This document shows positions 1 through 64,000 of a stretch of 64,000 bases of DNA, piece after piece (the first letter of the stretch is position 1; each line of letters opens with the position of its first letter). The stretch is taken from NCBI GenBank assembly GCA_001563875.1, contig LKMN01000001.1, positions 1-64,000 of the forward strand. The letters are read 5' to 3'. This DNA is from Nanohaloarchaea archaeon B1-Br10_U2g1. GTDB lineage: Archaea > Nanohalarchaeota > Nanosalinia > Nanosalinales > Nanosalinaceae. The notes under the pieces were generated by a model. That model made no database searches and was not told the DNA's origin. It saw only the letters and a program-made list of their open reading frames with translations. The position numbers were made by a program, and so were the translations under genes.

Positions 1-71
1 CCTATACTGACATCGTCTTTTTCCGAGTCACTGAAGAGGCTGTTGAAAAACTCCTTCAAACGTTTTATCAT
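1..71 (-). CDS. Partial small protein, runs off the left edge
   Basis: An open frame starts with ATG at 71 (reading left) and is still open at the window edge, giving 23 residues beginning MIKRLKEFFNSLF and continuing acidic. An AT-rich TATA-like stretch lies about 25 bases before the start. The basic, amphipathic N-terminus followed by an acidic stretch gives no family. It is divergent from the Nudix gene and would share a short promoter region with it. It could be a short chance frame. Confidence 0.35.
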   Translation of the reverse strand, partial: MIKRLKEFFNSLFSDSEKDDVSI

Positions 72-106
72 GTTGACACCAGATAATACTAAAAACGAGG
101 CTTAGG

Positions 107-113
107 TATAAAA
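107..113 (+). promoter_or_regulatory. TATA box of Nudix gene
   Basis: TATAAAA lies about 80 bases before the chosen ATG at 188, so transcription should begin near 133 and leave a leader of about 55 bases. Confidence 0.5.
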
Positions 114-187
114 ACTATTTGCATAACTACAATGTTTGCCGGTCTCCATCGGTTAAAATAAAACGGTTTGGAGAAAAACATCGAGTT

Positions 188-622
188 ATGAAGACTGAAA
201 AAGGCGTTATAGTAGCAGCATACAAACACAACTCTGATACGCCACGATACATAGTATTGAAAAGAACAAAGAACTGGGAAGGATGGGAACTACCTAAAGG
301 ACATCTAGAAGAAAGCTACGAAGACACCGTTCTACAGGAGCTTCAAGAGGAGGCAGGAGTAAGCAAAAAAGGGGTTAAAGCTGTAGAGGATCTTGAACAT
401 ACGGTAGAATGGAGCTTTGAAAAAGACGGAGAGAAGATTAAAAGAGAGTACAGAGCTTTCTTAGTTGAACTCGGTGAGGACGTATTTGTTGATGTCTCTG
501 AAAACCCTCATGACGAACATGATACAGGTCTGTTGTTGCGTTATAGAGATGTAAAAGATATGCTTTCTTTCGAGGAACATGTAAAGGTATTAGAGAAGGC
601 TCGCCAGAGGATTAGGGATTAG
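188..622 (+). CDS. Nudix hydrolase
   Basis: A 144-residue Nudix-fold pyrophosphohydrolase. The Nudix box starts at GHLEESYEDTVLQELQEEAG, matching G-x5-E-x7-RE-type-EExG with QE in place of RE. The preceding WELPKG segment is typical of diadenosine-polyphosphate or bis-phosphate Nudix enzymes, which clear nucleoside diphosphate derivatives. The frame extends upstream to a TTG at 119, but ATG 188 fits better because homologous Nudix proteins begin directly with the first beta strand (here KTEKGVIVAAYK) and a GGAGA lies upstream. Substrate cannot be told from sequence. It is the first of three Nudix genes in the window. Confidence 0.85.
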   Translation: MKTEKGVIVAAYKHNSDTPRYIVLKRTKNWEGWELPKGHLEESYEDTVLQELQEEAGVSKKGVKAVEDLEHTVEWSFEKDGEKIKREYRAFLVELGEDVFVDVSENPHDEHDTGLLLRYRDVKDMLSFEEHVKVLEKARQRIRD

Positions 623-667
623 GTTTTAACAGTTCAAAGCCTATTACATCTATAGGTGAAAAACTGA

Positions 668-910
668 ATGACAGAAGAAATTTTGGAACTTTACCAGTTT
701 GAGGCATGTCCTTTCTGCTCCAAGGTAAGACAAAAATTTACCGAGCTAGGTGTTGATTTTATAGCAAGATCTGTTGATCCAAACGATAGGACGCGTGTAG
801 AAAATGTTTCTGGGCAGACAGGTGTTCCTGTGCTTGTGGATCCGAACACGGATAGGGTGATGCCTGAGAGCGATGATATCGTAGAATACTTGGAGGAAAA
901 CTACGGCTAA
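668..910 (+). CDS. Glutaredoxin-like / GST N-terminal domain protein
   Basis: An 80-residue thioredoxin-fold protein with the CPFC redox motif near the N-terminus and the cis-proline loop TGVPVLVDP, ending in IVEYLEENYG as in the N-terminal domain of glutathione-S-transferases and glutaredoxin family proteins. It is expected to act as a thiol-disulfide oxidoreductase in the cytoplasm; haloarchaea use gamma-glutamylcysteine instead of glutathione, so the partner thiol is unknown. Its 3' end overlaps the convergent gene to the right by 4 bases. Confidence 0.85.
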   Translation: MTEEILELYQFEACPFCSKVRQKFTELGVDFIARSVDPNDRTRVENVSGQTGVPVLVDPNTDRVMPESDDIVEYLEENYG

Positions 911-1251
911 ACCGATTTTTCTGCGTAGTATTCCCAGCGTTTCTCTTCTTCTAATACTTTGGATGCTGCATTTCTAAAGTTGTCGAAATCCGGATCTTCG
1001 TTTGCAGAGTATATGAACGCGTTTGTGGTCTCTTCTATATCTGTTTCAGGTCTTTCGTTTGCAGCTAATGCTTCTTGAACTGTATCCATCATCTCGTCGT
1101 ACACTGAGGCTGAGCTCTCCGTTTCTTGGGTATAAAACTCTCTCTTACCTGCATACTTCAGTTCATTAAACAGGTTGTAGGCTTCTCTCCAGTACTGTAT
1201 CTTGGAAGCCATGTAAAGCTGGCCTAGACCCTTGAGTCTGTCTTCCTCCAA
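907..1251 (-). CDS. Hypothetical protein, acidic helical
   Basis: A 114-residue protein of unknown function. ATG at 1251 (MLEEDRLKGLG) is preferred to a start at 1272. The sequence is soluble, acidic and mostly helical, with a YMASKIQYWREAYNLFNEL amphipathic helix and no recognisable motif. It is convergent with, and overlaps by 4 bases, the glutaredoxin-like gene. Confidence 0.6.
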   Translation of the reverse strand: MEEDRLKGLGQLYMASKIQYWREAYNLFNELKYAGKREFYTQETESSASVYDEMMDTVQEALAANERPETDIEETTNAFIYSANEDPDFDNFRNAASKVLEEEKRWEYYAEKSV

Positions 1252-1272
1252 CATACAAAACACATACGGCAT

Positions 1273-1577
1273 GCTACATGTTTAATAACTTTTGAGTGAG
1301 GATCTCGAAAGATCATTTGTTGTAAAAGGTTATAAACCAGTCTAAAAAAGCCAGATACCGAATAATCTCTGAATCTCTTAAATATACTTTTAGACTTTTT
1401 GTTGTCCTTTAAAATTCCATAAAGTCAAAAAATCTGGTCTCAAAGCTTTAAGATAACTCTGATCCATAAAAAGATTTTAAATAAAGATAGGAGCCTGACT
1501 CCGGCCCCTTAGGAGTTGAAGTTATAAGCTGACAGGTAGAATTAATATCACATGTCGCAGAGGTTCGGTATCTTACC
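1273..1577. other. Gene-free stretch before the retinal cassette
   Basis: About 300 AT-rich bases without a convincing gene. It holds TTATAAGCT near 1524, a plausible TATA box for the lycopene cyclase gene, a weak dyad GACTCC...GGAGTT near 1497-1516, and a separated inverted repeat GTCTAAAA (1340-1347) / TTTTAGAC (1388-1395). No tRNA or known RNA motif was seen. The space would suit regulation of the carotenoid genes. Confidence 0.4.
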
Positions 1578-2360
1578 TTGACAGTAGGTCTAACATACTT
1601 GGAATTCTTAGCAATCTTCCTTCTAACCCCTATAACTGTTCTGGTGCTTTCCCTTTGGTACAGGAAAGATGTCTGGAAAAGTAAAGAAGCATTTGGAGGC
1701 CTAGCCTTCATAATCCTATTAGCAGTAACGTATACGACGCCTTGGGACAACTATCTTATAGAGATCGGTGTCTGGTGGTACGGAGAGGGCGCAACACTTG
1801 CCCATTTCTGGAAAGCTCCTCTCGGCGAATATCTGTTCTTCATACTACAGCCTATCCTGACAGGCCTACTACTTTTCAACTTTCCTAAGATCTACGACAT
1901 GAATCTAGATATACCGTACAGAGATAGGGTCCTAGGCGTTCTAGGAGGACTTACAGTAACACTGGTTGGTACAGCACTACTTTTCAACCAGTCGACACTG
2001 TACTTAGGTGCAATACTGGCTTGGGCAGGACCGATCCTAGCTATACAGTGGGGGTTCGGAAGCTCATATCTTTGGAAGATCAAAGAGTATCTGGCTCTAA
2101 TGATAGCTGTCCCTACGCTTTATCTCTGGGTCGCAGACCGTATCGCTATCGGCATAGGAACATGGGTGATATCTGAAACCTACACTACAGGACTCAAAAT
2201 CATAGGTCTGCCTGTTGAGGAGGCACTGTTCTTCTTGGTGACTAATATCTTTATAGTTCAAGGCTTAGTGCTCTATATGTGGGTCTTAGATAGAATAACG
2301 TTGAAAGAGTTCGTCTCTAAAGCCAAAGAAATTATCTTAGAAGATCATCTATGGAAATAG
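1578..2360 (+). CDS. crtY: Lycopene cyclase (two-domain, CrtYcd/CarRA type)
   Basis: A 260-residue multi-pass membrane protein with about seven hydrophobic segments. It shows the two repeated halves of the lycopene cyclase domain family: FWKAPLGEYLFFILQP at about residue 80 and LPVEEALFFLVTNIFIVQG at about 215, where PxEE/PLGEY are the family hallmark acidic motifs. It should cyclise lycopene to beta-carotene. Start: the family begins with a TYLxF strand, and the only usable codon just before it is TTG 1578; no strong ribosome site is seen. It overlaps the next gene by 10 bases, so the two are co-translated and together turn lycopene into retinal. Confidence 0.9.
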   Translation: MTVGLTYLEFLAIFLLTPITVLVLSLWYRKDVWKSKEAFGGLAFIILLAVTYTTPWDNYLIEIGVWWYGEGATLAHFWKAPLGEYLFFILQPILTGLLLFNFPKIYDMNLDIPYRDRVLGVLGGLTVTLVGTALLFNQSTLYLGAILAWAGPILAIQWGFGSSYLWKIKEYLALMIAVPTLYLWVADRIAIGIGTWVISETYTTGLKIIGLPVEEALFFLVTNIFIVQGLVLYMWVLDRITLKEFVSKAKEIILEDHLWK

Positions 2361-3346
2361 ATTTTAAAGATAAGAGCATAGAATATTTTCTTCTTCCTGG
2401 CTGGACAGCCCTGGTTCTAGCATTTCTATCATCTATACTGTTTAGTATTCCTTTAGAAGTTCAGCTTGTACCTCTAACTTTGAGTGTAATACTTCTAGGG
2501 CTGCCTCACGGCGCTGTTGATCACTTGATTCTTCCAAAGGCCTTAAGAGAAAGTTTCAGTTCTAGATGGGCTGCTTATATAGCACTTCTATACTTCCTGT
2601 TAGGGTTTCTGTACCTCTCGGCCTGGTTTTTAACTCCTTTGCTATCTTTCGTGTTCTTTATCCTTATCACGATGTATCACTGGGGTAGAGGAGAGTTATA
2701 CCATTTAGAAGAAGTCTTCAATGTTGAGCTATCTAAAGGCTCAAAGTGGTTAGCAGTTCTTCTTAGAGGTAGTGCTCCTATGTTGCTGCCGCTAGTAGCT
2801 TTCCCTGATTACTATGAGCTTTTTACCGAAGCGGTTACATCGCTCTTTGGGGTCGAAGGACTATCTTACCTAGGTATTTTCTTCAGTCAAGAAATCAGGC
2901 TGGCCATACTAGCGGCTTATATCGTAGGAATGGCCGTCTACTTCGCGGATATACTTAGAGCGAACGCTGCTGGAAGACTCTGGGATGGAGCAGAACTAGT
3001 TCTACTAACCGTTTTCTTTCTTTTCACACCTCCTATATTTGCAGTTGGCATATACTTCTGTTTCTGGCATTCTCTAAGACACATCATGAGGTATATCCAT
3101 CTGGATAACTCTGTAGACTGCTGCACCGATATCTATGGATTACTGAGCTCTTTCAGATCATTTACTAGAGACTCTTTCCCTTTAACAGCTGTATCGATTA
3201 TCTTCCTAGGCATTTTCTACTTCGCTGTACCGTTTACCCCGCAAAGCCTTTTAGAGCTTGTAGGTCTATACATGGTCCTAGTATCTGTATTTACGCTTCC
3301 GCATATGGTCGTGGTTCAGAAACTCGATTTTATACAAACAATTTGA
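2351..3346 (+). CDS. blh: Brp/Blh-type beta-carotene 15,15'-dioxygenase
   Basis: A 331-residue integral membrane protein of the Brp/Blh family, which cleaves beta-carotene into two retinal molecules for rhodopsins. The expected iron-binding histidines are visible: LPHGAVDHLILPK near residue 53, MYHWG near 108, FWHSLRHIMRY near 239 and LPHMVVVQK near the C-terminus. It has several hydrophobic helices and the usual length for the family. ATG 2351 overlaps the lycopene cyclase gene. No rhodopsin gene is in the window, so the consumer of the retinal must lie elsewhere in the genome. Confidence 0.9.
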   Translation: MEIDFKDKSIEYFLLPGWTALVLAFLSSILFSIPLEVQLVPLTLSVILLGLPHGAVDHLILPKALRESFSSRWAAYIALLYFLLGFLYLSAWFLTPLLSFVFFILITMYHWGRGELYHLEEVFNVELSKGSKWLAVLLRGSAPMLLPLVAFPDYYELFTEAVTSLFGVEGLSYLGIFFSQEIRLAILAAYIVGMAVYFADILRANAAGRLWDGAELVLLTVFFLFTPPIFAVGIYFCFWHSLRHIMRYIHLDNSVDCCTDIYGLLSSFRSFTRDSFPLTAVSIIFLGIFYFAVPFTPQSLLELVGLYMVLVSVFTLPHMVVVQKLDFIQTI

Positions 3347-3392
3347 CAGGTGTAAAAAACTCTCCTTCAGTTAGCATCAGCAAAGGATTGTT

Positions 3393-3465
3393 TGGACCGG
3401 CCCAGATTTGAACTGGGGATCTCCACCTTATCAGGGTGGCGCTTTAACCGCTAAGCCACCGGTCC
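3393..3465 (-). tRNA. tRNA-Ile (GAU)
   Basis: The minus strand folds into a full cloverleaf: acceptor GGACCGG/CCGGTCC, anticodon stem CCACC/GGTGG with loop CTGATAA (anticodon GAT), and T-arm CCCAG-TTCAAAT-CTGGG. The discriminator base is A. CCA is not encoded, so it relies on the CCA-adding enzyme present at 25-26.5 kb. No intron. Confidence 0.95.
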
Positions 3466-3495
3466 TACAAATCTGTTAACCTAAATTGAAAGGGA

Positions 3496-3569
3496 TGGGC
3501 CCAACGGGATTTGAACCCGCGACGCCCGGCTTAAAAGGCCGGTGCTCTGCCAGACTGAGCTATGGGCCC
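3496..3569 (-). tRNA. tRNA-Lys (UUU)
   Basis: The minus strand gives acceptor GGGCCCA/TGGGCCC, anticodon stem CCGGC/GCCGG with loop CTTTTAA (anticodon TTT), and T-arm GCGGG-TTCAAAT-CCCGT. Discriminator A, no encoded CCA, no intron. It lies about 30 bases from tRNA-Ile and in the same orientation, so both may be cut from one transcript starting with the L37e/LSm genes. Confidence 0.95.
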
Positions 3570-3580
3570 TCTGATAGGGT

Positions 3581-3802
3581 CTAAACTGTTTCTTGTTCGA
3601 ACTCTCCGAACTGGATATTGTCCAGAGAGGTGTAAGGCACAAATATTTTCTCGGCCTTTATTCTTTGTGCCTCTTCGTCTTCGTTCATGATATACGGGTC
3701 TTCTGCGTTGACTCCGTATTCTTCCATGAACAGGTTTTCCTCGTCTTCAAGTAAGAAGTCGCCTGAAGCTGTGAGGAGTATGACCGAGTATTTCTTCTTC
3801 AT
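3581..3802 (-). CDS. Small hypothetical protein
   Basis: A 73-residue acidic protein directly downstream of L37e on the same strand. It begins MKKKYSVILLTASGDFLLEDEENL and ends with an IFVPYTSLDNIQFGEF segment, a short beta-strand pattern like that of small beta-barrel domains (for example PRC-barrel or Sm-like), but no family assignment can be supported. The LSm-L37e-ORF-tRNA arrangement suggests a co-transcribed translation-related unit. Confidence 0.65.
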   Translation of the reverse strand: MKKKYSVILLTASGDFLLEDEENLFMEEYGVNAEDPYIMNEDEEAQRIKAEKIFVPYTSLDNIQFGEFEQETV

Positions 3803-3805
3803 CTT

Positions 3806-3964
3806 TTACTTACGTGTTTTGGCTTTGTTGAAGTCTTTTCTTTTACTTGTCTTCCCGAATCCACAGGCTGCACATACTTTTTTCCTTAGGTGGTATGCTT
3901 TTTCTCCGCAGCGTCTGCATTTTCCGTGGGTTTTCTTGTTGTTAATTCCTTTGTTCTTTCCCAT
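3806..3964 (-). CDS. rpl37e: 50S ribosomal protein L37e
   Basis: A 52-residue zinc ribosomal protein, found by direct translation. It starts [20 protein letters not shown] and continues with a second CAACGFG knuckle, so it has the four cysteines (CxxC...CxxC) of L37e, and ends in a basic tail [11 protein letters not shown]. Length matches the family. It sits just downstream of the LSm gene, the usual archaeal order LSm-L37e. Confidence 0.95.
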
Positions 3965-3975
3965 TTTTGTTCACC

Positions 3976-4209
3976 TTATTCTGGGCTTACGAGGATTACG
4001 TTGTCTCCTCTGATCAGTAGCTTACCGTAGTCTGTTTGACCTTCTCCGTCCTGTACTGATGCGTCTTCAAGCCACATGTTTAGATGTAGGTCGAATGCTT
4101 TTAGGTTTCCTGAAACGGTCTGCCCGCCTTTTAGTTTTGCTATTACTCTATCTCCTTTTGCAGTGTCTAAGACATCTAAAGGTCTTCTACCACTGTCATC
4201 GTTTGACAT
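3976..4209 (-). CDS. LSm / Sm-like RNA-binding protein
   Basis: A 77-residue Sm-fold protein. The Sm1 motif is seen as GDRVIAKLKGGQTVSGNLKAFDLHLNMWLEDA and the Sm2 motif as LLIRGDNVILVSP. Archaeal LSm proteins form heptameric rings that bind U-rich RNA. A TATA box and an AGGTG ribosome site precede it. It leads the LSm-L37e-ORF unit and may carry the two tRNAs as well. Confidence 0.95.
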   Translation of the reverse strand: MSNDDSGRRPLDVLDTAKGDRVIAKLKGGQTVSGNLKAFDLHLNMWLEDASVQDGEGQTDYGKLLIRGDNVILVSPE

Positions 4210-4248
4210 AACTTAAAACACCTGTATGAAACCAAATCCTTAAACAAC

Positions 4249-4257
4249 TTATATAAA
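4249..4257 (-). promoter_or_regulatory. TATA box of the LSm-L37e unit
   Basis: Minus strand TTTATATAA, about 45 bases before the LSm ATG, leaving a leader of roughly 15-20 bases that contains AGGTG. Confidence 0.6.
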
Positions 4258-4314
4258 CCTACCGAGGTCGTGGCCTTATAAACTGTTCAGAACAGGTGCA
4301 TAGCACAGCTATTT

Positions 4315-4323
4315 TTTATAAAG
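4315..4323 (+). promoter_or_regulatory. TATA box of S8e gene
   Basis: TTTATAAAG ends about 22 bases before ATG 4345, so the transcript is expected to be leaderless or nearly so. Confidence 0.65.
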
Positions 4324-4344
4324 TTTTGTCGATAGTTTCCGGGT

Positions 4345-4722
4345 ATGGCAGTATGGCACAAAAGATCGGTACGTAAGAAAACCGGTGGAAGAACAAGAAG
4401 ATACAGGAAACATAAGAAGTATGAGAAAGGATCGGAGTTCTCAGAACCAGTTAAAGGAGAGGACTCGGTAGTTGTAAGAAGTACTAGAGGATCTACCAGT
4501 AAGAACACTGTTAGAAGAAGCGAAACCGTTAACCTGGCAAAAGACGGAGAAGTAGAAGAAGTAGAGATAGAGGCTGTGGAAGAGAATCCTGCCAACCCTA
4601 ACTACGTAAGAAGATCTATCCTTACAAAAGGGACTGTAGTTAAGACTTCAGAAGGTAAGGCAAGAATAACTTCCAGACCTGGACAGGACGGTGTCGTAAA
4701 CGCTGTACCTGTAGAGGAATAG
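4345..4722 (+). CDS. rps8e: 30S ribosomal protein S8e
   Basis: A 125-residue basic protein matching S8e: N-terminal KRSVRKKTGGRTRRYRKHKK, then the domain with NPNYVRRSILTKGTVVKT and the closing GKARITSRPGQDGVVNAV. Archaeal S8e is of this length, much shorter than the eukaryotic form. Divergent from LSm, each with its own TATA box. Confidence 0.96.
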   Translation: MAVWHKRSVRKKTGGRTRRYRKHKKYEKGSEFSEPVKGEDSVVVRSTRGSTSKNTVRRSETVNLAKDGEVEEVEIEAVEENPANPNYVRRSILTKGTVVKTSEGKARITSRPGQDGVVNAVPVEE

Positions 4723-4811
4723 TCTTCTCACTATCATTTCTTCCTATAATATCTTTCTTAAACAGAAATAAAGTTTAGAAAAAGGTTATTTGGTTACTTA
4801 ATACGGCTCGT

Positions 4812-4925
4812 CTACTTTTTCAAGCCTGTTAGTTTCTCTAGCCATCTGGAGACAAAACTTCCCCCCTCTTCGAACTCCACCGGGATTTGGTTGCCGGTAT
4901 CATCCGAGAACTCGGCTCTCATCAT
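4812..4925 (-). CDS. Very small ORF (37 aa)
   Basis: A 37-residue frame starting ATG-ATG at 4925. A TTTAAAAGG box about 26 bases upstream and a GAGGAG site support expression. The protein begins MMRAEFSDDTGNQIPVEF and ends WLEKLTGLKK: acidic first half, basic amphipathic helix at the end. Function unknown; it may be a small regulatory protein or chance. Confidence 0.4.
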   Translation of the reverse strand: MMRAEFSDDTGNQIPVEFEEGGSFVSRWLEKLTGLKK

Positions 4926-4950
4926 CACTAACTTGCTCCTCAAACCTTTT

Positions 4951-4974
4951 AAACCCTTTCGGCGAAAAAGGTTT
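4951..4974. repeat. Imperfect dyad near cdc6
   Basis: AAACCC-TTTC-GGC-GAAA-AAGGTTT forms an imperfect inverted repeat between two small genes upstream of the orc1/cdc6 end. It could be an operator, part of an origin, or a terminator stem. Nothing else decides between these. Confidence 0.3.
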
Positions 4975-4982
4975 CTAAACGT

Positions 4983-5165
4983 TTAATTCTGTTTATGGAC
5001 GTTTCTAAGCGGTTTTTTGGATGTGTCTATAGAACGGTTCAGCTGTCTCACTATCATCATAGGGAGGTTCTTTGAGCATTCTTCAATATATAGTGCTTCT
5101 TCAGCTGCTTCACGTTCTCTCTTTGGAAGATATTCAAGGTGCTTGGAGTAGGTCTCGGTTGACAT
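4983..5165 (-). CDS. Small hypothetical protein (60 aa)
   Basis: A 60-residue charged, helical protein (EYLPKREREAAEEALYIEECSKNLPMM). On the minus strand a TTTTTTATAAATC box ends about 22 bases before ATG 5165, which supports a leaderless gene. It lies directly downstream of orc1/cdc6 on the same strand. No family recognised. Confidence 0.55.
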   Translation of the reverse strand: MSTETYSKHLEYLPKREREAAEEALYIEECSKNLPMMIVRQLNRSIDTSKKPLRNVHKQN

Positions 5166-5209
5166 ACTAGGTTCTTGCCAAGACTCGATTTATAAAAAAC
5201 CGGAGATAT

Positions 5210-5227
5210 TTCCGTTAGTTCCGGTAG
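5210..5227 (+). repeat. TTCCGNTAGTT motif pair at cdc6 3' end
   Basis: Two overlapping copies, TTCCGTTAGTT (5210-5220) and TTCCGGTAG (5219-5227), immediately beyond the cdc6 stop. The same motif recurs at 6262 and 6293 on the other side of the gene, in the same orientation. Candidate origin-recognition boxes. Confidence 0.4.
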
Positions 5228-5228
5228 A

Positions 5229-6248
5229 CTAGTTCTGTAGCTTGTATGTTCTCCATCTTCCTTCACCTTCAGAGACTATGAGCCTGTAGTGATCCATCTT
5301 GCTGAGATACTTACGCACGGTTCTCTTCACTTTTGGGTCTTCGACCTTTTCCTTATATTCTTGGTAGAGCTTTCCTGGCTTTACCTCTCCTTCTTCCTCT
5401 ATAATATCGTAGAGTGCTTTCTGATGAGGGTTCAGCTGTTCTATAGACTTGGACTTGTTCTCTTTCTCTGCTTCCGGAAGAGCTTTATCCATTATATCTG
5501 GAGTTATCTCTTCTAAGTCTTCAGTCTCAGCTCTTTCAGCAGCTATTCTTAAAGCATTTATTGCTATCCGTGCATCTCCATCAGCCCGGCTGCTTATACG
5601 GTGGAGCGTGCTGTCGTCGACAGCGTTGTCTCTCAAACCCCATTTAACCCGGTCCTCTAGTATGTCAACTAGTTGTTCCTTGGTGTAGGCCGGGAATCGT
5701 ACGTCCTGAGTTCCCTCAAGCGAAGATCTTATACGGTCATCGAAGTCGTATAGAGCGGTTCCTTTGTTGGCTATCATTATCAGTGCGATACTCGACTCTC
5801 GTGCGAAGTCGTAGAGTATCCTCTCATCTTCTATCTGGTCAACCTCGTCAAGTATCACTATGCTCGGCTGTTCACCTACCTTTGCACGGAACCGGTCCAC
5901 GAGCTCGTCGGTTGGTGTGCCTGTGCGGTGTATAAGGTTTACCCCAAAGTCCTGTAGCAGGTTGTAGTATACCTTGAAGCGGGAAGGATAACGCCAGCAG
6001 TTAACGCTTCCAGATACAACGTTAGAGCTATGCTTCTTCAGTTCATCAACTACATATCCTGCCATAGTAGTTTTACCTGTCCCCGGTGGTCCGTACAGAA
6101 GCATGTTCCGGGAACTCGAGTTCTCAAGTACCGGTTCGAGGTTCCGTTTTATCTCGGTTATCTGTGAGTTTCTGTGCGCCATCCGTTTTGGAAGAAAGTC
6201 TGCTGTCAGTACCCGAGCATCTTCTATAACAGTGTTGGGACGTCTCAC
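5229..6248 (-). CDS. orc1: Orc1/Cdc6 replication initiator
   Basis: A 339-residue AAA+ initiator of archaeal replication. Walker A GPPGTGKT is at 53-60, Walker B VILDEVDQ at 131-138, with sensor and lid regions following and a C-terminal winged helix (about 260-339) that contacts origin DNA. It is slightly short compared with the usual 380-410 residues. It binds origin boxes and loads MCM, which is encoded 6 kb away. The gene is bracketed by repeated TTCCGNTAGTT motifs, which fits autoregulation or a linked origin. Confidence 0.95.
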   Translation of the reverse strand: MRRPNTVIEDARVLTADFLPKRMAHRNSQITEIKRNLEPVLENSSSRNMLLYGPPGTGKTTMAGYVVDELKKHSSNVVSGSVNCWRYPSRFKVYYNLLQDFGVNLIHRTGTPTDELVDRFRAKVGEQPSIVILDEVDQIEDERILYDFARESSIALIMIANKGTALYDFDDRIRSSLEGTQDVRFPAYTKEQLVDILEDRVKWGLRDNAVDDSTLHRISSRADGDARIAINALRIAAERAETEDLEEITPDIMDKALPEAEKENKSKSIEQLNPHQKALYDIIEEEGEVKPGKLYQEYKEKVEDPKVKRTVRKYLSKMDHYRLIVSEGEGRWRTYKLQN

Positions 6249-6261
6249 GGAAAGAAAGTAA

Positions 6262-6306
6262 TTCCGCTAGTTTAAAAGTGGAGACCTTACCGTTCCGGTA
6301 GTTCCG
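6262..6306 (+). repeat. TTCCGNTAGTT motifs upstream of cdc6
   Basis: TTCCGCTAGTT (6262-6272) and TTCCGGTAGTTCCG (6293-6306), both on the plus strand, in the short space just upstream of the cdc6 start. With the pair at 5210-5227 this makes four copies around the initiator gene. Candidate Orc1/Cdc6 binding sites. Confidence 0.4.
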
Positions 6307-6331
6307 AAAGATGGAGGAAGAAACAGTTTCG

Positions 6332-7024
6332 TCAATACGTTTCCGGGAAGGCTTTCAAGAAGTTATTATAGATACTTTCTACCTCCTCAACTGTCAGATC
6401 TTCGTCTAAATTTCTCTTTTTTATTCTTAGATCTATATCTAGGCGTGGGGAATAAGTTGATACTTTTCTTGGGGTATAGTTCAGTCTCAAATCTATGTCT
6501 CCTTTGAAAAGGGAGTAGTTTGAGACCGATTTTGTTGTGGTCAAAGTGTTTTCTTCTTTCCTCATTTCCAGGTCTCTGTCGTTGAATATATTGTTCAAAT
6601 CGCCTAGAAGAGGGTCTATGGTTGTGCTTAAGGAGTCTATAATCCTTCTATCCTCATTATCTGATTCTTCTAAATAAGAAGTTCTGTCTCCGTATATATC
6701 TAGTCTTGTCTCGTTTCTGTTTTGTATCATTCTCGTGGGTGTAGGACCTTCAACTTTGAAGTTGTAGCGTTCGTAGGTTCCTTCTGGTTCGACTAGAATG
6801 TTTTTACCTCTACAACCGTAGACTGAGACTATATTAGGGATATCTCCTTCAACCCCTTGTTTGATCACGTTCCAGCATTCATTTATCTCTGTTCCTGTTT
6901 TATTTTGGTGGCTCTCACTGCTATCAAAAACCAGTTTTCTTTGGTCGGGCGTAGATACAGTCACTGACTCTGAAGACTTGAGTATTTCAAGCGCCTCTTC
7001 TTCAAGTAACTTATCTATAGACAA
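6332..7024 (-). CDS. Hypothetical protein (230 aa)
   Basis: A soluble acidic protein of 230 residues starting at a TTG codon (SIDKLLEEEALEIL). The second half is rich in alternating strands (GDIDLRLNYTPRK, PRLDIDLRIKKR) and ends with a helical DEDLTVEEVESIYNNFLKAF. No recognised domain. It lies upstream of orc1/cdc6 on the same strand, separated by the repeat motifs. Confidence 0.6.
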   Translation of the reverse strand: MSIDKLLEEEALEILKSSESVTVSTPDQRKLVFDSSESHQNKTGTEINECWNVIKQGVEGDIPNIVSVYGCRGKNILVEPEGTYERYNFKVEGPTPTRMIQNRNETRLDIYGDRTSYLEESDNEDRRIIDSLSTTIDPLLGDLNNIFNDRDLEMRKEENTLTTTKSVSNYSLFKGDIDLRLNYTPRKVSTYSPRLDIDLRIKKRNLDEDLTVEEVESIYNNFLKAFPETY

Positions 7025-7085
7025 TGTTCGGCCACCGATATGTTGTTACTATTAAAGAGTTATAAACGCCAGGTTCTGTGCGGAC

Positions 7086-8171
7086 TTAAATATGGCGAAG
7101 GTTAAGCTCTAAAATATCTTCGTCTGCCAGCTCGTGCTCCAAACCTACCTTCTGGTTAGGGAACTTTGAGCTAGGTCCGGTCACTGCTGCTTTTTTGAAA
7201 CGTTCTCTCATATCTCCGGGAAGGTTATCAAGAGCATCTTCTACAGTTGAACCCTCTCTAAGGATCAAGGGTTCGTCCTTATCAGGCTCTTCTCCTTTTT
7301 CCTTCATATAAACTCTTATTAGGCCTAGTCCTTCAAACATGAGGTCCTTAAGTTCGTCAAGATTGGTCCCGTTCTCCGCAGAAATCAGGAGATCATACTT
7401 CTCTTTGTACTCTTCTTTCTTGTCTGGCTCTATAAGATCTTCTTTGTTAACAACATCTACGGCAGTTATATATCTCCGGTTGTCCATTAAGCCGTCTATA
7501 AAGCTGTCAAGGTCCACTTTCTCCCTTATAGTGACGTTCGCATTTACGTATCCGTTCTGATGCATGAGATCCTTTAATGTATCTTCTTCTATATCGAGAT
7601 CTACGGTTGAAGAGATTTTTACGCCTCCTCGCCCGGTTTTCTCAACCTTTATGTCTGGAGGACTGGAGTTCATTCTTATACCGACTTCATATACTTCTTT
7701 CTTGATTTCTGCTTCTCTCATCTCTTCAGGATCAAGCAGGATAAGTATGAGATCAACGTTTCTTACAACACTTAAAACCTGTTTTCCGCCCCCTCTACCA
7801 TCTGCAGCCCCTCCTATAAGTCCAGGGACGTCTAGTATCTGTATATTAGCGCCTTTATGTTTAAGCATTCCGGGATTAACGTTGAGAGTAGTAAATTCGT
7901 AATGGCCTACGTCGCTTTCAGCATTGGTTAACTTGTTTAGAAGTGAAGACTTTCCTACGCTCGGAAAACCTACAAGTGCTACTGTGGCATCACCTTTCTT
8001 CTCTACGGCGTAACCTGATGTGTCGCCTGTCCCTTTCTGCTTCTTCTGTTTTTCTTCTTTTAACTGAGCTATCTGGGACTTCAACCGGCCACGCTCCTTC
8101 TCTGTAGCCTTGTTTTTAGGTGTCTTCTGAAGTTTCTCTTCCAAACTCTTTATACGGTCTTCTATACCCAT
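7086..8171 (-). CDS. DRG/Obg-family GTPase
   Basis: A 361-residue developmentally-regulated-GTP-binding-protein homologue. An N-terminal basic coiled coil (about 1-55) is followed by the G domain: G1 GFPSVGKSS near 67-75, G3 DVPGLIGGAADGRGGGKQVL and G4 NKED near 241. The C-terminal TGS domain ends the protein. Members associate with ribosomes and are thought to act in translation. Length and domain order are typical of archaea. Confidence 0.93.
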   Translation of the reverse strand: MGIEDRIKSLEEKLQKTPKNKATEKERGRLKSQIAQLKEEKQKKQKGTGDTSGYAVEKKGDATVALVGFPSVGKSSLLNKLTNAESDVGHYEFTTLNVNPGMLKHKGANIQILDVPGLIGGAADGRGGGKQVLSVVRNVDLILILLDPEEMREAEIKKEVYEVGIRMNSSPPDIKVEKTGRGGVKISSTVDLDIEEDTLKDLMHQNGYVNANVTIREKVDLDSFIDGLMDNRRYITAVDVVNKEDLIEPDKKEEYKEKYDLLISAENGTNLDELKDLMFEGLGLIRVYMKEKGEEPDKDEPLILREGSTVEDALDNLPGDMRERFKKAAVTGPSSKFPNQKVGLEHELADEDILELNLRHI

Positions 8172-8281
8172 TGAACTGTTTGTATTGAACTGTTTTCTTA
8201 GTCTTTAAACTGGTTTCTTTGAGTAAAAATAGAGTTAAGAAAAATTAGGTGAGAGATTGGTTAAAAACTTTGTTAAGGGAG

Positions 8282-8596
8282 TTACTCCTCTTCTACCATC
8301 TCTATGTTGCCGTCTCTTCCGATGTTGAGCTGTATGTCGTCAGCCCATTCTCTTACGTATGCTCCGGTGATCTGTACCTTTGCTCCCTCTTCGATTGCAT
8401 CGATCTCCTCTTCCCATAGAGTTAGGTCGATTGTTCCTGTATCATCTTCAAAAGTTACGGTTGTAATTCTTTTCTGTCCGTAACGTGTTGATACAGCTCT
8501 AGGGGTTGGAAGTTCTGCTATTGTTCCTTCGATTTCAACGTCGTCGGCTTCAGGTGATAGTTCCTCAACAGTCATTTCAGTCATATCTTGTCCCAC
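8282..8596 (-). CDS. OB-fold single-stranded nucleic-acid binding protein
   Basis: A 104-residue single OB fold: EIEGTIAELPTPR, then TVTFEDDTGTIDLTLWEEEIDAIEEGAKVQITGAYVREW. This is the pattern of archaeal RPA-like subunits and related SSB proteins. It could take part in DNA replication together with the OB/winged-helix protein at 11.5 kb; an RNA-binding role is not excluded. Divergent from the Vms1-like gene. Confidence 0.85.
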   Translation of the reverse strand: MGQDMTEMTVEELSPEADDVEIEGTIAELPTPRAVSTRYGQKRITTVTFEDDTGTIDLTLWEEEIDAIEEGAKVQITGAYVREWADDIQLNIGRDGNIEMVEEE

Positions 8597-8677
8597 TAAG
8601 CCGAAAGTACTTGTGTGAGCTTTAAAAGCTTACCGTTATACAAGGGTTTAAACCCGTTAGAACAACTAAATACTTGT

Positions 8678-9544
8678 ATGAAGCTTCCTTGGAGCAATGA
8701 AGACGAGATAGAAGAGCTCGAAAAAAAGGTAGAGAAACTTGAAGAAGAGAGGAGAAGGTTTGAGAAAAGGTTTGAAGCCGAGCAAGAGAGACGTAGAAAA
8801 CTTTCAAAACAGAAACAAGATGCTGAAAGACAAGTAAATCGGTTAAAAGATAAGATAAGGTCTTTAGAAAAGACGGAAGAAAAAGAAGAGAAAGAGCAAG
8901 CTCAAAAGTTTCGGCAGATAAGCTTCGACGAAGGTTACCGCATGTTACAGAAACTTGGAGCTCTCAAATCGGACAGGAAAGATCTTGTTACCGTATATTC
9001 TCCAGATAAACTAGATGGATTCCATGATATGAAATCGTTGAAAAACTCTGCAACAAAGAAACAGTACACAAAAATCAAAGATGAAAACTGTTTCGCAGCT
9101 TTCCTCGACCAGGACACAGTGAATACTATACTGAAGACAGCTCCATTTTTCCAAGAAGAGCTCGTTATAGATAAAGAGTTCTGTACAGAGAAACTCTTAG
9201 AGTTTATAGAGAAGGAGAAACACTGGGTACTAGTCTCAGCAGGAGAGACAAATATATACAGGGAAGAGAAAGGTCAAACCGAAGAGATAGACAGAATCAA
9301 ATCAAGAGTCAACAGAAAACACTCGAGTGGAGGATTCTCACAGGACCGTTTTGAAAGGAAGAGGCTTGAACAGATAGACAACCATATTGAACAGGTTAGG
9401 GAGGAGCTAAGTAGTCTAGAAGAAGTGTATCTTCTCGGGGAAAAAGAGCTCTGTGAAGAGCTACCTGGAGAATATCTAGGAGGATTTGATCCGAATAAAT
9501 CCAAGCCAGAACAGTTTTACAGATTCCAGAAGCTAAGTTTCTAG
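8678..9544 (+). CDS. Vms1/VLRF1-type peptidyl-tRNA hydrolase (release-factor-like)
   Basis: A 288-residue protein. An N-terminal coiled coil (about 10-75) precedes an eRF1-like domain. The decisive segment is VNRKHSSGGFSQDRFERKR with GGFSQ at 218-222, the counterpart of the aRF1 GGQ loop; this window's own aRF1 reads AGGQSAQRFSRLR at the same place. Vms1-like proteins release stalled chains from peptidyl-tRNA in ribosome quality control, and the family calls the SQ/GSxQ loop catalytic. ATG 8678 is preferred to a start at 8615. The zinc finger, ankyrin and C-terminal parts of the eukaryotic protein are absent, as usual in archaea. Confidence 0.85.
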   Translation: MKLPWSNEDEIEELEKKVEKLEEERRRFEKRFEAEQERRRKLSKQKQDAERQVNRLKDKIRSLEKTEEKEEKEQAQKFRQISFDEGYRMLQKLGALKSDRKDLVTVYSPDKLDGFHDMKSLKNSATKKQYTKIKDENCFAAFLDQDTVNTILKTAPFFQEELVIDKEFCTEKLLEFIEKEKHWVLVSAGETNIYREEKGQTEEIDRIKSRVNRKHSSGGFSQDRFERKRLEQIDNHIEQVREELSSLEEVYLLGEKELCEELPGEYLGGFDPNKSKPEQFYRFQKLSF

Positions 9545-9582
9545 AAACAGAATATATTAAATCAAGTATCTGTTTTAAACAT

Positions 9583-10227
9583 ATGGACAATTCGGAAAAA
9601 CGGATAAGAAAGCTTTACCAGCGGCTCCTAGCAAAGTATGGGGAGCCAGAACAACCAAGAGAGATGTCGGGGATAGACTATGTTATAGAGACAATCCTCT
9701 CACAGAACACAAACGATATATCGAGAGACAAAGCGTTCAAACAGCTGAAAGACAGATTCGGAGACAACTATGAAGCGATAGAGAACGCAGATATAGATGA
9801 AGTCATAGAATGTATACGTATCTGCGGATTAGGACCTACAAAGGCAGAAAGGATACAGAAAACGTTACAAATAATACGAGAAGAACGGGAAGAGTACTCT
9901 ATAGAATTCCTTAAAGACATGGCTGTTGAAGATGCTAAGAACTGGCTGACAGAGATACCAGGTATCGGACCTAAGACCGCCTCCGTAATACTTGGATTCC
10001 ATTTTAAGATGCCTACGTTCCCTGTTGACACGCATGTACAGCGTTTAGCAACAGAATGTATGGAGCTGGTGCCTGAAGACTCTTCTCGTACACAGACCCA
10101 TAATATCCTGGAGGACAGAGTACCGGATGATATCAAATACGAGTTCCATATACTCCTGATAACTCATGGGAGAGAGGAATGCACGGCTAGAAATCCGGGA
10201 TGCGAGTTCTGTAATTTGGAACAATAA
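9583..10227 (+). CDS. nth: Endonuclease III (DNA glycosylase/AP lyase)
   Basis: A 214-residue HhH-GPD glycosylase that removes oxidised pyrimidines. The helix-hairpin-helix LTEIPGIGPKTASVIL carries the catalytic lysine and FPVDTHVQR the catalytic aspartate. The C-terminal cluster loop reads C-x6-C-x2-C (CTARNPGCEFC) and then stops after NLEQ, just before the place of the usual fourth cysteine (C-x5-C). So the [4Fe-4S] cluster would lack one protein ligand. A TATA-like ATATATTAAAT about 30 bases before ATG 9583 suggests a leaderless transcript. Confidence 0.93.
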   Translation: MDNSEKRIRKLYQRLLAKYGEPEQPREMSGIDYVIETILSQNTNDISRDKAFKQLKDRFGDNYEAIENADIDEVIECIRICGLGPTKAERIQKTLQIIREEREEYSIEFLKDMAVEDAKNWLTEIPGIGPKTASVILGFHFKMPTFPVDTHVQRLATECMELVPEDSSRTQTHNILEDRVPDDIKYEFHILLITHGREECTARNPGCEFCNLEQ

Positions 10228-10263
10228 ACTTTTACTTTAAGAATATGAGAAGAGGAATAAAAT

Positions 10264-10494
10264 TTATTCCTCGTTGTCTTCTAGTTCGTCTTGGACTTCG
10301 CTCATTGCAGCTTCTTGCTGTTCTTGCATCTCTTCAACGATCTCTTGTGCTTTCTCGTTGATTGTGTCTTGGTCAACTATTCCTTCTTCCTGTAGTACGG
10401 ATAGAAGTGCGTGAGTTGTTAGTTCTAGATTTCCTAATTTCTGCTGCATCATCTGCATCATTTGCTGTGCGTCCATTTGTGGTTGTTCTGTCAT
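10264..10494 (-). CDS. Small Met/Gln-rich coiled-coil protein
   Basis: A 76-residue protein with a MMQMMQQKLG start region and a long acidic helix (EKAQEIVEEMQEQQEAAM) ending in DELEDNEE. It is likely a short coiled coil. It lies downstream of aIF2-beta on the same strand. No family recognised. Confidence 0.6.
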   Translation of the reverse strand: MTEQPQMDAQQMMQMMQQKLGNLELTTHALLSVLQEEGIVDQDTINEKAQEIVEEMQEQQEAAMSEVQDELEDNEE

Positions 10495-10591
10495 TAGTTA
10501 TTTCACCTGAAAAGAAGATAACAGGATATCAACCTGCCACCCCTACACCTATTCAACCGATAATCCTCAACTTTTATAAATAGGCCGAGTT

Positions 10592-10987
10592 TTACAACGG
10601 GGTTCTGGCACCACATGCTTGGCACTTCATAATCTCAACCCCTTTCTCCTTAGTTAATTCTGTGTCAGGCCTTGAACACTCGCCGCAGAACACATAATCG
10701 TCGGCGTAACTCTCAATCCTTCTCTGTACATTTCCGCGTCTGAACTCTCCGTTTAAGACTAGCTCATTTCCTTCGATATGTCCAGCAGTACCTAACTCGT
10801 TCTGTACATACTTCGAGAAGTGTTTCTCATCTCTTCCAAATCTGGAGGCTATATCTGAGAAATTAGTTATTATCGTCTTTGAACCTGACTTCCGGGTATC
10901 AACTTCAGGCATCTCGAAACGGTCTCCGTCCCCAAGATCCTCCGCCTGTTCAATACCTTTATCTAAAAGTTCTTCGTAATTAGTCAT
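10592..10987 (-). CDS. eif2b: Translation initiation factor 2 subunit beta
   Basis: A 131-residue aIF2-beta. It has the core domain (KTIITNFSDIASRFGRDEKHFSKYVQNELGT) and the C-terminal zinc ribbon CGECSRPDT...CQACGAR (CxxC, CxxC). It forms the aIF2 trimer that brings initiator tRNA to the ribosome. Length is normal for archaea. Confidence 0.95.
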   Translation of the reverse strand: MTNYEELLDKGIEQAEDLGDGDRFEMPEVDTRKSGSKTIITNFSDIASRFGRDEKHFSKYVQNELGTAGHIEGNELVLNGEFRRGNVQRRIESYADDYVFCGECSRPDTELTKEKGVEIMKCQACGARTPL

Positions 10988-11026
10988 AACCCAAACTTAA
11001 AGGTGAAGATTCTTAACTAGTGGTGT

Positions 11027-11467
11027 TCAGTCAAGGTTGGAACTAAGAGTTTCCAGAATCTCTTTTCTCTGCTGAGGTAGACCGCTTGAGATGTTAGCTA
11101 TTCCGTTTAAAGCCTCACTATCGGAAATATTGGATTCGTGGAATAGGAGTATTCCTTCTTTCGCGGTAAGTACATGGTTGTAGTAAGGTATGAGCATCGT
11201 TATCTCTTCCTCCGTCAGCAGGCCTATTTCTGATACGTTTTGCTCGTAGATGTGGGTGGAAAGCACCTCTTGAGGCGGAACAGAGCTTGGTTTTAGCTCT
11301 TTCAGACTGTTTACCTCCTCCATGTTCTTGATTTCACAGTAAAAAGCTCTTCTCAGTTTTTTTTCTTGATCTCTGTTTCCCTTTATATAAAGGCCAAAGC
11401 TACCTAAGATTGTGGATAGGAATCCCAACAAGACACCAAAGCTTACTTGGCTCAGTTGAGACCACAC
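11027..11467 (-). CDS. Hypothetical membrane-anchored protein
   Basis: A 146-residue protein with one N-terminal hydrophobic segment (FGVLLGFLSTILGSFGLYI, about residues 9-27) followed by a basic stretch and a helical soluble domain. The basic residues after the helix suggest the soluble part faces the cytoplasm. No family recognised. Its start lies 4 bases from the end of the OB/winged-helix gene, so it is probably in the same operon. Confidence 0.6.
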   Translation of the reverse strand: MWSQLSQVSFGVLLGFLSTILGSFGLYIKGNRDQEKKLRRAFYCEIKNMEEVNSLKELKPSSVPPQEVLSTHIYEQNVSEIGLLTEEEITMLIPYYNHVLTAKEGILLFHESNISDSEALNGIANISSGLPQQRKEILETLSSNLD

Positions 11468-11471
11468 GTTA

Positions 11472-12215
11472 TCACAGCTTCTTGATTTTTCCTGGCTGTG
11501 GTTCGTAGAAGGTTCCTTCGCTTAGTAAGGAGTTGATTGTTTCTTCCATTTCGTCTTCGGTCCCCTCTATTTCTTCTGCTATGTCTGCGTAGTCTGCTCC
11601 GTCTCCTTCATCAAGTTTTTCTACAGCATCGATAATCTCGATTTCCAAGTTGCTGTTTCCGCCGTTATCAGTGTTGTCGAACTGTTCTCCGAAAGACTGT
11701 AGTAGTGAATCGACTTCGTCCTCATCCAGTTTTCCGGCCATTTCTTTTTCTATTTCTTTCTGGTCTTTACCGCTTTCCTTCAACTGTTTTACTGTTTCCC
11801 GAATCTGTTTCCATTCTTCTAGTGTCTTAACGTGTTTTAGTTCGTGTAGAAGCTCTTTCTTTATCTTCCGGTCTTTCAGTATTTCGGCGTTCATGTAGAT
11901 CTGTCCTTGGTACTCTCGGACTTTTCCTATCGCTTCTATTATGTCGCCTACTTCGAACTGTTTCAGCATATCCATCTCGTTGAAGAACTTTAACTGGATA
12001 GTGTCTGTCCCGTCGTCTACTGTTATTGATCCGTATGTCTCGTCTTCGTTCATAAAGGTGTCTACAACGGTTCCTACAACTCTGGCTCTTGAGAAGCGTC
12101 TTCCTTCAGGTGTTAGAAGGTAGTTTGGTGTGAATCCTTCTTTCTGAAAGTATTTGCCTGAGTTCAGTTCTTTTGCGTTTGCAAGTTTAGCGGTCTGCCT
12201 TTTCTGTTGTGCCAT
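11472..12215 (-). CDS. RPA-like OB-fold / winged-helix protein
   Basis: A 247-residue protein with an OB fold (ARVVGTVVDTFMN...GSITVDDGTDTIQLKFF, about 44-110), a charged helical linker and a C-terminal winged helix (about 190-247, ending FYEPQPGKIKKL). This is the RPA32-like arrangement. It lies directly downstream of MCM on the same strand and its last residues resemble the MCM tail (LFEPQQGHIQRI), so a role at the replication fork is likely. Confidence 0.85.
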   Translation of the reverse strand: MAQQKRQTAKLANAKELNSGKYFQKEGFTPNYLLTPEGRRFSRARVVGTVVDTFMNEDETYGSITVDDGTDTIQLKFFNEMDMLKQFEVGDIIEAIGKVREYQGQIYMNAEILKDRKIKKELLHELKHVKTLEEWKQIRETVKQLKESGKDQKEIEKEMAGKLDEDEVDSLLQSFGEQFDNTDNGGNSNLEIEIIDAVEKLDEGDGADYADIAEEIEGTEDEMEETINSLLSEGTFYEPQPGKIKKL

Positions 12216-12249
12216 AGTATCTTTTCTCGTAGTATATTCTTATCAAATT

Positions 12250-14238
12250 TTAGATTCTCTGGATGTGGCCTTGTTGAGGTTCGAACAGTTCGCCGTCTCT
12301 CTTCAGTCTGCTTATGACTTCTTCAGCTTTGTCGCGGGATATATCCTGTTCTTCAGCTATCTCCAAGACTTTTTCAATCTCTACTGAGCTTTCTCCGGCC
12401 TCAGACTCTATTATCTGTTTAACGGTCTGTAAACGGTTTCTCTGCGAGCTAGAGACACCCGACTCCATCATATCGATATCGAACTCTCCTGTCTCTGGAT
12501 CCACTCCAACCTGCTGTAGACAGTAAGTAAGTATGTCGATAGCTCTTTCCGCATCTTTTACTCTTACTTCTTCCTGTAGTTCTGCACGTGCAGATGCCTC
12601 TGCAACACGTACAAGTGCTTCTAACTGTCTTGCAGTTATAGGCACGCTTTCCCCTGCTTCATCGCTCCCACGCGAACGCATACTGACATAAAACTCCTGT
12701 ATCTTGTCTGCTGCCTCCTGAGTTAAATCAGGACGGTAGTTTTTCGAATATGCAACATATTTCCGGAGTTTTTCCTGTGGTATCTCGGCATCAGTCTCCT
12801 CAGGATTAATATGGTTCTTCAGGACCTGAGATGAAAGCTCTGTGTCCTTATCTTCGTCTGGTTCGTCTTTCACAGGGAATATAAAGTCGAAACGTGAAAG
12901 AAGGGTGTCTCCAATACTTATCTGCTGAGGGATCGGTTCATAAGGATCGAAACGTCCATATTTAGGGTTGCCTGCAGCAAGTATGGACGTCTGTGCGTTC
13001 AGCGTTGCCTGGATGTTTGCTTTGGATACGGATATCTGTTGTTGTTCCATGGCTTCGTGGAGGCTTGAACGGTCTTCCTCTCCCATCTTATCTATCTCGT
13101 CTATTACAGCCATACCCTTGTGTGCTAGTACTACGGCTCCTGCCTCTAGTTCGAACTCTCCTGTTGACTCATCTCTTACTACTGCAGCAGTTAAACCTGC
13201 TCCTGTTGAACTTTTACCTACTACGTAACGTCCTTTCGGCGCTAGTTGTCCTGTGAATTTCAGCATCTGGGATTTACCGGTTCCTGGCTCACCGATCAAA
13301 AGCATGTGTATGTCTCCACGGCTTTTAACACCGTCTTCACGTGTTTTTTTGACTCCTCCGAATATCTGGAGGGCTATGGCCTCTTTAATTTTCTTGTGGC
13401 CGAATATACTTGGAGCTATCGAGTTTGTTATGCGTTCAAATATTTTGGGGTCTTCAGCCATTTCTTCTATCTCTTTTGCTTCCTCTTCAGTTAGCTCTAG
13501 CTCCTCAAACTCCATCTGTGTAGGCTCTAAGTAGTTGGCCTCCATGTAGATATCGTATTTCTTGGAGTTCTTCTTCAGAGGTCTTTCCTTCAGTACTCCG
13601 GTTATTTCGGCTACGTTACCAGGTATAACCTTTTTCTGGAAGTCAGGGTCTACTAAGTCTCCTTCAAGTCTTATCTGTAGTGATGAAGGCTGCTCGGATC
13701 CGTCCCGTGACTCAGGATTCTCTTCGACAGTTATCATCTGTGTGTCAGTCATCTTTTTTTCGTGGACCTCGAACTTTCTAGATCCGCATTCGCATTTATA
13801 CGGGCTTTTGAGCTGTGAAGAGTCCTGCTCCTTCTCTATCCTATCGCCACACTGACTGCATTCGAAGACAGCGGATACAACCTCTGGTTTTACCTGTGAA
13901 GCCCGTTTAATCATTCCTTCTACAGGTGTAAACCTTCCTAAATGTTCGGAACGCAGATTCTTCAGGAGTACGAAGTCTTCTTCAGGCATATTTGTGAAAC
14001 GTATTTCAAACTCTTCGTCTGGAGCTATATCGACTCCTAGAACACCTTCTTGAGCTGCTTCTATAGCCGATTCTGGTTCGTCTTTCAGATACTCTCCTAG
14101 TTCTAGGTTGAACAAGTCCAGTTCTTGAAAATCGACTACTACAGAGTTCTCTCCTTTCTGTACGGCTTGAGCCACATCTTCATAGTATTTCTCTGAGAAA
14201 AACTCCTCGAATTCGTTTACTGCCTCCCCGTACTCCAT
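12250..14238 (-). CDS. mcm: MCM replicative DNA helicase
   Basis: A 662-residue MCM. The N-terminal zinc site is C127-x2-C130...C149-x-C151. Walker A GEPGTGKS is at 316-323, followed by the Walker B AVIDEIDKM and the arginine-finger segment LSRFDFIF. A C-terminal winged helix ends the protein. It forms the hexameric 3'-5' helicase at the fork. It is transcribed into the OB/winged-helix gene and lies 6 kb from orc1/cdc6, giving a replication gene block. Confidence 0.97.
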   Translation of the reverse strand: MEYGEAVNEFEEFFSEKYYEDVAQAVQKGENSVVVDFQELDLFNLELGEYLKDEPESAIEAAQEGVLGVDIAPDEEFEIRFTNMPEEDFVLLKNLRSEHLGRFTPVEGMIKRASQVKPEVVSAVFECSQCGDRIEKEQDSSQLKSPYKCECGSRKFEVHEKKMTDTQMITVEENPESRDGSEQPSSLQIRLEGDLVDPDFQKKVIPGNVAEITGVLKERPLKKNSKKYDIYMEANYLEPTQMEFEELELTEEEAKEIEEMAEDPKIFERITNSIAPSIFGHKKIKEAIALQIFGGVKKTREDGVKSRGDIHMLLIGEPGTGKSQMLKFTGQLAPKGRYVVGKSSTGAGLTAAVVRDESTGEFELEAGAVVLAHKGMAVIDEIDKMGEEDRSSLHEAMEQQQISVSKANIQATLNAQTSILAAGNPKYGRFDPYEPIPQQISIGDTLLSRFDFIFPVKDEPDEDKDTELSSQVLKNHINPEETDAEIPQEKLRKYVAYSKNYRPDLTQEAADKIQEFYVSMRSRGSDEAGESVPITARQLEALVRVAEASARAELQEEVRVKDAERAIDILTYCLQQVGVDPETGEFDIDMMESGVSSSQRNRLQTVKQIIESEAGESSVEIEKVLEIAEEQDISRDKAEEVISRLKRDGELFEPQQGHIQRI

Positions 14239-14293
14239 ATACTATACTTGGTTGGAAAGAATGATAAAAACACTCTTTGCCCATACTATGCAT

Positions 14294-14596
14294 ATGTCCG
14301 AACAGGTACTGGAAAGAGAAGAGATAGATAAGAAACTTGAAGAACTTAAAATCTGGAGCTACCACGACGGAAAGCTTGTTACGCGGGTGGAGTTCGAAGG
14401 CTTCAAAGAGCCAGTGTTTTTCGCGAACACTGTATTCGCGGTTGCAGAAGCCGAGTTCCATCATCCTACTGTAAAAGTTGAGTATGGGGCTGTCGAGATT
14501 GATCTATGGAGTCATGACGTCGAAGGCGTTACTGAAAGAGATTTAGATATGGCGGAAAAGATAGAAAAAAAGCTCAGTGAAATGGATTGGAGCTGA
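14294..14596 (+). CDS. Pterin-4a-carbinolamine dehydratase
   Basis: A 100-residue PCD/DCoH-like protein. The active-site motif AEAEFHHPTVKVEYGAVEIDLWSHDVEGVTERD contains the paired histidines and the later WSHD typical of the family. It dehydrates 4a-hydroxy-tetrahydropterin; in archaea the role is unclear because aromatic hydroxylases are rare. ATG 14294 (MSEQVLER) fits a short leader; 14288 and 14252 are alternative starts. Confidence 0.9.
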   Translation: MSEQVLEREEIDKKLEELKIWSYHDGKLVTRVEFEGFKEPVFFANTVFAVAEAEFHHPTVKVEYGAVEIDLWSHDVEGVTERDLDMAEKIEKKLSEMDWS

Positions 14597-14602
14597 TAAG
14601 TA

Positions 14603-15040
14603 TTGAGGGTCCCTGAGGACGCTACCAGAGACTTTACTGCAGGAGCTTTCATAGTCGAAGATGGCAAAATATTGCTTTTAAACCATAAGAAGCTTGGCTT
14701 CTGGGTCCAGCCCGGAGGGCATGTTGAAGAAGATGAGACTCCTGATGAAGCTGCTGTAAGAGAGGCTTTGGAGGAGACAGGTTTAGAGGTCGAGCTCTTG
14801 GAGAAAGATGAAAAAGTTGGTGAAAGTTCTTTTAATCTGCCTAAACCATTCAATGTGAACTTACATAAAATCAGAGAAGGTCACTGGCACTGTGATTTCC
14901 AGTACCTTGCAAAGCCTGTAAGACAGATTGAAGAAAAAGAGTATGCGGATAAAGATATAAAATGGCTATCTCCAGAGGAATTAGATAGTTTAGAAATACC
15001 TGACAATACTAGAGAAACTGCTTTAAGAGCTTTGGATTAA
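14603..15040 (+). CDS. Nudix hydrolase
   Basis: A 145-residue Nudix protein. The box [24 protein letters not shown] fits GX5EX7REUXEEXGU exactly. [20 protein letters not shown] is the first strand pair. It starts at TTG 14603, seven bases after the pterin dehydratase stop, suggesting coupling. Its 3' end overlaps the convergent Nudix gene by 4 bases. Confidence 0.9.
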
Positions 15041-15477
15041 CGAGAGTCAATTAAACGTTCTTTTGAAATACTTTTCTTGTCTTTAACGTCTCTAAGCATC
15101 TTGTTTCTATTTCCTTTCCTTAAACTAAGCTTCTTAGCATCACCAAGAGAGTAGAACTGTGTGTCAAGAATTTCGTCTTCAGTGTCGGGGTTCCTTTCTC
15201 CTTCACCCACTATTTCTGAGTTGTAAAGAAATACCACTACGTTTTCTCCTGTTCTCGCACTTTTTTCGAGGTATATCCCTATGAGTTCTTCGGGCTCGAC
15301 TATATAACCGGTTTCCTCAAGCACTTCTCTTCTGACTCCGTCTTTGAGATTTTCGTCCCCTTCTAGTTTGCCTCCTGGGAAGTCCCAGAGACCTTTTACA
15401 TGTTCTTTGCCTTCTTGTACTAGGAGCAGTTTTTCTTCCTGATTCCTTACTGCTGCAGCTGTGGCTAGGATAGTCAT
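15037..15477 (-). CDS. Nudix hydrolase (MutT-like)
   Basis: A 146-residue Nudix protein with [28 protein letters not shown], a complete box with the DFPGGK lead-in typical of MutT-type nucleotide-pool sanitising enzymes. Unlike the neighbour it has a basic C-terminal tail. Two Nudix genes meet tail to tail here with a 4-base overlap. Confidence 0.9.
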
Positions 15478-15509
15478 CTCAGTTAAAAATAGGAGAAATA
15501 AATATGTGT

Positions 15510-16073
15510 TTAAAGAGCTCCGATCTCTCGGAGATTCTCTTTAAGTGTTTCGATACCATTTCTGACGTCGTCGTAGGTTCTTCCGCCTGTACAGACGATT
15601 CTTCCTGATGAGAAGAGTAGGAACACTACTTTTGGTTCGTCTATACGGTATACGAGTCCTGGGAACTGTTCCGGCTCGTACTCTGTACCTACCAGTTCGA
15701 ATGCTATCCTGTTCAGGTTGAGTGTAGCTCCTATTTCGCTTGAAGCTACCATGTTCTGTACTGTTATGTCTGGTTTTCCTGGGATGTCTATCTCTGCTTC
15801 ACGTAGTTCGTCTATAATCTTATGTACAGCTTCCTTTGCCATGTCCGGGCTCTGTGTTCCTGTACATACTACTTTCCCTGATCCGAATAGTAGTGCGGCT
15901 GCTTTGGGTTCTTTTAGTCTGTATACGAGTCCTGGGAACTGTTCTGGCTCGTATTCTGTGTTTTCTAGGTAGATAGCTATCCTGTCGAGAGGCATTCTTC
16001 TGTCTAGTGTTGTTGATGCTACAACGTTCTCAATTTTGATACCGTCATCGTCGTCGAAACCTTCTTCGCTCAT
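15510..16073 (-). CDS. tbp: TATA-box binding protein
   Basis: A 187-residue TBP with the two direct repeats of the saddle: [13 protein letters not shown]...[32 protein letters not shown] and [45 protein letters not shown]. It recruits TFB and RNA polymerase. A GGTGAT ribosome site lies 5 bases before ATG. It has a short acidic N-terminal tail, as in halophiles. Confidence 0.97.
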
Positions 16074-16078
16074 AAAAT

Positions 16079-16084
16079 ATCACC
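16079..16084 (-). promoter_or_regulatory. Ribosome binding site of TBP
   Basis: Minus-strand GGTGAT, five bases before ATG. It complements the ATCACC end of archaeal 16S rRNA and fixes the start. Confidence 0.7.
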
Positions 16085-16216
16085 TTTTTTGTGTTTGGGC
16101 TTGGATAAAACACATTTTGTTTTTAAAGCCTTTAGACCTTCATTTAAAAATGAACTCTTTTAAAAGGTGTGACCACAAAGCCTCAAGGATATGGTATAAC
16201 CTAGACTCAATACTGG

Positions 16217-16224
16217 TATAAAAG
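16217..16224 (+). promoter_or_regulatory. TATA box of small membrane protein gene
   Basis: TATAAAAG about 22-29 bases before ATG 16246, so the transcript should be leaderless. Confidence 0.6.
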
Positions 16225-16245
16225 ATGTAAGAAATACATTATCGT

Positions 16246-16440
16246 ATGCAAACAGAGTCACGTCAAATATTTATCTTGCTAGGATTCATGTTTCTCTTGG
16301 TAACCGCAACTCTGTTCGTATTTGTGTATGCTCCTCAACCTGTAGAGCCTCTTAGTCTTACAGGAGAAGACATAGTTGGATATGCTGATGACTTCTTTAC
16401 CTGGGTGGGAGATACGTTAATTGATTTATTGACGGACTGA
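16246..16440 (+). CDS. Small single-pass membrane protein
   Basis: A 64-residue protein with one transmembrane helix (FILLGFMFLLVTATLFVFVY, about 9-28) and an acidic outer segment that ends in a short amphipathic helix (WVGDTLIDLLTD). A TATA box at the proper distance supports expression. Function unknown. Its stop abuts the convergent L15e stop. Confidence 0.65.
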   Translation: MQTESRQIFILLGFMFLLVTATLFVFVYAPQPVEPLSLTGEDIVGYADDFFTWVGDTLIDLLTD

Positions 16441-17016
16441 TTACTTTCCTTTACCGTCTTTAGCTCCCTGTGAAGGTCTAACCTTTTCCGCGCCTTTTCC
16501 TTTGTTGTCTAATCCTCTAGAACTTCTTGCTGCCGGAGTCAGACCTCTTTGTACTCTGTTCTTCTCTCCTGTAATCCAGTTGATGTCGTTATCATTCTTG
16601 ATTTCCGGTGCTTCAGGATCTACCATAATTACTTCGAACCATTTGTAGTTTCCGTCTTCCATCACCCAGTAGCTGTCAAGTACTTCAAGGTTTTCGTACT
16701 TTCTTGATGCTCTCTCTTCAGCTATCACTTGTTTAGACTTTTTCGAAGAGTAACGGTTCTGTCCTGCTCTTTTAGGTCTTCTTCCGCCAGATGCTCTTTT
16801 TCTTTTGCTTCCTCCTTTTGCTATACGGGATCTGATAACATTGAAGCCTTTCTTAGCTTTGTATCCTTTAGTTCTGGCTTTAGGTATTCTTGTAGGTTTC
16901 TCTGCCTCTACTGTTGCCTCTTGTTTTCTCCATTCAACGAGTCTGTCTTGCCATATTTCGTCAAGATTCTCCTTTGGCTGTTCATAATGTTCCCGTGCGT
17001 ACTTGTAGTAACTCAT
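16441..17016 (-). CDS. rpl15e: 50S ribosomal protein L15e
   Basis: A 191-residue L15e starting MSYYKYAREHYEQPK at ATG 17016; the longer frame to 17121 has no homologous sequence. The conserved RTKGYKAKKGFNVIRSRIAKGG and ASRKYENLEVLDSYWVMEDG segments are present, as is the basic C-terminal tail (ARSSRGLDNKGKGAEKVRPS). Length is normal. Confidence 0.96.
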   Translation of the reverse strand: MSYYKYAREHYEQPKENLDEIWQDRLVEWRKQEATVEAEKPTRIPKARTKGYKAKKGFNVIRSRIAKGGSKRKRASGGRRPKRAGQNRYSSKKSKQVIAEERASRKYENLEVLDSYWVMEDGNYKWFEVIMVDPEAPEIKNDNDINWITGEKNRVQRGLTPAARSSRGLDNKGKGAEKVRPSQGAKDGKGK

Positions 17017-17149
17017 TTTTTGATAGCCTCTTACAGCAAAAGATAACACGAAAATATTATAAACTCTGTTAAAGTTGAACGGTCCTTCCACGGTGTTGTA
17101 ACTCCGAAACACATAAAACATAGATGTGTTATTATTCCGATGTGATACT

Positions 17150-17488
17150 ATGAATCCAGCTTTAAAGATTGTTGTAGGCGCCCTTATGATAGTACTAGGA
17201 GTTTACAGTTCAGTAACATTTTGGAACGAACTTCTAACACTGGTTCAAGCAGGTGTTGGACCTTTACTAGTCCTCATAGGTGCGTTTATAGTCTGGCTTG
17301 AAAGTGATGAGCTTAAGATGAGAAGACAGCAAAAACAGGAAGGCAGAAAGGGTTTTGAACAGTTCGCTCGTGATAATGAAGAAGAACAAACCGAGCCAGA
17401 TGTAGAAGGACATGCTTGTTCGGAGTGTGGAAAAAGTTTCGACACAGAGAGAGGACTGAACATCCACAAAGCACAGAAACACAAATGA
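17150..17488 (+). CDS. Membrane protein with C-terminal C2H2 zinc finger
   Basis: A 112-residue protein. Two hydrophobic helices (ALKIVVGALMIVLGVYSSV and AGVGPLLVLIGAFIVWL) form a membrane hairpin, followed by a basic/acidic linker and a single C2H2 finger at the very end: C-SE-C-GKSFDTERGLNI-H-KAQK-H (CxxC, x12, HxxxxH). ATG 17150 is chosen over 17126. The finger is cytoplasmic if both helices cross. It could tether nucleic acid or a protein to the membrane; function is unknown. Confidence 0.75.
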   Translation: MNPALKIVVGALMIVLGVYSSVTFWNELLTLVQAGVGPLLVLIGAFIVWLESDELKMRRQQKQEGRKGFEQFARDNEEEQTEPDVEGHACSECGKSFDTERGLNIHKAQKHK

Positions 17489-17535
17489 ACCAAGCCTATC
17501 CTAAAATACCTGTATTTCCTTAATTTTTCTTTTGA

Positions 17536-19203
17536 TTATTGTTGATTGAAAAGATCTCTGACCTTCTGAACTGAATCAGGTACATCTTTGTCATCTCTAA
17601 AGCTCTTCAAACGTGGAAAGCGTAAAGCATAACCGGAAGAGTAGTTAGGTGACTTTTGAATTTCTTCGTACTCGGCTTCAACCATTACTTCTGGTTTGAT
17701 ATCTATGTCCCGACCATCTTCATCAATAATTAATGGTTTCAGACGTTTGGTAAGCTCTTCAAGCTGTTCGTCTGTCAGACCGGTCGCCATCTTCCCGACC
17801 TCAAGATATTCGTCTTTCTCAGGGCTGTAACACCCCAGTTTGAAGCTTCCGATCCAGCCCTTTCTTCTGCCTTCGCCCCATTCTCCACCTACTATAGCGA
17901 GATCAAGGGTCTCCATGACAGGTTTCAGCTTTACCATGTATCCTACTCTTGATCCAGGCTTGTAACGGGCGTCGAGTGCCTTCATCATTATGCCTTCGTG
18001 TCCTTCGCTCAGGGACTTTTGCTGCATAGAAACGACTTCGTCTTCACTTTCCGTAACCGCCCTATCAACCAGCTTGAATTCCTTATCGCTCTCTTGGACC
18101 ACTTCCACTAATTTCTCCCATCTAATGCGGTAGTCTTCATTCAGAAGAGAGTTGTCAAGATACAGTATATCAAAGGGACGTACTTCTACCGGTATCTGTT
18201 CTTTAAGTCTCTGGATTTCGTACTTCCTCTTTATCCTCTTAGAAAGCTTCTGGAACGGTACTTTAGAATAGTCTTCAGGGTTGTAGGCCACGATTTCTGT
18301 ATCAATTATAGCTTTATCGGCTTCTAAATTGGTTTTAACTGCTTTAACTACGTCTGGAAACTGTTTGGTAACTTCTTCAAGTCTGCGTGTGAAAACCTTT
18401 ACTTCGTCGTCTTTTTTATGTATCTGAGCCCGCATACCATCATATTTGTAGTCTATAGCTGCAGGTTTCCCCACTGTATCGAAGCCTTCCTCAACAGATT
18501 CAACCTTTTTAGCAAGCATAGATCTGATCGGCCGAAATATCTCTACTTCAAGGTTTTTTAGTCTTCCAACATCTTCTGTACAGGCCTTGGCTACGGTAGA
18601 GAAATCTGTTGTTAGGTCGTATGCTCTCTGGATTTCTTCGGTGTTTTCTCCTTGGAAAAAGGCTTCTGCTAAGGCGTCCCTAACTGTTCCCTCTCCTACT
18701 CCAAGCCTCATATTTTGCAGAACTGTTCTGGTTATATAACGTGCTTCTATAGGGCTAGCAGATGATATAAGCTCTGCAATATGTTTTTTCTTCTTATCCA
18801 TGTTGACCGACTCTAAGCTGTTCTCTCCCATCCTTGCTACTTTATCAGTTCTCTCCAGTACTTTTTCCGCTGTAAGTTCCTGGGTCATCAGCCTCTGCTG
18901 AGTCTTCCCCTCCACCATTTTCTCTGCCACTATTCCTAGATCGCCTTCCTCTTTCCAAGCCTTCTCTACTTCGCTCTCAGATTTTCCTGTTGCCTGGCTA
19001 ATAATGTCGACCATTGTACGGCTTGAGATACCGAGATCGAGGTCCTTCCATTTGGGGAAGGGTCTACCCATAGCTAGCAGTACTACTTCTTCTATATTTT
19101 CCTCCGATTCCGAGAATAGTTCAGCAAGTATGCTTGTCTTCTCTAAGGTGGACTGTGTTTTCTCCAGTTTCTGATAGGTTTCTACAAGTTTAGAGTACTT
19201 CAC
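17536..19203 (-). CDS. lig: ATP-dependent DNA ligase
   Basis: A 555-residue archaeal LigI-type ligase. The N-terminal DNA-binding domain (1-210) precedes the adenylation domain, whose motif I is DYKYDGMR with the nucleophilic K253. Later motifs include EGIMMKALDARYKPGSR and the C-terminal OB fold with KLGCY. It seals Okazaki fragments. Length and order match other archaeal ligases. Confidence 0.96.
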   Translation of the reverse strand: MKYSKLVETYQKLEKTQSTLEKTSILAELFSESEENIEEVVLLAMGRPFPKWKDLDLGISSRTMVDIISQATGKSESEVEKAWKEEGDLGIVAEKMVEGKTQQRLMTQELTAEKVLERTDKVARMGENSLESVNMDKKKKHIAELISSASPIEARYITRTVLQNMRLGVGEGTVRDALAEAFFQGENTEEIQRAYDLTTDFSTVAKACTEDVGRLKNLEVEIFRPIRSMLAKKVESVEEGFDTVGKPAAIDYKYDGMRAQIHKKDDEVKVFTRRLEEVTKQFPDVVKAVKTNLEADKAIIDTEIVAYNPEDYSKVPFQKLSKRIKRKYEIQRLKEQIPVEVRPFDILYLDNSLLNEDYRIRWEKLVEVVQESDKEFKLVDRAVTESEDEVVSMQQKSLSEGHEGIMMKALDARYKPGSRVGYMVKLKPVMETLDLAIVGGEWGEGRRKGWIGSFKLGCYSPEKDEYLEVGKMATGLTDEQLEELTKRLKPLIIDEDGRDIDIKPEVMVEAEYEEIQKSPNYSSGYALRFPRLKSFRDDKDVPDSVQKVRDLFNQQ

Positions 19204-19259
19204 GTCAACAGTTTTCGGGACTGAAATGTTTAAACGGTTGGTATACTATCATTTAATTT

Positions 19260-19904
19260 ATGACAACGTTCGATTCTGCGGTGAATCTGTCATCTTTCGA
19301 AGAGTGTAGAAAAGAAGTTATACCTCGTAAGATTATGGGGAAGATACTGGAAGCAGGACGTCAAGCTCCTTCTCCAGGAAACGTCCAGTCGCTCGAGTTT
19401 GTAGTTGTTGAAGATGAAGACAGAAGATCTGCATTATCAGAGTCTGTTAATGATGGCCGTATTGCTGAGGCTCCAACAACAGTTATACTTCTAGCAGACC
19501 GTGATAGAATGTCCCGCCATGTGGGAGAAGATCTATCTCATGACTTCTGTAACGCTGAAGTTGCATGTGCTGTACAGAACATGAGGTTGGTTGCTGCAGA
19601 AGAAGCCATATCCTCTTGTTGGGTTGGAGGTTTCGATAAGTATGTTGTAGCCGATCAGTTCAGTATTCCTGATGGTAAAGAGCCTTTGTCTGTAGTGGCG
19701 TTTTGTTATACGGATGATCCTGTTGGTAGACCTCAGAAGTTTGGATTAAACAGCGTATGCTTCTATGAGGAATATGGAAACCAGGTTGGAAGTATCTTTG
19801 ACGGATTTGAGTTCAAGGGAGTTAGAGAAGTAAACGAGATTTACGGTAAAAAGACAAAAGGCTTAGTCGATAAAGTGATGCGCAAACTTAGGAAGTTTTT
19901 ATAA
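19260..19904 (+). CDS. Nitroreductase-family flavoprotein
   Basis: A 214-residue protein of the nitroreductase/FMN reductase fold. RQAPSPGNVQSLEFVVVED is the FMN-contact segment, and NAEVACAVQNMRLVAAEEAISSCWVGGFD is the characteristic dimer-core and flavin region. The basic C-terminal tail (KVMRKLRKFL) is unusual. Substrate unknown; roles range from quinone reduction to detoxification. Confidence 0.88.
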   Translation: MTTFDSAVNLSSFEECRKEVIPRKIMGKILEAGRQAPSPGNVQSLEFVVVEDEDRRSALSESVNDGRIAEAPTTVILLADRDRMSRHVGEDLSHDFCNAEVACAVQNMRLVAAEEAISSCWVGGFDKYVVADQFSIPDGKEPLSVVAFCYTDDPVGRPQKFGLNSVCFYEEYGNQVGSIFDGFEFKGVREVNEIYGKKTKGLVDKVMRKLRKFL

Positions 19905-20027
19905 ATATTCAGAATAAAGAATTATTTACCGGGCAATAGTAAACTTTTGGGCTCTTATTTGAGAGGGCCGGATAAGGTTTATAACTACCCGTAGAAAACG
20001 AATTGTTAAAGGATGGTGTAAAGAATA

Positions 20028-20846
20028 ATGGTTGCGAGTCAAGAGACGTTAGATAAGCTTGAAGATATAGGACTGAACATGTACGAAAGAAAAATTTACT
20101 CAGCTCTTCTAGGAAGAGGAGTATCGACTGCCGGAGAGCTGTCAGAGATGACAAATGTTCCAAGGTCGAGAGCTTACGATGTTCTAGAGTCTCTAGCGGA
20201 GAAAGGGTTTTCAGTTATCAAGTCCTCGCAGCCAATGGAATACGTAGCTATTCCGCCACAACAAGCAATCGAGAATATTAAAAAACAGCATCAGAAAGAT
20301 CTTGAAGAAAAGCTGAACAGGTTAGAGGGCTTCAAAGACTCTGAAGCGGTTAACGAACTAGAAGATCTATACGATCAAGGATTAGAACTTGTTGAACCTG
20401 AAGAAATGTCTGGATCACTAAAAGGAAGACATCAGATACAACAACACATGGGAACAATGTTCCAAGATGCAAATGAAAGCATCAAAATAGTAACATCTGA
20501 AAAAGGATTGAAGGATCTTCATAAGAACCATGCTAACTTTTTGAAGGAAGCGAAGGACAACGGAGTCAATGTAAAAGTACTAGCTCCGGTAACAGAAAAC
20601 AACAAGCGGGAGTTTAAAGAACTAAAAGACACGGCAGAAGTTAGGCATATAGAACACAAGGAGGAGTTTGACGTACCAGAAGGTAACTTCGCAGTTATAG
20701 ACAACGATGCATTAACAATGTCAATGACTCACGATGAAGTACATCAGACACAGGACACGGCTTTCTGGACCAAGAGCGGTCATATGGCAGATAATATGAT
20801 GGAGCCTGTTTTCGATATGCTCTGGCACCACTCGGAAAACCGGTAA
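20028..20846 (+). CDS. TrmB-family transcriptional regulator
   Basis: A 272-residue regulator. The N-terminal winged helix reads LEDIGLNMYERKIYSALLGRGVSTAGELSEMTNVPRSRAYDVLESLAEKGF, the TrmB signature, then a helical linker and a C-terminal PLD-like/effector domain (about 120-260). In haloarchaea TrmB proteins control sugar metabolism; the target here is unknown. A GGATGGTG site about 10 bases before ATG 20028 and TTTATAACT near 19978 provide expression signals. Confidence 0.9.
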   Translation: MVASQETLDKLEDIGLNMYERKIYSALLGRGVSTAGELSEMTNVPRSRAYDVLESLAEKGFSVIKSSQPMEYVAIPPQQAIENIKKQHQKDLEEKLNRLEGFKDSEAVNELEDLYDQGLELVEPEEMSGSLKGRHQIQQHMGTMFQDANESIKIVTSEKGLKDLHKNHANFLKEAKDNGVNVKVLAPVTENNKREFKELKDTAEVRHIEHKEEFDVPEGNFAVIDNDALTMSMTHDEVHQTQDTAFWTKSGHMADNMMEPVFDMLWHHSENR

Positions 20847-20915
20847 CTCGTTTACTACTCTCTTAATTATTCTTTTTGATCCTGAAATAAATAGAAGAAA
20901 ATATGGGCTGAGTCT

Positions 20916-21794
20916 TTAACCCAGCCTAGAGGTTAGATGGAATTCTTGGAAAAACTGGTTGAATCCGGTATCCATCAAAAGTAGGTCAAGGAAGTTGAAC
21001 GGCTGATATGTCTCAACTCTGAAAGTCTCGAGATTCATTTCTGTTAGATTTTCCGCTTCTTCAACGGCTCTGTCTTGACCTCCTATCTCGTCTACCATGT
21101 TCAGTTCCTCAGCTTCTGATCCAAGCATGATTCTACCGGTTTCTACTTCTTCCAGTTCTTCGTCTGACATGTTCCTGCCTTCATCCACAGCTGTCAAGAA
21201 CTCTTTATGTACGTCGTCTACAAGGTCTTCAAGAATTTCCATGTCTTCCTCTGTAGCTTCTTGGAACGGAGAACCTGTTTCTTTATGCTCTCCGGCGGTT
21301 ACATTGACGTAACTGACTCCGTATTCTTCCATTAGGTCTGAAAACTCGAGGTATGAGCCTGTTACTCCAATGCTTCCGGTCATAGATGCCGAGTCTGATA
21401 CTATACTGTCGCAGCCTAGAGAGGCAAGATATGCTCCCGATGCGGCAACATCTCTAAATCTACATACAGTAGGTACTTCTGTAGATTCGATCGCGTCTTT
21501 GACTTCTTTTGAGGCAACAACTGATCCTCCTCCGGAATTCCACTCGTATATTATTGCATCGGCTCCTTGCTCAATAGCGTCATCATTCAGATCGTTCACC
21601 TGTTCAGGAGTTATGGTGTCAGCGCCGAATCCTGTGGAGCTAGGCGTTATCTGGCCTTCCATGCCTATCACTGCAACATCTCCGTCTTGAGAGACGTCCC
21701 AGCTGTCCCAGCTATTCCAGTTATCCCAGTTAATGAACGCTGAACTCAGTCCTGTCATCAATAAAATCGCCAGTAATATCGTGTATTTCTTCAT
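20916..21794 (-). CDS. sppA: Signal peptide peptidase A (S49 family)
   Basis: A 292-residue membrane-anchored serine protease. A signal peptide or anchor (residues 1-20) is followed by a Trp-rich stretch (INWDNWNSWDSWD). The S49 domain has the catalytic serine S119 in AASGAYLAS and the general-base lysine K171 in GEHKETG. It degrades cleaved signal peptides at the outer membrane face. It is a single-domain form, half of the bacterial SppA tandem, as normal in archaea. Confidence 0.92.
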   Translation of the reverse strand: MKKYTILLAILLMTGLSSAFINWDNWNSWDSWDVSQDGDVAVIGMEGQITPSSTGFGADTITPEQVNDLNDDAIEQGADAIIYEWNSGGGSVVASKEVKDAIESTEVPTVCRFRDVAASGAYLASLGCDSIVSDSASMTGSIGVTGSYLEFSDLMEEYGVSYVNVTAGEHKETGSPFQEATEEDMEILEDLVDDVHKEFLTAVDEGRNMSDEELEEVETGRIMLGSEAEELNMVDEIGGQDRAVEEAENLTEMNLETFRVETYQPFNFLDLLLMDTGFNQFFQEFHLTSRLG

Positions 21795-21849
21795 ATAACG
21801 GTTTTAGTGGTTGTGTTTCTTTTTAACTTTTGATGCACATCTAGATGGT

Positions 21850-23427
21850 ATGACTGAACTAAAACATATATCAAGAACAATAATTGAACAGATAGAGGAA
21901 GACAAACTAGAGTCAAAAGATGAGATAGAGCAGAAGAAGAAACAGCTGTGTAGAGAAAGCTCGTTCAATGGGATGCCGAAGAACAGCGACATACTGAGGT
22001 TTGTTGGAGAAGATGAGAAGAAGGCTAAGAAACTTTTGAAGACCAAGCCTATGCGCACTATTTCTGGTATAGCAAATATTGCTATAATGGCGCGTCCTGC
22101 TCCGTGTGGAGGGGGATGTATATACTGTCCTAAAGGTAAAGATGCGCCTCAGAGCTATACTGGTAAGGAGCCAGCAACTCGTAGAGCCATAAGAAACCAG
22201 TATGATCCTTACGACCAGGTACATGACCGTCTGAACCAGTATGAGAAGAACGGTCACTCAATAGACAAGTCAAAACTGATAGTTATGGGAGGAACTTTTC
22301 CCTTCCAAGATCCGGATTACCAGAAACAGTTCTTGAAAGAGGCTTTCAACGGTTTTAACACGTACAGAGGAGAAAATAGTAAGGCAGAAACTCTGGAGGA
22401 AGCCAAGGAAATCAATGAGACTGCAGAAATTAGAAACGTAGGTGTAACATTCGAGACCCGTCCAGACATATGTGAAACCGAACATATAGATAGGATACTG
22501 AATATGGGAGGTACACGTGTTGAGATGGGAGTACAGACAGTCTTCGACGAGACACACAAGCTTACTAACAGAGGCCACGGAATGGATAAGGTTGTAGAAG
22601 CAACTAGAAAGCTTAAGAACGCCGGCTTCAAGGTTTGCTACCACTTGATGCTTGGGCTTCCTGGTGAAGGGTATGAAGAGGATATAGAGAAGTTCAAGGA
22701 AGTTTTTTCGAAAGAAGATTATCAGCCTGATGAAATAAAGATTTATCCGTGTGAGGTAATCCAGGGTACGGAGCTATATAGGAGGTATGAGGAAGGCGAA
22801 TTTGAGCCTATAGATGATGAAGAGGCTAAAGAGAGACTTAAACATATTCAAAAGAACATACTTCCTCCTCATGTTAGAGTGAAACGTGTTATGAGAGATA
22901 TACCTTCTACAGAAGTAGATGCGGGACCCCAACTGACTAATATGCGTCAAATGGCTCTGCAGGAGCTGCGTAAAGAAGGAGAGCGCTGTAGATGCATAAG
23001 ATGTAGGGAGGTAGGACATGTTAAAAGAACTCATGACCTCGAACCAGAAAAAGTAGAGCCTGTAGAGCGTGTCTATGATGCGTCAGGAGGCAAAGAGTAC
23101 TTCTTGAGCTATGAAGACCTAGAAAAAGATATTATACTTGGCTTCTTGCGTTTGAGAGCTCCTGAACAAAGCTTCCGTCCAGAGATAAATGATGATACTG
23201 CAATAGTAAGACAGCTAAAGGTAATGGGTAGCTCGACAGCTATAGGTAAAGACGGAGAGGTGCAACACCAAGGTTACGGCAAAAAACTGATGAGTGAGGC
23301 AGAAGAGAAAGCTAGAGAGCTTGGAAGAAGTAAGATAGCTGTTATATCCGCAGTGGGAACAAGAGAGTACTACAGAAAACTTGGTTATGAACTAGAAGGT
23401 CCTTATATGGTCAAGTATCTAGATTAG
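21850..23427 (+). CDS. elp3: Elp3 tRNA uridine-34 acetyltransferase
   Basis: A 525-residue radical-SAM/GNAT enzyme that makes the carboxymethyl-type modification at U34. The cluster site CGGGCIYCP (C86, C90, C93) is followed by the TIM barrel, a zinc-linker region (CRCIRCREVGH) and a C-terminal GNAT domain (MGSSTAIGKDGEVQHQGYGKKLM). ATG 21850 (MTELKHISR) replaces the frame start at 21811. Complete. Confidence 0.95.
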   Translation: MTELKHISRTIIEQIEEDKLESKDEIEQKKKQLCRESSFNGMPKNSDILRFVGEDEKKAKKLLKTKPMRTISGIANIAIMARPAPCGGGCIYCPKGKDAPQSYTGKEPATRRAIRNQYDPYDQVHDRLNQYEKNGHSIDKSKLIVMGGTFPFQDPDYQKQFLKEAFNGFNTYRGENSKAETLEEAKEINETAEIRNVGVTFETRPDICETEHIDRILNMGGTRVEMGVQTVFDETHKLTNRGHGMDKVVEATRKLKNAGFKVCYHLMLGLPGEGYEEDIEKFKEVFSKEDYQPDEIKIYPCEVIQGTELYRRYEEGEFEPIDDEEAKERLKHIQKNILPPHVRVKRVMRDIPSTEVDAGPQLTNMRQMALQELRKEGERCRCIRCREVGHVKRTHDLEPEKVEPVERVYDASGGKEYFLSYEDLEKDIILGFLRLRAPEQSFRPEINDDTAIVRQLKVMGSSTAIGKDGEVQHQGYGKKLMSEAEEKARELGRSKIAVISAVGTREYYRKLGYELEGPYMVKYLD

Positions 23428-23474
23428 TATCAGGGTCTGCGATCGTTCTCTATCTGTTCTAAAATAAAAAGTGT

Positions 23475-23506
23475 TGGTCTCCCCTCCCCAGTTTTTGAGG
23501 AGACCA
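23475..23506. terminator. Hairpin between convergent genes
   Basis: TGGTCTCC (23475-23482) pairs with GGAGACCA (23499-23506), a perfect 8-base stem around a 16-base loop that contains a T run. It lies between the elp3 stop and the stop of the convergent small gene and could end transcription both ways. Confidence 0.45.
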
Positions 23507-23515
23507 CTGATGAAT

Positions 23516-23797
23516 TCAGTTTGAATGGTTGTCTTTCAAGCTTTGCCACTTTTCCGAGAACTCGTCTTTCATATGTTGGAGTACTACTTTTTCCTCGTCG
23601 CTTAGTTCGTTAGATTCAACAATGTTTCTATAAATCTTGTATGGATGGGTTGGCACGTCTCTGTTCATGTTGTTCTTGAAGTCATTCTCGAATTTGTGCC
23701 TATGCTGTTCTACCATTTCTTGAAATTCGCCATTATCTTTCCATTCATCAGCGAGCTTCTCCTCAGTACTTTTACCGATGTCCCACAGGCTCGCCAT
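23516..23797 (-). CDS. Hypothetical protein (93 aa)
   Basis: A charged helical 93-residue protein (KLADEWKDNGEFQEMVEQHRHKFENDF). No motif or family recognised; no membrane segment. Convergent with elp3. Confidence 0.6.
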   Translation of the reverse strand: MASLWDIGKSTEEKLADEWKDNGEFQEMVEQHRHKFENDFKNNMNRDVPTHPYKIYRNIVESNELSDEEKVVLQHMKDEFSEKWQSLKDNHSN

Positions 23798-23918
23798 ATA
23801 CTAGAACGATGTAAAGTAACTCTTTTTAACATTTTGCTTATAGAAGCTTTAGCTATGTAGAAAGGAGGCCTTATGTTGTTTTTAACATGTAATAACACAT
23901 CTTTGTGAGAAATTGTGA

Positions 23919-23927
23919 TTTTATAAA
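23919..23927 (+). promoter_or_regulatory. TATA box of permease-like gene
   Basis: TTTTATAAA, about 24-32 bases before ATG 23951, giving a leaderless transcript. Confidence 0.65.
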
Positions 23928-23950
23928 CGTGGTTTGTCTCTTAGGGTTTA

Positions 23951-24637
23951 ATGTCTAACGTTACAACAGTTTTAGGAAAGAGTTTGAGACTTCTTATCCG
24001 GCAACCTAGACTCTTTATTCCTAAGCTACTATCATCGCTTCTAGGCTCAATATGGTTTATAGGTGTTTTAACAGGATTATTTTCATTATATACCTTGGTT
24101 CTTTTTTTTGTTCCGGTATCTATAGCCGGAGTACTTGCTTCTTTGATGGTTGCAGCAATGGTGAGAGACGATGTTGGTTTAAAGAATAGCTTTCTCTCCA
24201 CTCTGAAAATGTGGCGTCAGGTGTTGTACACAGTTCTAACTTTTACGTTCTTAGGGTTTCTCCTGTCTTTACCTGTTTCAATAGGTCTTTTAACATATTT
24301 TACCTACAGCAATATAATTTTGCTCATACTTTTAGTCATATTTGCTCTTTTAATGTTGTTTGGAGTTGTCTTTACTACCTACTTTCTGCCTATAACATTA
24401 TTAGAAGAGAAAAGCTTCCTAAAAGGACTTGGCCAGTCATTTAAGGCCTCTAAATCACATTCAAAAGAAGTCGGTGTCCTAACTATGTTTTCATTTCTCC
24501 TCTTGGGACTTACATTCGCCTCCAATGAGTATCTAGAGCTTCTAGGATACGCAGGATTTGTGGCAGGAAGACTGCTCTCTGCCGTAGTTACAACCTACGT
24601 TTTTGTGGTTTCTCCAAAATACTATCTTGAGATCTAG
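23951..24637 (+). CDS. Multi-pass membrane protein
   Basis: A 228-residue protein with five or six hydrophobic segments (for example FIPKLLSSLLGSIWFIGVLT and IILLILLVIFALLMLFGVVF). The segment FLKGLGQSFKASKSHSKEVG between helices recalls conserved archaeal DUF-type integral membrane proteins that carry such a loop. It ends 4 bases inside the convergent adenylate kinase gene. Function unknown. Confidence 0.75.
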   Translation: MSNVTTVLGKSLRLLIRQPRLFIPKLLSSLLGSIWFIGVLTGLFSLYTLVLFFVPVSIAGVLASLMVAAMVRDDVGLKNSFLSTLKMWRQVLYTVLTFTFLGFLLSLPVSIGLLTYFTYSNIILLILLVIFALLMLFGVVFTTYFLPITLLEEKSFLKGLGQSFKASKSHSKEVGVLTMFSFLLLGLTFASNEYLELLGYAGFVAGRLLSAVVTTYVFVVSPKYYLEI

Positions 24638-25203
24638 TTTCTAAGTGTCTCTACAAGCTCTTCTGCTGCCTTCTCAGCTCTTCCCTCACGGTTCTTGATT
24701 ACTTTCAGATAGGCTCCCGTTAGGACGGATCCTGCTGCCGCCATTTCTCGAGCCACTTTCCTGTACTCGTTTATACCGTCAACAGAACTGTGCTCCCGAT
24801 CTCTTTCAGCTTCCTCTGTACTTCGGGAGTATATTTCTTCTGCTGAAGCATCTAAGATAATAATTTTTGAAGGTTCAAGGTTCTCCACAGTCCATTTTGG
24901 CAGACCAGGAATATAGCCGTAAGGAGACTTAATAGCGGAGTGTGTATCTACAAGTACGTCCTGATCTTTCGAGTCTTCAACTATTGATTCTGCAGCGGCT
25001 CTTTGGATTCTCTTGTATGTAGAAACTTCCAATTCTTTCATCTCGTCACGGTGTTTAACAAGGTCTTCTTCTTTTGCTACTTCGACCATTCTATCTCCAT
25101 AGTTGATTACTTCATACTCTTCATCCGAGAGAAGCATGGCCTCCTCTATAACTGTTGATTTTCCTACTCCTGAAAGTCCTACTACAATATTTACCTCGCT
25201 CAA
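24634..25203 (-). CDS. adkA: Archaeal adenylate kinase
   Basis: A 189-residue AdkA-type kinase: P-loop GLSGVGKSTV, then VINYGDRMVEVA for nucleotide binding, and DTHSAIKSPYGYIPGLP, which is the archaeal signature. It converts AMP plus ATP into two ADP. It overlaps the permease-like gene by 4 bases and is preceded by the CCA enzyme gene. Confidence 0.95.
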   Translation of the reverse strand: MSEVNIVVGLSGVGKSTVIEEAMLLSDEEYEVINYGDRMVEVAKEEDLVKHRDEMKELEVSTYKRIQRAAAESIVEDSKDQDVLVDTHSAIKSPYGYIPGLPKWTVENLEPSKIIILDASAEEIYSRSTEEAERDREHSSVDGINEYRKVAREMAAAGSVLTGAYLKVIKNREGRAEKAAEELVETLRN

Positions 25204-25215
25204 ACCTGTTTCACC

Positions 25216-26556
25216 TTATTTATTTATATTGAGTTTGTCTCCTAAGTAATTTAACCATTCTTGATCTCTCAAGACTGGTTCAGAGAAACTGTAGTCTTCG
25301 ATTTTTTCAGCTACGTAGTGAGGTATACCTTTCTGTTCAAGCTCTTCCGAAAGAAACTGTTTCAGAAACTTTTTTGCATCAACAAACTCTCTGTCTGTCT
25401 TCGCGTAAACTCTATCCCCTTCGATGTAGGTGTTTTCATATTTTGATGTGAACTCTTTGAGATGTTCAAGCCCATGGAAGACGCTGGGACCTTTCACCCT
25501 CTCTACTTTAGGTAGCTCTCTATCCATCTCAAAGAATATTCTCGTCTTCTCGCCTACGTGGTAGCCTGACTTGTATATACGGAAATCTTTTTTCTTCAGC
25601 TCGTCTTCAAGACGTTTTAGGGTCTTACGCATCTGTGGATGGACTACGTCATCAACGGCTTCAGGGTTTTTAAACTCTAGAAGTACGAAGTTCTTCCGTT
25701 TTTCGATCTCCTGTTTAATCTCAAACTCTGTGTATTCTGTTTCATCTTCACGGAAAAACTTCATGCCAGGATCCTCTTGGAATCTCCAGCAAAGATAGAT
25801 AAAACGCGAGTAATTCTCTCGGGTTAGTACAGAGGCAACGTTTCGCTCCCTGTCAACAGGGTCTACAACGACTAAAGGCTCGTTTTCAAACCTCTTTTCA
25901 AGCTTCTGAGGAAGTTCGTCGTGGTGGTTTTCTGGGTCGATTATCTGACTGCTCCTCCATTTTAACGCATTTTCCACAAGTTCTTCAAAACTTCCATATT
26001 TCCCTATTAACACCTCGCACAGGTAACCTGAGAAGCCTTGAACCATCAAAGATGAGCCGTATATGCCTTCGGTTTGAAGGAATTTTTTGAGGATAACGAC
26101 GTCTTTTCTCTGTTCTTTGTCTAGATTTTTGTCGACCCATTTAGAGTGGTGTGGAGTTCTATCAACGCTGCTTTTTATGTTGTCTGGAGATGTTTTGTAG
26201 CAAGGCACTATTTCTGCTTCGTAACCATTTATTTCACCTTTCGTATAGGGGTGTTCTGCATACTCTACTTCGTGTTGTCCGTTGAACTCAGTGAAAACTG
26301 TTTTACCTACCTCTAGTCCTTGGTCTTCTAGTTTTCTTCTATCAACTTCTTTAGGGAAAAGCACAAATATGTCTATATCGTTGTCGTCGCTCATAGCAGT
26401 TCCCCTAGAAGCTGAGCCTGCGAAATGGGTCTCAAGACCGAATTCATCACTGATAAACTCCGATATCTTTTGATACTGTTTTCGAATACCTTCCAACTCT
26501 TTTTCTGAAGGGTATATATCATTGAGTACTTTCTCTCTCAGTCTTTCCCAGTTCAT
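25216..26556 (-). CDS. cca: CCA-adding enzyme (archaeal class I tRNA nucleotidyltransferase)
   Basis: A 446-residue class I enzyme. The nucleotidyltransferase core reads GSASRGTAMSDDNDIDIFVLF (GS and DxD), followed by a palm/neck region with TPHHSKWV and the tail domain. It adds CCA to tRNA ends, required here because neither tRNA in the window encodes CCA. It lies 12 bases upstream of adkA in the same direction. Confidence 0.95.
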   Translation of the reverse strand: MNWERLREKVLNDIYPSEKELEGIRKQYQKISEFISDEFGLETHFAGSASRGTAMSDDNDIDIFVLFPKEVDRRKLEDQGLEVGKTVFTEFNGQHEVEYAEHPYTKGEINGYEAEIVPCYKTSPDNIKSSVDRTPHHSKWVDKNLDKEQRKDVVILKKFLQTEGIYGSSLMVQGFSGYLCEVLIGKYGSFEELVENALKWRSSQIIDPENHHDELPQKLEKRFENEPLVVVDPVDRERNVASVLTRENYSRFIYLCWRFQEDPGMKFFREDETEYTEFEIKQEIEKRKNFVLLEFKNPEAVDDVVHPQMRKTLKRLEDELKKKDFRIYKSGYHVGEKTRIFFEMDRELPKVERVKGPSVFHGLEHLKEFTSKYENTYIEGDRVYAKTDREFVDAKKFLKQFLSEELEQKGIPHYVAEKIEDYSFSEPVLRDQEWLNYLGDKLNINK

Positions 26557-26649
26557 TATGATGCGGTTTACTCGTCGAAACCTATTAATCCTTCGAAAAC
26601 CAATATCCCAGAAACGTTTTTATTAAGCAGCACCATAGTTTTAATCTAT

Positions 26650-27060
26650 ATGTCTAGAAAAGGTGTTTCGCCACTTATCGCAGCAGTTCTGATAATAGCT
26701 TTCACGATGGCCATAGCCGGGGTATTCAGTGAGTGGTCTATAGATCTAGTAGACCAGAGTACTGGTGATGCAGGAGATCATCAAGAGGACATACTTGACT
26801 GCAGTGGGAATAACATAGAATTTTTGGAGGTTAATTACGACGGTGACGAACTAGAAGCTATGATACAGGCAAGCGGTGGAGAGCTTGGAGAAACTTTAGT
26901 TACCGTATATCCCTCGGTTGAGCAGAATGAAACTACTCTTGATGAGGACAGAGATATCGAGACCGTGAGAATAGATCTTTCAGATGTTGAAGAGGAACAA
27001 GAATCTGTTGAGGCTTCATCAATACCATGTGATATGACTAGCGAAATAGAACTTGAATAA
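26650..27060 (+). CDS. Archaeal type IV pilin-like protein
   Basis: A 136-residue secreted protein with a class III signal peptide: short basic SRKG, then the hydrophobic SPLIAAVLIIAFTMAIAGVF that remains on the mature pilin. The prepilin peptidase would cut near KG/VSP. The mature part is acidic and has two cysteines (DCSGN and PCDMT) that may form a disulfide. It may build an adhesion pilus, useful for a host-attached lifestyle. TATA-like TTTTTATTAAG lies about 30 bases upstream. Confidence 0.85.
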   Translation: MSRKGVSPLIAAVLIIAFTMAIAGVFSEWSIDLVDQSTGDAGDHQEDILDCSGNNIEFLEVNYDGDELEAMIQASGGELGETLVTVYPSVEQNETTLDEDRDIETVRIDLSDVEEEQESVEASSIPCDMTSEIELE

Positions 27061-27117
27061 AGAGGACCCAAAGTTAGTTCGTGGAAATAAGAAATAGTTA
27101 GGGGGATGGTCAGGAAT

Positions 27118-27498
27118 CTATTTGACTCCCTTTACGAGCTTCCTGTCATCAATTTCCCAGAAGTCAATTTCTTCTCCTTCCGAAACATCAATGTCCTCTG
27201 GAAGCTGCATCTCTTCAGTCTGGTATGTGTCCATATCCATAACTTGAGCTATATCGCCGTCTTTTGAGACTATTTGTCCTACTTTCTTACTGATATCAGG
27301 ACTCATCATCATAGCGTCTCCTGGCTTTGTAATATGTCTATCTTTGTCGTCAAAGATACCGCGCGCTTTTATCTTGGCTTTTGCAGATCCGTGTTTGCCA
27401 GGACTGGACTTTGACACGCCTCTCACTTCACAAGGTTCATCATCTATTATAACATAGCTTCCTTTTCTAACGCTGGAAGCTTCTACTTGTTTAGGCAT
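27118..27498 (-). CDS. eif5a: Translation factor aIF5A
   Basis: A 126-residue aIF5A. The hypusination loop SSPGKHGSAK carries the target lysine K35. Two beta domains follow (SH3-like and OB). It helps ribosomes past difficult motifs. The histone gene lies 8 bases upstream in the same direction. Confidence 0.96.
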   Translation of the reverse strand: MPKQVEASSVRKGSYVIIDDEPCEVRGVSKSSPGKHGSAKAKIKARGIFDDKDRHITKPGDAMMMSPDISKKVGQIVSKDGDIAQVMDMDTYQTEEMQLPEDIDVSEGEEIDFWEIDDRKLVKGVK

Positions 27499-27505
27499 TA
27501 GAAGA

Positions 27506-27703
27506 TCACTGAGTTGCCATCTTCACGTCTGATCTCTTGACAGTTTTTCTCTCTGCATGATCCGCTACTCTTACAGCTTCTCTTGCAATATCTTCTCCTG
27601 CTTCCTCTACAGCTTCTTTAAGTTCTTCTACTGCGTCTTGGGAAACTCTTTCTGCTCCTGCTTTACGGATAATTCTTTCAATTGGTGCGTTAGGTAGACT
27701 CAT
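27506..27703 (-). CDS. Archaeal histone
   Basis: A 65-residue single histone fold: [58 protein letters not shown]. Length and the [10 protein letters not shown] end are typical of archaeal histones. It wraps DNA as dimers and polymers. Upstream neighbour is the divergent Nob1-like gene. Confidence 0.97.
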
Positions 27704-27774
27704 TGTTAATCACATCTTTCAATACTCGAAACAGTTTTTAATATGAATCGGTTCCAAAACCAGAGGGTTACCGA

Positions 27775-27798
27775 AACGGTTTTCACGGTTGAACCGTT
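27775..27798 (+). repeat. Inverted repeat in the Nob1-like leader
   Basis: AACGGTT (27775-27781) and AACCGTT (27792-27798) form a perfect 7-base stem around TTCACGGTTG, 10 bases before ATG 27809. CGGTT recurs nearby (27749). It could be an operator between the divergent histone and Nob1-like genes or an RNA hairpin in the leader. Confidence 0.4.
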
Positions 27799-27808
27799 AG
27801 TAGATGTT

Positions 27809-28273
27809 ATGGTGTTCGTTGTAGATACTAACGTGCTTATTCATGGAAGAGGTAGCTTTCCATTTGATAAGGCGTATCTTGTTCCAGAAGTGCTTCAAGA
27901 AGTGAAGAGCGAGGCTGCCGAAAACATGATTGAAAATGTGGACTATGATTTAGTTGAGCCTTCTGAAGACTCTATTAGAAAGGTTGAAGAGAAGTCAGAG
28001 TCGTTGAATTCTCCTACTTCGCAGACAGATGAAAAGCTGCTAGCTCTAGCTATAGATAAAGGAGGAACGCTTTTAACCGATGATAAGGCATTACAAAATC
28101 TTGCGCTTCATATGCAGGCAGAGTTTAAGGGATTTATTGATGATCCGTTAGAGAAAAGGTTTGAATGGGTTATAGTCTGTAAAAACTGTGGTAACAGGTT
28201 TTCTGGTTCATCGTGCAGTATGTGTGGCTCCAGCGCCTCTAAGAGGAAACAAGTTCGCTATAATTCAAGATAA
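27809..28273 (+). CDS. Nob1-like PIN endonuclease with zinc ribbon
   Basis: A 154-residue protein. The PIN domain begins MVFVVDTNVLIHG with the first catalytic Asp, continues with acidic residues in QTDEKLLALAI and LTDDKAL, and ends in a zinc ribbon CKNCG...CSMCGSS (CxxC, CxxC). This is the Nob1 layout: the enzyme that makes the 3' end of 16S rRNA. ATG 27809 fits the PIN start; the longer frame from 27743 is probably leader. Confidence 0.9.
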   Translation: MVFVVDTNVLIHGRGSFPFDKAYLVPEVLQEVKSEAAENMIENVDYDLVEPSEDSIRKVEEKSESLNSPTSQTDEKLLALAIDKGGTLLTDDKALQNLALHMQAEFKGFIDDPLEKRFEWVIVCKNCGNRFSGSSCSMCGSSASKRKQVRYNSR

Positions 28274-29267
28274 ACTCTTTACATAATATGAGCAGTACGG
28301 GTCCTAGCACTATCCCTTTCAGACCAAGAGTCAGAGGTCCTGCGATAAAACCGACAAATATTATTAAAGGATGTTCATTGAGCTGCTTAGCTCCTATGTA
28401 CGGTCTAAGGAATATTTCTGGGAGGATGTTAACAACTAAAGTTCCAAAACCAAGGATTAACGTACCTTTAACAGGCTCTCCAAAAAGCAGATAGTATAAT
28501 CCAAGAGGAGCGTAAACCATAAACCCTGCTATTACAGGAAGTAAGGCTGCAATCGCGATTACTAAAGCCCAGAAAAGTGTGAAAGCTATCGGAGAGGTAA
28601 CCAAGCCAATCAAGTAAAATCCTATACCTGTCATTATACCTATTATTACGGCTACGGTGAACTGTGTTAGGAATATTCCTCTGAATATTGAGTCTATAGA
28701 GGTAATTAATGTCTTCGCAATCTTCTGTTCCTCGTTAGGTAGGCTCTCTATTACGTGGAATGTTTTCCTCTTTATTTTTCCTCCGTCTTTGTAAAGGTAT
28801 ATCGCGGTGACCAAGTATATTCCTAGGTGCACCATCACCATTGGAATGGAGGCAAGGGTAGATCTCAGATAGTTTTCCAGCCCCACTGAAAGCGTCCCAA
28901 TAAATCCTATGACTTGGGCCCTGAAGTTCTCAGGTAGCTGAAGCAGCTCTACAATGTTATTCACGTTTTGCTGGAGGTCTTGAGCAAATATATTCAGAGA
29001 GTACAGGATGTCGTAAAAATTGTTTATGAAAAGGAACAACGCTATCAAGATAGTACCCATCACGGAGGATATGACTATTATGGAAGATAGTATGTCGTTC
29101 TTGAGTTTCTTGTTAAGCTTTTGGTGTGTAAACCTTAGTAGATAGGCTGTCGCCGCGCCTAGGATCAGCGAGTCAAGAAATGGATATACCACGAGCAAGC
29201 TTCCAAGGACAAGAAGAAAGGCCACCCCTAGTATTTCTCTTTTGAAACGTAGGTTTTCCTCGCCCAT
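28239..29267 (-). CDS. AI-2E family membrane permease
   Basis: A 342-residue multi-pass protein of the AI-2E/UPF0118 family. It has the paired N-terminal helices, a long central loop (about 80-180) and the C-terminal helices with GFIAGPLTLGLKGIVLGPVLLIL, the family hallmark. Some members are Na+/H+ antiporters in haloalkaliphiles; others move small molecules. ATG 29267 is preferred to 29375. Its 3' end overlaps the Nob1-like gene by 35 bases. Confidence 0.88.
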   Translation of the reverse strand: MGEENLRFKREILGVAFLLVLGSLLVVYPFLDSLILGAATAYLLRFTHQKLNKKLKNDILSSIIVISSVMGTILIALFLFINNFYDILYSLNIFAQDLQQNVNNIVELLQLPENFRAQVIGFIGTLSVGLENYLRSTLASIPMVMVHLGIYLVTAIYLYKDGGKIKRKTFHVIESLPNEEQKIAKTLITSIDSIFRGIFLTQFTVAVIIGIMTGIGFYLIGLVTSPIAFTLFWALVIAIAALLPVIAGFMVYAPLGLYYLLFGEPVKGTLILGFGTLVVNILPEIFLRPYIGAKQLNEHPLIIFVGFIAGPLTLGLKGIVLGPVLLILCKEFILNYSELVSS

Positions 29268-29348
29268 ATTATTCTTAGTGTGAGGGCCCCATAAATTACC
29301 ATCGACTAAATGTGTTGTTACGAATTGATGAAAAATCTGGGGAAAGAT

Positions 29349-29357
29349 ATATAAAAA
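29349..29357 (+). promoter_or_regulatory. Strong TATA box of TFB gene
   Basis: ATATATAAA preceded by a purine-rich GGGGAAAG that could serve as BRE. Transcription from about 29380 would leave a leader of roughly 60 bases, long for this genome. Confidence 0.65.
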
Positions 29358-29425
29358 TTGTGGGTTCTTATTCAATACTGTAGTTCAAAGAAAACGAACA
29401 CAAACACTATTCCCAAATTGTAATT

Positions 29426-29431
29426 GGAGGT
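29426..29431 (+). promoter_or_regulatory. Ribosome binding site of TFB
   Basis: GGAGGT, eleven bases before ATG 29443. One of the strongest Shine-Dalgarno sites in the window. Confidence 0.7.
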
Positions 29432-29442
29432 ATAAAAATACT

Positions 29443-30546
29443 ATGACTGATCAAGCTCACAACATCCCTAGAAGGGAGTTCGATGACTATCAGATCCCTG
29501 AGGAATGGGAGACTGAAGAAGACGAAGACGAAAAACAAGAAAAGAAACAGGAAACAGAACAGCAAGAGGAAAACTCTGATAAAGTATCTGCAGAACAGGG
29601 CTATGAAGTAAGAAGAGAAGAAGCCAAAGAAGGAGATACAGTTCTAACCTGTCCAGAATGTGGCGCACAGAGGTTTGAACAAAACTCCGCGCAAGGAGAA
29701 CTAGTATGTGTAGACTGTGGACTTGTAATTGATGAAAACCGTATAGATGAATCCGCAGAATGGAGAGCATTCAACGAAGAAGAGAGAGAGAAGAAAGCAA
29801 GAGCAGGACAACCACTAACATACACAAAACACGACATGGGGGTCTCAACAGAGATCGGAAAAGGATCAGGAGAACTATACAAGGTCTCTGGAAACAAGAG
29901 AGCACAATACTACAGGCTAAGAAAATGGCACAAAAGACTCACTAAGTCGAAAGACAGGAACCTAGGTTTCGCACTGAGCGAACTGAACTCTATGGTTTCA
30001 AACCTGAACCTGCCAGAATCAGTTCACGAAGAGGTTGCAAGACTATACGAGAAAGCAGTAGACCAAGGGCTGGTAAGAGGGCGCTCAATGGAGTCAATAA
30101 TCTCAGCACTACTATACATTGTAGCAAGAAAACAAGGTACTCCGAGAACACTTGACGAAATCAGTGAAGCTTCAGGTATAGAAAAGAGAGAAATCGGAAG
30201 AGCCTACAGATACGTAGCAAGAGAACTGGGACTAAGAATCCTTCCGGCAAAACCGCAGGACTACGTACCAAGATTTGCAGGAAAGCTACAGCTCTCAGGA
30301 GAAGTACAGGCCAGAGCAAGACAGATTCTCAAAGAAGCAAGAGAAAAAGATCTACTTTCTGGAAAAGGACCTACCGGTCTTGCAGCTGCAGCACTCTACA
30401 TTGCAGCAGTACTAGAGGGAGAGAAAAGAACACAGAGAGAGGTAGCAGATGTAGTAGGAGTAACGGAAGTCACAATCAGGAACCGTTACAAGGAACTTGC
30501 TGAAAAGTTAGGGTTAGAGGAAGAACTTGAAGAGAAGAGCAATTAG
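29443..30546 (+). CDS. tfb: Transcription initiation factor B
   Basis: A 367-residue TFB. The zinc ribbon CPECG...CVDCG uses C70, C73, C89 and C92, the B-finger follows (DESAEWRAF), and two cyclin repeats end in a helix-turn-helix (EVADVVGVTEVTIRNRYKEL) that reads the BRE. The 65 residues before the ribbon are an extra acidic, Gln/Glu-rich extension; most archaeal TFBs begin close to the ribbon. It has a strong promoter, long leader and strong ribosome site. Confidence 0.96.
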   Translation: MTDQAHNIPRREFDDYQIPEEWETEEDEDEKQEKKQETEQQEENSDKVSAEQGYEVRREEAKEGDTVLTCPECGAQRFEQNSAQGELVCVDCGLVIDENRIDESAEWRAFNEEEREKKARAGQPLTYTKHDMGVSTEIGKGSGELYKVSGNKRAQYYRLRKWHKRLTKSKDRNLGFALSELNSMVSNLNLPESVHEEVARLYEKAVDQGLVRGRSMESIISALLYIVARKQGTPRTLDEISEASGIEKREIGRAYRYVARELGLRILPAKPQDYVPRFAGKLQLSGEVQARARQILKEAREKDLLSGKGPTGLAAAALYIAAVLEGEKRTQREVADVVGVTEVTIRNRYKELAEKLGLEEELEEKSN

Positions 30547-30579
30547 CCTTCTCTCTTCTTTAACTTATATTATTTCTAT

Positions 30580-31005
30580 TTATTCTTCTAAATAACTTTC
30601 AAGTCTTTTTGCTTCGTTATAATCAGGATCCATAATTTCTATAGCTGTTGAGTCGCTTCTGGATACAAGTTTCTCTAGAATAGAATCTATATTACTTGAT
30701 CTCTCATATAAATTAGATAATATCTTGCTTTCAGGCAAATATTCTCTATGGACTGATAGCCTTATTGAAGGCTCTATGGTGGGGTGCTGGTAGTTTCTCC
30801 AACTTATGGTTGCTCTGTTCGGTGTGATGTTAGTCCCTGACATCTCTATGTCTAGACCATACTGTTCTACTATATCTTCCAGCTCAGAGTCATCTAAAGA
30901 TATCTTGTCTTTAAAGTCTTCTTTAGAGCTGTAGAGCCCGCTACAGGAGTCTCTAGAAGGTTTAAGATGTTCTCGAGGCGTGTTTTCATCGTTTCTGATG
31001 GCCAT
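30580..31005 (-). CDS. Hypothetical protein (141 aa)
   Basis: A soluble acidic protein of 141 residues starting MAIRNDENTPREH. It has mixed strands and helices (ITPNRATISWRN, PSIRLSVHREYLPE) and no recognised motif. It is convergent with TFB. Confidence 0.6.
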   Translation of the reverse strand: MAIRNDENTPREHLKPSRDSCSGLYSSKEDFKDKISLDDSELEDIVEQYGLDIEMSGTNITPNRATISWRNYQHPTIEPSIRLSVHREYLPESKILSNLYERSSNIDSILEKLVSRSDSTAIEIMDPDYNEAKRLESYLEE

Positions 31006-31156
31006 CACATGTTACCTATTATATGTTTTGTTGTTACGGCTTATATAGTGTTTATTGTGAAGTTGGATACAGATTGTATAGCTACTGTTTATCTAAACAT
31101 CATAATACCTCAGATATTACGGCATAATTCGCTAGGACTGTTAATGCTCAGACTTG

Positions 31157-32269
31157 CTAAGGCTTATTATCCGACTCGGAAAGTTCTCTGATAATAGTTT
31201 TTATGTCATTAATAGGTGCATCAGTTCGGAAACCTGTTGGGGAAAAGTGCGTCCTTGAAACAGGATAACCTTTCGTTCCTATTTCTTCAATAACTCTTCT
31301 TCTTTTAGGTACTGATATTTTCATATTGGATGCAAGCTCGTGGATGTCATAAAACGGTGCCAGGAGCTCTCCCTCATTATGTAGCATCTTGACCATCTCG
31401 AGGCTTCCCTCCCACTCTTTAGGAATTTTTTCCAGTACTTTCTCAGTAAAACGTATATCTATAATCTTGCCTGTCCAGAGAGGTCCGGCTATCTCGGTTT
31501 TTGAGCCGCAGTTTTCACATCTTTCAACTCGTTCAAGTTTCCTCCATCTACAGCTCCTACAGAAAGATAGAAATCCTATGTTATCCAAGTTCTTATTGGT
31601 ACGTTTCTTTGACTCTGTTACGCGGCCTATAACCCGACTGTAATGTCTTTCATGGAAACATATACGTGGCTCGAATGCCTTGTCATATCTTGCAAAGTTT
31701 TGGAAAACCTCCTTAATATATATTCTTAGAGCAGTCTCATGCATGAAGCTGTTCTTTAATGGTTCTGAGCTGTACCTTCTCCTACAGGTCTTCTTATAGC
31801 TTCCTGTAGGCACCGCATTATCTGTAGCTGTTAAACCGATAAGGCTCTGGTGGTTTGCGGCTCTAGCTGTAGAGTCCAGGTAGTTGGTAAAAGGTCCGAA
31901 AGGATCTATGTCTATTAAGTGAAAGTAGTTCCGATAATCGCTTAGTAAGACGTTAGCATCTCTTTTGTGTGTCTCAGCCTCCACATTGTTGGCCTCTAGA
32001 GCTTTCTGAATACTTTTCACCGCCTCAGGGTTTGCGTCGTTCAAATGTAGCTCAGTGGATATTTTGGAGTATCTAAGACCTCTTATACCTGAGGCTGATA
32101 AGGCGTCACATACCCGGAAGTCCTCGGTTTCTACCGCTTCTCTAAAAACCTTTCCGGCTATCTCTGATATATCTCTGTTGAGAACCATCTCTGAGTTGTA
32201 AAATACTTCTGAGTCCTTTCCGGGCTCTTCTTCATTGGGCACGTACAGTATGTAGCCTCTCTCTTCCAT
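31157..32269 (-). CDS. trm1: tRNA (guanine-26-N2) dimethyltransferase
   Basis: A 370-residue Trm1. The SAM-binding segments LSASGIRGLRYSK and LNDANPEAVKSI are followed by DIDPFGPFTNYLDSTARA with the family DPFG motif. A zinc site (CRSCRWRK...CENCG) sits in the C-terminal domain. It makes m2,2G26 in tRNA. Start ATG 32269 is fixed by GGAGGT six bases upstream; the 28 extra residues up to 32353 are not part of the family. Confidence 0.95.
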   Translation of the reverse strand: MEERGYILYVPNEEEPGKDSEVFYNSEMVLNRDISEIAGKVFREAVETEDFRVCDALSASGIRGLRYSKISTELHLNDANPEAVKSIQKALEANNVEAETHKRDANVLLSDYRNYFHLIDIDPFGPFTNYLDSTARAANHQSLIGLTATDNAVPTGSYKKTCRRRYSSEPLKNSFMHETALRIYIKEVFQNFARYDKAFEPRICFHERHYSRVIGRVTESKKRTNKNLDNIGFLSFCRSCRWRKLERVERCENCGSKTEIAGPLWTGKIIDIRFTEKVLEKIPKEWEGSLEMVKMLHNEGELLAPFYDIHELASNMKISVPKRRRVIEEIGTKGYPVSRTHFSPTGFRTDAPINDIKTIIRELSESDNKP

Positions 32270-32274
32270 GTTTA

Positions 32275-32280
32275 ACCTCC
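32275..32280 (-). promoter_or_regulatory. Ribosome binding site that fixes the trm1 start
   Basis: Minus-strand GGAGGT, followed by TTAAAC and then ATG. It decides for 32269 over the earlier in-frame ATG. Confidence 0.8.
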
Positions 32281-32364
32281 TGAACCAAATCTTTTTAAAG
32301 AAGCCATCGGCTAAAAAACAGTAACGTTTATTTAGTTTATCCCTAATCTTCAAACCGGACAGGG

Positions 32365-32373
32365 TTTATAAGC
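32365..32373 (+). promoter_or_regulatory. TATA box of the ATP synthase operon
   Basis: TTTATAAGC, so transcription should start near 32395, right at the GGTGGA ribosome site (32397-32402) before the GTG start of atpH. It is the only clear promoter seen for the nine-subunit operon. Confidence 0.65.
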
Positions 32374-32408
32374 TTCTCTGTTTTAGAGCTTAATGCGGTG
32401 GATTAAAA

Positions 32409-32726
32409 GTGGTTAATGTAGTTCAGGAAGTAAAGAATGCGGAAAAAGACGCGGAATCAATAGTGGCCGAAGCCGAAGAGGACAAGAAAGAAATAATAAG
32501 TTCTGCAAAGCAGGAAGCCAAAGAAATAGTTCAAGAGACAGAAGACAGTATCGAAAAAGAAAAACTTGAAGAAATGGACAGATTCAAGGAAAAAGTAAAT
32601 CAAGAAAAAGAAGAAATAATTGAAGAAGGTAGAGAGGAAGCTAACAAGATTAGAGATAAAGCCGCAGATAACTTAGATGATGTAGAAAGTTTTCTCTGGA
32701 ACAATTTTGAGTCAGAGTTCCTTTAG
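32409..32726 (+). CDS. atpH: A-type ATP synthase subunit H
   Basis: A 105-residue coiled-coil protein (VKNAEKDAESIVAEAEEDKKEIISSAKQEAKEI) forming part of the peripheral stalk with subunit E. First gene of the operon; GTG start with GGTGGA seven bases upstream. Long heptad repeats throughout fit subunit H. Confidence 0.88.
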   Translation: MVNVVQEVKNAEKDAESIVAEAEEDKKEIISSAKQEAKEIVQETEDSIEKEKLEEMDRFKEKVNQEKEEIIEEGREEANKIRDKAADNLDDVESFLWNNFESEFL

Positions 32727-32753
32727 AGGTGTTTAGAAATCAAACCTGCAGAA

Positions 32754-34532
32754 ATGGATAAAATATCGGTTACAGGACCTAAAAAAGAGCTTGAAACAGT
32801 TATAGAGAGGCTCTATGATTTACAGGTACTTGACATTGAACATTATGAAGGTGAACTAGATACAGGATCGCCTTTTGATGAATCAGAAGATCTATCCGAA
32901 CTCTTAGTTGATATACGGTCCTTAATATCAAAACTTCCTAAAGTTGAGAACTCTGAAGAAAGGAACATTTCTATAGAAGAACTTCAGGAAAAGATACCTG
33001 AGATAAATGAAGTTATTGAGTCTTCCGAAGAAGAAAGAAGTAATATCGAAAGAAAGCTTTCAGAAACAAAGGAAAGACTCAAATATTATAGAAGACTCAA
33101 AGGAACAAATCTCAAGATAGAAGATCTAAAGGGGACAAAGAATCTTGATGTATATATAGGAAAAATAAAGGCTGAAAGATTTGAAGAAAGCTTAAAGGCA
33201 GATGACTATGAGTTGCTCAAAGGACAGAAAGCAACAGTAATAGTATACAAAAAAGGATCAGAAGAGATTGAAGATGCTATAAGAAAATATTCCAAAGAAG
33301 ATTATGGACTTACTGAGACAAGTTATGAAGGTAGTATAAGACAAGTAATAAGTGAGTTAGAAAGAGAAAGAGATGAACTCAAACAGGAATTAAACAGTAT
33401 TAAACAAAGGCTGGAAAAACTATCTAAGGAATGGTCAGCTGTACTCAGAAATAAAGAGAAATTCTTAATGGAGAAAGTAGAGAAAGCTGAGGCGCCAATA
33501 AACTTCGCCACCACCACAAATGCATTTATAGCACAAGGATGGGTGCCTTCCGAAAAATACAGAGAGGTCAAAGAAACCTTAGCTGAAGTTGCTGAAGGCA
33601 ACATCTACGTCCAGAAAGAGGAAACTGAAGAAGAACCTCCTGTCAAACACGAAAATAACAGATTAGTACAGCCCTTTGAGGATTTCACAGATCTAATAGC
33701 AGTACCAAGGTATAACGAGATAGATCCTTCATTTATGCTTTTGATCACGTTCCCACTTTTCTTCGGACTGATGATCGGAGACATAGGATACGGGCTAGGA
33801 AGCGCAGTAGTATTTCTAGCAGGTATGAAGATGGTTCCGGAGGCATCTGACATGTTCAAGGCACTGCTTTGGACCTCGGGAGCAACCGTTCTCTTCGGTG
33901 CAATATACGGAGAGATGTTTGGATTCCAGATATATGAGTCTCCGTTCTACAGAGCCGATTACTGGACAGAGATATTCTATATCTCATTGGGAATAGGTGT
34001 AGCCCATATCAATCTAGGACTCCTATTCGGAGCATACAACGAATATGTAAGCCATGGGATCATGGAGGCGGTCTACGCCAAACTATCATGGATAGTCTTA
34101 GAGATAGCTGCAGTCGGAGGCTACCTAGTATATGCAACATACGGCAGCACACCAGGAACAGCGGTCATAATGGGTCTAGGAATCCCGGCAGTAGCAATGA
34201 TCTTCAAGGGAGAAGGAGTTGAGGGTATAGTAGAGATACCAAGCCTAGTATCAAATATAATCTCTTACCTAAGACTGTTCGGAGTCTGTATGGCAGCATA
34301 CACACTTGCAGGTACAGCGAACGCAATCGCGGCTCCAGGACTAACCTCGGGAACAGTGATAGGTGTGGCTTCAGGGGTAGTAATCCTGATTGGAGCACAC
34401 ACAATGCTTACATTCATTAAAATCCTAGAAGGCGCTATTCAGGGCATCCGACTCCACTATGTGGAGATGTTTGGATGGTTCTATGAAGGCGGCGGAAGAA
34501 AATACGCTCCATTCGGAGCAAAATCCAAGTAA
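32754..34532 (+). CDS. atpI: A-type ATP synthase subunit I (a-subunit)
   Basis: A 592-residue membrane subunit. The first 310 residues are a cytoplasmic coiled-coil/alpha-beta arm that binds the stalks. The rest has about seven or eight hydrophobic helices, including LVSNIISYLRLFGVCMAAYTLAGTANA with the conserved arginine facing the K ring. It forms the ion half-channels. It is somewhat short for the family. Confidence 0.95.
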   Translation: MDKISVTGPKKELETVIERLYDLQVLDIEHYEGELDTGSPFDESEDLSELLVDIRSLISKLPKVENSEERNISIEELQEKIPEINEVIESSEEERSNIERKLSETKERLKYYRRLKGTNLKIEDLKGTKNLDVYIGKIKAERFEESLKADDYELLKGQKATVIVYKKGSEEIEDAIRKYSKEDYGLTETSYEGSIRQVISELERERDELKQELNSIKQRLEKLSKEWSAVLRNKEKFLMEKVEKAEAPINFATTTNAFIAQGWVPSEKYREVKETLAEVAEGNIYVQKEETEEEPPVKHENNRLVQPFEDFTDLIAVPRYNEIDPSFMLLITFPLFFGLMIGDIGYGLGSAVVFLAGMKMVPEASDMFKALLWTSGATVLFGAIYGEMFGFQIYESPFYRADYWTEIFYISLGIGVAHINLGLLFGAYNEYVSHGIMEAVYAKLSWIVLEIAAVGGYLVYATYGSTPGTAVIMGLGIPAVAMIFKGEGVEGIVEIPSLVSNIISYLRLFGVCMAAYTLAGTANAIAAPGLTSGTVIGVASGVVILIGAHTMLTFIKILEGAIQGIRLHYVEMFGWFYEGGGRKYAPFGAKSK

Positions 34533-34544
34533 AAACAATATTTG

Positions 34545-34556
34545 AGGTGAAAACCT
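34545..34556 (+). promoter_or_regulatory. Ribosome site of atpK inside a GAAA-loop hairpin
   Basis: AGGT-GAAA-ACCT: a four-base stem closed by a GNRA tetraloop, five bases before ATG 34562. The stem contains part of the GAGGTG ribosome site. It may tune or stabilise translation of the c-ring gene, which is needed in about ten copies per complex. Confidence 0.4.
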
Positions 34557-34561
34557 AGAAA

Positions 34562-34780
34562 ATGGCAGTAGACGGACTAGTAGCAATCGGTGCAGCAGCA
34601 GCGATCAGCATTACAGCACTAGCAACAGCATGGGCGCAAGCAAAGATTGGAAGCGCAGGAATCGGAGCACTAGCAGAAGATGACGGCCTATTCGGAAAAG
34701 TATTCCTTTTAGCCGTTATCCCAGAGACCATGGTTATCTTCGGGCTGGTTGTTGCACTGGTTGTAACAGGATTCATTTAG
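34562..34780 (+). CDS. atpK: A-type ATP synthase subunit K (c-ring)
   Basis: A 72-residue two-helix proteolipid. Helix 1 holds AISITALATAWAQAKIGSAGIGALAE; helix 2 VIPETMVIFGLVVALVVTGFI carries the ion-binding glutamate in PET. It is a single hairpin, not a fused one. Whether H+ or Na+ is bound cannot be settled from these residues alone. A perfect hairpin follows the stop. Confidence 0.95.
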   Translation: MAVDGLVAIGAAAAISITALATAWAQAKIGSAGIGALAEDDGLFGKVFLLAVIPETMVIFGLVVALVVTGFI

Positions 34781-34790
34781 AAAACCAAAA

Positions 34791-34810
34791 GAAGGGCCTC
34801 AAGGCCCTTC
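34791..34810 (+). repeat. Perfect RNA hairpin between atpK and atpE
   Basis: GAAGGGCC-TCAA-GGCCCTTC: an 8-base GC-rich stem with a four-base loop, ten bases after the atpK stop. It is not followed by a T run. Its place after the highest-stoichiometry subunit suggests mRNA 3'-end protection or partial termination. Confidence 0.65.
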
Positions 34811-34861
34811 CAACCTATTATTTATTCAATAAAAGAAAGCAGACGGACGTGAAAAAATACT

Positions 34862-35398
34862 ATGGGACTTGAAGAAGTTAAATCCGAAATCTTGGACGAA
34901 GCGGAGGCAAAAGCCGATCACCTAGTTCAAGAAGCAGAGGAAGAAAAAGAAAAAATCTTGGATAAAGCAAAAGAAGAGGCAGAAGAGATAAGAGAAGAGC
35001 ACATGGAAGAGCTGGAAGACAAGAAAGATATCTATAAGAGAAAAGCAATATCCACAGCTCGGATGAAAGCAAAAGAGGAGAAACTACACGCAAGGGAAGA
35101 AAATATCTCTAAAGTGTTCGAAGAGTTTAGAAATAAATTAGGACAGATGTCTAAAAAAGAGAAAAAGAGCTATGTTGAAAGCTGCCTAGAAAAACCTAAA
35201 TTCGACATAGGTAAAGTGATCGGTTCTGAAGATTTTGAAGAGTTAGTAGATAAAGAGTTCGAAGAAGAAGACAGCATTGAAGGAATTGTTGTTGTTTCAG
35301 AAGACGGTAACCGAAGACAGAACTTCAGTTTCGACAAGATAGCCGAACAGTTCAAAAGCCAGTACAGAAGAGAAGTAGCTGAAAAACTCTTCGAGTGA
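34862..35398 (+). CDS. atpE: A-type ATP synthase subunit E
   Basis: A 178-residue peripheral-stalk protein: long N-terminal coiled coil (ADHLVQEAEEEKEKILDKAK...REEHMEELEDKKDIYKRKA) and a small globular C-terminus that caps the A3B3 head. The start follows a CGTGAAAAAATACT leader. Confidence 0.92.
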   Translation: MGLEEVKSEILDEAEAKADHLVQEAEEEKEKILDKAKEEAEEIREEHMEELEDKKDIYKRKAISTARMKAKEEKLHAREENISKVFEEFRNKLGQMSKKEKKSYVESCLEKPKFDIGKVIGSEDFEELVDKEFEEEDSIEGIVVVSEDGNRRQNFSFDKIAEQFKSQYRREVAEKLFE

Positions 35399-35405
35399 GT
35401 TGAAG

Positions 35406-36401
35406 ATGATGCTGAGCCGAGATTACCCTTATATGTATGCACGTGTAAGCGCCAAGAAAGCTAAACTTTTAGATGAAAGAGATTACCAGAATCTCTGGAA
35501 GATGCAGCCTAACGGGATAGCCCGGAACCTAGGTGAGAAAGACTATAAAAAGGATATAGATAGTCTTGGCTCGGAACATGAGGGAGTAGAACTTGTAGAA
35601 CTTGCCTTAATGAGGAACCTCTCTAGAACTATGAGAGATCTAGTCGAGATATCTCCTGAATCACTTCAACCGGTTATTGAAGGCTATCTAAGAAGATACG
35701 ATATAATAAGTATCAAAAGACTGCTGAGGTGGAAGAAGGGTGGAGAAGACGGCAATATTCACAGCTTCCTAGTGCCTGTGGGAGACTATGATCTTGAAAG
35801 ACTTGAGGAACTAGCAGAAAAAGATTTTGAAGAAATAGTGGAGTCCATAAATTTCCCTGAATCTAATATAGACTACCAAGAGGTTCTCACAAGCCAATCC
35901 GATATCAGAAAGATAGAAAGAGATCTTGACAGAGCCTACTACAAAGATCTAAAGGACATAAAGGGCACGGTTAGCAGTATATGGTTTGACGAGTTTATAG
36001 ACCGAGAAATTGAGTATGAAAATCTAAAAATTGCTTTAAGGCTAAAGAAACACTGTATAAAAGAAGATAAGATACGTGAATGGTTGATAACAGAGCAGCC
36101 TACGAAAGTAGTGGAGAAAGTTATAAAGGCTGAAAGCATAGAGCAAGCAGTAGAAGAGGTCTCCCAACACATAGATATTGATAACGGAGAGACTTTAGAG
36201 GAGATCGAGCACCAGCTTGAAATATATAGACTCAATAAAGCAATGAAAACTGCTCACGTAGAACCCTTAAGCGCTACATCAATCCTGGGCTACATCGTTG
36301 CGAAGATAGTTGAAGTCAAAAATCTCAGAATGCTTATACGGGCGAAGGAAACAGGAATACAAAATGAAGAAACAATCAAGAAGAAACTGGTGATAGCATG
36401 A
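35406..36401 (+). CDS. atpC: A-type ATP synthase subunit C
   Basis: A 331-residue helical subunit d homologue (ARVSAKKAKLLDERDYQNLW start; repeated YxR/L helices; IVAKIVEVKNLRMLIRAKETG end). It connects the central stalk to the K ring. ATG 35406 just after the E stop. Overlaps atpF by 4 bases. Confidence 0.92.
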   Translation: MMLSRDYPYMYARVSAKKAKLLDERDYQNLWKMQPNGIARNLGEKDYKKDIDSLGSEHEGVELVELALMRNLSRTMRDLVEISPESLQPVIEGYLRRYDIISIKRLLRWKKGGEDGNIHSFLVPVGDYDLERLEELAEKDFEEIVESINFPESNIDYQEVLTSQSDIRKIERDLDRAYYKDLKDIKGTVSSIWFDEFIDREIEYENLKIALRLKKHCIKEDKIREWLITEQPTKVVEKVIKAESIEQAVEEVSQHIDIDNGETLEEIEHQLEIYRLNKAMKTAHVEPLSATSILGYIVAKIVEVKNLRMLIRAKETGIQNEETIKKKLVIA

Positions 36402-36703
36402 AAAGAGACAAGAAAAGTATAGCAGTAATTGGAAGAGAGGAGTTCACTTTAGGATTCCAACTAGCGGGAATACAGAAAGTATATGAGAGAGAAAATTACA
36501 CAGAGAAAATCCAAGAAATTACAGATAGAGACGATATAGGTATCGTAATAGTGGAACAACAAGATCTTGAAGAACTGCCTTCACATATAAGACAGAGGAT
36601 TGAAGGATCAGTAGATCCTGTAGTAGTTCCGCTTACAGAAGAGGCAGAAGCAATGGGACTACAAGACAAAATCAGGAAGGTAATCGGAGTCGACTTATCG
36701 TAA
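36398..36703 (+). CDS. atpF: A-type ATP synthase subunit F
   Basis: A 101-residue Rossmann-like protein: [51 protein letters not shown]. It binds subunit D in the central stalk. ATGA-type overlap with atpC. Confidence 0.93.
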
Positions 36704-36734
36704 CAATACTATTTCAATAGGTGAATTATCAAAA

Positions 36735-38488
<1,754 letters not shown>

Positions 38489-38492
<4 letters not shown>

Positions 38493-38722
38493 CGGTCTAC
38501 AGTAGAGTCGAAGAAGTAGAGGAGTATCTGGAGTCAGAGGGCTGGGACAGCCTTCTTGACCAACTCTATGACTTTAATAATAAAGCAGGTCTAGGTGTAG
38601 AAGGACTACTGGAAAACAGCAGAGAAGAAGGTGCAAAGACTGTTGTAGCAAACCTTCTTGAGAATCATGACTACGAAATAGAAGAACCGGCGGAAACCTA
38701 TCTAACCGCTGAAGAGGTGTAA
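38489..38722 (+). CDS. Unknown 77-aa protein inside the ATP synthase operon
   Basis: A 77-residue acidic protein between atpA and atpB. GTG start overlaps the atpA stop by 4 bases (GTGA), and its own tail carries the GAGGTG ribosome site used by atpB. It is predicted helical ([23 protein letters not shown]...[15 protein letters not shown]) and soluble. No known ATP synthase subunit matches it; G subunits of methanogens lie after D and differ. It could be an assembly factor, a regulator of the head, or an extra subunit. Confidence 0.7.
38714..38719 (+). promoter_or_regulatory. Ribosome site of atpB
   Basis: GAGGTG, inside the last codons of the 77-residue gene and ten bases before ATG 38730. 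It ties translation of atpB to that gene. Confidence 0.65.
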
Positions 38723-38729
38723 AGATACT

Positions 38730-40121
38730 ATGACTCAACAAGAATACCAGACAATCAACCAAGTTAAAGGACCACTTGTATTTGTGGAGAAAACCGATGA
38801 AATTGCCTACGGAGATATTGTAGAAGTAGAGACTCCCAACGGCGAAGTCAAAAAAGGAGAAGTACTTGAAACAAGTAAAGACATCGTTGTTGTCCAAGTC
38901 TATGAAGAGACACAGGGAATTGGACAGGACGCACGGGTACGTTTCCTAGACCAAAACGTTAAGATGCCTGTAACAGATGATCTTCTAGGAAGAGTACTAG
39001 ACGGTACAGGAAACCCGATTGATGGCGGACCTGATATCGTGCCGGAGAAAGAAGAAGACATTCTAGGACAAGCAATCAATCCTTACAGCCGTGAACTACC
39101 TGAAGACTTCATACAGACAGGTATATCAAGTATCGACGTCATGAACACACTGGTTCGAGGACAGAAGCTACCGATCTTCTCCGGATCAGGGTTGCCGCAC
39201 AACGAACTGGCGATGCAAATTGCTAGACAGGCAGATGTACAGGGAGAAGACGACGAATTCGCAGTAGTATTCGCAGGAATGGGAATTACGGAAGAAGAGT
39301 CCCAAGACTTCATTGAAGAGTTCAGAGAGACAGGAGCACTAGAACGTTCCGTAGTATTCCTGAACAAAGCATCCGACCCTGCACCAGAAAGAATTATCAC
39401 GCCAAGAATGGCACTAACAACAGCAGAGTACCTGGCATACGAGAAAGGAATGGAAGTACTTGTTATCTTGACAGATATGACTAACTACTGTAACGCACTG
39501 AGAGAAGTATCTGCAGCAAGAGAAGAAGTGCCAGGAAGAAGAGGATACCCGGGATACATGTATACAGACTTAGCGAACATCTACGAAAGGGCAGGAATTA
39601 TCGACGGCAGAGAGGGATCAGTAACACAGATCCCTATCCTAACCATGGTTGGAGACGACATCACACATCCAATCCCGGACCTAACCGGATACATTACAGA
39701 AGGACAGATCGTGGTAGGAAGAGAGCTAGATAACCAAGGCTACGAACCACCGATCGACGTTCTACCAAGTCTATCTCGACTGATGGACAACGGAATAGGA
39801 GAAGGATTCACAAGAGAAGACCATGGAGACGTATCCGACCAAATATATGCAATGTATGCAGAAGGACAGTCACTTAGAGACTTGGTAGCGATTGTTGGTG
39901 AAGACGCGCTCTCAGATAAAGACGAAAAGATCCTGAAGTTCACCAACATGTTCGAGGAACACTTCGTAAGCCAAGGAAACCACGAAAATCGTTCAATAGA
40001 AGAATCCTTAGAGCTTTCATGGGATCTACTTTCAGTAATTCCGGAAGACGAGCTTACAAGAATCGATGCAGAGACACGACAAGAGTACCTTGAAAACCGT
40101 GAACCAAACTTTGAGGAATAA
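38730..40121 (+). CDS. atpB: A-type ATP synthase subunit B
   Basis: A 463-residue non-catalytic subunit. It lacks a P-loop but keeps the [15 protein letters not shown] region, [33 protein letters not shown] and the [26 protein letters not shown] segment. It pairs with A in the A3B3 head. Confidence 0.97.
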
Positions 40122-40123
40122 GA

Positions 40124-40756
40124 ATGTCACAGGACGTAAAACCCACAAGATCTGAAGAACTGCGTTTGAAAGAACGTATAGAGCTAGCGGAGAACGGCCA
40201 CGGCATACTTGAAAAGAAGAGAGACGGATTGATCCACGAGTTCATGGAGATAGCAGGTGATGCCAAGGAGGTAAACCAAGAACTCGCAGAAACCTACTCG
40301 GAGGCAAAACTCAAACTGCTTCTTTCAAAGGTCTACGACGGAGAGGACAGCATAAGAGCAAATGCCTTCCCTGTAACTAAGGAGCCAAAGATTTACTCGG
40401 AGACAAGCAATATCATGGGCGTAGTCGTACCCGAAATAGAGTCAGAGGACATAAGAAAAGGAATTCTAGATAAAGAGTACGGCATAACATCTGCAACATC
40501 CAGGATCGACTCCACTGCAGACAAATTCGAAGAGCTCTTGGAGAAAGTGGTTGAGGCCGCCGAAACACAGACTAAGATCTTGAAACTTCTGGAAGAGATA
40601 GAGAAAACCAAGAGAAGAGTGAACGCATTAGAACACAAAGTAATACCCGAACAGAGAGCAGCTCTCGACAAGGTCTCCCAAATGCTTGAAGAAAGCGAAA
40701 GGGAAGAGACCTTCCGTATGAAGAAGATTAAGGAGATGCAGGAAGAGAAAGCCTAG
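40124..40756 (+). CDS. atpD: A-type ATP synthase subunit D
   Basis: A 210-residue central-stalk rotor protein: two long helices with VKPTRSEELRLKERIELAENGHGILEKKRDGL at the start and NALEHKVIPEQRAALDKVSQMLEESEREE at the end, the D-subunit hallmark. Start two bases after the atpB stop. Last gene of the operon; T-rich sequence follows. Confidence 0.95.
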   Translation: MSQDVKPTRSEELRLKERIELAENGHGILEKKRDGLIHEFMEIAGDAKEVNQELAETYSEAKLKLLLSKVYDGEDSIRANAFPVTKEPKIYSETSNIMGVVVPEIESEDIRKGILDKEYGITSATSRIDSTADKFEELLEKVVEAAETQTKILKLLEEIEKTKRRVNALEHKVIPEQRAALDKVSQMLEESEREETFRMKKIKEMQEEKA

Positions 40757-40855
40757 AATCTTTTCTTTGAAATTCTATTTTTCTTGATTTCTAATTTAGC
40801 AACTAGGAAGATAGTAAAGTAAAATTAGGAAAAGGATCGTATTTTATCATAGTTA

Positions 40856-42103
40856 CTACTCCTTGCTTTCTTCTTCCTCTTTCTCTACTTCTTTCTCTGC
40901 CTTTTCTTCTAGGTTTGGAACCATCTCTTGTGTATCTGCTGCCTTTGCGATCGAGGAGGTATTCATCTTAGGAGTCATCTGCTCCGTCTTCCCCTCCTTC
41001 ATCTCTTTCAAATCCTTGCCAACTTCGGAGACAAACTCCTTGGTCTCTGTCTTGAGATCGTATATCTCCTTTTCGTTGACGTCTTCCATTTGCTTGTCTT
41101 TTATCTTCTCTATTACGTCTTCCCATCGGTCGAACATTTCTACATGTTCTTCTCCCAGGTCCAGATTATCTGCTACTACTTCTGGTAGTTCTTCTCTATC
41201 TTCTGGAGGCTCTATGTCTCGTGCTTTCAGTGCGGCGACGTTCGCTTTTAAGAACTGTTTATAGTCTTCGACAATATTTCTAACTTTCTTTTGTGCGCCT
41301 AGTTGAGAGACCAGCTGATGCATTCTTCTTACGAAGTCGTCTGCCTTTTCTAAATGCTTCTCTACAGCCTCTCCGGTAACCTTTTCAGGTTCCTTCTCTC
41401 CTAGGTCTCCGAAGTCGTATAATTCTTCAGCTATTTCTATGTATTCATCTTCTAGTAGCTCGTTTTCTACAAACATTTCGTCTAGGACTTCTGGAACTTT
41501 TTCTTTCGGTGGCGGTGTTTTTCCTTCAAGCATTATCGGTGCTTGTCCGGCGTTTGCCATTACTTGTTCGAGTTTGTGAGGTATTGAGGATTTGAAGTTT
41601 TTCTCGGCTTTCTTGTATCCTGCTGCAGCCAGTTTTAGTCTCTTACTTACGGATTCCTGTGTTGCTTCAATTTTACCTCTTTGGAGCAGTCTTTTTGCCG
41701 GCATGAATATTCCGGTGTCGTACACCGGTTCTCCGTTTCTTACGGCTTCTATTGCTAGTGGTTCTCCTTTTCTCAGTGAGTCCCAGAACTCTGTTAGGAA
41801 TGGGAAGTACTGTATTGTTATTCTATCATCTGTTTCCTTTGCTGCTTCTGTTACTTTTTGTTGTATCTTTTTCCGTGCGTCTTCTGGAACGTCCTCTCTC
41901 AGCTTTGTGTCGTCTAGTATTACAAGTGTATCGATATCACTGTCGTATCCGTGCTCGCCTTTTGGTACACTTCCCCATACTGCAACTACTTTTAGTTTGT
42001 CGCCTAGTTTTTCCTCTAGTTTGTCTGAGAACTCTTTTGCTGCTTCCATTCTTCTTTCTTGAGACTTCTTCCGCATCTCTTTCATCTTGTCTTTGGAACT
42101 CAT
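40856..42103 (-). CDS. Nucleotidyltransferase with helical extension
   Basis: A 415-residue protein. Residues about 20-125 form a pol-beta-type nucleotidyltransferase fold: WGSVPKGEHGYDSDIDTLVIL has the GS loop and DSD metal residues. The rest is helical: a region resembling HEPN-type bundles (LKLAAAGYKKAEKNFKSS, about 155-300) and a charged tail ending EKEEEESKE. The usual HEPN R-x4-6-H site was not found. Standalone minimal antitoxin/toxin pairs are much smaller. Function unknown; substrate may be a tRNA or small molecule. Confidence 0.75.
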   Translation of the reverse strand: MSSKDKMKEMRKKSQERRMEAAKEFSDKLEEKLGDKLKVVAVWGSVPKGEHGYDSDIDTLVILDDTKLREDVPEDARKKIQQKVTEAAKETDDRITIQYFPFLTEFWDSLRKGEPLAIEAVRNGEPVYDTGIFMPAKRLLQRGKIEATQESVSKRLKLAAAGYKKAEKNFKSSIPHKLEQVMANAGQAPIMLEGKTPPPKEKVPEVLDEMFVENELLEDEYIEIAEELYDFGDLGEKEPEKVTGEAVEKHLEKADDFVRRMHQLVSQLGAQKKVRNIVEDYKQFLKANVAALKARDIEPPEDREELPEVVADNLDLGEEHVEMFDRWEDVIEKIKDKQMEDVNEKEIYDLKTETKEFVSEVGKDLKEMKEGKTEQMTPKMNTSSIAKAADTQEMVPNLEEKAEKEVEKEEEESKE

Positions 42104-42164
42104 AGAACCACATTAAACCTTGTCAATATCCAATCTTAAAAGCTTTCCCTAATATTGTTACTAC

Positions 42165-42749
42165 ATGGTAGACAAAAAACGTATGGTGGAGTACCTTACT
42201 TTTGCGGATGTCCACGAAAATCTAGATGATAAAGGATCAGAACAGCTCTATGACTCGCTCTTTAATACTGCTGATTTGGAACCTGACTTCGGTCAGCCTG
42301 ACTATATCCTTCTACACGGAGGCCCTAGTGAGAAGAAAGAGAAACAACGTTTTAGAGCTTTTGAAGATCTATTGACAGATTTAAACAAAGATAAGCTCCC
42401 CTACTTGTTAACTACGCCGTCCTATAGAAGCAAGATTGAAGAATCAGATAAAGTTACGGAAAACGATTTTATTTACTGTCCTATAAGATCTGAAAGCACA
42501 TTCGGAGAAGTTAACACGCTTTCAGAACAGATAGAACCTGAAGAAACGGTTATATCGGTTACAAGCGACTACCATGTGCCACGCCTAGAGTCAATGATGA
42601 ACAAATTACTTGAAGAAGATATAGATTACTTAGTGGTCGGTCAGAAATACAGCTCTGAAGAGAAGAATTATAGAAGTAAATGGAGATCCGAATTCATAAG
42701 TACAGTACTTCCACAAAACATCAAGGATGTAGGAAAGGATATTCTCTAA
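42165..42749 (+). CDS. DUF218/YdcF-like protein
   Basis: A 194-residue Rossmann-like protein. The end-region motif SESTFGEVNTLSEQIE...VISVTSDYHVPRLESMM matches the E-x-x-T-x-x-N and DYHxPR motifs of the YdcF/SanA/ElyC family, and DYILLHGGPS replaces the glycine-rich strand. No membrane anchor. In bacteria the family acts in envelope metabolism; the role here is unknown. It ends one base before the convergent 862-residue gene's stop. Confidence 0.65.
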   Translation: MVDKKRMVEYLTFADVHENLDDKGSEQLYDSLFNTADLEPDFGQPDYILLHGGPSEKKEKQRFRAFEDLLTDLNKDKLPYLLTTPSYRSKIEESDKVTENDFIYCPIRSESTFGEVNTLSEQIEPEETVISVTSDYHVPRLESMMNKLLEEDIDYLVVGQKYSSEEKNYRSKWRSEFISTVLPQNIKDVGKDIL

Positions 42750-45338
42750 CTACTTATACTCTTCCTGCATCCATTCTCCCGGCTGATTGTTGTTCTCCAT
42801 AGAAGCATTACTGGAGTAAGTATAGTCAAACTGTTCGGCCTCAAGCAGGCTCTGTAAAGGATCGAAAGCGTGTTGCTCGATCTTCGCCCATTCACGGTCA
42901 TAAGTAGGTCTATCCATACCGAAGAAACGTGCCATTAAGGCCTCTTTCTCGTCACGGTACTCTTCACCAGGATTAACCTTAGAAGGATCAAGTTCTTCAG
43001 GAGATACTCCTAACTCAATAAGGTTCATAGCGATACGTGCTGTGTATACCACTCCTCTATCGTCACCGCCGACCTCATACATTACATATGCTTTCTCGTT
43101 ATCTCGTCCGAAACCGGCTTTAACCATGTTCCACAGCCATTCGTAGAGCTGCTTATCACCTTTATCCCATGGACCGTGAAGTGTACGAGACTGAGAGGTT
43201 TCAAGACCAGGTTTCATCAGGTGCCACATCCTCATAATCTTGGCTAGAGGTTTTTCCTTTTCAACTCCTATATCGTACTTACTCGCTAATCCGCTTTTAA
43301 CCAAGTTTTCCTCCTGTTCAATCAGGTTTTCCATAGTCTTCCATGGATCTTCACCGAAGGTAGCAACGTGTTCCAAGTCTAAAGTAAATTTAGCAGGCAT
43401 ACCGTATAGGTCAGGATGGATGTCGTCTAGTTTGTCTCTAGCCCCTATATTTATAGCTCTTGCAGCCGCTACAGTATGTCGAGGTCTCCAGATCTTGTAA
43501 GGCTGTCTTGTATCTCCGGGCATAGCCTCCAGATTTACTCCTATACCGAACTCGTTCATCCACTCAATCCACGTAATATTACTGAATTTTTCCAGTACAT
43601 CTTCCTCTTCTTCGTACTCATGAACCAGATACTCTCTTATCGCCTTATCATCGATCATGAACTGGCCTTCTTGCTGGGTGAAGTGACCCCATACATAGCA
43701 TGCTGCTGAAGCTGCTGCAACATCTTCTTGGAACTCTCTGTTGTTTTCAAGTAAGTCTAGGAACCCCTTTCCATCATTTTTCCTCGGTTCCAAAAGATCG
43801 ATATCGTATTCGCTCCATTTTTGTTTGATTAGTAGCTCCCACAAGAACTTGGGGGCTTCCCTTTTCTTGTAGCCTTTATCACTGAAGTCTTCATCCGCAA
43901 CAGCCATCCATGCTGGGATAATTTTGTATATAACGTTTGACTCCATCCACATCTGGTTCTGTAGAGATCCTGTAAGTCGTTGTAGGAAGAGTAGATGTTG
44001 GTCTTCGGTACTGTTCTCATTGTCGAAGTAGCTATCATCTCCTGCTACCATGTTCTCAGCATGATTTCTTATTTTGTCTCTGTTACTAGTGAATGCCTCT
44101 TCAATTATTCTTTGCTGAGGGATTTCAAAGTTCCTAGAAACTGCCGCAAGTTTGTTTTGAATAGGGATTAGCGGTTCTCCTCCTTCCTTTTTGTATTCCC
44201 AAAGTTTTTCTATAGCTCTTTCTAGAGGCTCTTCTATAGCTTCAAGAATCTCTTCATCTTCGGTTATTAACTCTCCATTCTGTAGAACTCTGTTAAGCTC
44301 TAACTCTTCAGATTCAAGAAGTCTGTAGATTTCGGGAAGTCTCCTAATCATCGAAAGGTCATAGTTCACACTTAAACCTCGGATTACGGTGTCCAGGTCC
44401 TCTAAACTGTTAATTTCTACAGGTGACGTAATTTGTGGACTTCTGCTAGTTAACTCTATTGTTAGATCTTCGTCTACCGGTTCTTTTAGTAGGTCGTACC
44501 AAATAGTTGTTATCTCGGAGTCTCCTGCGGCACCGGTTCCTATCATAGTCACCTTCTCCTTAAGTCTGCTTTCACGAGATTTCGATCTTTCAAGGAATTC
44601 TTCGTTCGCTTTTTCGTCAATAGTTTTCCTCCATTCGCTGTCAAACCTGTCGGAAAAGTCAGAGAATATATCTTGGTAGTATCTGTACTCGTTCTGTTCT
44701 ATCGTATCTACTATGAAAACTCTGTAAAGTCTTCTTAGGAACTCCTCGTTACGGAATATGTTTTTATTCTCATCATCTTTTCCTTTCATTACTTCGTTTT
44801 TCAAGTCGGTCAGGCTATATCCGAAAGGATCAAGGCTTGTGTCCTGTGCTCTTTCCTCTTCTATTGCAGGTCTTGGGGAGGTACATATGTGGGGGTTAAT
44901 TCGGGAGATATTGAATCCGAAGTCTCTCTCCTTTTTACTCCGGTTTTCCGCTGTTTTTTTGAACGAAGCAAACTGTTCTAGATACTGTGTAAAATATTTA
45001 TGAGTCGGATCGTACTGAGCTCTATAAGGTGAGGTATAGCCTACATCCGGATTGCTGTGGAGAGATATGTCTATCTCTAATCCGTTAATAACGTCCAGCA
45101 TCTGGTCTCTATCAATCTGAAACGTCGCAGGATTGTTGATTATCACCTCCATCACACTTCCTCCTCTCATAGCCAGACTTCCTATCCTTTCATGCATGGC
45201 CGAAGGCACTCCTGGCGCCGCATCCATACCCGAAGTGTTTCCTACCTCGTAATTAAGGTCGGGAAAACCCTCTACCTCATACTTATCCTTTACCTGAAAG
45301 TTCTCTTTCACCGCGTTTAGAATGTATTTGAAACTCAT
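42750..45338 (-). CDS. Giant xylose-isomerase-like TIM barrel split by a helical insert
   Basis: An 862-residue protein. The C-terminal third matches the last half of the xylose isomerase/AP endonuclease-2 barrel strand by strand: GVNLEAMPG (E604), TLDLEHVATFG (D654, H657), MWHLMKP (H706), TLHGP (H721) and YVMYEVGG (E755). The small isomerase at 55.8 kb shows the same order. N-terminal strands (ISLHSNP with H94; NPHICTSP with H150) would be the first half. Residues about 165-590 between them are helical and unlike anything I know. It is coupled to the upstream gene by a TAATG overlap. Conserved metal ligands suggest an active enzyme; substrate unknown. Confidence 0.7.
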   Translation of the reverse strand: MSFKYILNAVKENFQVKDKYEVEGFPDLNYEVGNTSGMDAAPGVPSAMHERIGSLAMRGGSVMEVIINNPATFQIDRDQMLDVINGLEIDISLHSNPDVGYTSPYRAQYDPTHKYFTQYLEQFASFKKTAENRSKKERDFGFNISRINPHICTSPRPAIEEERAQDTSLDPFGYSLTDLKNEVMKGKDDENKNIFRNEEFLRRLYRVFIVDTIEQNEYRYYQDIFSDFSDRFDSEWRKTIDEKANEEFLERSKSRESRLKEKVTMIGTGAAGDSEITTIWYDLLKEPVDEDLTIELTSRSPQITSPVEINSLEDLDTVIRGLSVNYDLSMIRRLPEIYRLLESEELELNRVLQNGELITEDEEILEAIEEPLERAIEKLWEYKKEGGEPLIPIQNKLAAVSRNFEIPQQRIIEEAFTSNRDKIRNHAENMVAGDDSYFDNENSTEDQHLLFLQRLTGSLQNQMWMESNVIYKIIPAWMAVADEDFSDKGYKKREAPKFLWELLIKQKWSEYDIDLLEPRKNDGKGFLDLLENNREFQEDVAAASAACYVWGHFTQQEGQFMIDDKAIREYLVHEYEEEEDVLEKFSNITWIEWMNEFGIGVNLEAMPGDTRQPYKIWRPRHTVAAARAINIGARDKLDDIHPDLYGMPAKFTLDLEHVATFGEDPWKTMENLIEQEENLVKSGLASKYDIGVEKEKPLAKIMRMWHLMKPGLETSQSRTLHGPWDKGDKQLYEWLWNMVKAGFGRDNEKAYVMYEVGGDDRGVVYTARIAMNLIELGVSPEELDPSKVNPGEEYRDEKEALMARFFGMDRPTYDREWAKIEQHAFDPLQSLLEAEQFDYTYSSNASMENNNQPGEWMQEEYK

Positions 45339-46969
45339 TATTTCATCGTGTAGAGCCCTAAACCAATTTTAAGGTCATAGTAGTAGCTGAACTTTATTTC
45401 GTTCTTTAAATCAGCCAGAGGCGATTCGTTGTCAGGTATGTAGTACTTGTCGTAGTTTCCTGTAAACTTCCTGACAGCTATTTCGAAGTCTTTTCTTGCT
45501 CCGTTACTTTGTTCACTTTCCTCGCTGGTCGCGTAGTTGGTGTCCAGTATGTTATCCACTGCTTTCAGATAGTCCTTTGAGTATTTTTCAGCTATAGATT
45601 CCGGTGTCTCGAAACCGTCTTCAACCCTTCTTATGAACGATGAGAAATCCAGCGGAGGACTTTCATCTATTTTCTTACCAACTTCCTCTCTAAGCTCTCT
45701 TATAGCTAATCCTTTATCTACACGAGCGCTCTTGAACTCTTCACCTTCATCTGTTTCAAATTCCCCGGTATAATCTTCCATTAGCTGTTCATACAGTTCT
45801 TGACTCCTGTTGATCTTATCTCGGAATAGATTGTCAAAAACATGTTCGCAGACTACAGCAGGACGCCACTGGACTATTCCTGCGGTTGGACCTTTTGTAG
45901 GGCTGTTAGGATTGTCTCCTCCTGCAATATTGACGTGTACACAATGCATATGAACTAACTTGTAATGTGTGGCGTTATCTTCGCTTTCCACTTCAACCAG
46001 ACCTCCTTCCTCGTTCTCTAAGGGCTGGTATGCTATAAACTCCATCTGTTTGAACATCGTTGCGTAACCTGTGAACGTCATAAACCGGTTCAGGTCCTCA
46101 CCTATCTCCTCCTGACTTTTCTGATTGATCATTACCATGTCTCTGACGTATGGAGCTAGCCACTCTTTTGTCTCTTCTATAGCTCTCTCAATTCTTCTTA
46201 ATTCTTTTTTCAGATCTTTTAGTTTATTCTGTATCTCGCTTCCGTACATGTCTTTCCATTTCTCATACATGGTGTACTTCTTCTTTAGGATTGCCTTCTC
46301 ATTCGCTGGTAAGTTCGCCAGCTTCCCTGTACCTCCATCATCCTTAGGTTTTAGATCTTCTAAGGACTTCATCTCATTGAAGTCTGAGACTATAGTTGGA
46401 TAGATATTGTTGTCTCGCAGAAATCTCAGGGCTTGTTCGTCAGCCCCTTGTCCTCCGGCTCCAGCACCGTCTACCAGCTGTACAAAGTCGCCCTTAATCA
46501 CGTCTTCGTCGCCGGTACGTATATCTTCAATACGGGATCTCAGCTTGCGTATGTCATGTTGGAGTAGGTGTTTTGATTTCCTTAGCTGTTCAAGTCCTTG
46601 CATGTTTGTTTTAATATTCTGTTCGGCCTGCTGCTTTCTCTGTACCATCTCTTGGTGCATCGTGTTCTGAGGGCTAACAAAGATTTTCTCCTCTGTTTTC
46701 GCAACATTCCAGCCAAGATCTGTATCAAACTTATCTGCAGCTGAGAGTATGAATGTATAAGGCATTCCCTGGGTCCCTGAACTCACCTTAACATTTTTGT
46801 ATGGTTCTCCTAACACAGGAAGCAAGGAATAAGGGTCAGATGAATCCTTTTGAGCTTTCACTAGCTCTTTAAAACTATGTACGCCAGTCATCTCCGGACT
46901 ACCATTCACTTCGAAGGTATGTCCAAACTCACAAGTGTCTCCATCCTCTCCAGAGCTCATATATTTCAT
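45338..46969 (-). CDS. Large protein of unknown function, partner of the split TIM barrel
   Basis: A 543-residue soluble protein. It has two coiled-coil stretches (about 105-150 and 230-275), a glycine-rich GDFVQLVDGAGAGGQGADEQ segment at 160-180, and a metal-like cluster NATHYKLVHMHCVHVN (H335, H340, H342, C343, H345) followed by VVCEHVFDNLF. No family recognised. The stop and the next start share one base (TAATG), so both proteins are made together and probably form a complex. Confidence 0.7.
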   Translation of the reverse strand: MKYMSSGEDGDTCEFGHTFEVNGSPEMTGVHSFKELVKAQKDSSDPYSLLPVLGEPYKNVKVSSGTQGMPYTFILSAADKFDTDLGWNVAKTEEKIFVSPQNTMHQEMVQRKQQAEQNIKTNMQGLEQLRKSKHLLQHDIRKLRSRIEDIRTGDEDVIKGDFVQLVDGAGAGGQGADEQALRFLRDNNIYPTIVSDFNEMKSLEDLKPKDDGGTGKLANLPANEKAILKKKYTMYEKWKDMYGSEIQNKLKDLKKELRRIERAIEETKEWLAPYVRDMVMINQKSQEEIGEDLNRFMTFTGYATMFKQMEFIAYQPLENEEGGLVEVESEDNATHYKLVHMHCVHVNIAGGDNPNSPTKGPTAGIVQWRPAVVCEHVFDNLFRDKINRSQELYEQLMEDYTGEFETDEGEEFKSARVDKGLAIRELREEVGKKIDESPPLDFSSFIRRVEDGFETPESIAEKYSKDYLKAVDNILDTNYATSEESEQSNGARKDFEIAVRKFTGNYDKYYIPDNESPLADLKNEIKFSYYYDLKIGLGLYTMK

Positions 46970-47044
46970 TTATCTTGGATTCTACTTAAAGTTCTAGTTA
47001 TACTGTCCGAAAACTTATGAACAACAAGCTCGAATAGATTTCTA

Positions 47045-47536
47045 ATGAGTGTTTTTGATGACTTGAAAGATTCTCTACACGGATCAGAGAACTCTGAAAG
47101 TTTCTCGAACGATTTGGACTCCGATTTTGGTTCAAGAACAGATGGGAGTGGTTTGAACGGTTCAGAACCGGAGAGAAAGAATATTGGGCAAGACCGTTCA
47201 CAAAGTAGATCTGCTCAGAGAGGTCAAAACAGTCCGAACAGAAACCAAGATAAAAGGCAGCAAGGTAGAGCGAGAGGTCAAAGTATAGATTCTCCAAACG
47301 CGCAGGCAGGGAGACCTCAAGAAGGCTCTTCTAAGCCTCAGTTAAGCAGCCAGACCAGGAAAAAAATTGATCACGCTGGTTTAAACCAAGATTCTCAAAG
47401 AGACAGTAAACAGTCTGTTGCAGTACAGAGATCTGATATAGAGGACTTGAAGTCTCAGAACCAGCAGATAATAGAGCTCTTGAAAAGGATCAACCAAAGT
47501 CTTCAAAATAATAACTCTGGAAGACATAGACGTTGA
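47045..47536 (+). CDS. Disordered Q/N/S/R-rich protein with C-terminal coiled coil
   Basis: A 163-residue protein. Residues about 10-120 are low-complexity and rich in S, N, Q, R, G and D (for example GQDRSQSRSAQRGQNSPNRN). Residues about 130-157 form a predicted coiled coil (SDIEDLKSQNQQIIELLKRI). It is divergent from the 543/862 pair with only about 75 bases between. Function unknown; such proteins often bind RNA or form assemblies. Confidence 0.65.
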   Translation: MSVFDDLKDSLHGSENSESFSNDLDSDFGSRTDGSGLNGSEPERKNIGQDRSQSRSAQRGQNSPNRNQDKRQQGRARGQSIDSPNAQAGRPQEGSSKPQLSSQTRKKIDHAGLNQDSQRDSKQSVAVQRSDIEDLKSQNQQIIELLKRINQSLQNNNSGRHRR

Positions 47537-47538
47537 AG

Positions 47539-47727
47539 ATGGATATAGAGTCGGAGCTACCTGAAAACTTTGAGGAGCTAACTGTTGAAGATAAAATTGG
47601 TGAGTTAGAACGTTTAGAAGATGTTTTTGATGCTGAAACAGACTCGGGAGCGATTAAGAGGCGAATGGTACAAGAGCTTATAAGACACTATAATAAGGAT
47701 TTAGAGGAAGGCAGAAAAAGTCCATAG
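47539..47727 (+). CDS. Small acidic helical protein
   Basis: A 62-residue protein starting at ATG 47539, two bases after the previous stop. It is helical and acidic (VEDKIGELERLEDVFDAE, MVQELIRHYNKDLEEG). It ends inside the convergent membrane-protein gene, overlapping by 27 bases. No family recognised. Confidence 0.55.
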   Translation: MDIESELPENFEELTVEDKIGELERLEDVFDAETDSGAIKRRMVQELIRHYNKDLEEGRKSP

Positions 47728-48018
47728 ACCTTTGGCAAATAGCAGTCCTGCTATTATCTCTTTATAGTCTACAAGTATTGGAGGTGTGCCTGTGAACAGC
47801 ATCATGGCCGATAGTATATCTGCAGCGCCTCCAACCAAAAATAAAGGGGTTAGAAAGGCTGGAGGATTAGCTCCAAAATCTATAAATCCTATAACTCCTT
47901 TTATGAATAGAAAAGCTGCGTGAGTATGCGCTAGCGGTTCTGGTACTGCGGAAACAGTGAAGTAAAGCATTAGTGCTGCTGTTATATCCACCCATCCAAG
48001 TAGGTTGAAGTTGAACAT
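47701..48018 (-). CDS. Small multi-pass membrane protein
   Basis: A 105-residue protein with three or four hydrophobic helices (VDITAALMLYFTVSAVP, AFLFIKGVIGFIDFG, TPLFLVGGAADILSAMMLFTG, KEIIAGLLFAKGLWTF). The repeated D-I-x-x-A-x-M-L pattern in helices 1 and 3 hints at an internal duplication. Function unknown. Confidence 0.65.
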   Translation of the reverse strand: MFNFNLLGWVDITAALMLYFTVSAVPEPLAHTHAAFLFIKGVIGFIDFGANPPAFLTPLFLVGGAADILSAMMLFTGTPPILVDYKEIIAGLLFAKGLWTFSAFL

Positions 48019-48028
48019 TTTCTTCCGA

Positions 48029-48493
48029 TTAGTCTATTTCTATCACTTTGTCGGCAGCGTTTTGGAGGGCTGTCGAGAAGCCAGGATCCATACCTATCAC
48101 TACTGTTTCTTTACCATGTTCTTTAGCTTTCTGTATAACAGGTAGAAAATCGGCGTCACGAGTCACCAATACTACTACGTCGATAGCTTCGTTATGGACT
48201 GCTTCCATGGCGTTTGTAGCCATATAAACATCCACATCGCTTTCTCTGTCTTTTTCTCCTCCTAATCCTAGAGAAGCCTCAAATCCTTGAGATACTATGG
48301 CCTCTATAAGCTTTTCTGAAGCATACTGGTTAAGGAAGACTTTACCAACCTTTATATTGCCAAACATCTCTATTTCTTCTCTCAATGCGTCCAAATCTAA
48401 GTCGAACTCTTTACGGATAACGTTCGGCCCATCTATAAAGACTGCGACACCTGGCTCTGAACTGACTTTGTCTTTGAACTTTTCTAGCACCAT
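48029..48493 (-). CDS. NYN-domain (LabA/DUF88-like) nuclease
   Basis: A 154-residue PIN-related NYN domain: [14 protein letters not shown] with the first Asp, [14 protein letters not shown], and [28 protein letters not shown] with the acidic DAD site. Archaeal members of this family are putative RNases. Complete single domain. Confidence 0.88.
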
Positions 48494-48539
48494 AAGAAAA
48501 GATTAAAGGTAAAGTATATAGTAATAAGCTTTTGGTTTC

Positions 48540-49280
48540 TCAGCCAAAAATTCTCTCTGCGTTTTTTGTAGTTTCTCGCACCACGTCTTCGTATTTCACA
48601 CCTTTTATATTGGCTATCTTCTCCGCAGACTCAGTAACATTTACAGGTTCATTTCTGCTTCCTCTATATAGAAATGGTGAATCAGTCTCAAGAACGATAT
48701 CCTTAAGCTCTAGGCTTTCTACAACTTTCTGAACTCTTTTGGAGTAAAGAACTTGTGTGGTTACCCCTATAGTCATTCCTTTCTGAGAAGCAGTTCTAGC
48801 CAGGCTTGATGAACCGTTGAAACAGTGTAAAAGAACCTCCGGTATATCATATCTTTCTATTAATTCTACAGTTTTCTGTTCAGCATCCCTAGAATGTACT
48901 ACTACGGGTTTCGAAAGTTCTTCTGCAAGTTTCAGCAGTTCATTAAAAACCTCCTCTTGTTCTCGCCTCTTTACACCTTCCTTTATGTGATAATGGTCGA
49001 GACCTATTTCTCCAATCGCAATAGGTTCATTGGCTCTTATCTGTTCTTTCACCTTTTCTACATCGTCGAAGCTGTCTTCGTAAGTTGGGTGTAGACCGAG
49101 GTTTGACTTAATTATGTCGGAGTTTTTATCTTCAAGTTTTAACGCCTCTCTATTGCTTTCGAGGTCTGTTCCTGCCGTAACAGCAAACTTGAGTTCGTTT
49201 CTACATCTTTCTATTACTTCTTCTCTATCAGAGTCGAATTTCTCGAATTCTAGATGGCAGTGGCAGTCAACAGGTCTCAT
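48540..49280 (-). CDS. tatD: TatD-family metal-dependent deoxyribonuclease
   Basis: A 246-residue TIM-barrel hydrolase: DCHCHLEFEKF at the N-terminus (HxH), IGEIGLDHYH with metal-binding E, VVHSRDAEQKT, LLHCFNGS, and LETDSPFL with the last Asp. All ligands are present. Active on DNA 3' ends in other organisms. Confidence 0.93.
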   Translation of the reverse strand: MRPVDCHCHLEFEKFDSDREEVIERCRNELKFAVTAGTDLESNREALKLEDKNSDIIKSNLGLHPTYEDSFDDVEKVKEQIRANEPIAIGEIGLDHYHIKEGVKRREQEEVFNELLKLAEELSKPVVVHSRDAEQKTVELIERYDIPEVLLHCFNGSSSLARTASQKGMTIGVTTQVLYSKRVQKVVESLELKDIVLETDSPFLYRGSRNEPVNVTESAEKIANIKGVKYEDVVRETTKNAERIFG

Positions 49281-49318
49281 ACAGTGACATAATCGTTGGA
49301 AAGTCTTTAAACCGGTTT

Positions 49319-49645
49319 CTAGGGCTGCCCTATCTTAAAATCAGGTTCGAAGAGCTCAAAGTCTGTGAGGCTCTGATTATCACCGCATTCCACTAGTATG
49401 ACTTTTACTTCTTGTTCTGTTACTTCTGCCTTTAATACATAGTTTCCGTCATTACAGCTCATGAGTTTCCTGTCACTAATCCAGCTTATGTTGTTGTAAC
49501 CTGGTTCGAAGCCTAGATCCTCTAAATAAGATGTTGCAAGACTATCAGAATTTATTTCGGCTGAATATGTGTCTTTGGAAATTTTTTCCCAGTTGTAGTT
49601 AGCTTTTCCAGATTTTTCAAGAAGTTCCTCGAGCTCTTCCATCAC
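49319..49645 (-). CDS. Hypothetical protein (108 aa)
   Basis: A small acidic protein with helix-then-strand pattern (MMEELEELLEKSGKANYNW; YVLKAEVTEQEVKVILVECG). No family recognised. Located between tatD and dcd on the same strand. Confidence 0.6.
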   Translation of the reverse strand: MMEELEELLEKSGKANYNWEKISKDTYSAEINSDSLATSYLEDLGFEPGYNNISWISDRKLMSCNDGNYVLKAEVTEQEVKVILVECGDNQSLTDFELFEPDFKIGQP

Positions 49646-49682
49646 ATATTCCTAAGTTTTGGGTGTCTAAATATTTTTCGTT

Positions 49683-50264
49683 TTATCTCTTTTCCTTGTT
49701 TAGACGTGAGCCTGTTGCACCGGTCTGTCCCATGTACTTAGTGTCTTTCTTGTCTCCATACGGCTTTCCTGCTTCAGAAGTCATGCTTTCAAACACTATC
49801 TGGCACACACGGTCTTCAGGATATATTTTAACCGGTGCGTTACCAAGGTTCTGTATTTCAAGTGTTATGTCCCCCTCAAAACCAGGATCTATGAATCCGG
49901 CGGTTGCATGAACTATAATACCTAATCTTCCGTAACTGCTTCGTCCCTCAACCCTTGCAACCTTGTCTTTAGGTACATTGATTGTTTCTAAAGTACTTCC
50001 GAGTATAAACTCGCCGGGGTGTATGACTACACCGTCTTCAGGAGTATGTTCCTCCTTTTTGATATAGTCATCGTATTTCTGCATATCTCTAGTGTCTATA
50101 AGCTCCAACTTCCGTGTATTAAGTATTCCAAACTCGTATCCCAGTCTCAGATCAAGTGATGAGGGACCTAGTTGTAGGTCGAGATCGAGATCTTTCTTAT
50201 CCGAGTAGACAGCATTTTCACTTTTTATCAGCTCTTTGAGATCCTTGTCTGATAGTATGGCCAT
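49683..50264 (-). CDS. dcd: dCTP deaminase
   Basis: A 193-residue trimeric nucleotide enzyme. The segments RVEGRSSYGRLGIIVHATAGFIDPGFEGDITLEIQN carry the active-site serine, glutamate and arginine. LGPSSLDLRLG near residue 35 is the family N-terminal motif. Whether it is the dUTP- or dUMP-forming type is not clear from the motif alone. Confidence 0.93.
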   Translation of the reverse strand: MAILSDKDLKELIKSENAVYSDKKDLDLDLQLGPSSLDLRLGYEFGILNTRKLELIDTRDMQKYDDYIKKEEHTPEDGVVIHPGEFILGSTLETINVPKDKVARVEGRSSYGRLGIIVHATAGFIDPGFEGDITLEIQNLGNAPVKIYPEDRVCQIVFESMTSEAGKPYGDKKDTKYMGQTGATGSRLNKEKR

Positions 50265-50320
50265 TAAACTCTATTTAATTTAGTAGGACTTTTATTGGTG
50301 TCTACATACTGAACCATTAT

Positions 50321-51751
50321 ATGAAAGTATTAGCCGTGGTTCTAGTTCTTTTAGTTACTCCTTTGGCGGCGTCTGATGTCCAGTACGAAATAGAGATGGA
50401 GAAGGAATCAGCGTCTATCAACACTTCCATCGTTTCAGACTGTGAGAGTAACTGTCCTGGTTTTCAATGGCAGCTGCCTGAAGGAGCTGAAGTACTGTCC
50501 GTCGAAGATGGTTCAGGAGATATCGACTATACTGTTAATGGAGAGATACTGGAAATACAGGGAGAGATAGCAAACCAAGATAAAAGGACTGTAAAAATAC
50601 AGACAGAACTAGAAAAAGCCGCTGAAGAAGTATATGAAGGGTTATACGCTAGGACCTTTTCTCTACCCTCATTCGAAGAAGAAACCACGTCGGGTACAAT
50701 TAAAAATCCCGACATGGTCTCCGGATCCGTTTATTCCGGCTTCGAGACCTCTTTTGCTGAGGGAAAAGCCGAGTTTAAAGGCAAAGGTCCTGGAAACGCT
50801 GAAATAAACTTTGGTCAAGGCGAAAAAACAGAATATTACGAGTTCTTTGGTGAAAAACCAGAGGACGCTGATAGAGCATTCCAAATCGCTATGGGTGTTA
50901 CCGGTATTGAACCGGGTTTTGAACGGTTCCCTGTAGCTGTGATGCCAGACCAGATGTATGATGAGAAATTTGAGCCTTGGAGCGGAGGAACATACAGCTC
51001 CGGCCTTATAGCAATAAGAAAGGATACAGAAAACGATGAACTTCCCGTGTTGGCTCACGAGACAGCTCACGGACTAAACCATGAGAGACTTGGTTGGGAC
51101 CAAACATCTTCTGCATACTTTGATGAGGGAGTAGCGGAGTATGCAGAGTTCTTAACGGTTAAGAAACTTTTCAACGAGGGAGAAAGAGATGTGGGTCCTC
51201 GAGAACTGTTTGGGGGTACAGCGGAGTATGACCATCCTGATGATCCAAATAGGTTCTACGAAGTACCTCCCAATGGTGAAAAGAAAGACTTATGGAATTA
51301 CTATCAGGAAAACGATAACTTCATGAAAGAGTGGAGTCCCTCGAGTACCTCTGTTGACAGAAGTTTCGGATATGCCTATTCTCAACTTCTGGTACGCTAC
51401 CATCTTATGGAGAACGGTAGTTTAACAGATATCTACGAGGATATGCCTGAAAAAGAGATAGACAGTTACGAAGAGAAATGGGGTTTCTTTTCAGAAAGAA
51501 TGGAGATGGACCCTTGCAACTACAGCGATCGAGAACGGTTCGAGAACTGTATAGAGGACGTCAACAGCTATGAACACAGTATAGATCTAGCAGACTACAA
51601 CTTTGAATCGGGGAATCTGGATATAGATACCGTCGAACTTTCTGAACAGGAACAAAATAGGTCTGTTCAAAAGGAGAACTACCAAGAGAGTTATGGACTA
51701 ATATTCAAACATCTCCAAAATCTTTTTCAAGACTTAATAGACTTCTTTTAG
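50321..51751 (+). CDS. Secreted gluzincin metalloprotease
   Basis: A 476-residue exported protein. A signal peptide (LAVVLVLLVTPLAAS, about 3-18) is followed by a beta-rich region with a close Cys pair (DCESNC) and then the zinc domain: HETAH at 246-250 and FDEGVAEYAE, placing E269 19 residues on, as in gluzincins. The protease domain is about 185-420. No C-terminal anchor is apparent. It may cleave host or environmental protein. Its 3' end overlaps the convergent alkylguanine transferase by 47 bases. Confidence 0.8.
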   Translation: MKVLAVVLVLLVTPLAASDVQYEIEMEKESASINTSIVSDCESNCPGFQWQLPEGAEVLSVEDGSGDIDYTVNGEILEIQGEIANQDKRTVKIQTELEKAAEEVYEGLYARTFSLPSFEEETTSGTIKNPDMVSGSVYSGFETSFAEGKAEFKGKGPGNAEINFGQGEKTEYYEFFGEKPEDADRAFQIAMGVTGIEPGFERFPVAVMPDQMYDEKFEPWSGGTYSSGLIAIRKDTENDELPVLAHETAHGLNHERLGWDQTSSAYFDEGVAEYAEFLTVKKLFNEGERDVGPRELFGGTAEYDHPDDPNRFYEVPPNGEKKDLWNYYQENDNFMKEWSPSSTSVDRSFGYAYSQLLVRYHLMENGSLTDIYEDMPEKEIDSYEEKWGFFSERMEMDPCNYSDRERFENCIEDVNSYEHSIDLADYNFESGNLDIDTVELSEQEQNRSVQKENYQESYGLIFKHLQNLFQDLIDFF

Positions 51752-52127
51752 CCTCTTTACTGTATTTGTAGCCTCCTAGATTATTTTTTCCTGTTAAGCG
51801 GTGGCAGGGCACAATTACAGGTAAGGGGTTTCTGCCGCATGCCTGTCCAACTGCGATAGGAGCAGTTCCAATATTTGAGGCTATCTCGGTGTAGCTCTTG
51901 GTCTTTCCATAAGGTATTGCTAAGATCTCGTTTATTACTTCGCCCGTAAAACCTTCTGAGGTCTCAAGCTCCAGCTTGAAATCTCTTCTGTTTCTTCTGA
52001 AGTATTCCCTGAGCTGTTTTACTGCTTCCTCCTCGGATTCCTTGATTAAGGAGATATCGAGCTCAAACTCAGTACCTCCGTAAGAGTATATCATTCTTTC
52101 CGTCATGGAACTCTGTTTCGCCAGCAT
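51705..52127 (-). CDS. ogt: O6-alkylguanine-DNA alkyltransferase
   Basis: A 140-residue repair protein with the reactive cysteine in IVPCHR, the winged helix IPYGKTKSYTEIASNIGTAPIAVGQACGRNP and the closing LGGYKYSKEAKRSLLSLE. It removes alkyl groups from guanine. Starts at 52106 or 52094 are also possible. The overlap with the protease gene is tail to tail. Confidence 0.93.
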   Translation of the reverse strand: MLAKQSSMTERMIYSYGGTEFELDISLIKESEEEAVKQLREYFRRNRRDFKLELETSEGFTGEVINEILAIPYGKTKSYTEIASNIGTAPIAVGQACGRNPLPVIVPCHRLTGKNNLGGYKYSKEAKRSLLSLEKDFGDV

Positions 52128-52165
52128 TTGTTTTAAACCCGTTTAGCACGGAAGAAGTAACTGTA

Positions 52166-53104
52166 ATGCAGGAAAGTCTACGTAAATGGCTGAGCCTATA
52201 CCTGAAAGGCTTTGCCATGGGAAGTGCAGATGCGGTTCCCGGGGTCTCAGGAGGCACTATAGCGTTAATACTAGGGATATATGAGAGAATGATAAATGCG
52301 GTTACATCGATCACCTCTCAAAGAGTTCTAGAGGCGTTGAACTTTGCTGAAATTTCGGAGGCCAAGAAATCATTCCGTGCCATGGATGGAGCTTTTCTTC
52401 TGGTGCTTGGTACAGGCATACTAACAGCAGTCGTATCTGTATTGAGATTGATGCAATTTCTTCTTACAAGCTATCCTGTACCGACTTACGGGTTTTTCTC
52501 CGGTCTTATAGCGTTCTCAGCTATTATTATGCTCTCCCAAGTAAATCTCTCTGGGTGGCGGCTAAAGTTGGTGGCCTTAACAGGTTTTTCTGTAGCATTT
52601 ATAGCTTCAGGTCTTTCTGCCGCAGATATGGGCCACTATCACCCTTTAATATTCTTTTCAGGTGTTTTGGCGGTGACAGCGATGGCTCTACCAGGAATTT
52701 CGGGTTCTCTTCTACTGATTGTTATAGGCCAGTATGAGTATATGTCGGGAGCTCTCACAGATTTTACAGATGCTTTCATACCGCTGATTTCAGGAGATTT
52801 CAGTCCTTTAATAGAAGCTTCTCCTCCTATAGCGTTCTTTATGCTCGGAGGTCTTGTCGGTCTTTTCACCGTAGCTCATTCTGTAAAGTGGTCCTTAGAA
52901 AGACATAGAGAAGCAACATATATTTTTCTGGTAGGCTTGATTGCGGGCGCTTTAAGAGCTCCTTTAGCTGAGGTAGAAAGAGTTATCACAGATACGAATC
53001 TTACTTGGATTCAGGTGCTCCCTGAGTTTACAGTAGCCGCTTCTTTAGGGGCTTTGATGATCTATGTAGTCTATTTCTTTTCGGATTCCGTTGATTATCT
53101 TTAG
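52166..53104 (+). CDS. DUF368 family polyprenyl-phosphate-type membrane protein
   Basis: A 312-residue multi-pass protein of the DUF368 family: GSADAVPGVSGGTIALILGIYERMI near residue 20 and a second, inverted-repeat copy TAMALPGISGSLLLIVIGQYE near 190. Members of this family (PopT-type) flip undecaprenyl phosphate carriers in bacteria; an archaeal lipid carrier role is inference. Divergent from ogt; overlaps the next gene by 4 bases. Confidence 0.88.
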   Translation: MQESLRKWLSLYLKGFAMGSADAVPGVSGGTIALILGIYERMINAVTSITSQRVLEALNFAEISEAKKSFRAMDGAFLLVLGTGILTAVVSVLRLMQFLLTSYPVPTYGFFSGLIAFSAIIMLSQVNLSGWRLKLVALTGFSVAFIASGLSAADMGHYHPLIFFSGVLAVTAMALPGISGSLLLIVIGQYEYMSGALTDFTDAFIPLISGDFSPLIEASPPIAFFMLGGLVGLFTVAHSVKWSLERHREATYIFLVGLIAGALRAPLAEVERVITDTNLTWIQVLPEFTVAASLGALMIYVVYFFSDSVDYL

Positions 53105-53676
53105 TATTTTTGCTCTCTTTCTCGTGCTTGTGCCAATGATCTCTTTATCTGTTCTTCAGCACCGCTTTCTACAGCATTTTCATGACCAGGATAGAAGCTC
53201 TCCACCTCTAGATTAGCTATTTCCTCTATAGATCTGATAAGGAGTTCTCTATCTCCTTCCTCTAGATCTGTCCTTCCGAAACTTCCTTTAGGAAAGATCA
53301 GGTCGCCCGTAAACAGGATTTTTGCTTCAGGGCTGTAAAGACAGATAGAGTCGTCTTTGTGGCCTGGTGTATGTATGACTTCGAACTCGAGGTCTGCGAT
53401 ATTTATATTTTCCTCGATTTTCTTGGCTTCTACGGGAAGATTCTCAGGTCTATAAGAATAGACTTCAGGACTGTACTTGTCCAGTATTTTTGGAAGATTG
53501 TCGACATGGTCGTAGTGTGAGTGTGTTACTACAACCTTGTCTATAGATTCCATCCTCTTTATCTGGTTCCAAACATCTCCTGTTCCCGCATCGACTAAAA
53601 CATTCTCTCCGTTTTGGATCATCCACACGTTACCAGTGAAGTCTTCAGCTCCCTCAGAAAGATTCTCTATATTCAT
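53101..53676 (-). CDS. Metallo-beta-lactamase-fold hydrolase
   Basis: A 191-residue glyoxalase-II-like protein: THSHYDHVDNLP is the HxHxDH metal motif, then VIHTPGHKDDSICLY, LFTGDLIFPKGSFGRTD and FYPGHENAVE. All ligands are present. Substrate is unknown. Confidence 0.92.
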   Translation of the reverse strand: MNIENLSEGAEDFTGNVWMIQNGENVLVDAGTGDVWNQIKRMESIDKVVVTHSHYDHVDNLPKILDKYSPEVYSYRPENLPVEAKKIEENINIADLEFEVIHTPGHKDDSICLYSPEAKILFTGDLIFPKGSFGRTDLEEGDRELLIRSIEEIANLEVESFYPGHENAVESGAEEQIKRSLAQAREREQKY

Positions 53677-53712
53677 AATACTACGGTATTAAGTTTCAAG
53701 AGTAAAGTGTTT

Positions 53713-54954
53713 TTATCTTATCCTGTAACGCATGAGAGCGGCAATACCTCCCATATTCATGAGTCTCTGTCCTTCTTCATGGTCTGTTGAGATTATCTGG
53801 ATATCGCTAGACATTTCTTCAGCCTTCTCGGCCATGACGTCAATTATATCCTGCATCTCCTCTAGGTCCATATCTTCATTACACTCATCGCATTTGATGC
53901 TATCACTGATTTTTGGCTCCTTCTCATAAACCTGTTCTTCATGTCCGTTAGGACAGATATACTGTGCTTCATACATCTCTATATCTTCGGAAATCAGAAC
54001 GGTTTCGACCGCACCCATCTCCATAGCCTTCAAGACCTGTTTTAATCCGTATTCGGACTTTCCGTTCTCCTCTTTCAGGTTTTTCAGAAATTCGGTTACG
54101 TACTGTTTCTCTCTCACGGCTTCAGAGTCTTCTATTGCGTCTTCTGCTTTCTGAACGAGTTCGCTTAATGCTCCTTCTCCAGAGTGACCAAGTGATTCTG
54201 TAGTAATAATTCTGTCTTCTAGCTCTTGATGTAGGTATCCGTTGTCAACAAGCTTATCCTTAACAAATCCTGGGCCCCCAACAACTACACCAAGTAGTTT
54301 ATCTTCTCGGGCTTTATCTAGGAAAGCTTTCTTTGACTTGTCAGCAATCTCGTTGAGAAAAGTTTTCAACATCTGTTTACGTAGACGTGAGAAACGCTGA
54401 GCTGACTGTCCCCCTGCACGAGTTTTCCCCGGTACATTTGAATCCAGTGTATATGCCGTTTTAATACTAGAGCCTTGTAGATATCCTATTGCTGCCTCGC
54501 TTTTATCTGCGACGATTAAACCGTAGACACGGTCGTCCACAACCATGTTTTTCAGAGGTTCAAGTACGAACTCTTTGTCACACCTGTAACGTCGAGATTC
54601 AATGGGTTGAGGAGGTATTACCTGCCAGAGCTGGATGTCGGGCCGTCCTTCCTGTTCTGAAACGTTTCCTGAGAAAAATACTACTCCGTTCTCGGGTGTT
54701 ACAGGCTCTTCCTTCACTCTACGCCCAATCTTGTCTAAAGCAGCTTGAACGTTTTTCCGGGTATGTTTGGACTTAATGTTCTTGGCTTCTGAAGCCTCAG
54801 AAGTCACGAACTCGGATATTTTTGACATGTCGTAGCCCGCAGGAACGTAAAGACTGACCAACTCAGTATTCCTCCCTCTAATGTCATCAAGCTTCTTTAT
54901 CAGTCGTTTAAGCTGATATTTCGACATTTCTTGATGCTTTTCTTCTTGGCTCAT
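53713..54954 (-). CDS. prf1: Peptide chain release factor aRF1
   Basis: A 413-residue aRF1. NIKS at 59-62 reads the stop codon, and GGQ at 181-183 (RAGGQSAQRFSRLR) triggers release. Domain 3 ends with a zinc ribbon CPNGH...CDECNEDM. ATG 54954 is preferred to 54990. It recognises all three stops. Confidence 0.96.
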   Translation of the reverse strand: MSQEEKHQEMSKYQLKRLIKKLDDIRGRNTELVSLYVPAGYDMSKISEFVTSEASEAKNIKSKHTRKNVQAALDKIGRRVKEEPVTPENGVVFFSGNVSEQEGRPDIQLWQVIPPQPIESRRYRCDKEFVLEPLKNMVVDDRVYGLIVADKSEAAIGYLQGSSIKTAYTLDSNVPGKTRAGGQSAQRFSRLRKQMLKTFLNEIADKSKKAFLDKAREDKLLGVVVGGPGFVKDKLVDNGYLHQELEDRIITTESLGHSGEGALSELVQKAEDAIEDSEAVREKQYVTEFLKNLKEENGKSEYGLKQVLKAMEMGAVETVLISEDIEMYEAQYICPNGHEEQVYEKEPKISDSIKCDECNEDMDLEEMQDIIDVMAEKAEEMSSDIQIISTDHEEGQRLMNMGGIAALMRYRIR

Positions 54955-55061
54955 AAGGTATATTTGAATCAGGAATTCTTTTATTAACAAAGAAGATGTT
55001 TGGATCGCTTTTGAGGATTTGAGTTAAGGTGTATTTCTTCAGGAAACAAAGTTATTTATAG

Positions 55062-55087
55062 TGTCGCTACTATAAAGTAACATATGA
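55062..55087 (+). promoter_or_regulatory. Promoter/operator/start block, copy 1
   Basis: A TTTATAG TATA box (55055-55061) is followed by GCTACTATAAAGTAAC (55066-55081), an imperfect palindrome, and then CATATGA with the start codon. The 26 bases match the block at 61620-61645 at 24 positions. The element fills the space between TATA box and start, where a repressor would block transcription. Confidence 0.55.
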
Positions 55088-55842
55088 AAGATATTTGTCG
55101 TTATCTGGGTGATAAGGAAGCTGATCTCTCATCTCCGGCATTAGAGGAAGTTAAGGAGGGATCTTATAGACAACAGTCTAAACAGTTCTATGATTACGTT
55201 GATTCCAATAATATTTATATAACGGATGAGTCTTTTTACCAAGAAAAAGATATACTTGAAGTTGTTCTTGTAGCTGCTGAAGAGAAAAAGGGGGCCATGA
55301 TGCGTGCCACCCTGCCTGATAGAGAACCTTTAAACCAGCAAATTGAATCTATCAATTCGGTTGGTGGTGACTGTTATGTCATCCCGAATACCGTGATGGT
55401 TGAAGGAGAAGAATGGGACAACTCAATAGTATACCTTACTAAGGACTATGATTACAGAAGTTTCTCAGATAAAGAGCTTCCTTTTGACAATGGAGCGCAC
55501 AAAGACCATAGAGGTTTGGGGGAGTTTTTCGGATATCCTGAGGAAGAAATTGAGGCCTACGCTGAACATGGTATGTGGCCCCACGGTTTTACTCAGGAAG
55601 ATAACTCTTTCGTACCTTTAGACTATGTTTCTGGTACAGAGCATGTTTTCCCGCCGTATTCTGCCGCTAAACAATATGGGGAGGATGAGGAAACTGTAAA
55701 GAAGGTTGAAAAGTTGACAAGCTATTCAGTAAGAGATAGTCCTGACTCTGTTGAAAAATTAGTTGATACAGCCGAGGATAGATACCGCAAACTTCAAAAT
55801 TTAGAAGAAGAATACGGTGTTGAGCTCACCAGCATGATTTAA
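55084..55842 (+). CDS. Hypothetical protein, DUF483-like motif
   Basis: A 252-residue soluble acidic protein. The segment HRGLGEFFGYPEEEIEAYAEHG resembles the LGYPxxxVExF motif of DUF483 proteins, but the rest is not recognised. It starts leaderless from a strong TATA box and carries the palindromic operator block. Translation starts inside that block. Confidence 0.65.
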   Translation: MKDICRYLGDKEADLSSPALEEVKEGSYRQQSKQFYDYVDSNNIYITDESFYQEKDILEVVLVAAEEKKGAMMRATLPDREPLNQQIESINSVGGDCYVIPNTVMVEGEEWDNSIVYLTKDYDYRSFSDKELPFDNGAHKDHRGLGEFFGYPEEEIEAYAEHGMWPHGFTQEDNSFVPLDYVSGTEHVFPPYSAAKQYGEDEETVKKVEKLTSYSVRDSPDSVEKLVDTAEDRYRKLQNLEEEYGVELTSMI

Positions 55843-55846
55843 ATTT

Positions 55847-56599
55847 CTAATTTTCTATCCAGCCTTCCAGTTTTTCAAGTGATAAGAGCTGGTAGTCCGG
55901 GTCTTCTGTAAATATCTCCATACACCACGTACTGTTGAAGTCGTTCATCCGGTCTATTAGAGGTTGGAACTCGATCTCTGAGCTTCCTAAAGGTAGATGC
56001 ATGTCTCGTCCCTCACGCGTATCTGTAAGATGTAGGTGTGAGATTAAATGTGAGTATTCTTCTAGAAACTCTTCGGTTTCTTCCTGTCCTACTTCTGAGA
56101 AGGCATGTCCCGTGTCAAGACACATTGAGACTTCAAGTTCTTCCAGTAAAGGTCCTAGTTCAAACAGTTCAAGTCCTCTCCACTGTCCAAGATTTTCAAA
56201 ACAGACTTCTATACCGTGTTTCTCTCCTATCTCATCAAGTCTTTCTATCTGATCAGGAAGTCTTTCGATCTCATCTTCTGCGTCGTCGTAACGCATATCT
56301 GCGTGTGTAACAACTTTTTCTGCCCCTAGTTCCTTCGCGAATTTTATCATCCTTTCTTGGTACTCGAGTAAACCTTGGTTTATCTCAGGTACTGAAGTTG
56401 CTAAAGGCTGTTTAAAGGGAAGATGGATAGTTATTTCGAATTCTTTCTCTTCTAAAGCTTCTTTAACTTTTTCCGGTTGTATCTCCTCTACAGGTCTTTC
56501 ATGCTCTCCTATACCGAACTCAATGAAGTCGAACTCTTTAGGTGTGTTTTCTATGTGTTTTATGAGATCTCCTTCCGGCCCTAGACTTATTCCTTTCAT
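55847..56599 (-). CDS. Sugar phosphate isomerase/epimerase (xylose-isomerase-like barrel)
   Basis: A 250-residue TIM barrel of the AP endonuclease 2 superfamily. Ligand strands: EVCFENLGQ, SMCLDTGHAFSEVG, ISHLHLTDT, DMHLPLGSS and WCMEIFTE. This is the full set of metal residues. It overlaps the ValRS gene by 4 bases, so it is translated after it. Substrate unknown. Confidence 0.88.
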   Translation of the reverse strand: MKGISLGPEGDLIKHIENTPKEFDFIEFGIGEHERPVEEIQPEKVKEALEEKEFEITIHLPFKQPLATSVPEINQGLLEYQERMIKFAKELGAEKVVTHADMRYDDAEDEIERLPDQIERLDEIGEKHGIEVCFENLGQWRGLELFELGPLLEELEVSMCLDTGHAFSEVGQEETEEFLEEYSHLISHLHLTDTREGRDMHLPLGSSEIEFQPLIDRMNDFNSTWCMEIFTEDPDYQLLSLEKLEGWIEN

Positions 56600-59181
56600 T
56601 TGATGATCACTACTGTTTCCTCTGTTTCTACCATTTCTCCTTCACCTTTAAACACTCTCTCGCGTTCAACTTTGTACATCTCCGGCTTTAGGTGTTCGTC
56701 TGCGACTTCAAGTCTTCCATCTAGTAGATTCCACTCGTTGTTCTCAAGTGCTTCCTCAATCTCTCCTACCTTGTTACCGTACTCCGGCCCTGCCTTGGAG
56801 TAGTCCAGCTTTATCCTTGTTATCTTGTCCTCTGTTTCTGGCTCTCCTTCACAGACTTCAAGGTTTTCAACATGCATGACCTCTTCTACGGCTTCAGTGA
56901 ACTCTTCTATATCTCCGTACACCTCTACCTGTCCAAGTTTCTCTGTTGGAGCCATCTGGTTCTCTGATTTATAGCCTCTTAGTGCAGAGATAACTTCCAT
57001 AGCTCTCTCACCTTTCTCTAGGTCTGCGTCAACCTCTAAAGGTTCAGGCCATTCCGACCTGTGGATACTGACAGCCTCGTCGTACATATCGTACCATAAC
57101 TCTTCTGTTATATGTGATAGGAAAGGCGCAAACAGTTTTAGGAATACTTTGTGACATCTCTGAAGAGTGTACTCTGTTGAAGGATTTCCTTCCTCTTCAA
57201 GTCTCTGCTTCGCGATTTCCAGGTAGTTGTCGCAGAACGTGTTCCAGAACACGTATCTTAACCGGTCTCGGGCTTTTGCGAACTCGTAGTTCTCCATTTT
57301 CTCTGTTGTGAACTCTACTAGTTCGTCTAGTTCTCCGAGCATCCATCTGTCAAGTTCTTCAAGCTCGTCTTTCTCTACTGTCCCGGACTCTGGCACCAGC
57401 ATCTCTACAAGTTTTGATGCGTTCCAGAGCTTTCTCATCAGTTTCTCTCCAGCCCGTAGTTCTTTTTCCTTGAACGGGAAGTCGTCTCCGACGCTGGAAC
57501 CTGCTGCCCAGTAACGTGCTGCGTCAACAGGGAACTCCTCCAAAACTTCTGCAGGTGATACTACGTTTCCTTTTGATTTGCTCATCTTTTCACGGTTCTC
57601 GTCCAGTACGTGGCCGTGGTTCATAACCTGTCTGAATGGTACTTCTCCAGTATGTTCGTAACATTTGACAACGGTGTGGAACAGCCAGAACGTTATGATA
57701 TCATGACCTTCCGGTCTCAGGTCAAACGGGTATAGCTCCGGCCTTTCCATAGAGAAACCATCGTCATAGTCCCATTGAGCGTTTATTAAAGGTGTTAAGG
57801 AGCTTGTTGCCCATGTGTCGAACACGTCTTCTTCCGGTCTGAACTCGGTTGATCCGCATTCAGAACACTCTTCTACTGACGGCTCGTCCTCTATAGGGTC
57901 TACAGGTAACTTTTCTTTTTCTGCGATTACTTCTTTGTTACATTCTTCGCAGTACCATACAGGGAAAGGTATTCCGGAGTCTCTCTGCCGGGAGATACAC
58001 CAGTCCCACTGTAGTCCTTCAATCCAGTGTTTGTAGCGTGTAAACATTTTTTCCGGGTACCACTCCATCTGTTCTCCGGCTTTTAGGTACTCTTCTTTCT
58101 TATCCAGTAGTTTGATGTACCACTGCTCTTTAACCAAGAACTCTACAGGTGTATCACATCTTTCGTGTGCCTGTACAGTATGCTGGATCTGTCGGGAGTC
58201 AAGCAGTACTCCCTCTTGTTCTAAGTCTTCAATAATTTTCTCTCTGGCTTTTTCGGTGCTTAAGCCTTCGTAGTCTCCGGCTTCTTCTGTCATTGTTCCG
58301 GATTCGTCTATAGCAAGTTTCAGATCTAGGTCATGTGCTTGATACCATTCGATATCGTTTTGGTCTCCGAAGGTACAGCACATAACGATTCCGGAGCCTG
58401 TGTCCATGTCAACTCTTTCATCCTCGATTATCGGTACTTCCTGTCCAAACAGAGGTACTCTAGCTTTTTTACCGACTAGTTCCTGGTTTTCTTCGTCTTC
58501 TGGATGTACAAATACTGCTACACAAGCCGGTAGGAGCTCTGGCCGTGTTGTTGAGATAATGAAGCTGTCTCCGTCAACGACTTCGAATCTGATATCGTTA
58601 AAACGTCCTTGTTTATCTAAGTCTTCTGACTCAACCTGGCTTATAGCTGTCTCACATTCAGGACACCAGATTGCAGGTCCTTTTTCTCTGTATTCCCGGT
58701 CTTTCTCGTATAGGTCGATGAATGATAGCTGTGAAATTCTCTGTACTCGGGGCTCTATAGTCTTGTATGTGTTTTCCCAGTCATGGCTGATTCCTAGGCT
58801 TTGCATGTTTTCTGTGAACTGGTTTTCGTACTCCAGACATACTTTTCGGCATTTTTCCTGGAACTCTCTGCGTGTGTAGTCCTGATGTCTTATATCTAGC
58901 TCTGATTCGGTTAAACGTTCTGAGGCGATCCCGTTGTCGTCGTAGCCGAAAGGCTGGAACACTTTCTTTCCCCGCATTCTCTGGAATCGTGCCATAAAGT
59001 CTTGGAGCGTCTGCCCGTATAGATGACCCATATGGAGGCTTCCTGAAACTGTTGGTGGGGGCGTGTCTATAGAGAATACTTCGTCTCCTGTAAGGTTTTC
59101 GTATACATAAGTGTTGTTTTCAACCCAGCTCTGTTGCCATTTTTCTTCTACTTGTTCGGCTTTGTAATCTCCTTCCGGCAT
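56596..59181 (-). CDS. valS: Valyl-tRNA synthetase
   Basis: An 861-residue class Ia synthetase. The HIGH-type motif HMGHLYGQTLQDFMARF is near residue 50, a CP1 editing domain follows (about 190-340), a zinc knuckle CEECNKEV...CSECGS is present, and KMSKSKGN precedes the anticodon-binding domain. Length is typical. The end overlaps the isomerase gene by 4 bases. Confidence 0.96.
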   Translation of the reverse strand: MPEGDYKAEQVEEKWQQSWVENNTYVYENLTGDEVFSIDTPPPTVSGSLHMGHLYGQTLQDFMARFQRMRGKKVFQPFGYDDNGIASERLTESELDIRHQDYTRREFQEKCRKVCLEYENQFTENMQSLGISHDWENTYKTIEPRVQRISQLSFIDLYEKDREYREKGPAIWCPECETAISQVESEDLDKQGRFNDIRFEVVDGDSFIISTTRPELLPACVAVFVHPEDEENQELVGKKARVPLFGQEVPIIEDERVDMDTGSGIVMCCTFGDQNDIEWYQAHDLDLKLAIDESGTMTEEAGDYEGLSTEKAREKIIEDLEQEGVLLDSRQIQHTVQAHERCDTPVEFLVKEQWYIKLLDKKEEYLKAGEQMEWYPEKMFTRYKHWIEGLQWDWCISRQRDSGIPFPVWYCEECNKEVIAEKEKLPVDPIEDEPSVEECSECGSTEFRPEEDVFDTWATSSLTPLINAQWDYDDGFSMERPELYPFDLRPEGHDIITFWLFHTVVKCYEHTGEVPFRQVMNHGHVLDENREKMSKSKGNVVSPAEVLEEFPVDAARYWAAGSSVGDDFPFKEKELRAGEKLMRKLWNASKLVEMLVPESGTVEKDELEELDRWMLGELDELVEFTTEKMENYEFAKARDRLRYVFWNTFCDNYLEIAKQRLEEEGNPSTEYTLQRCHKVFLKLFAPFLSHITEELWYDMYDEAVSIHRSEWPEPLEVDADLEKGERAMEVISALRGYKSENQMAPTEKLGQVEVYGDIEEFTEAVEEVMHVENLEVCEGEPETEDKITRIKLDYSKAGPEYGNKVGEIEEALENNEWNLLDGRLEVADEHLKPEMYKVERERVFKGEGEMVETEETVVIIK

Positions 59182-59473
59182 AGTTTTAGTTCAGCTCCTG
59201 TTTTAAACCGGTCAAGGTATTCTTAAATGGGTTTTTCAAAGCTTGAAACCTGGTTCTGCTTGTTGTTTTTGTTTTCATAGAAAACCTTTGAGAGGTATAA
59301 ATTAGAGTTTTAGACTGAAGGCTGTGATAATCAGTTTCCGATTTTTGGGTGTACAAAGCGGCCACCCTTGATTGCCTTCAAAATCATGAATTGAAGTTGT
59401 TTGAGGATTGTTAAAAGTTCTTTGAAAAGACAAGATAAAGTTGTGATATATAAGTAACAAAACCTTTTTATGT
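59182..59473. other. Gene-free stretch between valS and phosphoesterase
   Basis: About 290 AT-rich bases without a credible gene. The plus strand holds a TATA box at 59446. A GGGTG...CACCC pair near 59346-59370 (GGGTGTACAAAGCGGCCACCC) may form a short stem. No box C/D, H/ACA or tRNA pattern convinced me. Confidence 0.35.
59446..59454 (+). promoter_or_regulatory. TATA box of phosphoesterase gene
   Basis: ATATATAAG, about 20-28 bases before ATG 59474, giving a leaderless transcript. Confidence 0.65.
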
Positions 59474-60772
59474 ATGGGCGCACCATTACTAAGTATGACA
59501 GAAGAAAACCTTAACTTCGGCGAATACGAAACCAATATCGTACAACTAAGCGACACAGAGCTTGATGGAGTACCTTACGATGAAATCGCCGAGAATTATG
59601 GCGAAGGAGAAGCAGACGCTTTTGTCTACGCGGGAGACGCATCCAAGAAACAAGGTAATGACGTGATATCCCCCGAAGAGTATCTTGAGCAGTTCGAAGA
59701 GACATATGAAGATCTTTCCAAGATACAGGAAGAAACAGACACAGAAGTTCTTGTAGAACCAGGGAATCATGCTCCTATAGCGGGAGCTCACACCCCATGG
59801 AATGACGAGGAAGACATCGATACAAAATACGTCGAAGAAGTTGAAACTTTACTAGAAGACGAATATGAGGAGTTCGCTGACTACGATGGAAACTCATTTG
59901 AGTTCTTAGCAGAAGAATACAATTTAACTAATATTGAATATAATTCAGTGGAAGTCGGAGACCTAACCATTATTGGCGGAACACACCATGACGGAGAGAT
60001 GGAGAAAATAATTGAAAAAGAGTGGCTGGAAGAAACTCCGGGACTTGAAGAACTGGGATATGATACAGAGGAACTGGCTGAGGAAATTGAGGTAGATAAT
60101 AGCTATGATGGGATACTTTCAGACGTTCCTATTGTAGGAAACATACTAGACTACTTCTTGGGAGAGACCCGAAACCCTGAACCTGAAGAGATAACTTTAG
60201 AAGACGTCCCTGAAGATTATGGAATGACAGAAATTCACCAAAATTTAGAAGAAGCGCTTGAACTGAAGAATTATTTTGAAGAGTCCATAGAAAACGCAGA
60301 CACCGACATATACCTTACACACCACGGAGCACCAACATCAACAGCAGGAGAGTACGGCTCAGCAGTAGTAGACAACATAGTGGACAACTATTCTGATGAA
60401 ATAGCAATAGTTGGAGGAGGACATACAGGATCCGCAGGAATAGACGAATACCAAGAAACACCAGTGTTCAACACCAATTATGGAGCAGTAGCAGAAATAG
60501 GATATCAGAAAGGAGAGGTAGTATATAGCGATATCTACAACAAGTCAGAACAGGGCCAAGCCAGCATAGATGATCTAAGTGACGAAGAACTGATAAGACA
60601 AACGGTGCCATTAATGGCTCAAACAGGAGGTCCCGAAAAGTTCTATGAAAATATGGGCCAACTACCTGATGCAGCAAAAAATAGATTAGACGAACTTAGA
60701 CCTCAGATAGAGGAAGAGTGGGAAAATTTGCAGAACACTGTTCCGGAATCGATAGAGCCTCAAAGAGCCTAA
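59474..60772 (+). CDS. Calcineurin-like metallophosphoesterase
   Basis: A 432-residue protein with the phosphoesterase motifs in order: IVQLSDTE (first motif, with Glu where most members have His), FVYAGDAS (GD), VEPGNHAP (GNH), TIIGGTHHDG, YLTHHGAPTS and IVGGGHTGS (GHT). A helical C-terminal extension (about 360-432) is not part of the family. ATG 59474 or 59495 could start it. Substrate unknown. Confidence 0.78.
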   Translation: MGAPLLSMTEENLNFGEYETNIVQLSDTELDGVPYDEIAENYGEGEADAFVYAGDASKKQGNDVISPEEYLEQFEETYEDLSKIQEETDTEVLVEPGNHAPIAGAHTPWNDEEDIDTKYVEEVETLLEDEYEEFADYDGNSFEFLAEEYNLTNIEYNSVEVGDLTIIGGTHHDGEMEKIIEKEWLEETPGLEELGYDTEELAEEIEVDNSYDGILSDVPIVGNILDYFLGETRNPEPEEITLEDVPEDYGMTEIHQNLEEALELKNYFEESIENADTDIYLTHHGAPTSTAGEYGSAVVDNIVDNYSDEIAIVGGGHTGSAGIDEYQETPVFNTNYGAVAEIGYQKGEVVYSDIYNKSEQGQASIDDLSDEELIRQTVPLMAQTGGPEKFYENMGQLPDAAKNRLDELRPQIEEEWENLQNTVPESIEPQRA

Positions 60773-60776
60773 TGAT

Positions 60777-60975
60777 CTAAAAATGTTCTAGGCTCTTGTT
60801 GCCAGGAAACTTCATACCGTCCTCGGCAAGTATTACTTTAAAGTCTTTTTCCTCTTTAAGTCGTTCTCCTTGTTTTTCCATATCGGAGTTGAGAAAACTA
60901 TGGTTGAAGTGTGTGAGTATTAATGTCTTCGGACTATTCTTCCTCCTACTGTTCCAGGATGTATAGCTTCATCTA
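60777..60975 (-). pseudogene. Decayed metallo-beta-lactamase-like gene fragment
   Basis: The minus strand encodes DEAIHPGTVGGRIVRRH in one frame and, after a one-frame shift, SPKTLILTHFNHSFL...KVILAEDGMKFPG to a TAG at 60777. Joined, this looks like the C-terminal end of a metallo-beta-lactamase/RNase-Z-like protein (H-T...A...K-LILTH...V-AxDGM). Everything upstream is broken by stops. I read it as a remnant; it could also be a short chance match. Confidence 0.5.
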
Positions 60976-61063
60976 TAGTTAACCGTCTTAGATATCTTTA
61001 GTTTTTGAAGAAGATTTTTCCGGTCTAGTAATAAATCTCTTTGGATGTATTACCTATTTTGTT

Positions 61064-61573
61064 ATGAGTTTAAAGTATTTTGAAGAGGCTAAAAGGTTGG
61101 AAGACTTAAACGAGGACAGGTTTGATCTAGGTTTTGAATCCTTATTATCTGAGGAAAATGATGAAGGAATAGTTTATACCACCTCCTCCGGAGGCCGCAG
61201 TATGAAGGTAGTTTCTAGAGGAGAACAACTAGATTATGAAGAAACCTTTATGCTTGAGGATAGAATCGTGGGGTTAGAATCGGACGAAAGACTTAGACAA
61301 AGAACTATCTGGGATTCAGAAGGTTTTTTGTATGGTCATACAGCTAAGATTGTCAGAGATTCTTACGAAGATGTTAATGAAGCTCGTTTATTGGAACAGG
61401 GAGAGTATGGCGAGGATTTAGGTGTTGAGATTACTGATAGAGATGATGTTAAAGATTTGAAGACTAGGGAGGAATTCAACGAGTGCTGGAGATGGCTTGC
61501 TTATCCTGAGCCGGACACAGACATAAGTTTGAGAGATGTGTATACTGAAACAGCGGACTTTTACAGAGACTGA
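61064..61573 (+). CDS. Hypothetical protein (169 aa)
   Basis: An acidic soluble protein with mixed strands and helices (YTTSSGGRSMKVVSRG, LEDRIVGLESDERLRQ). No recognised family and no signal peptide. Confidence 0.6.
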   Translation: MSLKYFEEAKRLEDLNEDRFDLGFESLLSEENDEGIVYTTSSGGRSMKVVSRGEQLDYEETFMLEDRIVGLESDERLRQRTIWDSEGFLYGHTAKIVRDSYEDVNEARLLEQGEYGEDLGVEITDRDDVKDLKTREEFNECWRWLAYPEPDTDISLRDVYTETADFYRD

Positions 61574-61619
61574 ATAGCGTCCATATCTTTGTCACTATAT
61601 AACCGCAACATTTATATGT

Positions 61620-61645
61620 TGTCGTTACTATATAGTAACATATGA
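61620..61645 (+). promoter_or_regulatory. Promoter/operator/start block, copy 2
   Basis: TTTATAT TATA box (61611-61617), then the perfect 16-base palindrome GTTACTATATAGTAAC (61624-61639) and ATATGA with the start at 61642. A further partial copy, GTCACTATATAAC, lies at 61591-61603, about three helical turns upstream. The block is 24/26 identical to the one at 55062-55087. Confidence 0.65.
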
Positions 61646-61764
61646 GAGTGGTTCAAAAGATGTATGGTGATGTCGCGGACGAAAGCCTTAATGACCTGAG
61701 ACAACAGGTCGGGAATGGTAATATTGAACTCAAAAAAATGAGAATATACACAAAAAAGCCGTGA
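61642..61764 (+). CDS. Very small ORF behind the palindromic operator
   Basis: A 40-residue frame from ATG 61642 to TGA, starting MRVVQKMYGDVADESLNDLR and ending with a basic KKMRIYTKKP. It lies seven bases before the next gene and follows the TATA/palindrome block directly. It is the first gene of a two-gene unit, or its leader peptide. Confidence 0.5.
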   Translation: MRVVQKMYGDVADESLNDLRQQVGNGNIELKKMRIYTKKP

Positions 61765-61771
61765 TAAATAG

Positions 61772-62236
61772 ATGAAAAAAGCACTAGTTGTTGTTCACCC
61801 GCATGAAGAGTATGATCACGGGGTAGTGGGCGAACAGTTCGAGGAGTATGTACAATCATTTGAAGGAGACACCTATGTAGTTCCATCAGTAAAGTCGGAC
61901 AGGTGTGAAAGACCTTATGGTGACGCAGAGATCTATGATGAAGTGCTTGAAGAAGACTTTTATGGAAGCCTTAAAGAGGAAGATAATGAGTTTTTGGAGA
62001 CAAATTATGACGAAGTTATATTAGCAGGTGGATACGCTAGAGAATGTCTCCGCAACACTCACCAAGGAATATCCGGCAGAGATGTTCAAGTTAATATTGA
62101 ACCTGAGATAACCTATGACCAAACTTTCCGTAACACCGAAGGATTTACATTATCAGAGGTCATAGCTACAGGAGATAAAGAGATAATAGGAAAATTCTTG
62201 GAGCCCTTCAATAATGGAGAAACAGGACTAGTGTGA
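61772..62236 (+). CDS. Hypothetical protein, possibly cysteine-hydrolase-like
   Basis: A 154-residue protein. It starts KKALVVVHPHEEYDHG and contains NYDEVILAGGYARECLRNTHQGI, which recalls the GVxTxxCVxxT nucleophile region of isochorismatase-like hydrolases. That similarity is weak. It ends next to the MetRS stop, convergent, with no gap. Likely co-transcribed with the 40-residue ORF. Confidence 0.55.
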   Translation: MKKALVVVHPHEEYDHGVVGEQFEEYVQSFEGDTYVVPSVKSDRCERPYGDAEIYDEVLEEDFYGSLKEEDNEFLETNYDEVILAGGYARECLRNTHQGISGRDVQVNIEPEITYDQTFRNTEGFTLSEVIATGDKEIIGKFLEPFNNGETGLV

Positions 62237-64000
62237 CTATCTTATCCTACTTCCTTTCTCTATATCCCCTTCTGATTTAAGCAGCGAAACATTTCCTTCT
62301 TCGTCTTCTGCCGCCAACATCATACACTCGCTTTTTTCTCCCCTAAGTTCTGCGGGCTCCAGATTTGCTAAAATTGTAACCTTCTTACCGTCAAGCTCGT
62401 CTGGTCTATAATGATTCTTCAGTCCGGCACAAGTCTGTAGAGTGGCCTCTCCAATATCTATCTTGACTTTGTAGAGCTTATCTGCGTTCGGATGTTCTTC
62501 TACAGAAACTACCTCTCCAACCCTGATATCCATGTCCTGAAAGTCTTCAAAACTAACTGTGTTGTCGTTAAAACTGTCTTCTTCTGACTCTTCCATAGCA
62601 TCTTTCTTCTCGTCAACCTCTATCTTTTCAAACAATATTTCTCGTTTACCAAGCCTGTGCCCGGACTCTATGCCTCCAAGTAACGGATCTACAAACTCGT
62701 TAAATCCCTCTTCTGTATGTATCTCGGTGTTCAGCATACCGCCAATTTTTTCGCTTGTTTCCGGTGTAAAAGGATAAAGTGTTACTCCAAGAGCTCTTAT
62801 TATCCTGACAGATACGTGTATTGTCTCATCTCTCCTGTCTTCGTTGTTCCATGGCTCCTCTTCAGACAAGTATCGGTCTCCTAGCCTTGCAAGCTCCACT
62901 GCTTTATCTAAAGCTTCTTTGGGTTTGTGTTCTTCGAAAAACTTCTCGTATTCTGAGATGATTCTTTCTGCCTCATCTACAACTTCCTCGTCTCTCTGTT
63001 CTAAATCTGCCGCAGGTGCTTTATTATCGAACCATTTTTCGGTTAGGCTCAAAGTCCTGTTGACAAAGTTTCCAATGGTATCGTTCAATACATTGTTTAT
63101 CTCGGATTCAAAGTCTTTCCAAGAGAACGTTGTATCGTGGTTTCTCGGTATCTTACGAGCTAAGTAGAATCTCCAGTAGTCTGCAGGATACATATCCAAT
63201 GCGTCCTCCGTTGAAAGACCTTTGCCTCTTGACTTCGAGAACTTCGTATCCTCTGCAAGCAAGTACTCTTGTATAAACTCGTAGTGTGGAAGCGAGTAGT
63301 CTGTTTCCTCTGTACTTGAACCTGTTAGCATCGAAGGCCACATAACGGCGTGGAATATAGTATTATCTTTTCCTATAGAGTAGTATGTCTCTGCATCTCC
63401 TGTCCAATAATCTTTCCATTCGTCGTTGTCCTGGAAAAGTTCTCTTGTAAAGCCTATATAACCTATAGGTGCATCAAACCATACGTAGAGAACTTTATTG
63501 CTGTAGGTGTCAGCGTCTAAGCTTTCAACTTCTAAACCTTCTTTCTCAATTCTCCTGTTTACCCTGTTCACAGGTATTTCGAATCCCCATTCTATATCTC
63601 GGGTTATACACCGTGGTTCAGTGTCGTCAATTGCGTTCAGTACTTCTTCAAACTTTGAGTCGGGGACAGGCTGAGGTTCCGCGTTTTTAATCCAGTCTCT
63701 TAATTCCTCTTTAAACTTGGTTAGATCGAAGAATAAGTGTGTAGTCTCTCTGAACTCTATATCCTCGCTTCCTGAGATGGTGGAGTAAGGCTCAGTCAGT
63801 TCTTCCGGCTCCACAAGTTTTCCACAGTCGTCACACTGGTCTCCTCGTGATAATCCTCCACAGTGTGGACATCCTCCTTCGACGTACCTGTCTGGAAGGA
63901 AACGGCCATCTTCTTTAGAGTAGGGGAGCGTCTGTTTCTTCTCTTTTATGTATCCGTTACAGTAAAGCTCAGTGAACATGTCATGGGTCTGTCTTTTATT
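62237..64000 (-). CDS. metG: Methionyl-tRNA synthetase, 5' end outside the window
   Basis: At least 588 residues, still open at the right edge; the ATG at 63979 is internal. Visible parts: zinc knuckle CPHCGG...CDDCG, the segment with the methionine site (YVWFDAPIGYIGF), the KMSKS loop as TKFSKSRG, the anticodon domain, and a C-terminal EMAP/tRNA-binding OB domain (DIRVGEVVSVEEHPNADKLYKVKIDIG). The HIGH motif must lie beyond the edge. The C-terminal OB domain is fused here; several archaea encode it separately. Confidence 0.95.
   Translation of the reverse strand, partial: NKRQTHDMFTELYCNGYIKEKKQTLPYSKEDGRFLPDRYVEGGCPHCGGLSRGDQCDDCGKLVEPEELTEPYSTISGSEDIEFRETTHLFFDLTKFKEELRDWIKNAEPQPVPDSKFEEVLNAIDDTEPRCITRDIEWGFEIPVNRVNRRIEKEGLEVESLDADTYSNKVLYVWFDAPIGYIGFTRELFQDNDEWKDYWTGDAETYYSIGKDNTIFHAVMWPSMLTGSSTEETDYSLPHYEFIQEYLLAEDTKFSKSRGKGLSTEDALDMYPADYWRFYLARKIPRNHDTTFSWKDFESEINNVLNDTIGNFVNRTLSLTEKWFDNKAPAADLEQRDEEVVDEAERIISEYEKFFEEHKPKEALDKAVELARLGDRYLSEEEPWNNEDRRDETIHVSVRIIRALGVTLYPFTPETSEKIGGMLNTEIHTEEGFNEFVDPLLGGIESGHRLGKREILFEKIEVDEKKDAMEESEEDSFNDNTVSFEDFQDMDIRVGEVVSVEEHPNADKLYKVKIDIGEATLQTCAGLKNHYRPDELDGKKVTILANLEPAELRGEKSECMMLAAEDEEGNVSLLKSEGDIEKGSRIR

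Follow-up and report, generated by a model that had tools for sequence, protein, structure and literature searches.

A predicted AP-endonuclease-2-type TIM barrel split by a helical insert, and its conserved gene neighbourhood in three phyla of DPANN archaea

The split-barrel gene and its surroundings

The window, that is, the whole stretch of 64,000 nucleotides that was analysed, comes from a genome assembly of 710 kb in 26 contigs, and its relatives among the named records are Nanohaloarchaea, for example Candidatus Nanosalina sp. J07AB43 and Nanohaloarchaea archaeon strain M3_22. It contains an undamaged open reading frame with an ATG start that encodes an 862-residue protein, hereafter TIM. 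The stop codon of the adjacent upstream gene, which encodes a predicted coiled-coil protein (CC), shares one base with the start codon of TIM, and an MNT-HEPN-type nucleotidyltransferase is encoded two genes downstream (Table 1). Homologues of TIM were identified in three phyla of tiny, symbiotic archaea: Nanohalarchaeota, a second phylum (that of genome G031), judging by size and kinship probably Nanoarchaeota sensu lato with Woese- and Pacearchaeota, and a third (that of genome G040), on the same grounds probably Aenigmarchaeota; with these identities, TIM would be a trait of the 'cluster 2' DPANN.

Table 1. Features of the split-barrel locus and of related sequences (window positions unless a contig or locus is named)
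Feature	Position	Strand	Size or residues	Basis or content
Coiled-coil partner gene (CC)	45338..46969	-	543 aa	ORF, adjacent homologues, predicted model
Split-barrel metalloenzyme gene (TIM)	42750..45338	-	862 aa	intact ORF, homologues in three phyla, AlphaFold2 model
TIM N-terminal half barrel	44874..45257	-	28-155	strands 1-4, H94 and H150; predicted strands, profile alignment
TIM insert	43545..44873	-	156-598	mostly helical, W500 and G551-H552 before strand 5; predicted helices, conservation
TIM C-terminal half barrel	42969..43544	-	599-790	strands 5-8; predicted strands, spliced-profile alignment, PF01261 matches in homologues
C-half ligands				E604, D654, (E656), H657, H706, H721, E755
TIM C-terminal extension	42753..42968	-	791-862	conserved; conservation, pLDDT
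DUF218-like ORF	42165-42749	+	194 aa	lies between TIM and the nucleotidyltransferase
MNT-HEPN-type nucleotidyltransferase	40856..42103	-	415 aa	PF01909, 9.6e-8
Ordinary AP_endonuc_2 barrel	55847-56599	-	250 aa	97.5 bits; comparison used in the earlier note
True endonuclease IV	G000:C16:106758-107525			170.9 bits; same contig, outside the window
F3	G000:C21:7960-8115		219-aa frame	
F3	L217:5292-5810			

Fold and metal site of the split barrel

The AlphaFold2 model of TIM, obtained with a 15-row alignment as input (mean pLDDT 80.8, pTM 0.79), contains the eight strands of the PF01261 fold in their usual order, with four strands (30-35, 62-66, 90-94 and 144-147) preceding and four (600-604, 649-654, 702-706 and 750-755) following a long helical stretch, which places the predicted insert between strands 4 and 5. 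The earlier note, made from the letters of the sequence, had taken the first 165 or so and the last 270 or so residues for the two halves of a metal-binding barrel, with residues 1-165 and 590-780 expected to close into one; a single eight-stranded barrel is what the prediction returned, and the co-linear alignment with endonuclease IV described below agrees with this division. In the model, H94, H150, E604, D654, H706 and E755 are located at, or just past, the C-terminal ends of the strands.

Searches of Pfam and NCBIfam with TIM itself yielded nothing above sub-threshold noise (for example, DUF5364 at E 0.09), PDB sequence profiles gave nothing significant, and a single-sequence scan of the genome contigs with TIM found no matches. 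When TIM was aligned with 29 shorter homologues, PF01261 was matched by 25 of the 30 sequences at E<=0.1 (best 3.9e-19), and in the whole-genome search one homologue scored above the curated cut-off of this family (44.7 vs 31.1 bits), which TIM itself does not reach.

Comparison of the uncut family with the endonuclease IV profile aligned the N-terminal half alone, and the insert columns were therefore excised and the remainder compared with an endonuclease IV alignment led by E. coli Nfo. The spliced family is co-linear with endonuclease IV over 184 columns (E=3.4e-9, probability 96%), a result that depends on an alignment dominated by the shorter homologues from the second phylum; the alignment dominated by Nanohalarchaeota (A1), when spliced, reaches an E of only 0.003, with the register unchanged. 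The N-terminal half by itself gives E=2.7e-7. Among the controls, ten column shuffles yielded E values of 0.13-0.82, the reversed profile 0.10 and the insert alone 0.66, and with the halves swapped, only the N-terminal half aligned. Once the insert is cut, H94, H150, E604, D654, H657, H706 and H721 of TIM are in register with H69, H109, E145, D179, H182, H216 and H231 of Nfo; in the model, E755 lies at the end of strand 8, the place of E261. A gap in the row of the window protein shifts the stretch around H706 in the wide alignment A5; the His of the 'MWHL' motif falls on Nfo H216 both in the family consensus and in alignment A1.

The columns that are invariant within the Nfo alignment itself are H69, H109, E145, D179, H182, H216, D229, H231 and E261, the ligands of the trinuclear zinc site. 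Eight of these nine positions are conserved among 69 TIM homologues: E604, D654 and E755 in 99%, H94, H706 and H721 in 97%, H150 in 96% and H657 in 94%. The ninth, equivalent to D229 (residue 719), is occupied by H, T, G, P or Q, so that the three-metal site of endonuclease IV is not demonstrated for TIM. Residue 656, which aligns with Nfo C181, is a Glu in 97% of the same homologues, and D-x-E-H is therefore a signature motif of the TIM family; E656 may have taken over the role of D229. The five metal-site residues named in the earlier note (E604, D654, H657, H706 and E755) are thus each conserved in 94-99% of the homologues, but its list lacked H94 and H150 from the N-terminal half. This level of conservation, at all ligand positions tested bar the D229 equivalent, against an overall identity among homologues that falls to about 20%, speaks against a barrel turned into a structural scaffold with no catalysis left; we regard this as very improbable, despite an insert larger than the barrel and a divergence too great for any Pfam family to recognise TIM.

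The best Foldseek matches of the model in the PDB are L-ribulose 3-epimerase, D-allulose 3-epimerase, YcjR and AsfvAP, which all belong to the same superfamily, with probabilities of 0.98-1.00, E values above 0.05 and best alignments of only about 130-140 columns, short as expected of a local aligner that crosses an insert; no convincing fold match was detected among viral structures. The epimerases and YcjR, the nearest solved folds, share with TIM the core Glu-Asp-His-Glu quartet of PF01261 (E604, D654, H706 and E755, conserved in 97-99% of the 69 homologues). The main rival to the interpretation that we favour follows from these matches, namely that TIM is a sugar or sugar-phosphate isomerase or epimerase with one metal bound at the quartet and with the insert shaping the substrate pocket or an oligomer interface, given that members of this superfamily do isomerise or epimerise sugars. 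However, these enzymes are compact barrels of 260-297 residues without an insert. Moreover, H94, H150, H657 and H721 are as conserved as the quartet and match the additional ligands of endonuclease IV, which, to our knowledge, mononuclear epimerases do not need, and the steady neighbours of the gene are not genes of sugar metabolism but those for a coiled-coil protein and a nucleotidyltransferase. We therefore consider the epimerase reading possible but not probable. The earlier note had likened the barrel to the xylose-isomerase/AP-endonuclease-2 type; with the extra conserved histidines in register with Nfo, the site is more similar to that of endonuclease IV than to that of xylose isomerase.

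This similarity falls short of membership, and we do not classify TIM as an endonuclease IV proper, because one of the nine ligands and the compact architecture are missing and the genome encodes a separate, ordinary endonuclease IV. Where Nfo has 36 residues between H109 and E145, the equivalent positions in the TIM family are 182-512 residues apart; TIM further differs from Nfo in the loss of D229, the Glu of D-x-E-H and the conserved C-terminal extension. That TIM is a second endonuclease IV, an AP endonuclease of DNA repair equipped with an accessory domain, would be compatible with the co-linearity and with most ligands being in register. It is nevertheless unlikely, considering that an ordinary endonuclease IV is already encoded in this genome (170.9 bits) and in most of its relatives, that D229 is lost and E656 is new, that TIM is two to three times longer, and that its neighbours are not repair genes. 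Taken together, the alignments and the model indicate that TIM is a single predicted TIM barrel of the AP-endonuclease-2/endonuclease IV superfamily that is split between strands 4 and 5; the novelty lies in the split of the barrel and in the conserved set of genes, whereas both fold and metal site are of a familiar type.

The insert (about residues 156-598, or some 440 residues) is predicted to consist mostly of helices, with a small strand pair (287-294 and 307-311). All TIM homologues examined carry it, none being without, and the distance between H150 and E604 ranges from 182 to 356 residues in the second phylum, from 282 to 503 in Nanohalarchaeota and from 342 to 512 in the third phylum. 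The helical insert of about 400 residues in the earlier note was thus correctly recognised as helical and large, but it is not a one-off, being a trait of a whole DPANN family with well over a hundred homologues. Within the insert, W500, G551 and H552, located in helices that precede strand 5, are conserved across phyla (88%, 86% and 93% of the 69 homologues, respectively), which argues that it is not free decoration. No PDB entry matches the insert in sequence, or in fold at E<=0.001. With its insertion at this point, TIM illustrates the extent to which the endonuclease IV fold can be remodelled while the metal site stays nearly unchanged. At the other end of the protein, the C-terminal tail of the family has a conserved W-x-x-E-x-[YL]-[RK] ending, and its last 27 or so residues are predicted to be disordered (in 836-862, almost every residue has a pLDDT under 50); a conserved, disordered tail is what a docking peptide would typically look like.

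Phyletic distribution and conserved neighbours

TIM is present in 26 of the 28 sampled genomes of Nanohalarchaeota (12/12 of high quality), in 141 of 156 from the second phylum (38/39) and in at least 21 of 34 from the third (6/7). A second TIM profile, run against 394 archaeal genomes, found 64 positive, all from the same three phyla, and TIM is absent from about 310 other archaeal genomes searched. The distribution of CC matches that of TIM, with 27/28 genomes of Nanohalarchaeota (12/12 of high quality), 145/156 of the second phylum (38/39) and 30/34 of the third (7/7). Genomes of 0.5-1.2 Mb that have shed most biosynthesis yet keep TIM and CC in nearly all sampled species must obtain from this pair something that the cells cannot lose, and such near-universal retention in genomes of this size points to a housekeeping role.

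Across about 69 loci from the three phyla, CC is found near TIM in 56, and in 51 of these lies immediately upstream on the same strand, with a gap of at most 14 nt in 39 of the 51; these counts are not independent given that gene order is correlated through ancestry. The association lends indirect support to the new partner envisaged in the earlier note; the new substrate that it envisaged as well is plausible. The predicted structure of CC (pLDDT 71, pTM 0.51) features two long helices paired antiparallel and has no convincing fold match in the PDB. A match of CC to the mitoribosomal protein mS35 (PDB sequence profile, E 0.04) was discarded, as it rests on a low-complexity, charged helix. Coiled-coil proteins conserved over similar DPANN lineages have been described in cluster 2 DPANN (PMC11291902); those adjoin type-IV pilus genes, whereas CC adjoins TIM and the nucleotidyltransferase.

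In 49 loci (22, 24 and 3 in Nanohalarchaeota, the second and the third phylum, respectively), the nucleotidyltransferase gene lies near TIM on its downstream side and in the same orientation, one or two genes away in most of them; in part of the third phylum, both this gene and CC are located elsewhere in the genome. Its N-terminal domain is of the Pol-beta/MNT type, matches a PDB MNT antitoxin at 0.0008 and retains the GS...SDID motif, with G44, S45, S55, D56 and D58 invariant (alignment A7). The Rx4H form of the HEPN Rx4-6H motif is absent in 22 of 22 Nanohalarchaeota proteins, that of the window included, and in 3 of 3 from the third phylum, and is present in 21 of 33 from the second. Strong orthologues (384 bits or more) were found only in the three phyla with TIM, mostly in fixed order; weaker relatives, often of 600-680 residues, occur in other DPANN. 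At nine loci (L213, L214, L218, L220, L225, L229, L235, L236 and L237), two paralogues of about 260-315 and 360-415 aa, usually in tandem, lie downstream of TIM. Members of the DUF218-like family recur between TIM and the nucleotidyltransferase in five Nanohalarchaeota loci, and an ORF of about 642 residues separates the two genes in three related Nanohalarchaeota (L050, L051 and L053).

As described in the relevant part of the work of Makarova and colleagues (PMC6393860), the MNT-HEPN family cls.004259 (NEQ050) is DPANN-specific, conserved, of a house-keeping nature and unexplained, and a toxin-antitoxin origin was suggested for it. By description, the gene adjacent to TIM agrees with this family: both are MNT nucleotidyltransferases with a C-terminal helical domain that contains Rx4H in many relatives, and both are DPANN-specific and found in a house-keeping context. 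Neither a coiled-coil partner nor a TIM barrel is linked to cls.004259 in that part of the article; now that a gene of this type is tied to a metalloenzyme whose active site can be predicted, and to a candidate scaffold, its function becomes testable.

The suggested origin, the relatedness of the downstream gene to MNT antitoxins and its weak nucleotidyltransferase scores in PADLOC would fit a toxin-antitoxin or defence module formed by TIM, CC and the MNT-HEPN protein. The matches of this protein in PADLOC and PHROGs are, however, generic nucleotidyltransferase ones, and TIM and CC have no match in either database. The distribution is near-universal and vertical with conserved gene order, not mobile and patchy as in HEPN-MNT toxin-antitoxin systems, and the HEPN Rx4H motif is missing from all 22 Nanohalarchaeota proteins examined, all of which renders a defence function quite improbable.

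A further recurring neighbour, denoted F3, is a pair of proteins of about 170 residues. In many second-phylum loci their genes lie upstream of CC in divergent orientation, in the third phylum they are close to TIM, and 25 loci are of either kind; in Nanohalarchaeota, F3 occupies a separate locus away from TIM. F3 has no Pfam match and nothing significant among PDB sequence profiles. Several other DPANN genomes encode F3-like proteins next to the 600-680-residue nucleotidyltransferases (600-627 residues at loci L282, L284 and L289), without TIM or CC, which suggests that the nucleotidyltransferase and F3 form an older core module.

Predicted function

The interpretation that we favour, with a probability of about 0.5, is that TIM is the metal-dependent hydrolase subunit of a so far undescribed housekeeping complex of DPANN archaea that probably acts on nucleic acid. 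TIM would be the catalytic subunit, an AP_endonuc_2 barrel with an endonuclease-IV-like multi-metal site, and, with phosphodiesterase-type chemistry, would most likely hydrolyse a phosphodiester in nucleic acid or in a nucleotidylated molecule. Metals would be held by H94/H150/E604 and by E604/D654/H706/E755, and a third site might be formed by H657/H721 and probably E656, standing in for the lost D229 ligand. The helical insert could cover the mouth of the active site as a lid or as a substrate-selecting domain, and the C-terminal, predicted-disordered tail would probably dock to CC within the putative complex. Judging from gene order and co-occurrence, TIM probably shares a process with the downstream MNT-HEPN nucleotidyltransferase.

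A more specific scenario, which we offer tentatively, is that CC, TIM, the MNT-HEPN nucleotidyltransferase and F3 are parts of an undescribed machine that attaches nucleotides to, and removes them from, RNA or protein. The nucleotidyltransferase and F3 would be the older core, given that they also cluster in other DPANN genomes, and the barrel and CC would be later additions dating to the ancestor of the three phyla.

In the open-licence literature, searches returned nothing relevant on an insert-bearing TIM barrel in DPANN, on its pairing with CC and the MNT-HEPN gene or on arCOG06583, which, with this scope, is no proof of absence. In Nanoarchaeum equitans, NEQ368, a protein of 293 aa that belongs to arCOG06583 and is annotated as endonuclease IV, is among the most abundant proteins (PMC3149612, Table 2).

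In genome G005 (L058:7205-8894 and L047:6120-7795), the split-barrel gene is present in an additional, broken copy and a CC gene is read as two overlapping frames, which reflects either an assembly error or decay. Among the high-quality genomes of the second phylum, G053 alone has neither TIM nor CC, and thus provides a natural test of the dispensability of this pair.
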